54,098 nt of DNA from Methanomicrobia archaeon (lineage in GTDB: Archaea > Halobacteriota > Bog-38 > Methanoflorentales > Methanoflorentaceae). A program made the position numbers and the translations under genes. The notes beneath the pieces are model-generated. The model had not been told where the DNA came from. It saw only the letters and a program-made list of their open reading frames with translations, and ran no database searches. The stretch is from NCBI GenBank assembly GCA_015661395.1, contig JACWML010000006.1, positions 1-54,098 on the forward strand. Reading direction: 5' to 3'. Every line of letters begins with the position of its first letter. Position 1 is the first letter of the stretch. This document shows, piece after piece, positions 1 to 54,098 of the stretch.

Positions 1-564
1 GAAAAGGGCGCCCAGGTCATACTCGAAGAGCGGCAGGGAAAGGGTTCGGCCATTCAAACGGCTTTTAAGTCCATCACTGCCGACTACGCGATTATGGTTG
101 ACGGGGACGATACGTACCCGATTGAAATGGCGACGGCGATGACCCGCCTGCTCAAGAACTACGACGTCGTCATCGGGTCACGACTCAAGGGTACGATAGA
201 GCCGGGGGCCATGACCAGACTGAACGTCGTGGGGAACGTCCTCCTCTCGCTCCTCGCGTGGGCGCTGTTTGGTGCACGCATCAGCGACGTGTGCACGGGT
301 TTCTGGGGGTACCGGAGCGACGCAATCCGGCGCTTGGAGCTCGAAGCGCGTGGCTTTGAGCTTGAAGCCGATATGTTCGTTGAATGCGTGAGGAACGGCT
401 TGCGCATCGCGGAAATCCCGATCACCTACCGCGCTCGAGCGGATCAACCGAAGCTGTCGTCACTGAGGGACGGCGTCAAAATCGGTATGTTTTTGTGGAA
501 GCGTCGCCTGGGACAGGTTTCCAAGAACGTCGGTCAAACGCACCTCGAAACAAACAAACACTGA
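1..564 (+). CDS. GT2 family glycosyltransferase (dolichyl-phosphate-mannose-synthase-like), 5' truncated
   Basis: The frame is open from base 1, so the gene starts upstream of the window. Residues shortly after the edge read GKGSAIQTAF and then MVDGDDTYP, the nucleotide-sugar/metal-binding DxD region of GT2 enzymes. Further on, DVCTGFWGYRSDAIRRLEL and GFELEADMFVE match the acceptor-side half of the DPM1-like group. Such enzymes usually transfer a sugar from a nucleotide donor to a lipid phosphate at the membrane. No membrane segment is visible in the C-terminal part, which ends in a short charged tail. A decayed second copy of the 3' half lies on the same strand at 45466-45738. The exact donor and acceptor cannot be read from the sequence. 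Confidence 0.9.
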   Translation, partial: EKGAQVILEERQGKGSAIQTAFKSITADYAIMVDGDDTYPIEMATAMTRLLKNYDVVIGSRLKGTIEPGAMTRLNVVGNVLLSLLAWALFGARISDVCTGFWGYRSDAIRRLELEARGFELEADMFVECVRNGLRIAEIPITYRARADQPKLSSLRDGVKIGMFLWKRRLGQVSKNVGQTHLETNKH

Positions 565-688
565 GCTGGATAAAGGCGCAGAATAGCTAGAGCATTGAAC
601 AAGGAAGAGCGAGAAAAAATGTTCGCATACAGATACTTCTTAATTGAATTGTACCGGTCAGATGCACAGACAGGCTTGAGGTGATACG

Positions 689-1630
689 ATAGAGACGCAC
701 ACAATCCTCGTAACGGGCGGCGCCGGATTTATAGGGACGAATTTGGTGAACGAGCTGCGGAAGCGCGGCCACAGCGTACGAGCCGCTGACCTATACAACA
801 CTGACCGTGAGGACTATGTCAGAGCTGACGTCCGAAGCTACCGACAGGTCGAAAAGCTTTTCGCTGATGGTGAGTTTGACTACGTCTATCACCTCGCAGC
901 GGAGTACGGCCGCTGGAACGGCGAAGATTACTACGAGAATCTGTGGACCACAAACGTCGTCGGAACAAAACACATGCTGCGCATGCAAGAGAAAAACGGC
1001 TTTAGATTGATCTTCTTCTCGTCTGCAGAAGTGTACGGCGATTATGGTGGCGCTATGAACGAAGACGTCATGAAAACGCGCCCAATCCACGAGACGTACC
1101 AGATGAACGATTACGCGATCACGAAGTGGGCAGGGGAACTTATGTGTATGAACTCTGCCGCGATGTTCGGCACTGAAACCGTGCGTGTCAGGCCGGTCAA
1201 TTGCTACGGGCCTCACGAGCATTACACGCCGTACAGGGGGTTCATTCCGAAGTTCATTTATCACGCGTTATTCGACAAGCCGTACGAGGTGTACACGGGA
1301 CACCGGAGAATTATCGACTATGTTGAGGACTCGTGCAGGACGTTTGCCAACGTGTGCGACTACTTCAAACCTGGGGAGGTGTACAACGTCGGTGGGCGGC
1401 CTGGTTGGGAGAAGGATATCAAAGAGTACTCCGACATCGTCCTCAACGCAGTCGGCAAAGATGACTCCCTGGTTACGTACAAGGAGTCTGAGCCGTTTAC
1501 GACGAAGGCCAAGCGCATGGATTTTTCAAAGGCGATGATCGACCTGAAACATGACCCTCAGGTGCCGCCCGAAGAGGGCATCAAGCGGACCGTTGACTGG
1601 ATGCAATCCTACTACCGGTTAGGTGAGTGA
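689..1630 (+). CDS. NAD-dependent epimerase/dehydratase (extended SDR), apparent ATA start
   Basis: Extended short-chain dehydrogenase. The Rossmann motif TGGAGFIG is encoded from about 713, the serine region SSAEVYG follows, and the catalytic Tyr-Lys pair is in YAITK. These enzymes epimerise or dehydrate nucleotide sugars in the cytosol. The first conventional start in frame (TTG at 743) would delete the NAD-binding glycine loop. Between the in-frame stop at 677 and that loop there is no ATG, GTG or TTG. A Shine-Dalgarno-like GAGGTGAT (678-685) sits just before an ATA codon at 689, so I place the start there, possibly a mutated ATG. The stop abuts the ATG of the next epimerase, so the two are co-transcribed. 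The substrate is unknown. Confidence 0.85.
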   Translation: METHTILVTGGAGFIGTNLVNELRKRGHSVRAADLYNTDREDYVRADVRSYRQVEKLFADGEFDYVYHLAAEYGRWNGEDYYENLWTTNVVGTKHMLRMQEKNGFRLIFFSSAEVYGDYGGAMNEDVMKTRPIHETYQMNDYAITKWAGELMCMNSAAMFGTETVRVRPVNCYGPHEHYTPYRGFIPKFIYHALFDKPYEVYTGHRRIIDYVEDSCRTFANVCDYFKPGEVYNVGGRPGWEKDIKEYSDIVLNAVGKDDSLVTYKESEPFTTKAKRMDFSKAMIDLKHDPQVPPEEGIKRTVDWMQSYYRLGE

Positions 1631-2629
1631 ATGGACGACGTGGATGGCGGCTACGAAGGAAAGACCGTGCTGGTGACGGGCGGGGCGGGAGCGATCGGCG
1701 GGAACCTCGTCCGCAGACTGAACGATCTGAACACGGCCAAGATCGTCATTCTCGATGACCTTTCCTCTTCATACGAGTGGAACGTTCCAGTCGGCCCCAA
1801 GATACACTTCATACGCGGAGACATCCTCGACGACGAGAAGCTCAAGTTTGCGTTCAAGGATAGACCCGACATAGTCTTCCACTTGGCCGCGCACTTCGCG
1901 AATCAAAACTCGATCGATAATCCCGAAACGGACCTCATGGTAAACGGCATGGGAGTCCTCAAGGTGCTCGAATTTGCCCATCTTACCGATGTTTCCCGGT
2001 TCGTGTACGCCTCGTCAGGGTGTGGGGTCTATGGGTTAGAATCTACGATACCGTATGAGGAACGAGACGTATCAATAAGCCTGCATAGCCCCTATCAAGT
2101 CACGAAGCTCCTTGGGGAACTGTACACAAACTACTACCATAATCTGTACGGGCTTCCCATCGTCAACACGCGGTTTTTCAACAGTTACGGTCCTGGCGAG
2201 GTGCCCGGCAAATACCGCAATGTCATCCCCAACTTCTTCTACTGGGCGATGACAGGAAAGGCCTTGCCGATTACCGGCGATGGCACCGAATCGAGAGACT
2301 GGACGTACGTCGGTGACATCGTAAATGGCCTTCTGGCGGCGGGAGTGAAAGAAGAAGGGGTCGGTGAGGCCATCAACCTCGGCTCGGGCACGGAAACGCG
2401 CGTCATTGACATGGCACGCGAGGTCAACAGGCTCACGGGCAACGCACTCGGGGTCGTGCACATTCAGCGACGGGATTGGGATGCAAAAACGCGGATCATC
2501 TCATCGATTGACAAGGCACAAAGACTGCTCGGGTATCGGCCCCGAATGACGTTTAATAGAGGATTGAAGCACGTCCACGAGTGGTTTGTTGCAAACTGGG
2601 ATGATATAGAGCGAAACGCTGAGTTCTAA
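1631..2629 (+). CDS. NAD-dependent epimerase (UDP-glucose 4-epimerase-like SDR)
   Basis: Complete 332-residue extended SDR. TGGAGAIG at residues 16-23 binds NAD, SSGCGVYG supplies the serine region, and the catalytic pair is Y155/K159 in SPYQVTK. RFFNSYGPGE and GDGTESRDWTYVGD are typical of the nucleotide-sugar C-terminal half of epimerases and dehydratases. The ATG follows directly on the stop of the upstream SDR with no gap, so translation is probably coupled. Two adjacent but dissimilar SDR genes suggest sequential or alternative steps on one nucleotide sugar, most likely UDP- or dTDP-linked. Assignment to a particular epimerase is inference. Confidence 0.88.
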   Translation: MDDVDGGYEGKTVLVTGGAGAIGGNLVRRLNDLNTAKIVILDDLSSSYEWNVPVGPKIHFIRGDILDDEKLKFAFKDRPDIVFHLAAHFANQNSIDNPETDLMVNGMGVLKVLEFAHLTDVSRFVYASSGCGVYGLESTIPYEERDVSISLHSPYQVTKLLGELYTNYYHNLYGLPIVNTRFFNSYGPGEVPGKYRNVIPNFFYWAMTGKALPITGDGTESRDWTYVGDIVNGLLAAGVKEEGVGEAINLGSGTETRVIDMAREVNRLTGNALGVVHIQRRDWDAKTRIISSIDKAQRLLGYRPRMTFNRGLKHVHEWFVANWDDIERNAEF

Positions 2630-2656
2630 CGAGCTACACCTGCGTGTCACGCGCGC

Positions 2657-2664
2657 TTATATAC
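2657..2664 (+). promoter_or_regulatory. TATA-like box for the GT4 gene at 2780
   Basis: TTATATAC in the 150-base gap after the epimerase. An archaeal transcript would start near 2687, giving a leader of about 90 bases that carries the GAGGAG ribosome site at 2765-2770. Confidence 0.5.
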
Positions 2665-2779
2665 GAAGCAATCGAGTCTCTCTTTGCGCGTTTGTCGCGG
2701 TCGTCGAGACATAACGCCGGGGCGTGTTCTGGGAAGGTTCAACGGAACAGTGTGTTTCGAATTCGAGGAGCGTCAAAAA

Positions 2780-3982
2780 GTGAAGATCCTGCTCGTACAA
2801 GATACTGATTGGCTGGCACGAAACATCCACCAGCAACATCACGTGCTAGAACGGTTGCGCCTGAGAGGGCACGCAGTATCAGTCATTGATCACGAACTCA
2901 ACTGGCGAATGGATGGGAAGCGGGAACTCTTCTCGAGAAGACAGGTCTTTCGCGGCGTATCAAAAGTAGTGAACGGCGCTGACATCACGGTCACTCGTCC
3001 CGGGATCCTAAAAGTGCCTTTCTTGGACTATGCATCGATGGTGCTCACCTACAATCAGGAGATCGCTTCGCAGCTGCGAGAATCCCCGCCTGATGCGGTC
3101 GTGGGCATGTACATCTTGACCAACTATTTGGCACTGAGGCTGGCCAAGAAGAACGGCATCCCCTTTGTCGTTCAAGTCCTTGAGCCGCACTACCAGATGA
3201 TCCCGTCTGAGACGCTCCGGCCTATCGGGAAGAGGATCGAGAGCCGGGTCCTTAGAGAAGCCGATCACGTGGTTGTAATCAATGAAGGGCTGAGAGAGTA
3301 CGCGATGCGTATGGGTGCACACGCAGACAACATTTCTGTCATCCGTGCAGGCATTGATCCGAAAAAGTTCGGATCGCACATCGACGGCCAGCCGGTGCGG
3401 CGACGGTATGGAATTGAAGCGCACGAGACCGTACTGTTGTTTGTAGGGTGGCTCTACCACTTCTCGGGGCTAAAGGAGATGCTGGCGGCACTGGCAACAC
3501 GCACGCGTGATGACGTGAAGGTCAAGCTTCTGATCGTGGGCGATGGTGACGCGTTCGAGGAACTTCAGCGCATGCGCACGGATCTTCACCTTGAAACCTC
3601 AGTCATCCTTACGGGGAAACAGCCGTACCGCAAAATCCCTGAATTCATAGCTGCCTCTGACATTTGCCTACTACCTGCGTACAACAATGCCATAATGCAC
3701 GATATCGTTCCAATAAAGATGTACGAATACATGGGGATGGGGAAACCGGTGATTGCGACGAGACTGTCCGGTCTCGTGAAGGAATTTGGCGCCAACAACG
3801 GGGTGTTGTATGTCGACAGGCCGGAAGACGCGTTACCTAAGGCATTGGAATTGATCGCGACGAATGCAATTAAAGCTGAGGGAGAAAAGGCGAGGCGATT
3901 CGTCCACAAGAATGACTGGGGTAAAGTTGTGGATGCGTTTGAGAACGTGCTGCTCGAGTGCGTGCAGGCTAACGGTCGCTAA
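2780..3982 (+). CDS. GT4 family glycosyltransferase
   Basis: About 400 residues of a GT-B retaining glycosyltransferase. The N-terminal acceptor domain begins KILLVQDTDWLARNIHQQ. The C-terminal domain begins near LLFVGWLYHFSGLKEML and includes LLIVGDGD and a family-typical donor-site segment, IKMYEYMGMGKPVIAT. In this family the EX7E glutamates lie in that segment. The open frame extends upstream to 2684, but GTG 2780 is preferred: GAGGAG lies 9 bases upstream, the protein begins with the first beta strand of the fold, and a TATA-like box at 2657 fits a transcript covering it. It probably adds a sugar to a lipid-linked glycan on the cytoplasmic face of the membrane. Donor and acceptor are unknown. 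Confidence 0.87.
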   Translation: MKILLVQDTDWLARNIHQQHHVLERLRLRGHAVSVIDHELNWRMDGKRELFSRRQVFRGVSKVVNGADITVTRPGILKVPFLDYASMVLTYNQEIASQLRESPPDAVVGMYILTNYLALRLAKKNGIPFVVQVLEPHYQMIPSETLRPIGKRIESRVLREADHVVVINEGLREYAMRMGAHADNISVIRAGIDPKKFGSHIDGQPVRRRYGIEAHETVLLFVGWLYHFSGLKEMLAALATRTRDDVKVKLLIVGDGDAFEELQRMRTDLHLETSVILTGKQPYRKIPEFIAASDICLLPAYNNAIMHDIVPIKMYEYMGMGKPVIATRLSGLVKEFGANNGVLYVDRPEDALPKALELIATNAIKAEGEKARRFVHKNDWGKVVDAFENVLLECVQANGR

Positions 3983-4083
3983 CGCCGCAGGGCGTATTCA
4001 TAGCGCGAACTACTCCGCCACGTGCCTAATGCAAAGGAGAGGGACAGAGAGCTGTGGATAATCAAGGGTCGTCAGAAAAGGTG

Positions 4084-4091
4084 TATTATAC
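4084..4091 (+). promoter_or_regulatory. TATA-like box upstream of the truncated GT4 gene
   Basis: TATTATAC in a 187-base intergenic gap. The predicted transcript start is near 4112, about 58 bases before the ATG at 4170. Confidence 0.4.
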
Positions 4092-4169
4092 ATTGCTTAG
4101 CGATAACCACGGTGGTACTGCAACACAGGCAAACTTCTGACGAATAGATTCCATTTAAGCAGCATTTCA

Positions 4170-4847
4170 ATGAGAATTCTCCAAATCATTCCCTATTTCA
4201 CTCCGACGCGCGGTGGGGACGTTAACGTTTGTTATAACCTTTCAAAAGAGTTAGCGGAGTTAGCGAAACGCAAGCACGACGTGACGATTGCCACGACAGA
4301 TTATAACTTCGACCGCGCGTACGCACAGACTCTGGAAACGTGCGGCGTTCAAATAATGCCGCTTCGGAATTATGCTAATGGTACGAACCTATTCATATCA
4401 CCTGGAGTGCAACAATGGCTCAAAACTGAGATTAAAAAGTATGATATCATTCACCTTCATGAATATCGATCGTTCCAGAACATATGGGTCCATAAGTATG
4501 CAATGAAGCACGGAGTTCCGTATGTTTTACAGCCACATGCCTCGACTCCTCGACAGACTCGAAAGCACATTAAATGGCTATTTGACGTTGTTTTCGGCCG
4601 TGCCATTCTCGATGATGCGGGTCATATAATAGCCGTTTCGAAGGAAGAAGAGGAATTTGACAAACACCTCACTCAGAATGAAGAAATCACGGTAATTTAC
4701 AATGGGATAGACCTCGTGGCTTTCATTAACCCGCCTGAGTCTAGTGTTTTCAGAGAGAAATATGGCATCTGCGATTTCGCGAAAAGAAGAGCCATACCTA
4801 AGAATTTTTCTCTACACAAAAAAATCATCGATATTGCAGTAGTTTAA
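4170..4847 (+). pseudogene. GT4 glycosyltransferase truncated to its N-terminal domain
   Basis: The 225 residues cover only the first half of a GT4 enzyme: MRILQIIPYFTPTRGGD, the conserved VLQPHASTPRQ region, and the linker VIYNGIDLVAF followed by FREKYGIC. At that point GT4 proteins continue with the donor-binding domain. Here the frame runs into a lysine-rich tail and stops, and no second-domain motif is seen in any forward frame of the next 190 bases. The N-terminus closely resembles that of the intact GT4 at 5069, so the two look like a tandem duplication of which the first copy has decayed. A functional half-enzyme is unlikely because the donor site is missing. Confidence 0.7.
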
Positions 4848-5068
4848 GTTTACGGCTTTTGGAGAGCTGTTGCGGTTCAGGTTGTTCAAACAAAAACGTG
4901 GCTTTGATTACACAATACTAGCGTAGGTATCTTTATTTGTGCACAAGACATATGGGCGGCGCTAGAAGCGATTCCGTGAAAGCGGCCTTAGTATGCTTCT
5001 ACTGTGCCAAAGTGAACGGTTTCTAATTCTAAGGACTCAATTTGAACATTCAAACATGGTGGACTTCT

Positions 5069-6244
5069 ATGAAGATACTTCAAGTATTGCCTCATTTCTC
5101 TCATCGTCCGTTAAGCCTCGGGAGTGGCGTTGTGCACGTTGTGTACTATATAAGCAACGAATTAGCTAGGCGAGGCCACGAAGTGACCATATGCACGAGT
5201 TCTGCCTGCGATATCATTGGGCGCCGACAAATACACGGATTTAGCAATCCAGTAATGCTGGATGACGTAAAGATAGACTATTTCCCTTTTCGGGTAAGCT
5301 TCGACCACTTCTATCTGACGCCAAAACTAATCCCATTTATAAGGGATCACATCAACGATTTTGATATAGCCCACTTACATGACATTCGCTGTTTTCAGAG
5401 CTTCGTTGTTTACCACTACGCTATGAAACATGCACTTCCCTATGTGTTGCAACCGCACGGGTCTTATCTTGGATCATTTGACGGAAGTAAACTCAAGTGG
5501 ATGTTAGATAGCCTCCTCAGCAGCCGAGTTCTGAAACACGCGAACCGCATAATTACGTTGACCAAAACGGAAGCAGAGTACTACCGCACGCACGGGATTT
5601 CAGCGAAACAGATCGATATCATAGACAACGGAGTTGACCTCTTCAGGTATCAGAGCACCTCAAGAAGCGGAGAATTTAGAAAAAAATTCAGCATACGCGA
5701 AGAAGATCGGATCATTCTCTATGTGGGTCGAATTGCAAGCACAAAAGGCCTTGATTTTCTCGTTGATGCGTTTTCAGAACTTTTACACGAGCTCGGAAAT
5801 GTGAAACTGGTCCTAGTGGGGCCAGATGCTGGATATGTACGTAAATTGCAGCAACAAATTAACGATTTGCACATCCAAGAAGGGGTGTTATTCACAGGGC
5901 CTATTGATGAGACCGACAAAATAAGGGCTTATGTGGATGCAGACGTGTTGGTCACTCCAAGCTACACCGGATTCCCGTTGACGTTTCTAGAGGCGTGTGC
6001 CTGTGGCACGCCCATCATCGCTACTCATAAAGGAGATGCTCTTGATTGGATTGATGAAAACGTTGGCTACGTGATTAATTATAACAGAACCGATCTGAAC
6101 AAGGCAATCACTAGAATTCTCTTTGATCAGGATTTAAAGGCTAAGTTTAAGACTAATTGTAGAAGGCTCGTAGAAGATCGTTTTGCTTGGCCAAATATCG
6201 TAGACAGGATTGAAGAAGTCTATCGTCGCGCCGTGTGTGAATAA
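5069..6244 (+). CDS. GT4 family glycosyltransferase
   Basis: Complete GT-B enzyme of about 391 residues. MKILQVLPHFSHRPLSLGSG opens the acceptor domain and VLQPHGSYLGSF is the conserved central strand-loop. VDLFRY precedes the donor domain, which has ILYVGRIASTKGLDFLVDAF and the catalytic-site segment PLTFLEACACGTPIIAT. The frame is open from 5042, but ATG 5069 puts the first beta strand at the N-terminus as in the neighbouring homologue. Its closest relative in the window is the truncated GT4 at 4170. It probably adds one sugar to the lipid-linked glycan built by this island. The specificity is unknown. Confidence 0.88.
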   Translation: MKILQVLPHFSHRPLSLGSGVVHVVYYISNELARRGHEVTICTSSACDIIGRRQIHGFSNPVMLDDVKIDYFPFRVSFDHFYLTPKLIPFIRDHINDFDIAHLHDIRCFQSFVVYHYAMKHALPYVLQPHGSYLGSFDGSKLKWMLDSLLSSRVLKHANRIITLTKTEAEYYRTHGISAKQIDIIDNGVDLFRYQSTSRSGEFRKKFSIREEDRIILYVGRIASTKGLDFLVDAFSELLHELGNVKLVLVGPDAGYVRKLQQQINDLHIQEGVLFTGPIDETDKIRAYVDADVLVTPSYTGFPLTFLEACACGTPIIATHKGDALDWIDENVGYVINYNRTDLNKAITRILFDQDLKAKFKTNCRRLVEDRFAWPNIVDRIEEVYRRAVCE

Positions 6245-6514
6245 AGACCCTCAGCACACATCGCCCTCCTGTTTCGGGGCTGAAACCGGTTGAAGACCTA
6301 TGAGCTATTTTGCATGTCCGCGTCCTTAGGTTTTGACTCAGACTCGTTGCATCGTGAGGTCATTACACGCTATATCAATTCGATTATGTTGCTAGTCCAG
6401 AATACCAATTTCTGGCCAGAAATATGTCATCACTTAATGCAAACCGTCTTTAGGAAGTACAAAAAAGTTTTAAGCATTCGAACGGATTGTTCGTTAACCG
6501 GCTCTATCAATAAC

Positions 6515-8089
6515 ATGAAAGAACAACTTGTAATAATTGGCATCGACAGCATGGATCGCGAGCTGTTATATCGATATTTAGATGTGCTCCCAAACTTCAG
6601 CCAACTGATCGAGGATAATGCCGACATCGAGTTATCATCCGTGTTCCCCCCTGACTCTGATACCGCTTGGGCCAGCATCTATACCGGGTTAAACCCGGCC
6701 AAACACGGAATAGTGAATTTTGTTGATCCACTGGAAAAACAAGCGCTCTACGAAACAGACTATTTAGATAATTCAAGTATTAAGGGCAAGACGTTCTGGG
6801 ACGCACTGAGTCGCGCCGATAAGAGCGTGTGTCTTGTCTATCCTCACGTAGCATATCCGGTGTGGAAAGTGAATGGGTTTATGATAGCCCCCAAACCCAA
6901 GAGCGATGAGTTTCAAATGTATCCAGCGGATTTTCCATTTGATTTTGAATTCGATAAACTTGAAGTCCCGAAAAGGATCCCCAACACAAAGGCCGAGTAC
7001 AAAACCTTTTTAAAATCTTTCGAGGCCATCGTTATTAACGAATTTGATTTCGCCAGAAAGATGCACGAGGGATATTCATGGGACCTCTTCTTCTTTTACT
7101 CCAGCGCCCTGGATTTTATTCAACACATTTTTTGGAATTATTGTGATCCACAAGATCCGACTTATCCAAAGGGCAAGAACCCTTACGGGAATGTCATCAA
7201 GGACTTCTACGTCCTTCATGACCGCCTCATCGGCGATTTCATGCGCGCTATTGACCGTAATACAATTCTGCTCGTCTTGAGCGACCACGGCCATTCTATG
7301 AGACCTGTGAATCTATTCAACATCAACGAGTTTCTCAGACGTGATGGGTTGCTTGCTGCAAAAGAAACCAAAGCGATTCCCCTACGCACGATAAGTGAGA
7401 AAGCTAAAAGAACCGCTGTGGATGTAGTTCAGAGGGTAGGGCTCCGAGGAATTGCATTAACGCTCTTGCGGAAGTCTCCACGCTTAAAGAGAATGTATAC
7501 CATCCCTTCGACGATCGATTACGAGAAAACGATTGCTTGTAGTTCAGATCTTTCAGGCATGAAATCATATACGTACGGGGGCATCAACGTTTATAGGGAG
7601 AGACTACCCGACGAAGAGGCGTATATGGCTACGCGACGTCATATAATCGACAGACTATCGAAGTTGACCATGCCTGACTCGCAGCAAGAGATGTTTGAAT
7701 GGATAAGCTGCCGTGAGGAATTGTACGAGGGACCCCACATAAACAAGTACCCCGATATACTTTTTAAGCTGCAAGAAGGGTATGGTGCTGGCTGGGGCAT
7801 CAACCTACCGCTTTTTTCCAAAACGCCTGCGCACAGCCTGTTTCCAGGAAGCCACAGAAGGGAGACTCCGGTACTGTTCTTTTGGAATCTAGGGGATCGG
7901 AAGCCACTGCGTCGCACCGCAACATTGATGGATATAGCTCCGACAATTCTGGACATTTTTGGATTTGATGTGGGAGGGGTAGACGGAATGAGTCTTTTTT
8001 GCGATCGGGCGTGGGTTCCGTCGGATAGAGAGTACCTGAACCATGATACGCAAGAGTGCAAGGTCGGGTGGAACAGAAGGGCGCTCTAA
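6515..8089 (+). CDS. alkaline phosphatase superfamily protein (type I phosphodiesterase/nucleotide pyrophosphatase-like)
   Basis: 524 residues. Family metal ligands are visible: D11 in IIGIDSMD, the nucleophile T50 in DSDTAWASIYTG, D257/H258 and H260 in LSDHGH, and H447 in PGSHRRETP. The family hydrolyses or transfers phosphodiesters. In glycan islands such genes often process phospho-substituents or lipid-linked intermediates. There is no signal peptide or membrane span, so the protein should be cytosolic, which argues against an extracellular phosphoglycerol transferase. The open frame continues upstream to 6290, but ATG 6515 begins directly with the first beta strand (MKEQLVIIGID). TTTTAA near 6468 could be its TATA element. 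The bases from 6245 to 6514 hold no other gene that I can support. Confidence 0.85.
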   Translation: MKEQLVIIGIDSMDRELLYRYLDVLPNFSQLIEDNADIELSSVFPPDSDTAWASIYTGLNPAKHGIVNFVDPLEKQALYETDYLDNSSIKGKTFWDALSRADKSVCLVYPHVAYPVWKVNGFMIAPKPKSDEFQMYPADFPFDFEFDKLEVPKRIPNTKAEYKTFLKSFEAIVINEFDFARKMHEGYSWDLFFFYSSALDFIQHIFWNYCDPQDPTYPKGKNPYGNVIKDFYVLHDRLIGDFMRAIDRNTILLVLSDHGHSMRPVNLFNINEFLRRDGLLAAKETKAIPLRTISEKAKRTAVDVVQRVGLRGIALTLLRKSPRLKRMYTIPSTIDYEKTIACSSDLSGMKSYTYGGINVYRERLPDEEAYMATRRHIIDRLSKLTMPDSQQEMFEWISCREELYEGPHINKYPDILFKLQEGYGAGWGINLPLFSKTPAHSLFPGSHRRETPVLFFWNLGDRKPLRRTATLMDIAPTILDIFGFDVGGVDGMSLFCDRAWVPSDREYLNHDTQECKVGWNRRAL

Positions 8090-8349
8090 ACTCTGAAATC
8101 CACAATCTCATTTGCAGCGTTGCTGCATTAACACTCGAGTAGGTTGATCGCCTTTACCATTATTTTTTATTAGCTGCAGATTTGAACGCGGATTAATGTT
8201 TAACGTGCAGTGTTTAATAGTACAGGCATCCATCTAGCGGTGAGGCCCATAGCTTTCACGAATTAAACTATAAGAAATATTTGTGTGAAACTGTCGAAAG
8301 TCTACACAGCGTCGTGCGGGAAACGGCCAAAATCCGCATGGAGTTACAA

Positions 8350-9345
8350 ATGCGTGTTTGTATAATCGGGGATTTTTCTGATGACTTGCTAAACGAGGGC
8401 CTGAAAAACGTAGCCCATCACTTAGCAGAGAGCATTTCTCAGATACCGAGCATTGAAGTGCTCAAAGTGGACAACAAGCGACGAAACATCAAGACTCTTA
8501 AGAAACTGAAGCAGTTCCGGCCACAAGTTCTTCACTACGTTCCAGGTCTCACAAATGTTGGTATAGCCTTCCTTAAGATAATTGAGCGTTACCTCAACCA
8601 TCCAAAAATATTCGTCTCGGCTACGTTTCCTTACTTCAATGACTCTGTGTACAAGTTTTTCAATCTAAAGCCATACTGTGTCTTCGCCCCTTCCGGAAGT
8701 CTGAAGGACAGGATGGATGCTCTGGCCACACCTTCGATGGTCCTGCCGAACGGCGTTGACGTCGAGAAATTTGTCTCCGTGTCAGCACTGGAAAAGACAA
8801 CGCTACGCAAAAAGTATGGGCTTGACCCTGACACGTTTACCGTTCTTCACGTCGGCCACGTGCTCAAGCGTAGGGCCCTCGACCAACTCACGAATTTATC
8901 CAAAGAAAACCAGACGATTCTTGTTGCGAGCGGTTACCTGCAAAAAGACGTCGCCCTTCTGGATAGCCTTCGGCACAAAGGCTGCATTGTCTTTGAAGGT
9001 TACTTCTCTAACGTCGAGGAATTTTATCAGCTTTGTGACTGCTATGTATTCCCTGTGCAGCAGATGAGCGGAAGCATCTTATGTCCTTTGTCAGTCATGG
9101 AGGCAATGGCGTGCAACCTGCCGGTGGTTACTTCGGATGTCAATGGCATCGGAACGTTCTTTGAAGAAGGCGAAGGACTGATATTCGCGACGGACAAGGA
9201 GGATTTTTGCCACGCGGTTGAAGACATAAAGGCGGGAAAGGTGCATAGTGCGACAAGAGAAAAGGTGCACCGCTACACGTGGCAAGACATAGCTAAGACG
9301 ATTGCAAACGTTTATTTAGAGTCACTTTCGAATGGTGCCGCATGA
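8350..9345 (+). CDS. GT4 family glycosyltransferase
   Basis: 331 residues with a compact GT-B layout. MRVCIIGDFSDDLLNEGLKN opens the first domain, VLPNGVDVEKF is the interdomain region, and FTVLHVGHVLKRRALDQL begins the donor domain. The catalytic segment PLSVMEAMACNLPVVTSDV is present. ATG 8350 is chosen because GGAG (8340-8343) lies 6 bases upstream and the protein starts at the first strand; the frame is open further up to 8281. Its stop overlaps the start of the thymidylate-kinase-like gene (ATGA at 9342-9345), so translation of the two is coupled. The sugar is unknown. Confidence 0.86.
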   Translation: MRVCIIGDFSDDLLNEGLKNVAHHLAESISQIPSIEVLKVDNKRRNIKTLKKLKQFRPQVLHYVPGLTNVGIAFLKIIERYLNHPKIFVSATFPYFNDSVYKFFNLKPYCVFAPSGSLKDRMDALATPSMVLPNGVDVEKFVSVSALEKTTLRKKYGLDPDTFTVLHVGHVLKRRALDQLTNLSKENQTILVASGYLQKDVALLDSLRHKGCIVFEGYFSNVEEFYQLCDCYVFPVQQMSGSILCPLSVMEAMACNLPVVTSDVNGIGTFFEEGEGLIFATDKEDFCHAVEDIKAGKVHSATREKVHRYTWQDIAKTIANVYLESLSNGAA

Positions 9346-10003
9346 AAAAAGGCGCTCAGCTAATCTGCTTTACGGGCATAGATGGCGCGGGCAAGACAAC
9401 ACTAGCAAAAAACTGACTGCATTTTTACAGGGTCGCGGTTTGCCAGCTGTGTATGTGTACGCCCGCATGCAATTATTTTTGGCAAAGCCCGTCGTTAGAG
9501 TAGCGAATAGACTATTACTCAAAACACATTCGACACTCGAGTACAGCGCTTCTACGAACGAAAAGAAGAGGTTATTCGCAGGGCACACCGTCCTTAGAAA
9601 AATCTACCAATCGCTCTTCCTGTTTGATTACCTCATTCAGTTGCTCATTAAGGTTAGGATCCCGATGCTGCGCAGAAAGTTCGTCGTATGTGATAGGTAC
9701 ATTTACGACACCCTGATTACTGATTTCGCCGTGGATATGGACTTCACGATAGACCAACTAGATTCGCTCCTCGGCGCGTGCTTCACCGTAATACCGCGAC
9801 CAAACGTTGACTTTCTGATAGACGTGGCAGAGGAAGTAGCTTTTGAAAGAAAAAATGATCATCCGTCAATCGAATATCTAAAGCACAGGAGGGGCATATA
9901 CCAGGAAATCGCAACGAAATACAACATGCACGTACTTAATGGCAACGACGAAGCGTCAAAAGTGCTTTCCGATAGCATTGACGTACTGAGAGATTTGATT
10001 TGA
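9342..10003 (+). CDS. thymidylate-kinase-like P-loop kinase, split by a -1 frameshift at A AAA AAC
   Basis: ATG 9342 overlaps the upstream stop (ATGA) and encodes the Walker A loop LICFTGIDGAGKTTLAK, then reaches TGA at 9414. The remainder, from LTAFLQGRGLP through the DRYIYD motif to the end, is one frame back. The junction is A AAA AAC followed by TGA (9407-9416), the classical -1 slippery heptamer, and slippage there would join the two parts exactly. The homologue at 53577 has seven A residues at this position and an uninterrupted frame, so loss of one A, or a base-calling error, is an equally good explanation. The family phosphorylates nucleoside monophosphates, but within glycan islands the substrate may differ. 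The TTG at 9332 does not give the P loop and is not the real start. Confidence 0.75.
9407..9413 (+). other. candidate -1 frameshift slippery heptamer (A AAA AAC)
   Basis: In the zero frame from ATG 9342 the codons are GCA AAA AAC TGA. Slipping back one base gives AAA AAA then CTG ACT, which is the frame of the remaining kinase sequence. The stop codon directly follows the heptamer. I did not identify a convincing downstream stem or pseudoknot by eye. Confidence 0.4.
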
Positions 10004-10174
10004 GTAAAAAGACAGGATTTGATTATCTTGGCGTTAATACAATTCTCATACGGGGCCATCGTAATGAACGTCCTGCAGCTTCACTAAGCTAATAGGATTA
10101 CGAGGCAAATGCCAAAGCGGATTTACCCATTGCATAAGCGTAAAGGCGTGTCAATTTCTGGGGGGCAACCCAAA

Positions 10175-11398
10175 ATGGACAGAGAGCGGTTAAGCATTTG
10201 TGTCGTATCCTTCCCTGTGGGCTCAGCACTCCTTGCTCAGTCAATTCTGCGTGACCTTCTGCAAGTACTCAGTCCACTCTGCGACAAGCTCTTTGTAATA
10301 AGTAGCGCGCAACAGATGCCCGTCAACGATAATATAATAGCCCGAGATGTGGGACTAGCACTGCACCCGACGGGCACGGTCCATCCATTATGGTTGTCTG
10401 ATCTGCTCCAGATTTTGAAAATTATAGCAATACAGCTAAAGATCTGTTGGTTGCTGATAACCATATCAAGCGACATAGATCTCGTTATTTATCATACATG
10501 TGGGCCATACAGCTTGTTGCCTCTGCTTATATCAAAGGGCTTGGGTAAGCCGACAAGTGTGTCTGCTTCTGGACTAGCTTCCCAACAAAGCTATTCTTTC
10601 ATGGATAATGGAAAGAGGATAAAGAGACTGAGCAGATCAGCGTTAATTTCAAAGATGATGAGCCTTTTTGAGCGGGCAGTGTTTTCTATTACAGATCAAA
10701 TCGCAGTAGAAACAGAAATCGCCATTACAACATTGAAGCTAGAAGAATTTGAACAAAAAATTGTCATCAGAAAAGCGACTGACATCGAAGCACCCTTACG
10801 GGAACAAACGCCAAAGATCGAAGAGAGATCAAATCTCGTTGGCTTTTTCGGGCGTTTGGCGCCTACAAAGAATATATTAGGTTTTGTTGATGCAATTCCT
10901 TTAGTACTAGAGCGAAGCGATACTGCTAGATTTGTAATCGGGGGGGATGGGCCGCTGCTAAATGCTATAGCCAGCACGCTAGAGCAGACCGGTAGCAGCC
11001 AAAGGACGGAACTGGTGGGATGGGTACCTCACGAACAAATATTCGATCATTTAAGGAAACTGAAGCTGCTCGTGCTTCCTTCATATGCCGGCGAGGGACT
11101 CCCACGAATCGTGCTCGAGGCTATGGCGTGTGGTACTCCGGTGCTTGCAACTCCTGTCGGCGGCATTGCTGATGTCATAGAAGATGGCGTAACTGGTTTC
11201 ATTTTAGCAGAAAATTCACCTAAGTGCATTGCACGCAACGTAATTATGGCACTTGACCATGGCCACCTTGACAATATTTCGAAGAAAGCACGGGAAGCAG
11301 TGAGCGAGAGATACAGCCTTGAAGCTTCAATAGAGAGATTTAGGGAATCCATTAATGAACTCGTCAAGGGCCCAGCGATTGATACATTAAGTCAATGA
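10175..11398 (+). CDS. GT4 family glycosyltransferase
   Basis: About 407 residues. The N-terminal domain has a hydrophobic stretch (around LLQILKIIAIQLKICWLLI) that may lie against the membrane. The donor domain begins at NLVGFFGRLAPTKNILGF, followed by RFVIGGDGPLLN and the strong signature GEGLPRIVLEAMACGTPVLA. In family terms this is close to the archetypal PF00534 enzymes. ATG 10175 follows GGGGGG and begins just before the first strand; ATG 10109 is an alternative. The gene lies 105-171 bases after the split kinase gene and may share its transcript. The substrate is unknown. Confidence 0.86.
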   Translation: MDRERLSICVVSFPVGSALLAQSILRDLLQVLSPLCDKLFVISSAQQMPVNDNIIARDVGLALHPTGTVHPLWLSDLLQILKIIAIQLKICWLLITISSDIDLVIYHTCGPYSLLPLLISKGLGKPTSVSASGLASQQSYSFMDNGKRIKRLSRSALISKMMSLFERAVFSITDQIAVETEIAITTLKLEEFEQKIVIRKATDIEAPLREQTPKIEERSNLVGFFGRLAPTKNILGFVDAIPLVLERSDTARFVIGGDGPLLNAIASTLEQTGSSQRTELVGWVPHEQIFDHLRKLKLLVLPSYAGEGLPRIVLEAMACGTPVLATPVGGIADVIEDGVTGFILAENSPKCIARNVIMALDHGHLDNISKKAREAVSERYSLEASIERFRESINELVKGPAIDTLSQ

Positions 11399-11563
11399 TA
11401 CGGTCGGATGTGCTACGCGACCACCCAGAGAAATCCAGCCACACAATGATGCAATCTGCTGTTTTGGTGCTGAGCGGAAAAGAGAACTTACGGCTGAAGT
11501 GCATCTCGCAAATGCAAGAGACCAAAGTTTTAAGTATTGCGTGCCTAGTGGGTTGTCGTGTCG

Positions 11564-11677
11564 ATGATTAGTATAATCGGGACCGGGTGCGCTGGCCAAA
11601 GCATTACCGTTTGCTTTGCGTCTCGGGGCTACGATAGTATCGCCTCCACGCGCAACGACAAGAATTCGTTTGATTAG
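11564..11677 (+). pseudogene. UDP-glucose 6-dehydrogenase N-terminal relic
   Basis: A 37-codon open frame encodes MISIIGTGCAGQSITVCFA, then RGYDSIASTRN, and stops. It matches the N-terminus of the intact dehydrogenase at 42596 (RISIVGTGYVGLSSAACFA, KGYDVIASTRN), 21 of 34 positions identical by eye. The NAD-binding glycine loop is partly altered and the rest of the gene is absent. It is a leftover of a second ugd gene, just before the DUF2206-like gene. AGTTTTAAG near 11527 may be its old promoter. The bases from 11399 to 11563 show nothing else. Confidence 0.7.
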
Positions 11678-11691
11678 TAACTCAATGCCCT

Positions 11692-13872
11692 ATGGCGAGC
11701 TTAGACTCTCGGAAAATATGTGCGTTGACCCTACTCTTCATTGCCCTAACGGACATTTTCATTATCCTCGATATTCCCATTTTGAGACAGGTCTTCGGCT
11801 TTGCCTTGCTCACCTTTCTGCCGGGGTTTTTGATAATTCGAATGCTGCGGTTTGGCAACACTCCTTTGGAGAAAATGTTGTTTTTGATCGGGCTTAGCGT
11901 ATCTTTCCTGCTGTTTGTTCCGTTGCTACTAGATCTTGTATGTCCTACAATAGGCATCTCACGTCCGATATCACTCTCACCTCTCGTTACAACGTTTTCA
12001 GTGATCTTAGTTGGATTGAGCCTTGCTGCTTACAAAAAAGGTTCCCTTGACTTGCAGATTAATGCGGGAGGCTTCAAAGAGTTGATTGGCAAAGTTATGC
12101 CCCCATCTGTGCTCGGTGCCGCTTTGATCATTCTAGTTGGCATTCTTGGAGGACTCAGCTTGATGTTCTACCTTGATTCGATCTTCTCGTTGCTTTTAGC
12201 GCTAAGTATTGTTCTGATCGTTATCTTAATTATAACAGACAAGGTTTCACCACGTTTTTACCCTCTTTACATTTTGGCCATTGCTGTCGCTCTCCAATAT
12301 AGCCGCACGCTCGCATGGCCACAGTTATTTGGAACTGATGCTATGTTTGAGCTCTATTTTGCCAACCTCGTGAAATTAAGCGGTTTTTGGAATCCAAGTT
12401 TTGCGATAAGTCAAGGCATCAGTGACTATTATCCGATGCTCAGCGTCTCGATCTTGCCGAATGTCTATTCCATCTTGCTCAATCTAGCGACTGTTTGGGT
12501 ATTTAAGCTTATATACCCCTTTATTTTCGCTTTTGTGCCTTTAGGACTGTATGAGATATTCAAGACGCACGTAAAATTCAGCAGTAAATCGGCATTTATC
12601 GCCGTGTTCATCTTTATGTCTTTTTACGCGTTTTTTATCGCGATGCCCATTGTTACCCGACAGGAAATCGCAGAGCTCTTCTTCGTGTTAGCGGCACTTC
12701 TAATTATGAATAGGTACGCTGAGAAATCGAAAAAAGCCGCTCTGCTCATATTATTTATCGGCAGCATGGCAGTCTCTCACTACTCCACATCTTACTTGTT
12801 CTTGTTTTATATTGGCGCAGTTGGTGTGGGCTCTGCATTTTTAACATCAAGAACAAGACAAAAACGCGCTGAACCCGTGATTCCCGTCACTATTGTCGTT
12901 TTAGCCGTTATCATCACTTTTAGCTGGTATATATTTGCTGGTGCAGGATCACCTTATCTCGGACTTACAGGGGTCGTTGCTAATGCTTTCCACACGCTCT
13001 CCACCCAGTTTTTTGCCGCAAGTACTGATCCTCAAGTCGTGTCGGGACTCGGAGGCAACATTGCGGGCTTGTCGCTTATTCACGCGCTAGCGCGTTACTG
13101 GCAGATTATTACAGAGGTATTTATCGTAATAGGACTAGCGTCTGTGATATGGCGACGCAAAACTCCGAAAATGAGCCCTCAATTCCTTTTATTTTCGCTG
13201 GCCAGTTTCTTATTACTGTTAGTTGTCGTAGCGTTGCCGTCCGTGGGGGGCGCCATAAACGGCTGGAGAACATATAGTATAGCCTTATTCTTTTTGGCTC
13301 CCTACTGCATATTTGGCGTAGAAGCTGTTGTCGAAACGGTCTCTGGCTGGCTAGGCGCGAACAGAGGTATAATACTTAAGGTAACGTCAGTAGCATTGAT
13401 CGTCGTCTTCGTGCCCTATTTTCTGTTCAGCTATAATTTCGTTAATGAAATTGTCGAACGTCCCGCAAATTACGCTTTCGTACCGACACAAAACCTGAAC
13501 GGGCGAAGTTTCGAGTACATCAACAACGTGACTTGGTCCTATCTGCTTGTGGGACCCGTCCCAACCGAAAGTGTTCTCGCGGGTGCCTGGATCTCAGGCC
13601 ACGTGGTCAACTCTTCTTTCTATACTGATTGGATCAGCCAACCAGAACTAGTTGCCTACGGAAACGTCCCTCCCGACTCTGTCCGCGTTTTCTCGAAGTT
13701 TACAGAGAACGTCTCGAGCAACTCGTTTGTCTACCTTGGGGCTGTAGATGTGCAACAACAAAGCATCTTTCCAGAGTCGTCAACAATAAGCGTGAGTCTC
13801 TCATCAGTTCCTGGACTAGCCGCTGCGAGCAGAGTTTACGATAATGGTCGTGTCGAGATCTATCGTACCTAG
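11692..13872 (+). CDS. multi-pass membrane protein, DUF2206-like
   Basis: 726 residues with at least a dozen hydrophobic segments, beginning with LTLLFIALTDIFIILDI and spread to about residue 590. A hydrophilic C-terminal domain of about 140 residues follows, rich in Asn-Ser/Thr pairs, and probably faces outside. The pattern fits DUF2206-type archaeal membrane proteins found in glycan islands. Their architecture resembles GT-C glycosyltransferases or polymerases, with an acidic residue in the first external loop (here FGTDAMFELYF after the TM block around residue 210). A role as a membrane glycosyltransferase or polymerase using lipid-linked substrates is inference. ATG 11692 is the first start, 14 bases after the ugd relic. 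Confidence 0.75.
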   Translation: MASLDSRKICALTLLFIALTDIFIILDIPILRQVFGFALLTFLPGFLIIRMLRFGNTPLEKMLFLIGLSVSFLLFVPLLLDLVCPTIGISRPISLSPLVTTFSVILVGLSLAAYKKGSLDLQINAGGFKELIGKVMPPSVLGAALIILVGILGGLSLMFYLDSIFSLLLALSIVLIVILIITDKVSPRFYPLYILAIAVALQYSRTLAWPQLFGTDAMFELYFANLVKLSGFWNPSFAISQGISDYYPMLSVSILPNVYSILLNLATVWVFKLIYPFIFAFVPLGLYEIFKTHVKFSSKSAFIAVFIFMSFYAFFIAMPIVTRQEIAELFFVLAALLIMNRYAEKSKKAALLILFIGSMAVSHYSTSYLFLFYIGAVGVGSAFLTSRTRQKRAEPVIPVTIVVLAVIITFSWYIFAGAGSPYLGLTGVVANAFHTLSTQFFAASTDPQVVSGLGGNIAGLSLIHALARYWQIITEVFIVIGLASVIWRRKTPKMSPQFLLFSLASFLLLLVVVALPSVGGAINGWRTYSIALFFLAPYCIFGVEAVVETVSGWLGANRGIILKVTSVALIVVFVPYFLFSYNFVNEIVERPANYAFVPTQNLNGRSFEYINNVTWSYLLVGPVPTESVLAGAWISGHVVNSSFYTDWISQPELVAYGNVPPDSVRVFSKFTENVSSNSFVYLGAVDVQQQSIFPESSTISVSLSSVPGLAAASRVYDNGRVEIYRT

Positions 13873-14022
13873 TAGTGATAGCAAGCAGATACCTCCAAAT
13901 TCTAGGCAATTTAGAAAGCAATTTGCAAAATCTTAAGGACGAGGAGAATAAAGCGACAACAGATGTGCGTACTCCGCTTGTGGCGCGAGTATAGGCTTAA
14001 CGTTCAAGGTGAGAACAAACGT

Positions 14023-14480
14023 ATGCACAAAAGAGAGTTTTGTTTGTTGCTGCAGTGGTGCTTGTGATTTGTGCATTGTTGTTCTGTAACGCCGCGCCTT
14101 CAGTTGAGGCTCTCACCCCCACCACCATCACCCCCACCACCTCCACCGCCAACCCCCCCGCCGATCAACCCTTCACCCTCTCCGGCACCCTCACAGCCGG
14201 CAGCACCCCCCTCTCCGGCAAAGTCATTAAGCTCAGCAGAGGGGATTCGTCAGGCCACTGGAGCGGGGCCAACTACACCACCACCGACGCCAACGGCGCG
14301 TACACCATCCCCCGCACCGAATCCGCGCAGGACATCTACACCTTCCAGGCGATCTTCGCCGGTGGCGATGCTTACGCCCCCGCTAACGCCACTGTCAGCC
14401 TCCCGGTCGGTAACTTTCAAGTAACCGAGATTAGTATCTTTTCAATAGTATCGTTTGCTCAACGGCTTATCGAATCTTAG
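14023..14480 (+). pseudogene. secreted Ig-like (S-layer-type) protein, frameshifted and truncated
   Basis: ATG 14023 gives MHKR; after skipping two bases (GA at 14035-14036 within GAGAG) the frame continues VLFVAAVVLVICALLF, a good Sec signal peptide, ending near PSVEA. Next comes one Ig-like/carbohydrate-binding-type repeat: QPFTLSGTLTAGSTPLSG, then TTTDANGAYTIPRTES, then TFQAIFAGGDAYAPANATVS. Archaeal surface proteins usually carry several such repeats. This one ends after the first with an unrelated tail (FQVTEISIFSIVSF) and a stop. The coding stretch 14110-14410 is strikingly C-rich compared with AT-rich flanks, so it differs in origin or history from its surroundings. The intact protein would have been an extracellular structural or adhesive component. 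Confidence 0.6.
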
Positions 14481-15002
14481 AAAACGGGAGAACGTCTTTT
14501 CTAAAATATAGAGCACATTAGCATTTGAGAAGAACTAGCGAGGTATCAGTAAAAAAGATGCTTTCTGGGCATCGTGCAGTGGAATGTTTAGTTATAGCCA
14601 TTTATTATAATATGCGTTTAAGTTCTTGCCCGAAATCGAGGTTCTAGTATTCAGGAATCGTTTGCTCCTTAGTTCAATTACATTCTCTAAGGCATGCAAT
14701 GGATTTTTTGCCATACGGGCAATCCTCATATCTCCGCTGTCGGGCGCTATAGATGATTTTTGATCTGTCGAAAATCGTTGCTCACCGATTCAGAAATGAA
14801 GGAACGGACTGCAGTCCCAACCACGTTCTCAACTCCCAGTTTAGAAAATATTTTGTTTACAAAGTAACCTGACAAGTGGAGCAAAAGTCGAAAAGACTGA
14901 AGACTGCTATGTTGCGGAAACAAGCGGCACGATTTCTTAAAGGCAGTTGAAGTGTCTTAATCAGAAAAAACGAGCAAAAATCATGTCTCTGCGGAAATGG
15001 CA
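14481..15002. other. gene-poor interval (522 bases)
   Basis: AT-rich. On the minus strand a short frame ending at 14747 reads LGVENVVGTAVRSFISESV, which is protein-like but has no start and no family I recognise. It is probably a gene remnant. No RNA gene or repeat is apparent. Confidence 0.4.
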
Positions 15003-15992
15003 CTACGTTTTCGTTCGGTCGCCTGCGAAAAAACTGCGATACCATGACACCGTCTCAGCCAAACCTTCTTCGAAGCTATATATCGGATGCCATTTTAGTA
15101 GTCTTCTAGCCTTCGCTGCCGACAGGTATTGCTTTGTTATCTCATTCGTTGACTCATTCAAGATGATCGGGTTCAGCTCGCTCTTCATGACCTGCAGTAT
15201 CTTCTTAACAACTTCCAATACGGTCATAGGCTGCTCTGTACTGAAGTTAAACGCTTCTCCATGGATGCTTTTGTCATCCATCTTTTCCGCCAGCAGAGCG
15301 TATGATGTAGCTGCGTCTTTGATGTAAAGGTAATCACGCAGGTAACTCCCGTCACTGCGAATGAGTGGTCGTTGTTCTCTTAGGACAGACTTGATGGTCC
15401 CAGGGACGACCCTACTAAAGTTCAAGTCTCCCCCTCCATAAAAGTTCCCACATCGCGTTACGCAGACTGGCAAGGCGTATGTATGATAATAGCTGCTCGA
15501 TAGCAGGTCGGCACAGCTTTTGGATACGTCGTACGGATGCGCCCCCCTCAAAGGCATCTTCTCATCGTACGGAAGATCTCCCTGTTGTCCGTATGCCTTG
15601 TCGCTAGAGGCGATAACGACCCGACTGATTAACGGCGCTCTTCTACAAGCCTCCAAGATGTTCCACGTGCCGTTGATGTTGGATTTGAATGTGGATATTG
15701 GATTTCTGTTAGCAATCGTGACGATTGTCTGAGCAGCCAAGTGAAACACTGTATCAATTTCATACTCGTTCAGACACCTTTCAAGTAGTGTATAGTCTTC
15801 AACTTCGCCGCTAATTGACACGATATCGTTCTTTATTCCTGACCAGATTAGGTGTGATTTTGGCACATAATCCCGGACCAATCCGACAACATTAGCATCC
15901 TTTTCGATCAAATACCTAGATAACCAAAAGCCCAGGAATCCGGTACAACCTGTTACAAAAACATTTCGGTCCTTCCAGAAGTTGATCGACAT
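15003..15992 (-). CDS. rfbG: CDP-glucose 4,6-dehydratase
   Basis: 329 residues of extended [12 protein letters not shown] at residues 13-21 binds NAD, SSDKAYG carries the serine-region residues, and PYDVSK has the catalytic Tyr and Lys. [15 protein letters not shown] and the hydrophobic segment after the first Rossmann unit match RfbG rather than UDP-glucose epimerases. It would convert CDP-glucose to CDP-4-keto-6-deoxyglucose, the substrate for RfbH. The partner genes rfbH (19734) and rfbF (29897) are in the window. ATG 15992 is preferred over GTG 16001 because it begins at the fold. A TATA-like box lies at 16052-16057. Here it is separated from rfbH by a hydrolase and a flippase gene, unlike the compact bacterial order. 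Confidence 0.85.
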
Positions 15993-16051
15993 TTTTACCA
16001 CGTTAAAGCGCTTTTAGCCTGTGATACGAGTCAAGTTGCGCTAGGCGAGCC

Positions 16052-16057
16052 TTTATA
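16052..16057 (-). promoter_or_regulatory. TATA-like box for rfbG
   Basis: On the minus strand the sequence reads ACATATAAAGG. A transcript start about 25 bases downstream would give a leader of about 35 bases to ATG 15992. Confidence 0.5.
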
Positions 16058-16493
16058 TGTAGAGAGCGAAGGGTTGTTTGGATACCATGCGAATTGACTG
16101 CATTCGAGATTCGACGCCTGCGACTCCTTCTTGTGAGCGTTTGCATTTTTGTAATGGACTTTGTGTCCCTCTAGCTTGTGCCTTTCATACGAGACTTTGG
16201 CTTATTCTTTTTTCTTAAGTCCACGCACTTTTTTATAGCCGTTGAACTCGGCTCCACTGACTCTATCTACGTATTCATTATTGATAGCTTGTAGGTTGAT
16301 TGCTGATGCTCCGGGGACACACTGCGACAGTTCGCGAGTGCCTCCTCACTTATAGCGTCCTTGCCTTGATTTCACATTGAAAGATATATTCGTTAGAAGA
16401 TTCATCAGCAACCTTATGAGTATGAGCTTGTACGTTAGAGAGACAAGGCCTCATCGTGAAGGCACACGTCGGACCATTTGGATGAATGAGGAA
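16058..16493. other. gene-poor interval between two convergent minus-strand genes
   Basis: About 430 bases, AT-rich, with no frame I can tie to a family. The open stretch on the plus strand at 16377-16616 runs into the hydrolase gene on the other strand and lacks recognisable content. Confidence 0.4.
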
Positions 16494-17237
16494 CTATACC
16501 TTCAACTGCAAGTTATCAAACGAAACCACCAGATTTTCAAATACCATTCTCATCTCTTCTTGCACCTCAATTCTCTCTTTAAGAGTTTTATAAACATCGG
16601 CGTCGAAATGCACTAAAACTAGTTTCTTAACCCTCGCCTCATCAGCAATAGCAACTGCATCATCCGGATTTAGATGAGGCCATTCATAATTTCTTTGCCC
16701 CCTCTTAAAAGAACATTCAGCGATAAGCAAATCAGCGTTTCTTGCTAGTCTAATGGCATTTTCACAGATTCCCGTATCAGGACAGTACGTGATTATCTTC
16801 CCATCGAGCTGAAACCGGTACCCTAGACACGTCGAGGAATGAAACAGGTACTTGCATTCTACAAGAAAGGGTATATTGTGCGTGCCTTCAGGAAGTTCCT
16901 TTACCTCAACTTTAAAGGGCAGTTGGGATAAAGGCACTGTAAACGGCTCATTGACTATGTTGTTTAGGATTGCTGTTGTGCCAACCTGCCCAAAAATTTG
17001 GAGTCCACGTTTGAAATTGAACCTATTCAAAATATGTAAACCAGCAATGTGGTCGAGGTGGAAATGGCTTAAGAATAGAGAAACAGGTTTTTGGCCCCTA
17101 TCATATTGGTCTACTTTATAAATTCCGTTGCCTGCATCAAGGATGATCAGGTGGTCTTTTGACTCCACAAGAACGCACGTGGTATTCCCTGTTTTTGTAT
17201 CGTACCATCCATTAGTACCGAGGAAGACAACCTCCAT
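16494..17237 (-). CDS. MBL-fold metallo-hydrolase (RNase Z/phosphodiesterase-like)
   Basis: 247 residues. The metal-binding HxHxDH motif is present as H58, H60, D62, H63 in SHFHLDHIAG. Further ligands are likely in LFHSSTCLGYRF (H), ITYCPDTG (D) and LVLVHFDAD (H). The order matches the RNase Z/ElaC and cyclic-phosphodiesterase branch, but the long exosite arm of RNase Z is absent. It is cytosolic with no signal peptide. It stands between rfbG and the flippase with gaps on both sides, so a direct role in glycan synthesis is not shown. A TTTAAT element about 30 bases upstream (minus strand, near 17265) suggests a very short leader. Confidence 0.8.
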   Translation of the reverse strand: MEVVFLGTNGWYDTKTGNTTCVLVESKDHLIILDAGNGIYKVDQYDRGQKPVSLFLSHFHLDHIAGLHILNRFNFKRGLQIFGQVGTTAILNNIVNEPFTVPLSQLPFKVEVKELPEGTHNIPFLVECKYLFHSSTCLGYRFQLDGKIITYCPDTGICENAIRLARNADLLIAECSFKRGQRNYEWPHLNPDDAVAIADEARVKKLVLVHFDADVYKTLKERIEVQEEMRMVFENLVVSFDNLQLKV

Positions 17238-17372
17238 TGCTAATACACCAGAATCGGATCATTCATTAAATTCACGCAGGCTAACCTCCTACCGATAAAA
17301 CTCACAAGCTGTTTTACGTCCTCGCGTATCGGCACAGCACAAATTCCCTATATCCCAAGCTAGAAAAAGTAG

Positions 17373-17535
17373 TTAGCTTGTCTCAATGTTGTTCAGCAAC
17401 CTGCTGACATCTTTTCGTATGTCGTTAGTCAACTTGATAGTACTTTTCTTTAGGATCATCACAAAAATAAACATGGCATTTTAGCCAATTCATTCTTCTT
17501 AATATTTCCTTGACAATATCAAATACGCTTTGCAT
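17373..17535 (-). pseudogene. small unknown protein, apparently frameshifted
   Basis: From ATG 17535 the frame reads MQSVFDIVKEILRRMNWLKC, HVYFCDDPKEKYYQVD and stops. The adjacent frame takes over exactly there with KLTNDIRKDVSRLLNNIETS and a stop at 17373. The joined product of about 55 residues is amphipathic and charged and looks like a real small protein or the C-terminal piece of one. I do not recognise a family. The rest of the interval 17238-17833 shows only AT-rich sequence, including possible promoter elements for the flippase gene. Confidence 0.3.
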
Positions 17536-17833
17536 CTTACTGACGTAGTTAAACCCTCATTGGAAGTCAACAATGCGCAACAGGTTTAAGTCATTGGACC
17601 ACAAGTGCCGGAGTCTTGTTTACCATATCCAACCAGATACATTTACGTAAAATCGCGACAGCTTAAATATTCCAAAGAGAAGAGCAAGAAGGAGATGACC
17701 AGAAGAGGGATCCGTGTATCACAAAACCGTTTAAATCACTCATCTTTTGCGTGAGTTAATTCTATGTCTTAATAGGTCAAACTCGTCGCGTCACTCGTGA
17801 AAGAACAATTAGCTAGGTGATTTTTTGCCGCGT

Positions 17834-19351
17834 ATGCAGCTCAACATCGTTGCGAATTTCATTGGCAGATTTTGGGGTGCACTGATGGCTTGGGCCTTTG
17901 TCCCCATTTATATCAGGTTTATGGGCATAGAATCATATGGGTTAGTTGGGTTTTTCGCTACTCTGCAGACAATCTTCATGCTCATAAATCTCGGATTGGG
18001 ACGCTCATTCGAGATTGAAGTCGCGCGATTATCCGCAGGACAAGAGGATCAACAGACAACCCATAATCTCCTGCGCACGCTTGAGATCTTGTATTGGACC
18101 GCAGCAATCTTGATTGTTATATTGCTCATCTTCCTCGCTCCATCGATCTCAAACTACTGGCTAATCGCCCCAGGATTTTCGCCAAACGCCTTACAACTAA
18201 TAATCGTAATGATAGGGATCCTGATTGGATTAAATCTAATTCAAGGACTGTACGGTATTGGCTTGCTAGCCTTGCAGAAACAAGTGAGATTCAACGTAAT
18301 AAACTCCACCTTTGGAACATTGCAGGCCGTGGGCGCAATTCTCGCTTTGTCGTTCATCGCACCAACAATTCAGGTTTTTTTTGAATGGCAGATTATTATC
18401 AACATAATCTGGACCGTTGCCGTGTTGTTCGCTTTGCGACGTGCGATGGGGCCCGTCTCCTCGGCGCCTCGATTTGACAAGAAACTGTTGTTGGATATAC
18501 GGCATTTGACAGCTGGCATCACGGGGATAGCAGTCTTGACAACGATATTCAGCAGCGCCGACAAGGTAATCTTAAGCAAGATGTTGACTCTTGAATACTT
18601 TGGGTACTACACGCTGGCGTGGGGTGCGGCCTCTTTGTTGGCTTTAGTTACGTCTCCTATCGCTACTGCTGTTTTTCCTCGAATGGTACAGATTGTAGAG
18701 CGCCGAGATGAGGGAGCCCTGACAAAGATTTACCACCAAAGTTGTCAACTTCAAACAATGACGGTTTTCCCTATCGCGCTCGTATTAGTGTTTTTTTCAT
18801 CGGAGTTTCTTTTCCTGTGGACCGGCAGCCCTGCGATTGTAGCTAATGCCCACATTATTTTGTCGGTCTTAGTTCTCGGTGCTGCAATTGCCTCGCTTTC
18901 CGTGGTGCCGCAAAATCTACAACTCGCATACAAATGGACGAAGTTGGCTGTCATCTTACAATTGGTCAGTGTAATTGCGTTGATCCCGCTGATTATCTGG
19001 CTGACGATTAACTATGGAATAGTCGGTGCTCCCGTTGCGCTCTTAGCAGTCAACATTTTTTATGTTGCTGTTTTTGTCGTGCTCACCCATCAGCGCTATC
19101 TTAAACATGAATATAGCCGTTGGCTGCTTCGTGACACGGTGATCCCAGCAGTTGGTACCGCGACAGTTGTTGTAATCGCTCGATTGATTGCTCCGGCTTC
19201 TCTCTCACGACTAAACATTCTCTTCGAGTTGGCCATGATTTTTGCACTTGCGATAACCGTAGCAGCTTCTTTAAGTCCCGAAGTTCGCCCCATAATCAAA
19301 GGGAATTATCAGCTTCTGAGAGAATCGCTGCCTTTTTTTAGCTCAAAATAG
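17834..19351 (+). CDS. polysaccharide flippase (Wzx/MATE-like)
   Basis: 505 residues with about 12-14 hydrophobic segments evenly spaced from the N-terminus (GRFWGALMAWAFVPIYIRF) to the C-terminus. The first helix pair and the polar loop MGIESYGLVGFFATLQ match oligosaccharide flippases of the PST family. A charged loop SSADKVILSKML in the middle is typical of the second half. It should flip a lipid-linked oligosaccharide across the cytoplasmic membrane. ATG 17834 is chosen over TTG 17825. It is the only flippase visible in the window, so it probably serves the product of this island. Confidence 0.85.
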   Translation: MQLNIVANFIGRFWGALMAWAFVPIYIRFMGIESYGLVGFFATLQTIFMLINLGLGRSFEIEVARLSAGQEDQQTTHNLLRTLEILYWTAAILIVILLIFLAPSISNYWLIAPGFSPNALQLIIVMIGILIGLNLIQGLYGIGLLALQKQVRFNVINSTFGTLQAVGAILALSFIAPTIQVFFEWQIIINIIWTVAVLFALRRAMGPVSSAPRFDKKLLLDIRHLTAGITGIAVLTTIFSSADKVILSKMLTLEYFGYYTLAWGAASLLALVTSPIATAVFPRMVQIVERRDEGALTKIYHQSCQLQTMTVFPIALVLVFFSSEFLFLWTGSPAIVANAHIILSVLVLGAAIASLSVVPQNLQLAYKWTKLAVILQLVSVIALIPLIIWLTINYGIVGAPVALLAVNIFYVAVFVVLTHQRYLKHEYSRWLLRDTVIPAVGTATVVVIARLIAPASLSRLNILFELAMIFALAITVAASLSPEVRPIIKGNYQLLRESLPFFSSK

Positions 19352-19733
19352 CCGTTGGAAGTGTGCGTGTCGAAACAGGGTGCTGGAGAAAAACTAGGGA
19401 GTATCAGGGCCCGCATTTGAGCGTCATTTTCTAGCCGCCTAACGCACCTGCATACTGCCCGATCGGCCCGACTGACTTATTGTGCGTCCCGATCTCTGTG
19501 TCAGTTCAGAGACTATTGAGTTACTAGGGATGCAGTGCTTTGGCCTTGCGCTCGTCATCCTTGTAAGAATGTGGTAGTCAAACAGGAACCAAACTATAAC
19601 AAGCGCCGCAGCTCTGGTTCGATTCAGGAATGAGTCGCGCGGCATCTGAAATGAGTGCAATATGTTAAAAACTATAAGCGAGTTTTGATACGGGCTGAAC
19701 CTTGTGCCCCCCCTCAATGGCATAAGCTTTAGA
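19352..19733. other. gene-poor interval (382 bases)
   Basis: Convergent ends of the flippase and rfbH genes. A minus-strand open frame (19439-19768) overlaps the end of rfbH and has no recognisable family. A short hydrophobic stretch (ALVIVWFLFDYHIL) in it could be a remnant. Nothing firm. Confidence 0.35.
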
Positions 19734-21041
19734 CTAGCACACGAACTCTGAAAACTTTTCGGAAACATAGCGAATCATCTCACTATTTATTCCAGGATAA
19801 ACTCCAATCCAGAAGAGATTGTTCATTACTAAGTCCGTGTTTAACAACGAATCTACCACTCTGTACGGGACGTCCTTGTATGCTGGTTGTCGGGTTAGAT
19901 TCCCTCCAAAGAGCATTCTTGTCGCAATATTGTGGGATTCCAAGTAGGCGACAGCTTCATCTCTCGTAAATGGTGCGTTGGTTTTCACAAGAAGAGGAAA
20001 ACCGAACCAGCTCGGATCGCTTTTGCGTGTTGCGCGAGGGAGTAAAAGGTACCTGTGAAATTTTTGCAGTCGCTTCTTGAATTCTTCAAAGTTGTGTTTT
20101 CTTTTCTGGATGAAAAATGGAAGCTTTTTCAATTGCTCAATTCCGATAGCAGCTTGCAAATCGGTCATTTTGAGGTTGTAGCCTACGTGCGAATAGATGT
20201 ACTTATGATCATATCCGCGCGGAAGAGTCCCTAGTTGCCAATCGAACCGTTTGCGGCAGGTGTTATCGTAGCCCGGCTTGCACCAACAGCTCCTGCCCCA
20301 ATCTCTCATAGACAGAACTATCTTTCGCAACGCGGAGTCGTCGGTGAGCACTGCGCCCCCTTCTCCCGTGGTGATATGGTGAGCAGGGTAAAAGCTGCAG
20401 GTAGCAAGATCACCAAACGATCCTGTGTATCCCCCATCATATTTCGATCCAAGAGCGTCGCAGTTGTCTTCTACGAACCAGACTTCATGGTCTCGTGAGA
20501 GCTCTGATATTTGTTCGATGTCGGCTGGATTGCCCAAGGTATGTGGGACGAAAATCGCTTTGGTTCTACTTGTGAGTCCTTCCTCAATCTTGTTGGCTTG
20601 GATGTTGTACCCGCCAATATCAACGTCAACAAAGACTGGAATTAAGCCATTTTGAATGATCGGGTTTACGGTTGTTGGGAACCCACAGGCTGTTGTGATA
20701 ACCTCGTCTCCTGGTTTGAGCCGCCGTTTCCCCAGCTCCGGTGACATCAATGCGGCGATGGCCAGCAAATTTGCTGACGAGCCAGAATTGGTGAGAAGGC
20801 AATGCTTGACCCCAATAAAGGTTGCTAAATCAGCCTCAAATCGTTCTGCACACGGCCCCGCTGTCAGCCAGAAATCGAGCGACGCGCCCACAAGCCTTAT
20901 TATTTCTTGTTCGTCAAAGACTCGGCCAGCATAATTAACGCGCGTTCTCCCGGGGATAAATCTGGTCTCGCTTGTTCGCAGCTCATATAGCGCTCGTACT
21001 TTTTCGAATATTTCCAGTTTTAAGTCCGCCTCGTTTTTCAC
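19734..21041 (-). CDS. rfbH: CDP-6-deoxy-4-keto-glucose 3-dehydratase (E1, RfbH)
   Basis: 435 residues of the DegT/DnrJ aminotransferase fold that has become a PMP-dependent dehydratase. The PLP lysine is replaced by histidine (H221/H222 in FYPAHHITTGEGG). The [2Fe-2S] cysteines stand as C194, C252, C254 and C262, spaced X57, X1 and X7 as in Yersinia E1. The enzyme removes the C3 hydroxyl of CDP-4-keto-6-deoxyglucose and normally needs the reductase E3 (RfbI/AscD). No E3 gene is visible in the window, so another ferredoxin or reductase would have to serve. Its GTG start overlaps the stop of the TPP-enzyme gene (GTGA at 21041-21038), so the two are translated together. A relic of a second, differently coded copy is at 26836. 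Confidence 0.92.
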   Translation of the reverse strand: MKNEADLKLEIFEKVRALYELRTSETRFIPGRTRVNYAGRVFDEQEIIRLVGASLDFWLTAGPCAERFEADLATFIGVKHCLLTNSGSSANLLAIAALMSPELGKRRLKPGDEVITTACGFPTTVNPIIQNGLIPVFVDVDIGGYNIQANKIEEGLTSRTKAIFVPHTLGNPADIEQISELSRDHEVWFVEDNCDALGSKYDGGYTGSFGDLATCSFYPAHHITTGEGGAVLTDDSALRKIVLSMRDWGRSCWCKPGYDNTCRKRFDWQLGTLPRGYDHKYIYSHVGYNLKMTDLQAAIGIEQLKKLPFFIQKRKHNFEEFKKRLQKFHRYLLLPRATRKSDPSWFGFPLLVKTNAPFTRDEAVAYLESHNIATRMLFGGNLTRQPAYKDVPYRVVDSLLNTDLVMNNLFWIGVYPGINSEMIRYVSEKFSEFVC

Positions 21042-22795
21042 GTTTCGTACTCGTCTTGTAGGATATCCACAAACATGGCAGCTCTAAGCTCTTCGCGGGT
21101 AAGCAGCGGCTCTTGGTCTTCTACTGGTTTATTCACCGACAACTTGGGTGTAGCGCTGCAGTTCATATCAATCTCCACTTCGAGGAGTGCTGGTTGTTTA
21201 TCATCAAACAACATATTCAAAGCGTGATCTATCTCCGAATTGCGAGTTATTTTAAATGTTCTGATTTTATAAGATCGAACGACATCTTGGAAGTCCGGTG
21301 CGCTGTATCCGATAACAGAAGACTGAAAACGGCCATCGAGATACTGCTGCTGGAATTGTCGTATCATACCGTAACAGTTGTTGTTTAACAACACAATTTT
21401 GACCGGCAGCTGGTGATGGTAAAGCGTTTGGAGCTCTTGAATGTTTAGCTGGAAGCCACCGTCGCCAGTAATAGCTACTATAGTGTGATCTGGCTTGGCA
21501 AAAGATGCTCCTATGGCCAAAGGCAAAGCACACCCCATTGACGCCATACCTCCTTCAGTTAGGATTCTTTGCTGGCGTCTTACCTCAAATGTTTGGGCTG
21601 TCCACATTTGGATTTGTCCAACGTCAAGGCAAATAACAGCGTCATCTGGCGTTTGCCTTGACAGTTTGGAAATAAAATATCCAGGGACAATGTGTGGTGC
21701 AGTTGGTTCGACGTACGCTGGATATTTGATTTTGCACCGTTGGATATGTTTTTTCCAAGGAATTAACGCCGTATGGTCAACTTCGAGACTACTTCCATTT
21801 AGCAATTCTAGAAACCTCTTAATGTCCATGTGTATGGGATAATCAGCTTGGACCTTGTTGTTCAGTTCTGCCGGATCGATATCTACGTGCACTATCGTCG
21901 CCTTTCGAGCAAAAGTTTCTGGCTTTGTACCAGTTTGGCGTGTGTCGAATCTGGTCCCCAATGCCAAAAGCAGATCGGAATTTGCGACTGCCAAATTGGC
22001 ATATCGATTCCCATACGTGCCTATCATGCCAATGTACGATGGATCATCGTGTGCAAAAGCATCTAAACCCATCAAGGAAGTTACCACGGGGATATGCGTC
22101 TTCCGTACGAATTGCGCTAGTTGCTCTTGCGCTTGCGCCAATCGGACGCCGCCGCCCGCAAGAATAATGGGTCGAGAGGCAGCACTGAGCAGCGAGACGA
22201 GTTGATCGATAGTTTCTGCACTAATTTCTTCAGCGGGCCCCTCTGCAATACTGAACTCGGGTAACTTTGTTGGATCTATTTCCGCTCTCTGGATATTTAG
22301 AGGAATATCCAGCAGCACTGGACCAGGACGACCCTGAGATGCCAAAAAAAATAGCTCTTCGAGAGCATATCGGATCTTTTCTTCGTTGGTTATCAATAAT
22401 GCCTTCTTGGTAATTGGTTCAACTATGTGGACAATGTCTGCCTCCTGAAAGCCAATCTGTCGAACCGGCTTGTTGAATTTGAATTCATAGGTGTTGACTT
22501 GACCCGTGATAAATAGACACGGAATGGAGTCGAAGAAGCAACTTGCGATGCCGGTAATCATGTTGGTCGCTCCTGGTCCGCTTGTAGCCATCGCTACCCC
22601 AATGTTATTGCTCGCCCTGGCGTATCCTTCTGCAGCAATTGATGCAGCCATTTCGTGATGCATTGAGACTGTTGATATGTCCTTTCTGTCGTATAATGAA
22701 TCCAATAAGTGTGCCAGTGCACCCCCACACACCTCGAATATGTGAGTGACGCCTTTGGAGACGAGAAAATCAAGTACGTAATTAGACAGTTTCAT
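21038..22795 (-). CDS. thiamine-diphosphate-dependent enzyme, acetolactate-synthase/YerE-like
   Basis: 585 residues in the three-domain acetohydroxyacid-synthase order. Catalytic Glu48 lies in SMHHEMAASIAAEGYARA. A central FAD/DHS-like domain carries RPIILAGGGVRLA. The ThDP-Mg motif GDGG (D445) is followed about 27 residues later by NNN (471-473). Coupled to rfbH, it is best read as a YerE-type enzyme, which transfers a two-carbon unit from pyruvate to C4 of CDP-3,6-dideoxy-4-keto-glucose in yersiniose synthesis. An ordinary catabolic or biosynthetic acetolactate synthase is the alternative, but its place next to rfbH and the absence of an ilvN or ilvC gene argue against this. Substrate assignment is inference from context. 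Confidence 0.85.
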   Translation of the reverse strand: MKLSNYVLDFLVSKGVTHIFEVCGGALAHLLDSLYDRKDISTVSMHHEMAASIAAEGYARASNNIGVAMATSGPGATNMITGIASCFFDSIPCLFITGQVNTYEFKFNKPVRQIGFQEADIVHIVEPITKKALLITNEEKIRYALEELFFLASQGRPGPVLLDIPLNIQRAEIDPTKLPEFSIAEGPAEEISAETIDQLVSLLSAASRPIILAGGGVRLAQAQEQLAQFVRKTHIPVVTSLMGLDAFAHDDPSYIGMIGTYGNRYANLAVANSDLLLALGTRFDTRQTGTKPETFARKATIVHVDIDPAELNNKVQADYPIHMDIKRFLELLNGSSLEVDHTALIPWKKHIQRCKIKYPAYVEPTAPHIVPGYFISKLSRQTPDDAVICLDVGQIQMWTAQTFEVRRQQRILTEGGMASMGCALPLAIGASFAKPDHTIVAITGDGGFQLNIQELQTLYHHQLPVKIVLLNNNCYGMIRQFQQQYLDGRFQSSVIGYSAPDFQDVVRSYKIRTFKITRNSEIDHALNMLFDDKQPALLEVEIDMNCSATPKLSVNKPVEDQEPLLTREELRAAMFVDILQDEYET

Positions 22796-22894
22796 AATTC
22801 ACGTCTCAAATTGCTGAGTTCGCATTTCGCTGCGACTGAGTGCGTTATCAAGACGCCCCCTAACTATCGCACTGTGTACAAGGACAAGTTGCGC

Positions 22895-23400
22895 TTAAAA
22901 CCACTTAATTGTTTGTCTGAGGCCCTCATCCAAACTGCAGGGTGGCCTTCATCCCAATTTGTTTTCCGCGTTAGAAATGTCAGCGACCCAATTAGGGGGC
23001 TCTTTTGCCCATTTTGGGGCCGGGCGCCAATCAAAGCAAGCAACTGTTTTGTCAATATTTCCTTCCCTTTTTTTGTGTCAAAAGGTCGTGGAGGGACTAA
23101 ATTCCATCCAACTAAACTCTTTGAATTTGTGAGCTCAATTATTTTCGCTACAATAAGAAACAGATTTTTATGAACCACTGCCAACATACATATCTGTCCT
23201 TTGTACCTATGAGCCTGATCTGTAAATGCAACGCCAAACTAATGACATCATTGACAAAAACGTAACCTTATCGCTTTCGGATTCGCAAGATTAGGTTCTT
23301 TCCCTTCAAAGCGTTTGTTATAGCATGCGTTATTAATCTTGATGGGTCATCATACGACCGAATGGAGAAAATAGTCTTAAGTAATTATGGGCTTATTATT
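22895..23400 (-). pseudogene. decayed SDR epimerase/reductase (C-terminal half) upstream of the YerE-like gene
   Basis: Pieces of one extended SDR appear in order in shifting frames on the minus strand: NYLRLFSPFGR, DDPSRLITHAITNALKGKNL, FVNDVIS, YVGSGS, VAKIIELTNSKS, VPPRPF, VADISNAENKLG and, after an in-frame TGA at 22949-22951, RPPCSLDEGLRQTIKWF with the final stop at 22895-22897. That order is the C-terminal half of nucleotide-sugar epimerases and 4-reductases, and the DDPSRL sequence resembles CDP-sugar reductases. At least three frameshifts and two stops make it non-functional. Lying 100 bases upstream of the TPP gene on the same strand, it was probably the same operon's sugar 4-reductase or side-chain reductase (YerF-type). 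That last step is inference. Confidence 0.6.
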
Positions 23401-23461
23401 TACTTTAGCGACCTGGCTGGCATATAATGCAGATGCGAGTTTTGTAATGGCATACATTTGA

Positions 23462-23726
23462 TTCGTGGAGATTGCTCAAGCTTATGGAATAAAAGGCGTA
23501 AGCATTAACAAGGTTTCGGAAGTCGAGCCTAAAACAAAAAAGTCATGGAATATGACGGCCCGGTGATTTGCGACGTGATGACACCGGAATGGCAGTTGAT
23601 TGAGCTCGGGATTTCTTCTGAGCGAATGCCGGACGGCACCTTGGTGGCCAAGCCTTACGAAGATATGTATCCTTTTTGCCGCGCAAGGAATATGATAAAG
23701 AAATGACGGTTAAGCCGCCAGAGTAA
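23462..23726 (+). pseudogene. C-terminal relic of a bacterial-type TPP enzyme (acetolactate-synthase-like)
   Basis: Reading through two single-base losses gives FVEIAQAYGIKGVSINKVSE, then EYDGPVICDVMTPEWQL, ERMPDGTLVAKPYEDMYPF and RKEYDKEMTVKPPE, ending with TAA at 23724. This is the C-terminus of a ThDP enzyme related in function to, but different from, the intact one at 21038. Both shifts fall in homopolymers (AAAAAA near 23540 and TTTTT near 23673, each one base short). The N-terminal five-sixths is missing and the relic abuts the decayed SDR on the other strand. The GNAT gene starts 4 bases after the stop, so this was the upstream gene of a bacterial-style operon. Confidence 0.65.
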
Positions 23727-23730
23727 ACAG

Positions 23731-24384
23731 ATGGAAAATGCATTGAAAGATGATTATAAGAGTTTAACCCTAGCGAAAATAAAAAAGTTAAAGCACGGGG
23801 GTTTTGGCCGTACTTCCATAAAGTGCATGTATGCGGATTTAGGATTTGAAATCATCTTATTAACTTCGGACTGCGCTAAAAGCCAGGAGTTGATGGAGCT
23901 TTTGGGCAGGTGGCGTAAAGAAAATGAGGCTTGGTATCTTTCTCAGTTTCCAGTTTCTATCAGAAGAACAACTAGGTGGTTTGTTGACAAACTCATTGAG
24001 GTGCCAGATAGGATGCTTTTTATTATTAAAATATCCGGTAAATATGTCGGCCATGTAGGGTTGTTTGGGTTTGATTTTGATAAGCGAACCTGTGAAATTG
24101 ATAATATATTGCGCGGGGAAAAGGATTTCCCGGGCATAATGGGTTGCGCAGTCAGGGGTATGATGGATTGGGGGGGGCGAAATCTTAAGCTTAGAGGCTA
24201 CAGTTTGAAAGTATTGTCGGATAACTTAAGGGCGGTCAGGTTTTATCAGAAATTAGGGTACCAGGAGACTTCTCGGATTCCTTTAATACAGGTTAATGGC
24301 AGGGATGGGTTGGAATGGGCGCAAGCCCCGCAAGACTATGAAGGGAAAGCGGCAAGATATTACGTAGTTATGGAATCGGTTTAA
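23731..24384 (+). CDS. GNAT-family N-acetyltransferase
   Basis: 217 residues, intact. The acetyl-CoA-binding region is visible near the C-terminus as SLKVLSDNLRAVRFYQKLGY. The central strands YVGHVGLFGFDFDKRTCEID fit the RimJ/RimL-like GNAT fold. Such enzymes in sugar operons acetylate amino sugars, which fits the two aminotransferase-fold genes that follow. Codon choice (AAT/AAA/GAT-rich, short intergenic gaps) differs from the archaeal genes on either side and resembles low-GC bacteria. It lies 4 bases after the TPP relic and 51 bases before the aminotransferase. The substrate is unknown, and it may be non-functional in practice because its pathway partners are broken. Confidence 0.75.
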   Translation: MENALKDDYKSLTLAKIKKLKHGGFGRTSIKCMYADLGFEIILLTSDCAKSQELMELLGRWRKENEAWYLSQFPVSIRRTTRWFVDKLIEVPDRMLFIIKISGKYVGHVGLFGFDFDKRTCEIDNILRGEKDFPGIMGCAVRGMMDWGGRNLKLRGYSLKVLSDNLRAVRFYQKLGYQETSRIPLIQVNGRDGLEWAQAPQDYEGKAARYYVVMESV

Positions 24385-24435
24385 TGCCTACGAGATAATG
24401 AGCAGTGAAAATAGTCAAAAGGGTAAAGTTAAAAA

Positions 24436-25613
24436 ATGAGTTTAGCTGTCAGCAAGCGTTCACAACTAATCGTTCAATCTGAAATACGCAATATGTCTAT
24501 TGAATGCGATAGGGTAGGAGGCATTGACTTATCGCAAGGGGTTTGTGACTTAAGTCTTCCTTTGGCCGTAAGGAATGGCGCTAAGGAAGCTCTGGATAAA
24601 GGCCTAAATCAGTATACGCGTTATGATGGAATTGACGAGTTGAGCTCTCAATTGCCAAAAAGATGAAAAGGTACAATAATATCCAAGCGCGTTCTGATAA
24701 AAATATGATTGTCTGTTGCGGAGCTACGGGTGCGTTTTATTCGGCGTGTTTAGCTTTGCTCAATCTGGGTGATGAGGTAATTATTTTTGAGCCTTATTAC
24801 GGGTATCATATCAACACGTTTTTGGCGGTTGGAGCAAAGCCGGTTTTTGTTAGGTTAATCCCACCGGATTGGGGATTCGATTTAAACGACTTAAAAAATA
24901 TCATCACCAAGAAAACCAAGGGTATTATGATTAATACACCGGCTAATCCTTCCGGTAAGGTATTTTCTCAAAGAGAACTTGAAGATATTGCCGACCTAGC
25001 TTTAAAGCATGATTTGTTTGTGTTTACCGATGAGATATATGAATATCCTATTTGTGACGGTGTGACGGGCTAAAACATATCAGTCCGGGATCGCTACCCG
25101 GGATTAAGGATAGAACGATTACTATTTCAGGATGTTCTACGACTTTTAGTATCACCGGCTGGAGAGTGGGGTATTGTGTTTGTGACGAAAAGTGGGCCAA
25201 GATGATCGGATATATAAATGATTTGTTTTATGTCTGCGCTCCGGCTCCGCTGCAATTTGGGGTATTTAAGGGGATCGAAGTTTAATGATAGATTTTATGC
25301 CGGGCTTTGCCGGGATTATCTGTTGAAGCGCGATAGAATATGCCGGGCTTTAAATAGCGCAGGCCTGAGACCTTTTGTCCCTAAGGGGGCTTATTATGTT
25401 TTGGTTGATGCTTCAAATTTTCCCGGGAAAACCAATAAAGATAAAGCCATGTTCTGCGTAAGAAAGACGCCTATCGCTTCGGTTCCGGGAGAAGCTTTTT
25501 ATCATGATCATAGCGGCAAAAACATATTACGATTTTGCTTTGCCAAAAAAGATCCCGTATTGGATGAGGTTTGTAAAAGATTAATAAAATGCAAAAAAGA
25601 TTGGGCAGTATGA
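24436..25613 (+). pseudogene. class I/II PLP aminotransferase, multiply frameshifted, catalytic Lys lost
   Basis: One aminotransferase is spread over three frames: 24436-24666 (GLNQYTRYDGIDEL), 24663-25073 (VCCGATGAFYSACLALLNLG, TPANPSGKVFSQRELE, DEIYEY) and 25090-25613 (HISPGSLPGIKDRT, FSITGWRVGYC, GAYYVLVDASNFPG, LRFCFAKKDP). Frame breaks are near 24640, 25055 and 25275. The PLP lysine normally found in SKTFS before ITGWR is a threonine here (ACG at 25139-25141), so the product would be dead even if the frames were joined. It belongs to the foreign block 23.4-27.2 kb. Its last codons overlap the left direct repeat of the small insertion at 25622. Confidence 0.8.
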
Positions 25614-25723
25614 ATAAGAAATAAGGCTTTGTTGAAGTAGCCCACAAACACCCCAACTTTTTCAATACAGGTCATACTTTTTCAACACGAGAGACCTATT
25701 CAAAAAAGCCTATGAATAAGAAA
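25609..25723. mobile_element. short insertion element (MITE/IS relic, about 89 bases) with 13-base direct repeats
   Basis: Flanking copies of TATGAATAAGAAA at 25609-25621 and 25711-25723 bracket an 89-base insert (25622-25710). Near its ends are inverted repeats GGCTTTGTTGAA (25625-25636) and TTCAAAAAAGCC (25699-25710), matching at 11 of 12 positions. The insert has no coding capacity. The GGCTTTGTTGAA end resembles IS ends of the IS5/IS903 type, although 13-base target duplications would be more like the IS4 group. Without the insert, the aminotransferase stop and the DegT start would overlap (ATGA). The duplicated target restores the ATG of the DegT gene. Confidence 0.55.
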
Positions 25724-26815
25724 ATTAGTTTTGCCGGCCCCTGGATTACTCAGAAAGAAATAGACTATGTTATTGATGCTGCAAAAAACGGTTGGTATGA
25801 GACCTATGATATGCACGCTAAGAAGCTGGAAAACGCTGTAGCAAGTTATCTGGGAGTCAAGTATGGTATTGCGACTCATTCCTGTACACTGGCGCTGCAT
25901 TTAGCCACTGCAGCTTTGGATCTTGGAGATACCGATGAGGTAATCTGTACTGATTTCAGCTGGGTTGCTACGGCTTACGCAATCAGTTATACCGGGGCCA
26001 AGCCGGTATTTGTAGATATCGATCCGGATTCATGGTGTATTGATCCGCAGGCAATAAAAAAAGCGATCACTAATAAAACCAAAGCGATTATGCTGGTGCA
26101 TTCCTTTGGCCATCCGGCCCAAATGGATGAAATTATGAATATAGCGAAAGAATATGATTTACGGGTTATCGAAGATGCGGCGCCTTCTTTAGGGGCAGAG
26201 TTTAAGGGCCAAAAAACCGGAACTTTCGGGGATGTTGGATGTTTCAGTTTTCAAGGCGCAAAAATTGCCGTAAGCGGACAAGGCGGAATTTTTGTGACCA
26301 ATGATGAAGCGATCTATAAAAAAGCATCGTTGCTGGCTTCGATGGGCAGGACGGATTCAAAAGCCGAATTTTGGTCGGATATGCTTGGGTACCAATATAA
26401 GATTGCCAATTTAACCGCAGCACTTGCCTTAGCTCAGGTAGAAAGAATCGAGGAATTAGTTGCTAAAAAAAGAGAAATCTTTAGCTGGTATTATGAACGG
26501 CTTAAGGATGCCCGGGGTTTAAAAATTATTAAAGAAAAGAAAGATTGTAAGAGTAATTATTGTTATCCTTCGATCCTTTTACAAGACGGCTTGTCTTTAT
26601 CAAGAGATGAGGTACTAAAAAAATTAAAGGCTTTGAATATCCATTGCCGTCCGGGATTCCCGAGAATGAGCAGGTTCCCCGTTTTTGAAGCGAGGTATCC
26701 AAACCCCCAGGCAGAAAAAGTAGAAAAGCGGGGTATCTCTCTGCCTTCAGCAGGCAATTTAACTAGAGAAGATCTTGATTTCGTTTGTGATTCCTTGTTA
26801 GAGATAATTGAATAA
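25712..26815 (+). CDS. DegT/DnrJ/EryC1-family sugar aminotransferase
   Basis: 367 residues, intact. Substrate-loop region GNGWYET-like (KNGWYETYDMHAKKLENA) at the N-terminus, the cofactor aspartate in VIEDAAPSLGA, and the PLP lysine in FSFQGAKIAVSGQGG are all present, so this one is a true aminotransferase rather than an RfbH-type dehydratase. It would put an amino group on a keto sugar nucleotide in the cytosol. It belongs to the bacterial-looking block and differs in codon use from the DegT gene at 39333. Its ATG lies in the right-hand repeat of the short insertion. With the dead aminotransferase before it and the rfbH relic after it, it may be the last intact step of a lost pathway. Confidence 0.85.
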   Translation: MNKKISFAGPWITQKEIDYVIDAAKNGWYETYDMHAKKLENAVASYLGVKYGIATHSCTLALHLATAALDLGDTDEVICTDFSWVATAYAISYTGAKPVFVDIDPDSWCIDPQAIKKAITNKTKAIMLVHSFGHPAQMDEIMNIAKEYDLRVIEDAAPSLGAEFKGQKTGTFGDVGCFSFQGAKIAVSGQGGIFVTNDEAIYKKASLLASMGRTDSKAEFWSDMLGYQYKIANLTAALALAQVERIEELVAKKREIFSWYYERLKDARGLKIIKEKKDCKSNYCYPSILLQDGLSLSRDEVLKKLKALNIHCRPGFPRMSRFPVFEARYPNPQAEKVEKRGISLPSAGNLTREDLDFVCDSLLEIIE

Positions 26816-26835
26816 CCGAAATAAAGCTACTTTAG

Positions 26836-27203
26836 ATGAAGAAAACTCTAAGTCAGTTAAGAAAAGAAATAGTCACAAGAGTTAAAGAATTCCGCAGGCT
26901 AGGCAAAGCGAGTGAGAAACTGGTCCCCAGAAAAACTCAAGTTAATTATGCGGCCGCGTATACAGTGAAGAGGAGTTAGAAATTGGCTGGTGCCTCTCTT
27001 GATTTTTGGCTAACGGCAGGTAGATATGCTGCGAAATTTGAGGCTAGGCTGGCAGATTATCTGCATACAAAATATTGCGCTTTGACCAATTCCGGTTCAT
27101 CGCGAATCTCTTGGTAATCTCAGCTTTGACTTAGCCACTGTTAAAGAATCGTCAAATCTATAAAAGAATCGTCAACTAAAGAGCGGTGATAAGGTAATTA
27201 CAA
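26836..27203 (+). pseudogene. rfbH N-terminal relic (bacterial-type copy)
   Basis: Beginning at ATG 26836, in shifting frames: VPRKTQVNYA, YSEEELEI, GASLDFWLTAGRYAAKFEA, DYLHTKYCALTNSGSS, NLLVISALT and LKSGDKVIT. In the intact rfbH (19734, minus strand) the matching segments are IPGRTRVNYA, SLDFWLTAG, CLLTNSGSSANLLAIAAL and LKPGDEVIT in the same order. Several frameshifts, stops and a local duplication of AAAGAATCGTCAA near 27150 destroy it, and everything after about residue 115 is missing. It is the downstream end of the bacterial-looking block. Confidence 0.7.
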
Positions 27204-28515
27204 ATCGTTTGAAGGAGAGAACCACGCTACCTGTCGTGGTTAACAAGGTGAGTGTCTTAAACTCATTCAGCTCCTGCACATATACATTGATACTATCCTA
27301 CAAATTGAGCTGTTGAACCCTTTGCTGCATCTGCTGAACCCGTTCTCGTTCGAAAGCATTCTCCCGATGAAGGTCAGGTGTCGGGTTAAGCTCTCTCTTT
27401 AAGCAAGCTTAGTTAACAAAAGCTTAGGGGAGATCTCGCCGGGGGTATAGATCCAAAGTACAAGGTGTGAGGCACGACGCCCTATAGATGCCGTCGGTAA
27501 AGATTTGACGGATGAGTATTAGTAACCGAGCGGATAACATGGAGCGATTCCCGACGGCCGTCTAACGCACTACGTTCGGAAAAAAATGGCTTCCAGCGCC
27601 TCTACTTGTGCAGCTATTGCGCGTGAATGCCAGCGTATGCACAAAGGTCTAGTACTGCCAATCCATGATTTTGAGAGCATCTATACGTGCCGTATTAGTT
27701 TTGGCCGACGTCGAAAGAGCTCAACTTAAATGATGGAGCAAATAATAGAATATTTTAAAGCCCCCCAAGTGAAGGAATTGATTTTCCCTCGACTGGCAAG
27801 CTTTTAACCGCGGCCAAGCACTTGAAGTGTTCACTTGATATCATTGTGGCGCGTTACAATTACCAAGGCATACGATCAATTCTCACTTCGATATCGTTGA
27901 GTGTCAATTGTAGCTCAGCTCACGGCTTCCTGAATATACCACTGTTATCCAGATCAACATAGCGCACGGCTACGTTTGGGGCAAGTTCGTGCGAGAATGC
28001 AGATGAAAAGCGAGGTTTTGCAGTGTGACTTGGCGAGTTACAACGAGTCAAATATCACGTCGAATATAAATGATTCGCAACGTTGGATGCAATGAACAGG
28101 ACAATTAACAGCAAAACACAGAATCAAGACGTCGATGACACATCAGAATATAGTCTGTTTAGAAATAACGTCACGGCCTGAGAAGCACTCTTTATTATGA
28201 CGGTAGGTGCTGGCGTGCTTTCGTGGCGCGGTTATGTCACGGGTTACGCTACGGCCTTCACCCGAATCCCGAGCTGCATATTTTGGGTATGATCTTTTTT
28301 TCAGCGGGTATCGCGCAGAGCGGTTTTTTATTAATGGCGGTGATGTGATGACCGCTTTTCCCATGCTAGACTTTGTTTGAGTCTATGACATTAATAGCGT
28401 CGTTTTTTGTAGGCTGAACGCGCCTACAAATATTGAGGTCAGGCGAGTTTCGATAGGTCAGAGATGTCAATCATGATTCGAGAGTAATGGCGTCGACCAA
28501 TAAATCGGGCAGATT
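27204..28515. other. gene desert of about 1.3 kb after the foreign block
   Basis: No frame of convincing coding quality. On the minus strand 27298-27408 a 36-codon frame reads LNPTPDLHRENAFERERVQQ followed by a Gln-rich helix, a coiled coil of the kind seen at the start of some transposases (for example IS66-like), but this is weak. Near 28200-28370 fragments such as YFGYDLFFSGYRAERFF appear in one plus-strand frame without a start. I see no RNA gene, CRISPR array or long repeat. Confidence 0.4.
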
Positions 28516-29583
28516 TTAGAAGCTATCAAGAACCTGAATGTAGTTCTGGTAGTCAGCTTGAAGAGCTCTCTCATCTTGACTCTTAAAACTCGACTTGAAC
28601 CGCGATATTACGCTATATAACCGTATGATTGAGTAATATAGTGGAGGGCTATATCTGTTAGTGTTAGCTAGAGCCAATATCATTTTAGATCGTAATTCGT
28701 CACCAAACTGATGACGTAGCAAAGATGCCGTTTCATTAGCGTAGTCAAAATCTCTGCATTTGACAGCTTTCGTTCCTTCCGAATAAATCACTCCTTTCAA
28801 ATATTTTCCTAGGTGTTGTTTAACCTCAGATTTGACTTCTGGTGAAAGCCCTTCATCCGCGATTAGATTATTGATTACTTTAGAAAAACCTGAGATGAGC
28901 ACGGGATTTGGTTTAGGGCTCCATTGTACTGAATAGGACGAAGGGTTCATTACGTAAATAGCGCTTGGAGTTCTTGTAAGTACGATTGGATGGTGAGCTG
29001 CAATGCGAAACAAGTAGTCTATATCAGTGGCGTAATCAGCCTCTTCATCAAAAGTGCCTACTTCTGTCTGTATTACCTCTCTACGAATGAGTACGGACGT
29101 CCACGTTAGATGATGTCTTATGATTTCTAGTAGCGAATCAGGTGGCGCCAAATATCCTTCTCTCGATCCTGGAGGCGAGATGGCTTTGATCTCCCGATCT
29201 TGCACAATCAGACACAAGCCAGCAGAGAGCATTGCCGTTGGATACCGATTAAAAGCGCTTAATGTCGTCTCTAAAAAGTTAGGTAAGAGTATATCATCAT
29301 CACACAGAAATGAAAAAAATGGCGTATTAACACGTTCTAACGCAAATATACAATTCTTCACTACCCCAATGTTTTCCGCGTGACAAAAATATTTAATACG
29401 TGCATCTTTTTGCATCAGGACTTTCATAATTTCACGTGTTTCATCACCTGAAGCATTGTCATATACACATATTTGAAAATCCTGATATGTTTGATCTAAG
29501 ACGCTATTAATAGCACGCCTCAACAACCTTGGTCGTTTATAAGTGGGTATAATGACAGTAACTGCTGGTTCTTTAAAGTTCAT
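28516..29583 (-). CDS. GT2 family glycosyltransferase
   Basis: GT-A fold enzyme of 355 residues. The N-terminus has VTVIIPTYKRPRLLRRAINS, a strong GT2 signature. Next comes FQICVYDNASGDETRE with the donor-binding aspartate, then FFSFLCDDDILLPNF, which supplies the DxD metal site. RRDVI-like and TDIDYLFRIAAH segments are acceptor-side features. No membrane segment is evident. ATG 29583 is preferred to ATG 29598 because it begins close to the first strand; a TATA-like box lies at 29652-29659. It probably adds a hexose or deoxyhexose to the lipid-linked glycan, and it is the nearest glycosyltransferase to rfbF. Confidence 0.87.
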   Translation of the reverse strand: MNFKEPAVTVIIPTYKRPRLLRRAINSVLDQTYQDFQICVYDNASGDETREIMKVLMQKDARIKYFCHAENIGVVKNCIFALERVNTPFFSFLCDDDILLPNFLETTLSAFNRYPTAMLSAGLCLIVQDREIKAISPPGSREGYLAPPDSLLEIIRHHLTWTSVLIRREVIQTEVGTFDEEADYATDIDYLFRIAAHHPIVLTRTPSAIYVMNPSSYSVQWSPKPNPVLISGFSKVINNLIADEGLSPEVKSEVKQHLGKYLKGVIYSEGTKAVKCRDFDYANETASLLRHQFGDELRSKMILALANTNRYSPPLYYSIIRLYSVISRFKSSFKSQDERALQADYQNYIQVLDSF

Positions 29584-29651
29584 GCTTCTACCGCGCATAG
29601 TTTCCGTTCTAGCTAGTCCAATTATGAACAGGATAATGCAACACTTATCTT

Positions 29652-29659
29652 AATTATAT
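29652..29659 (-). promoter_or_regulatory. TATA-like box for the GT2 gene at 28516-29583
   Basis: Minus strand CATATAATTAAG. The expected transcript start is near 29629, giving a leader of roughly 45 bases. Confidence 0.4.
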
Positions 29660-29896
29660 GCGCTCAACTTCGCTAGTTGGCTCCTGCTCTTGTCTTTGAT
29701 TTGGAGCGCTCGTTGTTAGTGCTGACGTTCCTGAGTACCTCTGGCGCAAGCAGTAAACCTAGTTCAGAAACTTCGGTCCGATTATAGTTCCACGTGTGAA
29801 TTGATGTCTCGTATTTCAAATGCGGGGTTTTCCTTTTGTCGAAAAGGTAACCATCAAGTTAATTACCTTTTTTTGACATTAGATTCATTCAGAGCA

Positions 29897-30676
29897 CTAC
29901 CCCCAAATTCTCCACGGAGGATTAGGCGACGCCCAGATCGCATTGATCTGCTCCAGCTCCCTATATGTATCAACGCATTGCCAGAATCCGTAATGTTTGT
30001 ATATCATAAGTTGCCCATCGGACGCTAAATTCATTAGCGGCTCTCTTTCAAGAAAACAGTGCTCATCTTCAGACAAATATTTGAAGAATTGTTTATCAAA
30101 GACAAAATAGCCCCCATTTATCAGTCCTTCTTTTGTTTGAGGTTTCTCTGAAAACTCAACGACTTGATTACCGTCTAAAATGAACTCACCAAACCTAGAG
30201 GAGGGGTGCACACCTGTTATCGTACCGATTTTCCCATGTGACTTATGATAATCCACTAGATTTTGAAGGTTGATACTAGCAACCCCGTCTCCATATGTAA
30301 GCATAAAACAATCATCCGTAATGTACTTTTCAATTTTTTTGACTCTCGTCCCTGTTTCTGCCTCTTCACCCGTCTCTGCGAACGTGATAGTCCAATCTGT
30401 TTCTGAATGATCATTATGAAATGTAAGATTGCGGGGATCGCCTAATCTTATGGTAAAATCATTAGTTTTTATTTTGTAATTCAAGAAATACTCCTTTATC
30501 ATCTCACCTTTATAACCCAAACAAATAACAAAGTCGTTAAAGCCATAGCTTGAATAAGTCTTCATGATGTGCCATAGAATTGGTTTATTTCCTATTCGAA
30601 CCATTGGCTTCGGTCTGAATTCTGTTTCTTCGCGTAAACGCGTTCCCTTTCCTCCACACAAGATTACGGTTTTCAT
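29897..30676 (-). CDS. rfbF: glucose-1-phosphate cytidylyltransferase
   Basis: 259 residues, the full family length. The nucleotidyltransferase signature is ILCGGKGTRLREETEFRPKP at residues 5-24, then MVRIGNKPILWHIMK. The RfbF-specific GYKGEMIKEYFLNY, FAETGEEAETGTRVKK (sugar-binding region) and LTYGDGVASINL (metal aspartate) all follow. It makes CDP-glucose from CTP and glucose-1-phosphate, the first step toward CDP-linked 3,6-dideoxy sugars. rfbG at 15003 and rfbH at 19734 supply the next two steps, but rfbF lies 9-14 kb away from them, on the other side of the foreign block. The pathway genes are thus dispersed, unlike the contiguous rfbFGH of enterobacteria. Confidence 0.93.
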   Translation of the reverse strand: MKTVILCGGKGTRLREETEFRPKPMVRIGNKPILWHIMKTYSSYGFNDFVICLGYKGEMIKEYFLNYKIKTNDFTIRLGDPRNLTFHNDHSETDWTITFAETGEEAETGTRVKKIEKYITDDCFMLTYGDGVASINLQNLVDYHKSHGKIGTITGVHPSSRFGEFILDGNQVVEFSEKPQTKEGLINGGYFVFDKQFFKYLSEDEHCFLEREPLMNLASDGQLMIYKHYGFWQCVDTYRELEQINAIWASPNPPWRIWG

Positions 30677-30746
30677 TTTGGTCGCCAGCCTGTCCAGTAT
30701 GCTTTGATACTTAGTGTTCGCTCAAGGTTGATGATGTGTTTTAGTC

Positions 30747-30985
30747 TTAGGCTTCGTTTTTTTTAAGGCACTCGAATTTTTGTCGCAGATTAACGATTAT
30801 GCTGTTTTCGTTACAACTTATAAAGTATGCTCGGCGCTTCTTGGGCCCATTTTCCCACCGAAAAGATGTTGCGTTACTCGACGAAGATTTGCGTTGCAGC
30901 TGACGCATTTCTATGTCGTCGTAACGACTGCCTGATGAAATTGTAGTCTTAATCAGATCCTCTATTACGCGCCACCTCGTATTGT
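30747..30985 (-). other. open frame without a clear start, unknown
   Basis: An uninterrupted minus-strand frame of about 79 codons follows the end of the GT2 gene at 30965 and ends at 30747. Its first ATG (30908) leaves 53 residues, including RWENGPKKRRAYFISCNENS. The composition is plausible for protein, but no family is recognised. It may be a remnant. The rest of 30677-30964 shows nothing. Confidence 0.2.
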
Positions 30986-32017
30986 TTTTTTATGCACGAC
31001 TCGCAGTCCGTCAAGGAATCCCTTTACTCCCTCCGAGTTGCGGTGTACTATGGCGTTTTCGAGCTCAAACAAAAAAGTGCCGAGCACTGACATGTTATAA
31101 GCAAAGCGGTTTCTCAGTGCGTGCGGGAAGTTTTTCTCAAACAGATAGTGGTGATTCTCAATCCTCATCTTGCTGTATGCATAGTTAGCCCCCTTTGAGC
31201 TTTTCGAGTGGTGAATTACTTTGGCCTTCGGGTTGAAGATGTTCTTGTACTTACGTGACACTCGGACAGAGAAATCATCGTCTTCTCCCCACGAGTATCC
31301 TTTCAAGTTCTCATCAAACCTAAATTCGTCCCAGACTTCTCTGGAATACGCTGTATACCCGCCTGGAGCCCCCTCCGTCTCAGAAACGTTAGCACCAGGA
31401 TTTGAAGGCGCGGGATAAGTCGAATATCCCGAAAGCCGAAATTTTCCGGTTGTTGACGGTTTCTGCAAAAAAAACAGCGTTCGAATCAAGGTATTTATCC
31501 GTGTTTTGAGTGCCACGGTGATTGAATAAGCGAAGGAGCCTTTTTTGCGTACATTATTTTTGCCTTCGTTTGGAGGGATCTGGTTCCCGTACACGCACCC
31601 GATTCGATTAAAATCGGTATTGTTGAAAACGTTCAGGATTTCCTTGACGTAGTCTTCTTTCAAAATGATGTCATCATCTAAAACTAGCACAATGTCGCCA
31701 GAACTCTTCTGGATGCCGATATTTTTTTGGTGTGTAAGGCCCGCCACCGAACGGATATATTCGATCCTGATTTCTCCGCTAGAATTGTTGTTGACTAACG
31801 CTTCTAATCCGTCTTCGTCGCTTGCGTCAACAATTACTATCTCGGCGGGTCGAGATGATTGATTCTCGACCGAACTAATAGCTTTAAGCACGTCATGAGG
31901 TCTGTTTTTTGTAGGGATTACTACTGATATTGCGTCGCTATATCGGACGCGCTGTGTGACTTGATGCGGTGCGTTCCCTGCATTTTCCGAGCTGGCGTTT
32001 GAGGTGCGCGTTGTCAT
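30965..32017 (-). CDS. GT2 family glycosyltransferase
   Basis: 350 residues of GT-A fold. ISVVIPTKNRPHDVLKAISS starts the donor domain at about residue 30; EIVIVDASDEDG and SGDIVLVLDDDIILKEDY provide donor and metal-binding acids. GAPGGYTAYSREVWDEF and GYSWGEDDDFSVRVSRKYK correspond to the ED(Y/D) acceptor-side catalytic region. The C-terminal part with KVIHHSKSS and YNMSVLGTFLFELENA resembles rhamnosyl- and galactosyl-type GT2 enzymes. The N-terminal 25 residues are polar, and the start could be further in. The gene has gaps on both sides and probably its own promoter. The substrate is unknown. Confidence 0.87.
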   Translation of the reverse strand: MTTRTSNASSENAGNAPHQVTQRVRYSDAISVVIPTKNRPHDVLKAISSVENQSSRPAEIVIVDASDEDGLEALVNNNSSGEIRIEYIRSVAGLTHQKNIGIQKSSGDIVLVLDDDIILKEDYVKEILNVFNNTDFNRIGCVYGNQIPPNEGKNNVRKKGSFAYSITVALKTRINTLIRTLFFLQKPSTTGKFRLSGYSTYPAPSNPGANVSETEGAPGGYTAYSREVWDEFRFDENLKGYSWGEDDDFSVRVSRKYKNIFNPKAKVIHHSKSSKGANYAYSKMRIENHHYLFEKNFPHALRNRFAYNMSVLGTFLFELENAIVHRNSEGVKGFLDGLRVVHKKTIRGGA

Positions 32018-32827
32018 ATCCGGGACTTTGGCAGCTTTGATTTGAGAGTTAAGGCAGCTTAATTCCTTTTCAAGAACCAGTGTTATATAAGTTTGCTGTA
32101 TCTTTCGGTAGACGCGCTGCTTGCGTGGGAGAGATTAGTGACATCTAGGAAGCCTGCAGAAACGCCAAAGTCGGGCGTACGGGCGACAATCGGACTCAAC
32201 CAGCACAGGAGCTGTCTTTTCTTTGATAAGCATTCGCATCCGGATGATATAGCGAACATATCTTGAGATCTTTGACCAGTCGGGGTGGCACTTATTGTAT
32301 GCGTAACGCGCTCCAAACATGGATGCAGCCGTCCAACTGATACGTAGCTCGAAAAAGACGCTTCGAAATTGAGTTTGCCTTTTCACGTCTTCTGTGCAGG
32401 AAGCAGCTCAGCGTAAGGGATCGACCCTACTATTGTTGACCTAATGAGTCTGCGTCTATAAGCACAAACCTCAAAAGGTGCGGCATCATGACATTAAAAG
32501 CCCAAGTGAATCGTTTCAATAGGGCCCTATTAAGCTAGCATCATCGACCTATGAATCTAAGAAAGGAAGACAAAGCTACAGAGCACCTGCGATAACGACT
32601 CGTGCTAAAGAGGAATTGCTGCTTTACTCTGTAAGGAAGCGACTGATGAAGAAACTAGCGTTATTTGCGCTTCGGTTCGCATAAGCGCATATGCGCACAC
32701 ATTGTGAAGTGGAAGAAATAAAACACGGAAGTCAGCCTGTAAGCCAAAGTTCAACAGCGACGGTCAAGCCGATCATAATAAATGAAGCTTGAATTGATCT
32801 AAAGCTAGCTCGCGCGATAACAATGCG
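32018..32827. other. gene-poor interval of 810 bases, possible GT2 C-terminal relic
   Basis: A minus-strand frame at 32135-32386 reads ASMFGARYAYNKCHPDWSKI then SRYVRYIIRMRMLIKE, which resembles the tail of GT2 enzymes (arginine-rich helices after the catalytic domain). It has no catalytic part and is probably a relic. From 32400 to 32827 I see only AT-rich sequence, presumably carrying the promoter of the GT4 gene. Confidence 0.25.
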
Positions 32828-34057
32828 ATGAAGCAAAATCAGCGAAAAAAAAGGAGCATAATGCTATTTGCAGGACGTCTGGCCGAAGCTGGGGGAGCTG
32901 AAAGATTATTACTTGAAGAAGCAGTATATTTCAAAAAGAGCGGATTAGATGTCTCTGTTTTAACGTTTAAACTCAATGAACAAGTGCTATTTAATAACAC
33001 ATATCCTGCAATTATCGAGCAAGTGGGACGCACGACAGCACGAACGACTCTTCACAAATGCATTCAGTTCTTCAGCAACGTCATATCTTTGCGGGCGAAA
33101 ATACGCATCATTGATCCGGACGTGATTCTAGCGACAAGCGCTATTGATTGTGCCACATTATATCTTGCAACATTGTTGTCGACAAAACGCTGGGCAACCC
33201 ACATCCATGGAACGAAGTTTTGGTTCGCTTCTGACTTAACCAAGTTCGCGCTGATTCATAAGAAGGTTTTCAACACGATACGGGATTCAGTCATTGGGCA
33301 CAAAGAATTTATCCCAGCGGAACCTCCACAATTAAACCCAATAAAACGAGTATTGATTGAGATCTTCGCACTTATTGAATACTTCGGCGTCAGAAAATCT
33401 ACGGTTATTTTTGTCCTCTCAAATCAAATGAAATGGGAGGTACGGCAACTTTATAAAAAAGACGCGATCGTTTTGAAAGGCGCCTACCCCAACAAGTTAT
33501 TGAATTACAAGCCTAAGATAGATATCAAAAAGCAACTACACATAGATGGGAGGATGATTTTAAACGTAAATAGATTAGATCTCAGGAAAAGGGTCGACGT
33601 TCTGATACGGTCTTTTGAATCAATTTACGACAAACACGATGATGTGACACTCGTTATCGGTGGCACGGGTCCCGATGCAGAAAGACTGCACAGCTTGGCA
33701 GCGGAATTAGACATTCAAGCCAGGGTTAAGTTTGTAGGCTTCATTGAGGAAGCACATCTGTGGGACTGGCTTGCGTCGTGCGATGTTTTCGTTCATCCAA
33801 ATTGGGCCGAATTTGCAATTGCAGCGTTGGAACCACTTGCTTTGCAAAAAAAAGTTGTTTGGTCAACTGAAATGGAGATGGACGATATCCTGTCGAAAAA
33901 TCCACACATATTCATCGCAAATCCGACTGTTGATGGCTTTGCCAGCGCTATAGAATTGGCGTTAGATTCTGATGTGAGAGAGACATATGATATGTCTGCA
34001 TATACTTGGGAGGTGTATTGCGAAAAGATAAAGCATTACTTGGGCTTATCGTCTTAG
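32828..34057 (+). CDS. GT4 family glycosyltransferase
   Basis: 409 residues. LAEAGGAERLLLEEAVYF near residue 18-35 is the G-G-AE loop of GT4 enzymes that bind acceptor and donor phosphate. MILNVNRLDLRKRVDVLIRS begins the donor domain, then VTLVIGGTGPDAERL and FVHPNWAEFAIAALEPLALQ; the last replaces the usual EA-rich catalytic segment with a variant. ATG 32828 gives a lysine-rich leader before the first strand. ATG 32861 is an alternative with a strong AAGGAG (32851-32856), though it would shorten strand 1 and the spacing is only 4 bases. It stands alone on the plus strand between minus-strand genes. Confidence 0.83.
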   Translation: MKQNQRKKRSIMLFAGRLAEAGGAERLLLEEAVYFKKSGLDVSVLTFKLNEQVLFNNTYPAIIEQVGRTTARTTLHKCIQFFSNVISLRAKIRIIDPDVILATSAIDCATLYLATLLSTKRWATHIHGTKFWFASDLTKFALIHKKVFNTIRDSVIGHKEFIPAEPPQLNPIKRVLIEIFALIEYFGVRKSTVIFVLSNQMKWEVRQLYKKDAIVLKGAYPNKLLNYKPKIDIKKQLHIDGRMILNVNRLDLRKRVDVLIRSFESIYDKHDDVTLVIGGTGPDAERLHSLAAELDIQARVKFVGFIEEAHLWDWLASCDVFVHPNWAEFAIAALEPLALQKKVVWSTEMEMDDILSKNPHIFIANPTVDGFASAIELALDSDVRETYDMSAYTWEVYCEKIKHYLGLSS

Positions 34058-34155
34058 TTTGCTCATAATTAATGTAGTCAGCTCTCCACTTTGGTACAGG
34101 TATCACAACTTAGGCCTTCTCTGCGGTAGTGTTAGGAGTCGTAACCTCTTATAGT

Positions 34156-35082
34156 TCATAAGGTTGAAATCCAATCAACGTATTTCTGCAAGCCTTCTTC
34201 AATTTGGCTACGCGGTTGCCACCTTAATAGGTTTTGAGTTTTTTGTGTATCCGCTAACGTATCTTGGACATCTCCCCGCTGCTTTTCAACATATTGAACA
34301 TTTGCCTCTTGATCCAGAAGATTTTCGAGTAAACTGATGAGCTGCTCGACGCTAATACGGCTCCCGCCTCCTATGTTGAAACACCCCCACGTCATGTCAC
34401 TCTCGGCAGCTAACATGTTAGCCTCGACAACGTCGTCGACGAAGGTAAAATCTCGAGTTTGTGTTCCGTCACCGTATATGGATATCCTTTCTTTTTTTAG
34501 TATAGACTGAGTAAACTTATGGATAGCCATATCTGGCCGTTGTCTTGGCCCATACACGGTAAAGTATCTAAGAGATATAGTCGGAACTGAGTAGTTTCTG
34601 CAATACAGGTAACAAAGATGTTCAGCCGCTAGTTTTGTAACCCCATACGGGGATATGGGTAGTGGCACAGAATCTTCACTCATCGGGAGTGGTGCGTCCC
34701 CATATACAGATGAAGAGGAGGAATAGACGAGTTTAGTTATGTGTGCAGATTTATACGCTTCTAATAGCTTTTGCGTAGCTTCGACATTATCATGAACGTA
34801 GTATTGGAAGTCCTTGCCCCATGAAGCCCTGACTCCTGGCTGTCCGGCTAGGTGAAATACCCAGTCGACAGCTGGGAACTCATCTATATCTAAGATATCT
34901 GCTTTAACCAACTTAAAATTCGGATCTTTCAAAGCCTGCGCCAGATTACGCTCTTTTAAATAGGGTGGATAGTAGTCAGTGAACCGGTCTATCCCGATTA
35001 CGTCTTGGCCTGCACGGAGTAATCGTTCCACTAGATGTGAGCCTATGAAGCCAGCGCACCCTGTCACTAAAGCTCGTACCAT
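34156..35082 (-). CDS. NAD-dependent UDP-sugar epimerase (UDP-glucose/UDP-glucuronate 4-epimerase-like)
   Basis: 308 residues of extended SDR. MVRALVTGCAGFIGSHLVER provides the NAD loop, SSSSSVYGDAPLPMSED the serine region, and SPYGVTKLAAE the Tyr-Lys pair. RYFTVYGPRQRPDMAIHKF and IYGDGTQTRDFTFVDDVV are typical of UDP-glucose/UDP-glucuronate epimerases. With galU and ugd nearby, UDP-galacturonate or UDP-galactose formation is plausible. The frame is open to 35151, but ATG 35082 starts directly before the fold with AAAGGG upstream. Between 34058 and 34155 nothing is seen. Confidence 0.9.
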   Translation of the reverse strand: MVRALVTGCAGFIGSHLVERLLRAGQDVIGIDRFTDYYPPYLKERNLAQALKDPNFKLVKADILDIDEFPAVDWVFHLAGQPGVRASWGKDFQYYVHDNVEATQKLLEAYKSAHITKLVYSSSSSVYGDAPLPMSEDSVPLPISPYGVTKLAAEHLCYLYCRNYSVPTISLRYFTVYGPRQRPDMAIHKFTQSILKKERISIYGDGTQTRDFTFVDDVVEANMLAAESDMTWGCFNIGGGSRISVEQLISLLENLLDQEANVQYVEKQRGDVQDTLADTQKTQNLLRWQPRSQIEEGLQKYVDWISTL

Positions 35083-35342
35083 AGTACCCTTTATGTTCTT
35101 TTGTTGTGTTCGGCCGGGGTCGGCGACCCAAACTTCTTGTTGGTAGTTCAAACCTTTTGTGATTTCTGCACAACCGCTATTTTAAAACATTAGGAGGCGC
35201 ACATGTTCTATACAACCAATAGCAGTTGTGCTGGAAATTTATCCCCAATTCTCTTGTAATTATTGAATTAAAGTGGATGGTGCGACTTGACTCACTTGAA
35301 GTTCCGCCTCATTATTTGCTGAGATAGCACTGCTTCGCTCAT

Positions 35343-35837
35343 TTAATGTGCGAAAACTACCGAATTGATTTTTAGTGGAGAGTCGGTCAGACTCACCATT
35401 TGTGATGCTGTGTTAGATATAGTTTGGTTTGACTCTTTAGCACTCTTCGAGCGTCGTCCTGTTTGCTCATTGTTAAAAAACACCGATGGATTTATACAAC
35501 TCTCTGAAATGTGTTCTTGAATGTCTAGTTCCTTTTTTATTTTCATGATCTGATCATAAACCCATTTGTCTTTCGCCGGCGTGCTCGTCAAGCACGGTAA
35601 GCTATTTGAACTGAGGTAAGCGCAGATCACCACCCCTTCATTAAAAGGAGCCACAGGCTTCGACGATTGAAAAACATCGTGGACGCTTATAAAACTAATA
35701 TGGCTCACCTTAGGAAAAATCTTCTGTATGTACCTGCGCGCGAAATCTGCCGTATGATTGGTGTCAATGCGTGGAAGCGTAAACGCGAATTGCGCGCGAA
35801 ACAGAAAGCGAGCTGTCGTAGCGCAAATAAGCTGTTA
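35343..35837 (-). CDS. hypothetical protein or gene fragment
   Basis: An open minus-strand frame of about 164 codons. Its first conventional starts are GTG near 35711 and ATG 35708, but protein-like sequence continues upstream (FTLPRIDTNHTADFARRYIQ) without a start until a stop near 35840. It reads on through KVSHISFISVHDVFQSSKPV and a Ser/Asn-rich tail. No family recognised. The lack of a start at the beginning of the conserved-looking part suggests a truncated gene. The flanks 35083-35342 and 35838-36066 show no gene. Confidence 0.3.
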
Positions 35838-36066
35838 GAGCGTTAGAACATCCCACTAGGCCGGTCGATTTCCTATAATTAGGGTTAATCGTGGTCTTTT
35901 GCGGGGTTATGTCTATAGATACGATTTATGGCCCCGAGTGCGAGAGGAAATATAGAAAAATGAAAGATGAAGTATGCTATAGGATGGACCCAATCCTAGA
36001 AATCAATGGAAACCGAAAAAAGAAATAAGGAGTAAGGAGCTACGGAGAAGGCAAGAGGAACTATGC

Positions 36067-36735
36067 ATGCTTCGCCGCCAAAGGGTAACGGTTTACATAC
36101 GGGCGAAAATACGGCGCCCAGCTTTGTTATATCGGTTAAAAAACGCGACGAGAATCGTTTGTCTCGGCGACAGCATAACGGCGGGCGGCTACGGTACGCC
36201 ACTCGTTACACCGTGGCCGAAGGCGCTAGCCACTAAACTCGGCTCCTCGTTTTCAGTGATAAACAAGGGGATCGGAGGCAACACTACAGCACAAATGCTC
36301 GCGCGAGTAAGTAGTGACGTGATAAACATTGTCCCACGTTATTGTATCGTCATTGGTGGCATGAATGACGTTTGGATCGGGTCTCCGTCTCTCAGCGGCA
36401 TAGAGAGCAACCTATCTGCGATATACGCAACGATCTGCAACGCGGGCATCACGCTTGTTACAGCGACGATAACTCCGCCAAATTGTGTACCCGAGGGAAC
36501 GAGGGAACGCGGACAGGAGGCCGTCGATCTCAATGCTTGGATTGTAGAATACTCCGAGGAGCACAATGTCGAGAACGTTGATTTTTATTCGCTACTCAAC
36601 GACCCACACAAACCTACGTACATCAATCCGGCTCTCGCACAACCCGGCCTAGACATGCACCCGAACACGGCGGGACACGCGATTATGGCCGAGGCAGCTT
36701 TTGAAAAATTGCGGGGGATTAGCTCCATTCATTGA
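36067..36735 (+). CDS. SGNH/GDSL-family hydrolase (esterase or O-acetyl-modifying enzyme)
   Basis: 222 residues. Block I is VCLGDSITAGG with nucleophile S36; block II glycine lies in NKGIGGNTTAQML; block III is GGMNDVW with the oxyanion asparagine; block V is DMHPNTAGH with the catalytic Asp/His. This is the complete set of SGNH catalytic residues. Such enzymes hydrolyse esters, often O-acetyl groups on glycans. The first 25 residues are basic with no hydrophobic core, so secretion is not supported. The start at ATG 36067 is uncertain because the fold begins about 28 residues later. It lies alone on the plus strand in AT-rich surroundings. Confidence 0.82.
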   Translation: MLRRQRVTVYIRAKIRRPALLYRLKNATRIVCLGDSITAGGYGTPLVTPWPKALATKLGSSFSVINKGIGGNTTAQMLARVSSDVINIVPRYCIVIGGMNDVWIGSPSLSGIESNLSAIYATICNAGITLVTATITPPNCVPEGTRERGQEAVDLNAWIVEYSEEHNVENVDFYSLLNDPHKPTYINPALAQPGLDMHPNTAGHAIMAEAAFEKLRGISSIH

Positions 36736-37171
36736 CGGGAAACCCCTAAAGTTATCTTGATCAACTCAATTTTAGAAACCGAGGGCGTTATAACCTCCGT
36801 TACGGAAAATTACGTCTTTTCAAGAATTACGACGGCACCCACGTACATTAAATAAAACGAATTTGCGATATTAAAATACCTTCTGGGGTCCAAAAACCAC
36901 ACACCTTGTGGGTAATTTCGTAACGTTGAAAAAAGAACGGCATACATGGGCCTGTTAATCGAAACGAGCTATGCGCTGTCCAATTACGGAACCGCTTTGT
37001 AAACACGTTCGTTCTAGTTTTTCACGTTCGTTATTTTTTGGGGTTTTCCACATTTATGGGCGTCAGAAACTGAAAAAACTATTGGCGAGTGTGCATATAA
37101 ACTAATAACTTATGAGATATACAAAATAAAGGAACGATACAGATGCGAGTAATAACTATCTAAATGCTATT
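36736..37171. other. gene-poor interval (436 bases)
   Basis: AT-rich, with several T-rich runs near 37020-37040 that could end the SGNH transcript. No coding sequence, RNA gene or repeat supported. Confidence 0.4.
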
Positions 37172-37506
37172 TTACACTGCTTCTGGATATAGTTCCCAAG
37201 AATGAACTGCTGGCTTGTAGCGATACATGACAGCAAATTCGTTTCCTCCACGTAGGCCGGCCCATATCTCGTTGAACCCGGACTCGGTCCACCCTGCCAC
37301 CAAATCAGGGCGCAGGGTATACGCCGTTCCATAATCACGCCCATTCCCTCAGCTCGCTCGGTGTAGTAGCTACTATAATCAACGGGTGGCGTTGGCGTCG
37401 AAGTGGGCGTTACCATAGGCGTTGATGTCGGTGATGATGTAGTAAGGAAGTTTATCGTGCAACCGGCCACAGAGAGCATAGCTCCAAGCACGTTAGAAAA
37501 GATCAA
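37172..37506 (-). pseudogene. short lipoprotein-like surface protein with a frameshift
   Basis: From TTG 37506 the frame gives a hydrophobic stretch ending LSVAGC, a lipobox, then a Ser/Thr/Pro-rich linker (TSTPMVTPTSTPTPP) and YYTERAEGMGVIMERR. Near 37320 the convincing continuation changes frame: TLRPDLVAGWTESGFNEIWA, then GGNEFAVMYRYKP, ending at TAA 37172-37174. The uninterrupted frame instead yields a Cys-rich tail of poor quality ending at 37156. The joined product of about 110 residues resembles small archaeal membrane-anchored surface proteins with a linker and a compact domain. The start is uncertain and overlaps the acetyltransferase region. One base lost in or near CCC or GGG could explain the break. 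Confidence 0.5.
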
Positions 37507-37516
37507 GCGAGCGGAG

Positions 37517-38092
37517 TTAGCGTAGCTTTTTAGAAGAACCCACCACTTTTGCGGGCACCCCAACCGCTACACAGCTTTCTGGAATATCTTCCACTACTAC
37601 AGCATTCGCGCCGATAACTACATCCTTTCCTATTGAGACTGGTCCGATAATCTTCGCTCCTGCGCTTAGTCTGACGTTATCTCCTACAATAGGATAGCTT
37701 CTGCCTTCTCTTTCTTTGTTCCACGTTGATCCGATCGTAACTCCCTGCCATATCCCCACGTTTTTCCCGATCACCGAATCACCAATGACTACGCCCTGAC
37801 CGTGGTGGATGTGCATTCCTGACCCAATTTCCGCCTTAAAAGAGATATCTATCATGCTCAGCACGGCTTTTAGGGACAAAGCGATACCAAGTAGGGGTCT
37901 ATTTTTTGTCAAATACGCGTAATGTCCAAGTCTATAAATCAACATGGCCCTAAAACCCCTATGGACGATAGTAGATCTAATCAATAGAAAGGCAGTGAGC
38001 AAAGATGAATGTTTCTTGTGCGCGTAACGCTCCGCATTATATACGTTGAGATCGCTTATTACGTTGCCTTTGAGCTCTCCAAATGCAGTCAT
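37517..38092 (-). CDS. serine O-acetyltransferase-like hexapeptide acyltransferase
   Basis: 191 residues. An alpha-helical N-terminal region contains AMLIYRLGHYAYLTK, followed by the left-handed beta-helix of hexapeptide repeats: IGSGMHIHHGQGVVIGDSV, IGKNVGIWQGVTIG, IVGDNVRLSAGAKIIG and VSIGKDVVIGANAVV. The HIHHGQG region holds the catalytic-type histidine of the CysE family. In glycan islands this subfamily (EpsC/CapG-like) usually acetylates a sugar rather than serine. The start ATG 38092 has a strong GGAGGT at 38098-38103. CysE itself cannot be excluded, but no cysteine-synthesis gene is nearby. Confidence 0.82.
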   Translation of the reverse strand: MTAFGELKGNVISDLNVYNAERYAHKKHSSLLTAFLLIRSTIVHRGFRAMLIYRLGHYAYLTKNRPLLGIALSLKAVLSMIDISFKAEIGSGMHIHHGQGVVIGDSVIGKNVGIWQGVTIGSTWNKEREGRSYPIVGDNVRLSAGAKIIGPVSIGKDVVIGANAVVVEDIPESCVAVGVPAKVVGSSKKLR

Positions 38093-38584
38093 TAAGACCT
38101 CCAAGTGCTGCAAAGCTTAAAGGTGTAAACCATCTAATGACTCTAGGTAAGGCCAGATTGTCTAACTATACAAATCGCATTTCGAACCCACATCTAGCCT
38201 TACGCTTTCACCTCTCTGCTCTTATTACTTTTCAGACAGCGACAATGCGGCAGGAGAACTAAACCTCTTTGTGTTTTAGAAGTGAGCGCGCTGCTTACTG
38301 CTTTCTGTATAGACATCATCGTTGAATTTATAGGCACTGCTTTTCCGGAAGGGAATCATTAGCACATGAAACGTTGGTCGCAACAAAGTAGCTCTTACGA
38401 GCTGACATCTAAGAAGTAACTCGAGGCAATAGCGTTATTACCTGAAGCATAAGGAGCCTTCTTGTTAAATGAGAGAGTAGCAATTCGGTGAAAGTCGATT
38501 CTCTGCTCAATCGGCCCAAAACAATTGCTCAGTAAAGCAAGGTAGCCCATACACATAGTTTAAGGGCTCAGGGCCCGATAGCCC
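38093..38584. other. gene-poor interval (about 490 bases)
   Basis: A minus-strand frame from ATG 38550 to 38395 encodes 51 residues (MGYLALLSNCFGPIEQRIDF and on). It follows the methyltransferase gene by 34 bases but has no recognised family. I do not annotate it as a gene. The rest is AT-rich spacer. Confidence 0.3.
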
Positions 38585-39346
38585 TTACTTCTTCCGAGCT
38601 ATGACGGCCATATTCCAGTCGTTTTCCGTGAGCTCTCCTTCAAGTTCCATAAATGGGTGCATCCCGACGGCCTGATACCCAGTTTTTGTGAGCATAAACT
38701 GGAGTTCCTGAGTGAAAAAGAAGCGCACATTATGCGTCTCCTGAAAGTGATCAAGAAGAACGGCATTCTCGATATGCAGCACATCGTGAGTGTCCTTGAC
38801 GGTGTGCGTCAGTATGTCGAGAGCGCGCCCAGTGAAACGCAGAACCTTCCCCGCCCCGTCGTCAGTGACGAGTATCTTGTCTTGCGGCTTGAGAGCGAGC
38901 ACTGCGGGCCCAAACCACGCGTCAAAAATAAGGAGCCCGTCTGGGTTAAGGTGCTTAGCAGCGTTACGCAACGCACTCTCGAGGGCTTCATTAGTCGTCT
39001 GGTAACCCATCACGGCGAACATGGCGATAGCGACATCAAAGCGCTTACGGAGGTCAATCGTGCAGATATCGCCTTTCTGCAATTCCACTGAAACCCCCTT
39101 TTGCCTCTTTTTTTCTTCAGCGATGGCGAGCATCTTATCTGAACTGTCTACTCCAGTAACGCGGTACCCCTTCTCTGCGAGCAAAACCGCGTGCCCACCG
39201 GTCCCGCATCCTAGATCAAGGATCGTCTTTGTCTCGCCCACAGCGTGTTTCTTGATCAGGGCATCCACGTACGCGACTTCCCCCGTATAATTCTTGTTGC
39301 GGTAGAAAAGGTCGTAGTACTGTGCATACCGTTCAAATACTTCCAT
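38585..39346 (-). CDS. class I SAM-dependent methyltransferase
   Basis: 253 residues. Motif I is ILDLGCGTGGHAVLLAEKGY, motif II the acidic VTGVDSSDKML, followed by LQKGDICTIDL and FDVAIAMFAVMGY. This is the Rossmann methyltransferase fold (Methyltransf_11/25 group) and uses S-adenosylmethionine. ATG 39346 overlaps the end of the DegT gene by 14 bases, so it is translated with it. The longer frame upstream (to 39481) is Arg/Ser-rich and lies inside DegT, so it is not real. With the cupin and aminotransferase it probably methylates an amino or hydroxyl group of the same sugar. The target is inference. Confidence 0.88.
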   Translation of the reverse strand: MEVFERYAQYYDLFYRNKNYTGEVAYVDALIKKHAVGETKTILDLGCGTGGHAVLLAEKGYRVTGVDSSDKMLAIAEEKKRQKGVSVELQKGDICTIDLRKRFDVAIAMFAVMGYQTTNEALESALRNAAKHLNPDGLLIFDAWFGPAVLALKPQDKILVTDDGAGKVLRFTGRALDILTHTVKDTHDVLHIENAVLLDHFQETHNVRFFFTQELQFMLTKTGYQAVGMHPFMELEGELTENDWNMAVIARKK

Positions 39347-40481
39347 TGCCACCCTCCTGAACGATGTCATGGACGGCGTCGCAAACCACATCGATCTGTG
39401 ACCTCGTGAGCGTGAGACCAGACGGCAGATAGAGCCCCTGTTTGTGCGCCTGGTCAGTGTGCGGGAACGGCTCCTCCGCAAGGATGCCTTGCTTCCGAAG
39501 AACGGGCTGCGCGTGCAATCCGAGGAAAAACGGGCGAGTGCCGATGCCCTTATCTTTGAGATGCCGCATCATCGATTCTGCGTCCGCGCCCAGCGCTTCG
39601 TCGAGCTGAATCGCATACATCCAGTAGACAGGCCTTGCGTTTGGGGGCTCTGCCTGAAAATGCACGCCAGGTACGGATGACAGCCGCTCCTTATAGTAGC
39701 TCGCAAACGATCGTCTAAGCGCAATAGTCTCCTCTATCCGTTCGAGCTGTGCAACACCGACAGCGGCCTGTAGATTCGACATGCGAAAGTTGTAGCAAAG
39801 CTCAGTGTGATAGAAGCGCTTCTCTGCGTGAAAACAGAGGTTCCGATATGAAACCACCCGCGCAGCGATAGACGGATCGTTGCTCACCACCATGCCCCCT
39901 TCACCGGTCGTCACGATCTTGTTAGCATAAAATGAAAAACAGGCCGCGTCACTCATGTTGCCGCACTTCAACCAGCGATCCCCCTTTACCCTGCTGAAAT
40001 ACTCCGCGCCGTGTGCTTCAGCGGCATCCTCGACGATCTTCAGATCGTGGTCCGAGGCGCACTCAAAGAGAGGATCCATATCAACGGGAAGCCCGTAGAT
40101 GTGGACGGGCATAATAGCCCTCGTTCTCGACGTGATCTTGGCTTCAAGCTGCGTGGGGTCCATATTCCACGTCGCCGGATCGATGTCGACGAGCACCGGT
40201 CGTGCGCCCAAGCGTAGCGCGGCAATGGCACACGAGATAATAGTCAAAGAGGGCATGATAATCTCATCGCCCTTTCGTACACTGATTCCATAGAGGGCAG
40301 CTTCAAGTGCGGCGGTGCCATTGCACACCGCCACACCCTGCTGAGTACCGATATAGTGCGAAAACCGCTCTTCAAATTCGGTGACAAAGGGCCCCTCTGA
40401 TGAGACCCACCCGCTGTCGATGCACTCGGCAAGAAGCTCCTTTTCGCGGTCTCCAAGCAGCGGTTCGTACACTGGAATCAA
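39333..40481 (-). CDS. DegT/DnrJ/EryC1-family sugar aminotransferase (perosamine-synthase-like)
   Basis: 382 residues. The N-terminal MIPVYEPLLGDREKELLAEC and SGWVSSEGPFV region, the aspartate in IVEDAAEAHGA, the PLP lysine in FYANKIVTTGEGG and the arginine-rich segment FRMSNLQAAVGVAQLER match the perosamine-synthase branch (transfer of an amino group to C4 of a 4-keto-6-deoxy sugar nucleotide). The start is TTG 40481: no ATG or GTG in frame precedes the conserved N-terminus and the cupin gene ends 23 bases upstream. It is the middle gene of the cupin-DegT-methyltransferase operon. The exact 4-keto substrate (GDP-, CDP- or UDP-linked) is not determined. Confidence 0.9.
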   Translation of the reverse strand: MIPVYEPLLGDREKELLAECIDSGWVSSEGPFVTEFEERFSHYIGTQQGVAVCNGTAALEAALYGISVRKGDEIIMPSLTIISCAIAALRLGARPVLVDIDPATWNMDPTQLEAKITSRTRAIMPVHIYGLPVDMDPLFECASDHDLKIVEDAAEAHGAEYFSRVKGDRWLKCGNMSDAACFSFYANKIVTTGEGGMVVSNDPSIAARVVSYRNLCFHAEKRFYHTELCYNFRMSNLQAAVGVAQLERIEETIALRRSFASYYKERLSSVPGVHFQAEPPNARPVYWMYAIQLDEALGADAESMMRHLKDKGIGTRPFFLGLHAQPVLRKQGILAEEPFPHTDQAHKQGLYLPSGLTLTRSQIDVVCDAVHDIVQEGGNGSI

Positions 40482-40504
40482 GCACGTTCACCCACAGCCC
40501 GTGT

Positions 40505-40921
40505 TTATCTATCAGTCGAAGGAGTGAACCGCGTCTTGTCGTTATCTCCGACGTAGGGCCCCTGTTTTACCTCAATCATTTCGGTTGGCTCGAGCATCGT
40601 AAAGCCGTGCCCACCTGAGGCCAAGAGAATGACGTCGCCCGCTTCCAGTACCGTATTGGCGATAAACGTCCGCTTCGAATCATAGAGGTCAACCTTGACC
40701 CTCCCTTTTCGGACTAAGAGCACCTCTTGGGTCAGTTGGACTTCGCGATTGACGCGGTTGTGTATGTGGGGCGGAATGACCGTGCCTTTTTGGTGGTACA
40801 TATACCCAAGCTGCTGCGAGAAATTACCTGGCGTGAAGAATTCTACGCCATCCTTTCCGTAACGCGAGCCGATAACGAGTGCGATCAGTTCATCGTTTTC
40901 ATCATAGAACTTTTCTAACAT
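40505..40921 (-). CDS. cupin-fold protein of glycan operons
   Basis: 138 residues of small beta-barrel type. The metal-binding cupin motif appears as PPHIHNRVNREVQLTQEVLL (His, His, then Glu), with the second-motif histidine in ILLASGGHGFTML. This subfamily stands next to DegT genes in many polysaccharide clusters; its activity is not settled, with sugar isomerase or epimerase roles discussed for related WxcM-like cupins. ATG 40921 begins the fold. The TATA-like box at 40965-40975 would give a leader of about 25 bases, so this is the first gene of the three-gene operon reading down to 38585. Confidence 0.8.
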   Translation of the reverse strand: MLEKFYDENDELIALVIGSRYGKDGVEFFTPGNFSQQLGYMYHQKGTVIPPHIHNRVNREVQLTQEVLLVRKGRVKVDLYDSKRTFIANTVLEAGDVILLASGGHGFTMLEPTEMIEVKQGPYVGDNDKTRFTPSTDR

Positions 40922-40964
40922 AGTCGACCTGGAGTTTCTTGAGGAGAGGTCAAACAATCTTTTC

Positions 40965-40975
40965 TTTTTAATAAC
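40965..40975 (-). promoter_or_regulatory. TATA-like box of the cupin-DegT-methyltransferase operon
   Basis: Minus strand TTATTAAAAAG, about 45 bases before ATG 40921. The transcript would start near 40943. Confidence 0.5.
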
Positions 40976-41153
40976 ATATTGGGGATCACTCTCGGTGCAA
41001 CCGCACCATCGCCAGTCTCGCTTCCAAAAACCGGAGGCCTTTCGAACCGGCGCCTGCCTTTTCTGCGATCTTGCATTATCGACGCTGCGAGAACACCGAG
41101 GAACTCAGATCATGCAAATAAGACGCGAACAGCAACAAGCTGCGATTGAAGCA

Positions 41154-42035
41154 TTATTCCATATCCCCCTTTGGTCCCGAAACCTTCTCAATTAGGTATC
41201 GGCCTATTTCATGGCTTAAGTCTTCCCTTTCCAGTGCGAAATCAATAACTGCTTTTATGTAGCCAATCTTGTCTCCCGTGTCGTATCGCTTTCCTTCGAT
41301 CACGTGAGCGTAGACGTCGCGCTCACGCAGGAGCAATCTAATCGCATCAGTGAGTTGTACCTCGTCTTGTGTGGAACGAGAAACCCGCTTGATACAATCA
41401 AAGAGATCTGGTGTCATAATGTACCGTCCGACGATGCCCATGCGCGAGGGGGCTTCCAGCGGTTTAGGCTTCTCAACGAGGTCGCTCACGCGGTAAAGTG
41501 ACTCGGTGACCCTTTCCCCTTTTACGATGCCATATTGAGGTACCCTATCTCGTGATACGTTCTCAACGGCAATCAACGGGCACTCGTACGTCGCGAACAG
41601 GTTTGCAAGTTGCCTCATGCACGGGGTGTTTGACTTTATGATGTCATCGCCGAGCAATATGGCAAAGGGGTCAGCTCCAATGTGTTTCTCTGCCTTTAAA
41701 ACAGCATCTCCAAGGCCTTTTGGCTCTTTTTGCCGAATATAATGGATGTCAGCCAAAGTGGAGATTGCTCTTATTTCTTCGAGCTCATCACGCTTGTCGT
41801 TCTGAGCTAAATGGTTTTCAAGCTCTGGAGAGAAATCGAAGTAATCTTCTATCGTCCGCTTGCCTCGTCCGGTAATGATGATGATATCGTCTATGCCAGA
41901 TGATATCGCCTCTTCGACGACAAATTGTATGACAGGCTTGTCCACAATAGGCAGCATTTCTTTAGGCTGGACTTTCGTCGCAGGGAGAAAGCGCGTACCT
42001 AACCCCGCTGCGGGTATCACTGCTTTTTTAATCAT
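41154..42035 (-). CDS. galU: UTP-glucose-1-phosphate uridylyltransferase
   Basis: 293 residues. The signature AVIPAAGLGTRFLPATKVQP is followed by KEMLPIVDKPVIQFVVEEA, GRGKRTIEDYFDFSPELE, KEPKGLGDAVLKAEKHIG, FAILLGDDI (metal aspartate) and VEKPKP, the complete GalU order. It makes UDP-glucose from UTP and glucose-1-phosphate. ATG 42035 gives the usual MIKKAVIPAAG start; ATG 42050 is also in frame. It is divergent from ugd (42596), which uses its product, with 560 bases between them. Confidence 0.93.
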   Translation of the reverse strand: MIKKAVIPAAGLGTRFLPATKVQPKEMLPIVDKPVIQFVVEEAISSGIDDIIIITGRGKRTIEDYFDFSPELENHLAQNDKRDELEEIRAISTLADIHYIRQKEPKGLGDAVLKAEKHIGADPFAILLGDDIIKSNTPCMRQLANLFATYECPLIAVENVSRDRVPQYGIVKGERVTESLYRVSDLVEKPKPLEAPSRMGIVGRYIMTPDLFDCIKRVSRSTQDEVQLTDAIRLLLRERDVYAHVIEGKRYDTGDKIGYIKAVIDFALEREDLSHEIGRYLIEKVSGPKGDME

Positions 42036-42564
42036 TATTCTCTTTCGCATCGCAGGAGGTCGTTGCAAGTACTGATCGTCTGACGGCGGAACACGTCGCG
42101 CGCCGCGTGAACGTTGCGCGACGTGGATTAAACTCTTCCCGCGGGCATATCATCAAATATCTCTGACTACTTCAAATATCTCTGACTACTTCCGCTGCCA
42201 GCGCCAGAGGACACAAGGAGCAACTACAAAAAAAAGCTTTGTGGTTCCGTGCAGCTTCGCACTTTGGCGTGCACTACTCAGGATGAGTCCTTTAAAGGCT
42301 TTGATTTGTTCTGCAATCGGCTCCGATAAAAGGTTAATCCTTTAGATGCGAGGATCAACATCACGACTTGAGGCGCTGATCGTCTTGCCGAATGCCAACC
42401 CCCCGCAAAGAACAAGACATAGAGGTGATATCTGCAGAAAAACGAGACGCTTCTTGTTGTGCAGTGCTGCCTTTATATCACCTTGAGCACACCTACGGCG
42501 TGCGCACCGGACGATCGCTCTTTTTTCTACCTTCTTAGGAAACCTGGCGTCGCGCAAACACAAC
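42036..42564. other. intergenic region between divergent galU and ugd
   Basis: About 530 bases containing an exact 19-base tandem duplication (42153-42190), T-rich stretches and the promoter for ugd at its right end. A minus-strand frame at 42342-42563 is Arg/Cys-rich and not credible as protein. Confidence 0.45.
42153..42190. repeat. tandem 19-base duplication
   Basis: The unit TCAAATATCTCTGACTACT occurs twice without a gap (42153-42171 and 42172-42190). Two units only. It is most likely a slippage event in the galU leader region. Confidence 0.85.
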
Positions 42565-42572
42565 TTTTAAAT
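42565..42572 (+). promoter_or_regulatory. TATA-like box for ugd, implying a leaderless GTG start
   Basis: TTTTAAAT. A start 25-28 bases downstream falls at about 42594-42597, that is, at GTG 42596. Confidence 0.45.
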
Positions 42573-42595
42573 GAATGACAGCACACGAAAACGCA

Positions 42596-43963
42596 GTGCA
42601 GCGCATATCAATCGTCGGAACCGGGTACGTTGGCCTCAGCTCTGCCGCATGCTTTGCGTCGAAGGGTTACGACGTAATCGCATCCACGCGCAACGAAGAT
42701 AAGGTGCGCATCATCAATGCAAAGCGGGCCCCTTTTCACGAACCAGGACTGGATGAAGCGGTGCGAACAGGCATCGAATCGGGACACTTACGTGCTGAGA
42801 TTAGTCGTTCTGAGGCAGTGCGTCAAACTGAGGTCACGTTTCTCACCGTAGGCACGCCGGAGAAAGCTGACGGAACGATCGACCTGCGTTTCGTCATCAG
42901 TGCAAGTGAGGACATCGGGCGTGCATTAAAACGTAAGAAAGCCTACCACCTCGTTGTGGTCAAGAGCACCGTAACGCCCGGCACAGTGCGGGGCCCCATC
43001 AAAGCCGCTCTTGAGGAAGCCTCGGGACTTGTTGCCGGGCGTGATTTTGGCCTTTGCATGAATCCGGAATTCCTCAAGCAAGGATCAGCAATTCGGGACA
43101 TGTTGAACCCCGATCGTGTGATAATTGGGGAATATGATAAACGGTCGGGCCAACGGCTGGCAGATCTGCTTGAGGGTTTTTATGGGCCGGGCATCCCCTT
43201 ACTAAGGATGAGCCTTGAATCGGCAGAGATGGTCAAATACGCGAGTAACACCTTTCTTGCGATGAAGATCTCCTATGCAAATGAAATGGCACGTATTTGT
43301 GAGCAGGTCCCGGGCGTCGATGTATCTAAGGTGATGGCAGGCGTGGGACTGGACGAGAGGATCAACCCCAAATTCCTCAATGCCGGGGCGGGGTTTGGGG
43401 GCTCATGCCTGCCTAAAGATACAAAAGCGTTATGCAAGTTCGCTGAGGCACGGGGCTATTCAGCGCCTTTGCTGAGGGCGACGCTGGCGGTAAATCAAGC
43501 GCAAGCCTCCCACGTCGCCCAGCTCGCTCTTGCAACGCTCGGGGAACCACGGGACAAGAAAGTGGCCCTCCTCGGCCTCGCTTTCAAGCCCGATACCGAT
43601 GACCTGCGTGAGGCCCCACCCCTCACAGTTGCCCGCACACTCTTGAAGGCGGGCGCGCACGTCAGCGCGTTCGATCCCGTGGTCAAGCAAGTGAGTCAGA
43701 CCGGCTTTGAAGGGCTTGAGTATCCACCCTCAATTGCAGAATGCCTTGATGGAGCGCACTGTTGTATTATTTTGACCGAGTGGGGGCAGTTTAAGCAGCT
43801 GACACCTGATGATTTCGTTCAATCCATGGCGACACCAGTGGTGATCGACGCTCGGCGTATTTTTGATCCCCACGAGTTTGGGAATCGCCTCACGTTTCTC
43901 GCAGTTGGCCTAGGACGCGATTTAGAGGTCGGCCTCACGTCTATAGGCGACAAAGACGAATGA
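42596..43963 (+). CDS. ugd: UDP-glucose 6-dehydrogenase
   Basis: 455 residues from GTG 42596. VGTGYVGLSSAACFASKGYD binds NAD, VVVKSTVTPGTVRG lies between the domains, MNPEFLKQGSAIRD is the substrate loop, and the catalytic C271 stands in GAGFGGSCLPKDTKAL. The C-terminal domain has LGLAFKPDTDDLREAP. It oxidises UDP-glucose to UDP-glucuronate. ATG 42575 is the conventional choice, but it lies only 3 bases beyond a TATA-like box, whereas GTG 42596 lies where a transcript would begin and directly precedes RISIVGTG. A relic of a second copy lies at 11564. The stop overlaps an ATG (43960) of a 61-codon frame that I do not accept. Confidence 0.93.
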   Translation: MQRISIVGTGYVGLSSAACFASKGYDVIASTRNEDKVRIINAKRAPFHEPGLDEAVRTGIESGHLRAEISRSEAVRQTEVTFLTVGTPEKADGTIDLRFVISASEDIGRALKRKKAYHLVVVKSTVTPGTVRGPIKAALEEASGLVAGRDFGLCMNPEFLKQGSAIRDMLNPDRVIIGEYDKRSGQRLADLLEGFYGPGIPLLRMSLESAEMVKYASNTFLAMKISYANEMARICEQVPGVDVSKVMAGVGLDERINPKFLNAGAGFGGSCLPKDTKALCKFAEARGYSAPLLRATLAVNQAQASHVAQLALATLGEPRDKKVALLGLAFKPDTDDLREAPPLTVARTLLKAGAHVSAFDPVVKQVSQTGFEGLEYPPSIAECLDGAHCCIILTEWGQFKQLTPDDFVQSMATPVVIDARRIFDPHEFGNRLTFLAVGLGRDLEVGLTSIGDKDE

Positions 43964-44361
43964 ATACGACGTGCGTGCAACTATTCGCCTCCGTTGTAGC
44001 ACTCCTCGCGTCGCCCCGTTTCTGTGCATCGGCCGCTTTCTTTTTGGACGAGGTCATCCAACCTTTTTTCCAGTCGTCCGAGCGTATCATCAATCGATTA
44101 CGCCACAGAAACGTAGTGAGCCGTCCACGTCGCGAAACTATTTGATCCCTGCGCCTTGGTCACGGCCGGTGGTAAACAACGACCGTTCCATCGACATAGC
44201 GCGTGCACAAATGAAAATCGAGCAGGTGCGGCTGCTGGGTCCGGACTGAGGCTTTTCTGCTGACCGAGGGTATTGCTTCCACGTTTTGCGCGGCGGCTAG
44301 GAGTATCTTCCATTACCCCAGTTTTTCGACGCCAGCAGCGGCAGGAAGTGGGTAGCAGACA
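43964..44361. other. intergenic region with an unsupported short frame
   Basis: A 61-codon frame starts at ATG 43960 overlapping the ugd stop (ATGA). It is Arg/Ser/Phe-rich with no recognisable domain and ends at 44145. Translational coupling would be possible, but nothing supports a protein. Confidence 0.3.
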
Positions 44362-44370
44362 TTTTTATAG
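44362..44370 (+). promoter_or_regulatory. TATA-like box for the small membrane protein gene
   Basis: TTTTTATAG about 55 bases before ATG 44420. The transcript start near 44393 leaves a leader of about 27 bases. Confidence 0.5.
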
Positions 44371-44419
44371 GTAGCTTCACATCTAGTCATCAAAAGCTCC
44401 GACATCTAGTTGAACAGCA

Positions 44420-44683
44420 ATGATTATCACCGAGACGCAGCGTTTTGTGTACAGTCTACTCGCGCTCACGTTTGTCACCATCGCTCTTTTGGTCCTCCTC
44501 AACGTCTACGCGCTCGAGATCTTTCTCATCCTCATTATCATTGAATTCCTCGTGCTCGTCGAACTTACCAAGCCCTCGGTGATCACTATGGCGTGGCGAA
44601 AGAATATCGCCATATTTGTCGTTATCTGCGTCATCGTGTTCGCCATCATCCTCTATCAAAGAACAGTGACGATACTGCGATGA
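44420..44683 (+). CDS. small membrane protein, three TM segments
   Basis: 87 residues with three hydrophobic helices: FVYSLLALTFVTIALLVLL, IFLILIIIEFLVLVEL and IAIFVVICVIVFAIILY. Only a short polar loop (TKPSVITMAWRKN) separates helices two and three. No known family recognised. It has its own TATA-like box and an intact frame, and the hydrophobic segments are too regular to be chance. It could be a subunit or anchor for a membrane glycan enzyme. Confidence 0.6.
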   Translation: MIITETQRFVYSLLALTFVTIALLVLLNVYALEIFLILIIIEFLVLVELTKPSVITMAWRKNIAIFVVICVIVFAIILYQRTVTILR

Positions 44684-45013
44684 AGCGGGTAGTTTATATG
44701 GGGCCGTACGGGTATCGCTGACTCAGGTTTGCCGCTACACATCATTCTACTGCATACGGGGAGCTCTTCGACTACACTGCAACGCGGAGGCTTGGCGCCA
44801 CGGAGTCTATTCGGCATATTTGCCGGCAAGCTACCAGTTGTGAGTGCGGTGAAGCAGTAGCTTTCCGCTGCATTGTGCCGTTCGACAGTCATTTCTGTCG
44901 TGGGCGGGGCAGGTACTGCAATGGTGTGGAGCATTCTGACTGCTGCGCTGGATGCGCTTGTGGTAAGTGCGGTTAACGGGACGTGAACGGGTTCGCCAGT
45001 AGTCGACTCTTGA

Positions 45014-45300
45014 TCATGAGTGACGCAGCTGTGTCGTCTGTGGTAGCAGTAACGAGTGGAAGGGGCGATCTCTTCCGCAGTTCTGCTCAACAGTGCGAGG
45101 TCGCAGTTGGGCGATTTTGTCTCTCGCGAGCAGATTTTGCAGTTGCTCGCAATGCCTTTTTTGCCGTGCACTGGGTTCGCTCCGACCGTCCGGAAAGCTT
45201 CCCTCGCTTGCCAATGTGCCTTGTCTTTTCCGTACCACGTTAAGTACTGGAGTGGGGGTCTCGTTTTCGTAGCGGGCAAAGGAGTGAAGTAGTGGGCACG
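45014..45300 (-). pseudogene. decayed HTH-regulator-like sequence, copy 1
   Basis: On the minus strand the frame carries RYENETPTPVLNVVRKRQG, then PDGRSEPSARQKRHCEQLQ. It lines up with the relic at 48328 (EEIRDPVSVLNVARRRL, then QDGGNPIECTARKGKRW) at protein and DNA level. The HTH part itself is missing here. The longer frame 44656-45279 on this strand is not credible as a protein (Thr/Pro/Arg-rich, no domain). The interval 44684-45465 holds nothing else that I recognise. Confidence 0.25.
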
Positions 45301-45465
45301 TACTGCGCGTGGTGTAGGCGGTGATGCTTTGCGTTACATCACGCGCAGCTTCAGAAGGGTACTTCTTGCGTATCGTTTAAATAGTTGAAATTATCCCTAT
45401 TACGTGGCTTTTGGGAGATTGAGCAGTTTGACGCTACTGAACTGAGCAACCGACAACAAATCGGT

Positions 45466-45738
45466 CGTCGTGGGGAACACCCCCTCTCGCTCCTCGCGTG
45501 GGCGCTGTTTGGTGCGCGCATCAGCGACGTGTGCACGTGGTTCTGGGCGTACCGCAGCGACGCAATCCGGCGCTTGGAGCTCGAAGCGAGCGGCTTTGAA
45601 ATCGAAGCAGATATGTTTACCGAATGCGCGAGGAACGGCTTGCGCATCGCGGAACTCCCGATCACCTACCGCGCTCGAGCGGATGAACCAATCGTCACTG
45701 AGGGACGGCGCGAAAATAGGTCTGTTTTTGTGCAATGA
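45466..45738 (+). pseudogene. GT2 glycosyltransferase relic, second copy of the gene at the left window edge
   Basis: SLLAWALFGARISDVCTWFW, AYRSDAIRRLELEASGFEIE, ADMFTECARNGLRIAELPIT and YRARADEP repeat the C-terminal part of the gene at 1-564. By eye 61 of 70 residues are identical, and the DNA is similarly close. The homology begins abruptly at CGTCGTGGGG (225 in the first copy). Near 45690 a 5-base loss shifts the frame, after which the matching DNA continues briefly out of frame to a stop. The donor domain with DGDD is missing. Both copies lie on the plus strand about 45 kb apart. Confidence 0.85.
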
Positions 45739-45905
45739 CGGTTGCAACGGACACACAGGAATAGCAGCCCCGGCGAATCGGAAAAAACTGAGCGGTTTTA
45801 ATAGCTACTTGCTGCATTCGAATGCAATACGAGGCGCGTCGCTCGCACTGAAGCCGCAACTGACCCTCGGCAAGTAGCTGGCGCAAAGCTGCTTGTGCGG
45901 TGCGT

Positions 45906-46196
45906 ATGCCGAACCTGTCATTGGAGACCGGCGTCAAGTCTGGGAGGATACACATCGATGTACAGCGCGGAAAGACCATCGGGCCCGTGTCTTTGATCGG
46001 TAATTTTCAGAAGGGTTTTGACACGTTGTCGTGCTCTGGGATGTCTCGCGACGAGTTGATGTTCGTAAGCGTTACTTCTTCTCCCAATTCTCTTCAGGTC
46101 GGCTATTTCGACGAGCAGAAAGAGTCGGGAGGCCGTAGCGCCGACGATTCGATGGCAATACGGCTCACGTCGATGACAGCGCAAGGGGTGGGTTAG
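45906..46196 (+). CDS. hypothetical small protein
   Basis: About 96 residues from ATG 45906. The body has a beta-rich look: SGRIHIDVQRGKTIGPVSLI, FDTLSCSGMSRDELMFVSVT. The 3' end overlaps the end of the DUF4352 gene on the other strand by about 30 bases, and the last 20 residues are weak. No family recognised, no promoter evident. It may be chance, but codon texture over 45940-46110 is better than in the surrounding spacer. Confidence 0.3.
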   Translation: MPNLSLETGVKSGRIHIDVQRGKTIGPVSLIGNFQKGFDTLSCSGMSRDELMFVSVTSSPNSLQVGYFDEQKESGGRSADDSMAIRLTSMTAQGVG

Positions 46197-46728
46197 CTGC
46201 AGTGTACACGAGCTGTGCTGGTTGTGCCACTGTAGGAACCGAAAAGAGCACGTACATAGTGCTCGCGAAGCTCTCGTTGAGCGTACCGTTTTTGAGTGCT
46301 TGCGCGCCACAGCCCGTGTTGCAAACGGCGTAGTTGGCGTAATAGGCGGTGCCGTCACGCGCGACCAACACGAAATATCCGTAGGAAAAGGGAATTTTCG
46401 CGTGGCCCACGTTCGTGACGGTGACGTTGGCGACGAGATAGCGGCTCGCGGGAGGAGGGGTCAAGGAGTAGTTGTACACGCCGCTCTCTCGGTTAAACTC
46501 GATCCACACGCTGCTCGTCGCAGGATTTGACGTATCGCTAATCCCGTTTAGCCGCAGTGCGATCGTCCCGTCGCTCGCGGTCGTGCCGAGCGACGCGTGC
46601 ACCGCCGAAGCCGGCACCGCATACGTGGCGACGTTGGATGGGGCGCTCGAAAGAAACGCGGCCGCTGCGAGCGCGACAACGACGAGACAAACGACGATTG
46701 CTAGTGCCGCGCCTTGTTCTGCGTTCAC
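46165..46728 (-). CDS. membrane-anchored DUF4352-like extracellular protein
   Basis: 187 residues. An N-terminal hydrophobic anchor AALAIVVCLVVVALAAAAFL follows the short leader VNAEQG. An Ig-like DUF4352 domain comes after it, with SRYLVANVTVTNVGHAKIPF and FVLVARDGTAYYANYAVCNT as its core strands. The domain faces outside and contains several Asn-x-Ser/Thr sites. GTG 46728 has GAGGG upstream and lies 10 bases after the stop of the DUF4012 gene, so it is co-transcribed. The farther frame start at 46776 lies inside the upstream gene. The function of the family is not established; a role in cell-surface assembly is inference. Confidence 0.75.
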   Translation of the reverse strand: MNAEQGAALAIVVCLVVVALAAAAFLSSAPSNVATYAVPASAVHASLGTTASDGTIALRLNGISDTSNPATSSVWIEFNRESGVYNYSLTPPPASRYLVANVTVTNVGHAKIPFSYGYFVLVARDGTAYYANYAVCNTGCGAQALKNGTLNESFASTMYVLFSVPTVAQPAQLVYTAANPPLALSST

Positions 46729-46738
46729 GAGTGACCCT

Positions 46739-48034
46739 CTACGTGTACACGACGCTGACGTGCGCGTCGCCGTCAAACACCTGATTCGAGCCGACGTTTT
46801 CAGCTCTGATCGTCGTTGCCCCTGAAGGGAGTTGTACGCTGGCGTTTAAGATGTAGCTGGTTATGCCCGCTTGCTTTTGAATGTTGAGCTCGTACTGGTG
46901 CCATATCCCCGTTCCGGAGACCACGTTCGGCAGTATGTAGGTGTAGGTAACGCTTCCGGTCGTGTTGGCGGACACAAGCATGCGCGACGAAAAGGCCGTG
47001 TAGCCGTCCCCGTTCGTCACCAGAGGACCCTTGAACGCCTGCGTGGTGTTCTGCACGGCGACGAGCTGAGCGCCCGGTGGAACGAGTGTGGTGGAGAACA
47101 CGTCATAATTCCACCAGCACCCGTTTGTATACGTGAGCGTTAGCGTGGAGAGAGCCGACCCGTCTGAAAAGAGCTGCACGTGGTCGTCGATCGTCCGGGT
47201 CACGCCGAAATCTGCTTTCACCGTGCCTAACGTGGTGTCGACCACGGAGATAGAGTCCGTTGCAGGGGGTGTGCCCTCGCCCACGGCGTTGCCTACGGCG
47301 CTTCGGAACCAGAATCCCTGGTTCGGATAGACGAGCACGTGTCCTTCGTCTTCTAACGTTTGCAACGTGGCGTAGAGCGCCAGTTTCTGCGAAACGCTCG
47401 AATCGCGGATAAGCCGGGCGAGGTCGGACGTAAGCGTCGACACAAGGTCCGTGAGAAAGGGCTTCGCTCCTCCGGCCTCTGCGATCGCTGAGTAGTAGTG
47501 CAAACGGTCGGCCACGTTTCTACTCGTTATAACCCCGCCTGATGCCGTTATCGGACCAGTTACGTTCATAATCGCCGCGACCGCGGTGAGGTCAAGCGCG
47601 ATTATGCCGTCTACCCTCTGTCCGGTCGCGTTATAAAAATCTGATTGCATCTTAGGAGCGAACGAGGCAAAATCGTATTGGACGTTTGAATCGGAGAGGC
47701 GGGCGCTTCCCACACCGAAGAACTGGGTGAAGCTTGCAGGTCCGTCGAGGTTGACGATCGGGTTCCACGTCGAATTGGTTGACGAGCTTACGTACTGGTA
47801 TTGCAGGCGTGCAATGGTGCCGTCGTGCACGGTCAGCAGTCCCATGCACGCTATCCCCCCGCCGGTAGGTCTGATCTCCGAGTTGTCCTGCAAGATGATC
47901 AGGTACGTCTTGTCACCGAAGAATCCGGCAACGCTCAGCCCATCGACTGTCGGATAGAGGAGTGCTACTACCACAAGAATAACGGCAGCAAGCGCGATAT
48001 ATCGGACGATCTGGGCTCTATCAGGATCAGCCAT
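46739..48034 (-). CDS. DUF4012-like membrane-anchored surface protein
   Basis: 431 residues. One N-terminal membrane segment (YIALAAVILVVVALLYPTV) is followed by the DUF4012 core: KTYLIILQDNSEIRPTGGGI, then GLLTVHDGTIARLQY, and DGIIALDLTAVAAIMNVTGP. The C-terminal third is beta-rich with many Thr/Ser. The protein should be tethered outside the cytoplasmic membrane. A TATA-like box at 48063-48068 lies about 31 bases before the ATG, so the transcript is essentially leaderless. DUF4012 proteins often occur in cell-surface polysaccharide clusters, but their reaction is unknown. The DUF4352 gene follows 10 bases downstream. Confidence 0.85.
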   Translation of the reverse strand: MADPDRAQIVRYIALAAVILVVVALLYPTVDGLSVAGFFGDKTYLIILQDNSEIRPTGGGIACMGLLTVHDGTIARLQYQYVSSSTNSTWNPIVNLDGPASFTQFFGVGSARLSDSNVQYDFASFAPKMQSDFYNATGQRVDGIIALDLTAVAAIMNVTGPITASGGVITSRNVADRLHYYSAIAEAGGAKPFLTDLVSTLTSDLARLIRDSSVSQKLALYATLQTLEDEGHVLVYPNQGFWFRSAVGNAVGEGTPPATDSISVVDTTLGTVKADFGVTRTIDDHVQLFSDGSALSTLTLTYTNGCWWNYDVFSTTLVPPGAQLVAVQNTTQAFKGPLVTNGDGYTAFSSRMLVSANTTGSVTYTYILPNVVSGTGIWHQYELNIQKQAGITSYILNASVQLPSGATTIRAENVGSNQVFDGDAHVSVVYT

Positions 48035-48062
48035 GGTGATTTACGCTATGGTCACTTCTCTG

Positions 48063-48068
48063 TTATAA
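48063..48068 (-). promoter_or_regulatory. TATA-like box of the DUF4012-DUF4352 operon
   Basis: Minus strand CGTTATAACA, about 31 bases before ATG 48034, consistent with a leaderless or nearly leaderless mRNA. Confidence 0.55.
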
Positions 48069-48327
48069 CGTTGCCTTTGCAACCCCGACGCGCCGGAATC
48101 ACGCGTGCGCTCAAATGCGGCGCTACAATGCGTTCTGACCTCTCTGATCGTGAGTGCCCGAAGCTTTCACGTTTCCTCGTAGCGTCTCGGCAGCATTCAG
48201 CCATAGGCGACTTTCGACGCAGCGGTGACCTAATTGTAGTGTCTTTGAGGGAGCCTAACGAGCCAAGGAGTACGCTTCCAGTCCTGCCCGTCGGCATGGC
48301 GAGGTCGCCTGATGGGTGCTTTGCCTT

Positions 48328-48561
48328 TTACGAGGGGGTGTTGCAGCTGCTCCAGCGTTTTCCTTTTCGTGCTGTGCACTCGATCGGGTTCCCACCGTCC
48401 TGAACGTGTTGCGCACGCCAATTAGCCAATCTTCTCCGTGCCACATTTAGCACGGAAACGGGATCTCGTATTTCTTCGCGTTCAATTCGCGAATACGTAG
48501 GTTGTGAGACGCCAATTAGGCGCGGGGAAAAAGCCGAAAGGCAACGGTTAGGGCGTTGCAC
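48328..48561 (-). pseudogene. decayed HTH-regulator-like sequence, copy 2
   Basis: The minus-strand frame contains RLIGVSQPTYSRIEREEIRD, a good match to the recognition-helix region of XRE-type archaeal regulators (VSQP..SRIE). Next come PVSVLNVARRRLANW and RKGKRWSSCNT, after which it stops. The N-terminal helices and the rest of the protein are missing. The relic at 45014-45300 shares the second part. The remainder of 48069-48600 is spacer. Confidence 0.35.
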
Positions 48562-48679
48562 AATTCTTAGGTTCGCAGTTGGGGACGTGCTCTGCAGTCT
48601 TGAGTGAGTAGAACGAAATACGAGGAGGTCAGGGACGAGTCCTCTTAGGGTCGTAGAATATACGCTACTGCGTATCCTA

Positions 48680-48796
48680 GTGGTTGGCTTCGCGTACCTG
48701 TCCTACAGGCACGGGTTTTACTGGAGCTACGCAGCTGGCAACGTTATTCCGCTCGTAATCATAGTCCTTCTATTCATTAAAGATCAAAAACGATAG
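48680..48796 (+). CDS. possible small membrane protein
   Basis: A frame open from 48608 to TAG 48794 encodes ILVVGFAYLSYRHGFYWSYA, then GNVIPLVIIVLLFIKDQKR, two hydrophobic segments with a basic C-terminus. The only conventional start in frame is GTG 48680, which cuts off the beginning of the first segment. Protein-like texture starts earlier (VVEYTLLR). It may be a short real gene with an unusual start or the end of a lost one. Confidence 0.3.
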   Translation: MVGFAYLSYRHGFYWSYAAGNVIPLVIIVLLFIKDQKR

Positions 48797-48965
48797 CTGA
48801 GCGCGGCGGCGTCTCAGTCGACAAACGTGCGCGCGTGGGAATTCGTCCAAAGCGACGTCAGCATTTGAGGTTGTGAAATAAATTAAGGTGCTACGGCGAT
48901 ATTGCCAGATATATTAACAATATTGCACAAAAGCGACTTTAGGAACACGACTGGCTAAGAATCTC

Positions 48966-48973
48966 TTTTATAC
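48966..48973 (+). promoter_or_regulatory. TATA-like box of the five-gene glycosyltransferase operon
   Basis: TTTTATAC immediately before ATG 48975. A transcript would begin near 48995, which excludes that ATG and points to ATG 49044 or 49053 as the start of the first gene. Confidence 0.55.
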
Positions 48974-49052
48974 TATGAAAAAGACGTTATTTGTGAGTCC
49001 GCCACAGCCATTGACCACCCGTGTAGGGGCTAGCGGCATTCGCATGGACACC

Positions 49053-50162
49053 ATGAAAGCTGCTTGTTTCGACGTGTACCAACGGATTCCTATCAATAGC
49101 GGGGGCGATTGGTATGCGTATCAGCTTTTTAGTGACATAGCGCAACACGCTCGAACGGCTGTGTACTTTACGCTTCGTGACAACCTCAAACAAGGGTATT
49201 GTCCTCGCACAGTCAACTTCACGCAAAGCCACATCAAGCCACTAGTCCCGTGGGGCACGCTATCAATGATTTTAGAACAAATGAGGCCGGATGTGCTGTT
49301 GAATAAATCGTCCGTGAACCAGATCGAAGCAGATGTCGTATTTACGCTCGTGTACACGTTCAACATCGCTCGCTATGTCGCAAGAAAGAATCGGTGTCCG
49401 CTGGTAATGGTCATGCAGAACATCGAATGGCAGTACCTGAAGCACAATCACTCGCCATTCTATCCACTGATGCGGCTTTATGAGCGTCATGCAGTGCGCG
49501 TCGCCGACGCGGTCGTCACCCTCTCGCCCCACGACTACTCGTACGTGGCTGAACGTACCGCTCACAAAAAAGTCTTCTACGTACCACCGAAGCTTGATGA
49601 AACAACGTTTAGTGCTTCCGCAACCCCGCGGTACGACTTTGGAAACGACAAACTCAACGTACTTTTCTACGGCAGCCTCGACCGACGTTATAATGTGGAT
49701 GCCTTGGAATTCGTAAAGTATGAACTAATTCCGCGACTAAAAGAAAGAGGATTGCTGCGTGATATTCGAATAAACGTGTTTGGTTCCGGCGAACCCCCAG
49801 CGAAATTCGACCTGAACCATGATCGCGATATCAATTTTCTTGGCTTTGTCGATGATCCGGGATCATACGTACGCGGTGCTGACGTCGTAATCGCGCCGAT
49901 CACGAACCCGAGCGGAATGAAAGTGCGCGTAATTGAAGCATTAGCCTGCGGTAAGCCTGTTGTTGGCACGCCCGAAGCGGTCGTCGGCCTCCCTTACGAG
50001 CTTCGCGATGCCGTAACAGTGCGAAGGACGGCCGAGGAATTCATCGAGGCGATTCTATCGCTTAACGGGAGGTCAATACCCGCAACGCCAGAAGGCCGCA
50101 CGATAGAAGCGTGCTCCTCGTTGAAGATCAATACAATGAAAGACGTCTTCGATTTTGTCTGA
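49053..50162 (+). CDS. GT4 family glycosyltransferase
   Basis: 369 residues of GT-B type. MKAACFDVYQRIPINSGGDW begins the acceptor domain with the glycine-rich loop, NVLFYGSLDRRYNVDALEF starts the donor domain, and MKVRVIEALACGKPVVGTPE is the catalytic segment. The open frame extends to ATG 48975, but that codon sits 2 bases after the TATA-like box and would not be transcribed. ATG 49053 (or 49044) begins directly at the fold. It is the first gene of a tight plus-strand operon (GT4, GT4, nucleotidyltransferase, GT4, kinase). The sugar is unknown. Confidence 0.87.
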   Translation: MKAACFDVYQRIPINSGGDWYAYQLFSDIAQHARTAVYFTLRDNLKQGYCPRTVNFTQSHIKPLVPWGTLSMILEQMRPDVLLNKSSVNQIEADVVFTLVYTFNIARYVARKNRCPLVMVMQNIEWQYLKHNHSPFYPLMRLYERHAVRVADAVVTLSPHDYSYVAERTAHKKVFYVPPKLDETTFSASATPRYDFGNDKLNVLFYGSLDRRYNVDALEFVKYELIPRLKERGLLRDIRINVFGSGEPPAKFDLNHDRDINFLGFVDDPGSYVRGADVVIAPITNPSGMKVRVIEALACGKPVVGTPEAVVGLPYELRDAVTVRRTAEEFIEAILSLNGRSIPATPEGRTIEACSSLKINTMKDVFDFV

Positions 50163-50199
50163 TCCGCGCCAAGGCGACAGAAGTGGAGCACCGAGCGTC

Positions 50200-51294
50200 A
50201 TGAAGATCCTCACCGTTCTTTCAGTGCCGCCGTGGAGTAAGGAAGGTCAAGCACGAGTAGTGGGCGAGACTGCAAAACGCTTGAGCGCAAGCACAGAACT
50301 GGATCTTGAGATTTGGTGTGGGACTCCGGCGAAGGGTTGTCGAGGCACGTGGCACGGCGTTTCCGTCCGCGCATATCGGACGCGGAATTGGGTCGGCTAT
50401 GGATCGTTACCCATGTTTCGTGATCTGAGAAATGAAGCGCGTTCGTTTGATCTCATACACGCGCACGGATCGAGCACGCTTGTTCCACTGATGGCTGCAT
50501 ACGGGTGCTCTGAAATACCGTTGATCGTCTCCCCTCATTTTCACGCGGAAGCCTCCGCCTCATACCTTACTGGTCCCAAGCGCGCGTACGATCTGACGTG
50601 TAATAGCCGCGTTTTCAACAAAGCAAGAAGAATCATATGTGTGTCTAAAACAGAAAGAAAGAGTATCCAGGAACGCTTTGAATTACGCAGGCCAGTCAGC
50701 ATAATTCCGAACGGGATCAGCCTTAAGCAAATTGAGAATGCCCAGCCGTATGCTGTCGACAGAAAACTGATCCTTTCGGTGGGGCGATTAGAACGATATA
50801 AGAATAATCACCGTCTGGTCGAGGCGATGCGCTACCTCTCCTCCGACGAGTTCTCTCTCTGCATCATCGGAAGCGGAAAGTTCAGGGGCGAGTTGGAACA
50901 GCAGATACGACGGCAGGGGTTATCAGATAGCGTTAAGATTCTCGGCTCGCGTTCAGACGACGAGGTGTATCGGTGGATGAAAACCTGCTCCGTTTTTGTA
51001 AACCTTTCAAATGTTGAGGCGTTTGGCATTACCGTGTTGGAAGCGCTAGCGGCCCATAGCAGGGTCATAGTCAATGATAAGTTCGGTTTGCGGGAACTGT
51101 CGAGGAAGTTTACCAAAGCAATCATCCCGGTTGACGTCAAAACGATGCATCCGCGGGATTTAGCTCAAGTCATCAGAGAAACTGCCGAGACACGGGCGAA
51201 CGGTGTCAACCTATCTGAATTTGACTGGAACCCCATTTCGAAAAGAATTAAGGAAACCTACCTCGAAGTCGCAACAGAAACGGATGCCAGATAA
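50200..51294 (+). CDS. GT4 family glycosyltransferase
   Basis: 364 residues. MKILTVLSVPPWSKEGQARV with the phosphate-binding loop opens the protein. Then FDLIHAHGSSTLVPLMAAYG, IIPNGISLKQIENA and the donor domain ILSVGRLERYKNNHRLVEAM follow, with NVEAFGITVLEALAAHSRVI as the catalytic segment (both family glutamates visible). ATG 50200 is preceded by GGAG 14 bases upstream and starts at the fold; the open frame reaches back to 50155 across the previous stop. Its end overlaps the nucleotidyltransferase start by 11 bases. The substrate is unknown. Confidence 0.88.
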   Translation: MKILTVLSVPPWSKEGQARVVGETAKRLSASTELDLEIWCGTPAKGCRGTWHGVSVRAYRTRNWVGYGSLPMFRDLRNEARSFDLIHAHGSSTLVPLMAAYGCSEIPLIVSPHFHAEASASYLTGPKRAYDLTCNSRVFNKARRIICVSKTERKSIQERFELRRPVSIIPNGISLKQIENAQPYAVDRKLILSVGRLERYKNNHRLVEAMRYLSSDEFSLCIIGSGKFRGELEQQIRRQGLSDSVKILGSRSDDEVYRWMKTCSVFVNLSNVEAFGITVLEALAAHSRVIVNDKFGLRELSRKFTKAIIPVDVKTMHPRDLAQVIRETAETRANGVNLSEFDWNPISKRIKETYLEVATETDAR

Positions 51295-52324
51295 GCCTTT
51301 GCAAGACAAGCAGGCGCGGGTTGAACGCCTGAGGTTATTGGGACGTGTCACGTCACGCGGCGATGGGCAGGCACTCGAAACCCTCAACAGCACGACCTTG
51401 CTCGACGTAGTAGAGCTGTCAATTGCCAACAAGGTGCTTCTTCTACTGTGCGATAACGTGCGGCTCGACAACGCTCCTCCAGCGGCGCTTCGGGGCATCT
51501 GTTCAGAGCAATTCAGAAGAAAGAAGCAGTGTGATGCGATCTTAACGTCCCTATCGAAACTCGCGGGAGCTACGAACATTGATATCCTCATCATCAAGAC
51601 GATCCGCCCGTTCCCGTACGTCGGCAGCGACATCGACGTCATCGTGGCGTCGACTGAAGCCTTCGCGCGTTTTGTGGACTTGTTAGTCGCCTCTGGATAT
51701 CACATCCTCGGCCGTAGCGCCCACGAGGTAACGCTCCAAACGCCGTTCGAAGGGATCGTGCTCGTAGATGTTCACTGCGATATATCTGCGGCAGGTATGG
51801 TATACCTCGATAAGGCGGTGCTTTGGAACGGCACTGCAACCGTCGATCTGGACGGGCACAGCGTGCGCGTTCCTGGGCCTGAAGCGGAGCTCCTCCTGCT
51901 TGCAGCGCATTCCGTGTTCAAGGAGCTTAGCGTCACTTTGGCAGATTTCCTTCAGGCGCAGTATCTTGCAGCACACGTCGATTGGAGAACGGTGCACAGC
52001 ATGGCCCGCGCGGAGCACCTTACACTAGCGTTATGTGCGTTTATGAGCGCGATGGACAACATAAATCTCCTGCTGTATAACGCATCGCTGGACTATCCCG
52101 AATTGTCGCTTCAGAGTCACTTGATCGATCGCGACCGGCTGCGCGCCCTCGTGACACGAGACTTTTGCAACAAGCTGAGACTTCCGTACCGTTTTAGCAC
52201 GTGGATAGTCGCTGCGGCGTATGTCAACAAGTACCAGAGCACGCCCACGGAGGTACTGAACTTCTCCGTTGGTCGTCACGCAGCGAGCACCCTCAAGCAC
52301 CATTTTTTGGGAAAAGGTGATTAA
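51284..52324 (+). CDS. nucleotidyltransferase-fold protein (PF14907-like)
   Basis: 346 residues. The nucleotidyltransferase signature is degenerate but visible as IDILIIKTIRPFPYVGSDID, where GSDID carries the metal-binding acids. The acidic third position probably lies in IVLVDVHCDISAAG. A helical C-terminal half with AELLLLAAHSVFKELSVTL follows, as in uncharacterised nucleotidyltransferases of glycan islands. ATG 51284 overlaps the previous gene by 11 bases, and the next gene begins 8 bases before this stop. The context (three GT4s and a thymidylate-kinase-like gene) suggests activation or modification of a sugar or lipid precursor, but the reaction is not known. Confidence 0.72.
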   Translation: MPDKPLQDKQARVERLRLLGRVTSRGDGQALETLNSTTLLDVVELSIANKVLLLLCDNVRLDNAPPAALRGICSEQFRRKKQCDAILTSLSKLAGATNIDILIIKTIRPFPYVGSDIDVIVASTEAFARFVDLLVASGYHILGRSAHEVTLQTPFEGIVLVDVHCDISAAGMVYLDKAVLWNGTATVDLDGHSVRVPGPEAELLLLAAHSVFKELSVTLADFLQAQYLAAHVDWRTVHSMARAEHLTLALCAFMSAMDNINLLLYNASLDYPELSLQSHLIDRDRLRALVTRDFCNKLRLPYRFSTWIVAAAYVNKYQSTPTEVLNFSVGRHAASTLKHHFLGKGD

Positions 52325-53510
52325 CATCCACGTGTGTTTCGTCGGACAAGAGATCCATCCGCCGTGGATCCGGGGAGATCCACAACTTTTCAAGGAGATG
52401 ATCAATGCCCTTGTCGGAAACGACGACATTGAAATCTCCCTCATCACGACGCACGACGTGACGGGTGATAATGCGTCCAACGCCGCACAGTTTGAGGCGT
52501 TCGCCCGTGGTCTCAAAAACGTTATCGTACTCAGGGGAACAGGGAATCATAACTACGCTCCCCGTTCGTACGACGTGAATAGCCTCCTCTTGTGGCGGGC
52601 CGCATCGGGACTGGCGTCGCGAGAAGCGGTAGACATCTTTCATATAGGCAGCCTGAACGCGTCCTTGTTCGCCCCTTTGATGCGGCTCAAAATACCTAGG
52701 CTGCGTAACATAAAGCTCGTCAGGCACATTTACATGCTTCTGCAGCAGCGACGTGGACGCTTCGCCGTGCCTCTTCTTCGAGCGACGTACGCGCACTTTT
52801 TTGACGGCGTAGCGGTGACATCAGGAAACATTCGCGCCGAGCTACACCGGCGGGGCATTGCAGATGACGTTATATTCTTTGTCCCACCGATCATCAATAC
52901 GGACTTCTTCACCCCCCACAGCACCCAGCGCCAGCCCGGGCCGATTCGCGTCTTATACATGGGTTCAGTCTCGCAGAAGCGGTTTCCACTGGACGTTTTA
53001 AGCAGCATCCACACGCTTAGACAAGAGGGTCTGAACCTTCAACTGTCGATTGTCGCCCGTTACGAATTTGAACGCGTCTGGATCGATAAAATAGCTAGCC
53101 AAGCTGCGAAGCTTGGCCTCGGTGACAGCGTTATGACACGCGTACAAGCGCTTGAAGAACGTGAAAAGAGGGACCTGTACAACACGGCTGATATTGTCCT
53201 CTTGCCCTTCTCTGGCCCCGTGGGGGCAACTCAGCCACCGCTCGTTCTTTTGGAGGCAATGAGCTGCGGGAAGGTCGTTGTGGCCACGCGAGAACAGGAC
53301 ATTCCGCTAATCGTAGAGCACGGGTTTAACGGCCTCCTCGTTGACGACCTTAATCCGGAAGACCTCGCCGATGCGTTACGGTTGGCCGCATCGTCTGAGC
53401 GGGCTGCATTTATTGCGGCCAACGCCCGTGAAACCATCGTCAACAGTTTTTCACGTGAGGTGGGCCGTGAAAGGCTCTTACAGATGTACACATCGATTTT
53501 GAACCGCTGA
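52317..53510 (+). CDS. GT4 family glycosyltransferase
   Basis: 397 residues. INIHVCFVGQEIHPPWIRGD opens the first domain; VAVTSGNIRAELHRRGI and FFVPPIINTDFFTPH are the interdomain region. VLYMGSVSQKRFPLDVLSSI starts the donor domain, ADIVLLPFSGPVGATQPPLV and LLEAMSCGKVVVATREQDIP form the catalytic segment. GTG 52317 begins right before the first strand and overlaps the nucleotidyltransferase stop by 8 bases. The 16 residues of extra open frame upstream belong to that overlap. It is the fourth gene of the operon. The substrate is unknown. Confidence 0.87.
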   Translation: MINIHVCFVGQEIHPPWIRGDPQLFKEMINALVGNDDIEISLITTHDVTGDNASNAAQFEAFARGLKNVIVLRGTGNHNYAPRSYDVNSLLLWRAASGLASREAVDIFHIGSLNASLFAPLMRLKIPRLRNIKLVRHIYMLLQQRRGRFAVPLLRATYAHFFDGVAVTSGNIRAELHRRGIADDVIFFVPPIINTDFFTPHSTQRQPGPIRVLYMGSVSQKRFPLDVLSSIHTLRQEGLNLQLSIVARYEFERVWIDKIASQAAKLGLGDSVMTRVQALEEREKRDLYNTADIVLLPFSGPVGATQPPLVLLEAMSCGKVVVATREQDIPLIVEHGFNGLLVDDLNPEDLADALRLAASSERAAFIAANARETIVNSFSREVGRERLLQMYTSILNR

Positions 53511-53576
53511 AAAAATGTCAGAACGCAAATGCTGCAAGGACGCAGGAGAACGAACAGCCGCGTGAACGTCGACACG

Positions 53577-54098
53577 ATGGATCATTTCCGGGGTCGCCTC
53601 ATTTGCTTAGCAGGCATTGATGGAACTGGCAAAACGACCCTCGCAAAAAAACTAACGAGTGAACTGGAAGCGGCGGGTATCGGTTGCTCCTACGTCTGGT
53701 TGCGGAATGCACGCGTGCTTTCCGTTCCATTTCTTGCCCTCTGCTATCTAACTGGCTTTGCACAATCAGTCACCGTCCGTGGGAAGCGGGCAGGAGTGTA
53801 CTACTTCTACAAGAATAAGCTCGTTGCCCATCTCTGGGCGTGGATATCCGCGGTTGATATGCTCGTCGTGTCTTTGTGGAAGATCCAGCTGCCGTTACGT
53901 CGGGGAAACACTGTTATCGCGGACCGATACGTACTTGACGCGCTGGTCGATTTAATGACCGATACGAGAATGACCGATCTCAGCAGCTATCCCTATAAAC
54001 TCCTCTTAAGACGCTTAGGCCGGCGGTCTCTGACTGTCGTCTTAACGGTCGATGAGGGGGAGTCGCTGCGGAGAAAAGACGACTCTATCAGTTCGGCG
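53577..54098 (+). CDS. thymidylate-kinase-like P-loop kinase, 3' truncated by the window end
   Basis: 174 residues are visible and the frame is still open at the last base. MDHFRGRLICLAGIDGTGKT has the Walker A loop GIDGTGKTT. RRGNTVIADRYVLDALVDLM provides the DRY/DRF nucleotide-monophosphate-binding motif. VLTVDEGESLRRKDD is the region before the LID. The homopolymer after the P loop has seven A residues and the frame is intact, in contrast to the paralogue at 9342. GTG 53562 is in frame 5 codons upstream and is an alternative start. It lies 66 bases after the GT4 stop in the same operon. As elsewhere in glycan islands, the real substrate may not be dTMP. Confidence 0.85.
   Translation, partial: MDHFRGRLICLAGIDGTGKTTLAKKLTSELEAAGIGCSYVWLRNARVLSVPFLALCYLTGFAQSVTVRGKRAGVYYFYKNKLVAHLWAWISAVDMLVVSLWKIQLPLRRGNTVIADRYVLDALVDLMTDTRMTDLSSYPYKLLLRRLGRRSLTVVLTVDEGESLRRKDDSISSA

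Follow-up and report, generated by a model that had tools for sequence, protein, structure and literature searches.

Gene content of the locus and its host

The window, by which we mean the whole analysed stretch of 54,098 nucleotides, carries four genes that are expected of a CDP-3,6-dideoxy sugar branching pathway: rfbF, an rfbG-like gene, rfbH and a gene for a ThDP (TPP) enzyme. All four had been listed by the first-pass annotation and all are intact ORFs. The names RfbF and RfbH are right, both proteins lying above the curated NCBIfam cut-offs. The glucose-1-phosphate cytidylyltransferase RfbF (29897..30676, minus strand) scores 336 bits against TIGR02623 (cut-off 300), with 1tzf as its best solved structure (266 bits), and RfbH, a [2Fe-2S] PMP-dependent 3-dehydrase (E1; 19734..21041, minus strand), scores 698 bits against NF011936 (cut-off 423). 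RfbH aligns end to end with the Yersinia E1 (3bcx, 527 bits); all four [2Fe-2S] cysteines are in place (C194, C252, C254 and C262, spaced C-X57-C-X1-C-X7-C), as is the Lys-to-His change, His221 being the equivalent of E1 His220. The rfbH gene starts with GTG, and this start overlaps the stop of the preceding ThDP gene by 4 nt (GTGA), as the first-pass annotation had observed. The ThDP gene (21038..22795, minus strand) encodes a predicted YerE-like carboligase of 585 amino acids.

The RfbG name is plausible for the short CDP-glucose 4,6-dehydratase-like protein encoded at 15003..16001 (minus strand), since its best family is TIGR02622, but its score of 209 bits falls below the family cut-off of 278. 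The best PDB match is 1wvg, the SDK and the Tyr and Lys motif are conserved, and the protein is 62–64% identical to the products of the rfbG-position genes at two related loci (L013 and L017). Across a series of such loci (L006-L018, L067, L068) canonical RfbG and the short type swap at one position of an otherwise identical cluster, and this interchange speaks for placing the short type at the RfbG step.

The four genes do not form one operon. Between rfbF and rfbG, both on the minus strand, there is a gap of about 14 kb that holds the ThDP-rfbH pair, a flippase, an MBL-fold hydrolase, a glycosyltransferase and a plus-strand block of acetyltransferase and aminotransferase genes. The flippase and glycosyltransferase said to lie nearby are indeed in the window: a MurJ/Wzx-like polysaccharide flippase (17825..19351, plus strand; PF13440, PF03023) and a family 2 glycosyltransferase (GT2) that adjoins rfbF (28516..29598, minus strand; PF00535). 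The hydrolase, which is RNase Z-like and under all NCBIfam cut-offs, is encoded between rfbG and the flippase gene (16494-17237, minus strand). A class I/II aminotransferase gene on the plus strand (24663-25613) falls into two ORFs (24663-25073 and 25218-25613) and is apparently broken.

Two remnants lie upstream of the ThDP gene. At the position of YerF, directly before the ThDP gene and thus at the expected place, there is an SDR pseudogene (~22865..23562, minus strand) that has internal stops and frame changes and has lost its 5' third; it was detected by tblastn with SDR queries from related operons (lowest E 2e-10) and, separately, as a match in a whole-genome search. On the opposite strand, the C-terminus of a second ThDP enzyme (23542..23717, plus strand) is recognisable by tblastn with the JanthE-type enzymes of L061 and L063 (53–57% identity, E 3e-14). 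This remnant stands directly before the acetyltransferase gene, which suggests that the island once held a second enzyme of the branching type.

The metagenome-assembled genome (MAG) consists of 102 contigs that total 2.16 Mb, with a completeness of 88%. A search of the assembly for archaeal 16S found none, so that the taxonomy rests on a named sister MAG from peat, of the same genus and with part of the same island, Methanomicrobia archaeon isolate SPRUCE.2016.33.metabat2.67 (G001). Its contig C4 (153,237 bases) carries the acetyltransferase and DegT genes of the window at 83% and 89% identity, where they stand beside a ThDP-rfbH pair of its own (locus L010). Homologues of a DUF2206 membrane protein of the window also occur elsewhere in the genus, with identities that reach 71%. 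These matches indicate that the contig is archaeal and not a stray bacterial one, and a bacterial contaminant, which had been named as a possible refutation, was rejected on the evidence of the sister contig. Between the two loci (window 23731-26815, L010 1823-4967) the acetyltransferase and DegT aminotransferase are 83–89% identical, whereas the ThDP enzyme and RfbH are only ~64% identical; the branching genes thus seem, on these values, to have a history different from that of their neighbours.

The ThDP enzyme and acetolactate synthases

The ThDP enzyme has all three Pfam TPP domains and the catalytic glutamate, features that it shares, together with the fold, with acetolactate synthases (AHAS) of the IlvB/IlvG type. 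It might thus be an AHAS paralogue that lies beside rfbH by chance, in which case the product of RfbF, RfbG and RfbH would be an unbranched 3,6-dideoxyhexose (tyvelose, abequose or ascarylose, for instance). The score against TIGR00118 (518 bits) is just below the cut-off of 538, and overall identity, at 38.6% to PpYerE and 35–38% to AHAS, does not decide the class. There are also archaeal rfbH loci that have SDRs and no ThDP gene. Among solved structures the best match by sequence is 5ahk (402 bits), followed by plant AHAS (340 bits) and JanthE (301 bits). The entry 5ahk bears the title acetohydroxy acid synthase Pf5 from Pseudomonas protegens, and we regard it as the PpYerE discussed in PMC12247030. 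A Foldseek search with the predicted structure (mean pLDDT 80), a structure-based comparison of the kind proposed by the first-pass annotation, returned JanthE (E 2e-49), plant AHAS (8e-48) and PpYerE (3e-46) without separating YerE-like enzymes from AHAS, so that the call of class rests on residues, tree and linkage.

All three speak against an AHAS. The positions M351, H352, D376 and W574 of Arabidopsis AHAS, which are known to line its acceptor site, are T/Y/T/F in the window enzyme and A/Y/V/F in PpYerE, whereas the genome's own IlvB retains M/H/D/W. In fifteen relatives the four residues are T or S, Y, T and F, so that the AHAS residues are replaced in all 16 members. AHAS forms a separate clade (100/100) in both trees. 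The window-type enzymes group with PpYerE in one tree (92/82), a clade that is neither required nor rejected after the addition of one or two sequences (p-AU 0.47). Two distant ThDP proteins encoded by the genome were left out of the tree, as their inclusion gave unreliable joins.

The linkage evidence comes from 85,000 species genomes, a pattern scan of which found close relatives of the ThDP enzyme (58–64% identity) at 13 loci. At every one of them rfbH follows directly, which argues that the linkage is not due to chance. No ilvN lies next to the ThDP gene of the window; the only ilvN of the genome (C90:25769) directly follows a separate ilvB (C90:24101) on another contig. A grouping of the TPP enzyme with an ilvN-tied IlvB, which had been named as the refuting case, was therefore not found, and the earlier view of the enzyme as YerE-like holds. 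Judged from its sequence, the window enzyme is distinct from the genome's housekeeping acetolactate synthase, and an AHAS paralogue placed beside rfbH by chance is unlikely. In plasmid and phage collections, queries with the TPP enzyme and with PpYerE returned AHAS annotations only, among the matches listed.

YerE-like enzymes vary in the donor they use, with longer chains preferred by ErwE and also accepted by JanthE (PMC12247030). The enzyme might accordingly perform a YerE-like branching with a longer or hydroxylated 2-oxoacid, as for ErwE, and the branch would then not be of two carbons. JanthE-type enzymes do occur at other archaeal rfbH loci (L061, L063, L066, L070), and one has left its remnant in the window. 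JanthE (PDB 8rph) and these loci resemble the window type in that a YerE-like ThDP enzyme stands beside RfbH and an SDR, but the JanthE type is a separate clade (100/100), has Thr and not Phe at the W574 position, and has lost R377. The intact enzyme of the window is closer to PpYerE than to JanthE by the bit scores given above, and at the position of PpYerE V479 the window type shares Ile or Val with PpYerE and AHAS. A longer or hydroxylated donor is for these reasons rather improbable, though somewhat less so than an AHAS paralogue.

Recurrence of the gene block and the missing reductases

The set is not an archaeal one-off. The hosts of the 13 loci are Methanoregula, Methanotrichaceae, peat Methanomicrobia, Omnitrophota, TA06 and other bacteria; an SDR of the same family stands directly before the ThDP gene at 11 of them, and most have the order rfbF-rfbG-SDR-ThDP-rfbH. 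Nor are such systems limited to a few bacteria, as had been assumed: more than 200 YerE-like enzymes have been predicted (PMC12247030). RfbH above the family cut-off is found in 18 of the 394 genomes of the host's phylum, that of the window included; among the other 17, five have a ThDP enzyme of the window type and four one of the JanthE type. At L070, the SDR beside rfbH is 53% identical to the CDP-abequose synthase of Salmonella. On an IMG/VR contig (L114, 2751-8734) the order is rfbF-rfbG-rfbH-ThDP-SDR; its ThDP enzyme (42%) has PpYerE-like acceptor residues (A/Y/C/R/F), and no E3 is present within the 13.7 kb seen.

The first-pass annotation had placed the E3 reductase outside the window, and there is none in it. 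An RfbI/AscD-type reductase was also sought in the rest of the genome and was not found, either with the profile PF00175, which has no match in this 88%-complete genome, or with a bacterial E3 query. The latter recognises Salmonella RfbI (37% identity, E 4e-70); it gave partial matches only and no full-length E3 in this genome and 26 others, namely 17 whose RfbH exceeds the cut-off, G044, whose RfbH relative stays under it, and 8 behind operon loci. A lack of E3 that extends over 26 further genomes looks more like a general trait of these organisms than like an assembly gap. The set in this archaeon is thus not whole, as the first-pass annotation had called it, the YerF-position SDR being decayed and E3 not being found in the genome.

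A locus in decay, with an acquired pathway that has lost its SDR and whose other genes no longer serve, would account for the two remnants, the aminotransferase in two ORFs, the dispersal of rfbF and rfbG, and the failure to find E3. However, none of the four pathway genes (rfbF, rfbG, rfbH and the ThDP gene) is truncated, their catalytic residues are intact, and the translational overlap of the ThDP-rfbH pair has been kept. Moreover, L010 and G346 lack an adjacent SDR and still keep intact ThDP-rfbH pairs. Disuse of the pathway is therefore very unlikely.

A proposed C4-branching pathway

In Yersinia pseudotuberculosis O:VI the yersiniose A pathway consists of RfbF, RfbG, RfbH, E3, YerE and YerF. 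The window has in common with it the formation of CDP-glucose, the 4,6-dehydration and the [2Fe-2S] PMP 3-dehydrase, and its ThDP enzyme has the substitution pattern of the PpYerE acceptor site. It differs in its archaeal host, the short type of RfbG, the decayed SDR and the missing E3, and its ThDP enzyme is only 38.6% identical to PpYerE. The M351/H352/D376/W574 replacements, the lack of an adjacent ilvN and the coupling to rfbH in turn distinguish the enzyme from AHAS. The best reading of the locus is that of an archaeal branching pathway of the YerE type without a recognisable E3, whose YerF-position gene has decayed in the window strain. We give a probability of roughly 0.7 to an island in which RfbF, the RfbG-like enzyme and RfbH, the last served by a general carrier and no dedicated E3, would supply a ThDP enzyme that adds a branch at C4 of a sugar bound for a surface glycan. 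Points against it are that E3 was not found, the SDR is decayed, RfbG is below its cut-off, and identity to PpYerE is hardly higher than to AHAS.

The substrate, the donor, the source of electrons, the product and its destination are deduced from the gene content as follows. RfbF would form CDP-glucose, which the RfbG-like enzyme would convert to CDP-4-keto-6-deoxyglucose. RfbH would remove the C3 hydroxyl, and the resulting glucoseen intermediate would be reduced through the [2Fe-2S] cluster of RfbH with electrons from a general carrier, e.g. ferredoxin, in place of a dedicated E3. YerE acts on CDP-4-keto-3,6-dideoxyglucose (PMC12247030). The ThDP enzyme would decarboxylate a 2-oxoacid, most likely pyruvate, and attach the resulting two-carbon unit at C4 of the 4-keto-3,6-dideoxy sugar, the most likely product by the YerE reaction being CDP-4-C-acetyl-3,6-dideoxyhexose, a C4-acetyl branched octose. 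The SDR next to the ThDP gene in relatives probably turns this acetyl group into hydroxyethyl, a step whose counterpart in paulomycin biosynthesis is performed by the aldo-keto reductase Pau7 (PMC4753412). Since the SDR of the window is dead, either the acetyl ketone may be the end product in this strain or another SDR may act, and the genome encodes more than ten relatives of that family. The neighbouring glycosyltransferases and flippase would carry the sugar into a surface glycan.

As E3 is not found, another reductant would have to serve, as is known for SpnQ of the spinosyn pathway. SpnQ is an E1-like [2Fe-2S] 3-dehydrase that has no dedicated E3 and is reported to use ferredoxin or flavodoxin reductase pairs (PMC8987622), which makes a ferredoxin-fed RfbH plausible in anaerobes by analogy. 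The two differ in that SpnQ uses a dTDP substrate in an antibiotic pathway without ThDP branching, and in that the E3 independence of the window RfbH is deduced solely from the failed gene search. More tentatively, and less likely than not, a mobile route to C4-branched CDP-3,6-dideoxy sugars that needs no E3 may be common to methanogenic archaea and anaerobic Omnitrophota, with the general ferredoxin pool of these anaerobes reducing the [2Fe-2S] cluster of RfbH; lineages without the SDR might then bear on their surface glycan an unreduced C4-acetyl ketone octose undescribed in archaea. A literature search on archaeal CDP-glucose dideoxy sugars found no paper.

The ThDP carboligases described here are predicted to form a set that may accept ketones, and such enzymes are sought as biocatalysts. 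If the proposed pathway is correct, branched octoses, so far reported from bacterial lipopolysaccharides and antibiotics, would also occur on archaeal cell surfaces, and the synthesis of 3,6-dideoxy sugars in anaerobes could run without a dedicated E3 reductase. Because the same block is present in Methanoregula, a genus with cultured members, both implications are directly testable.
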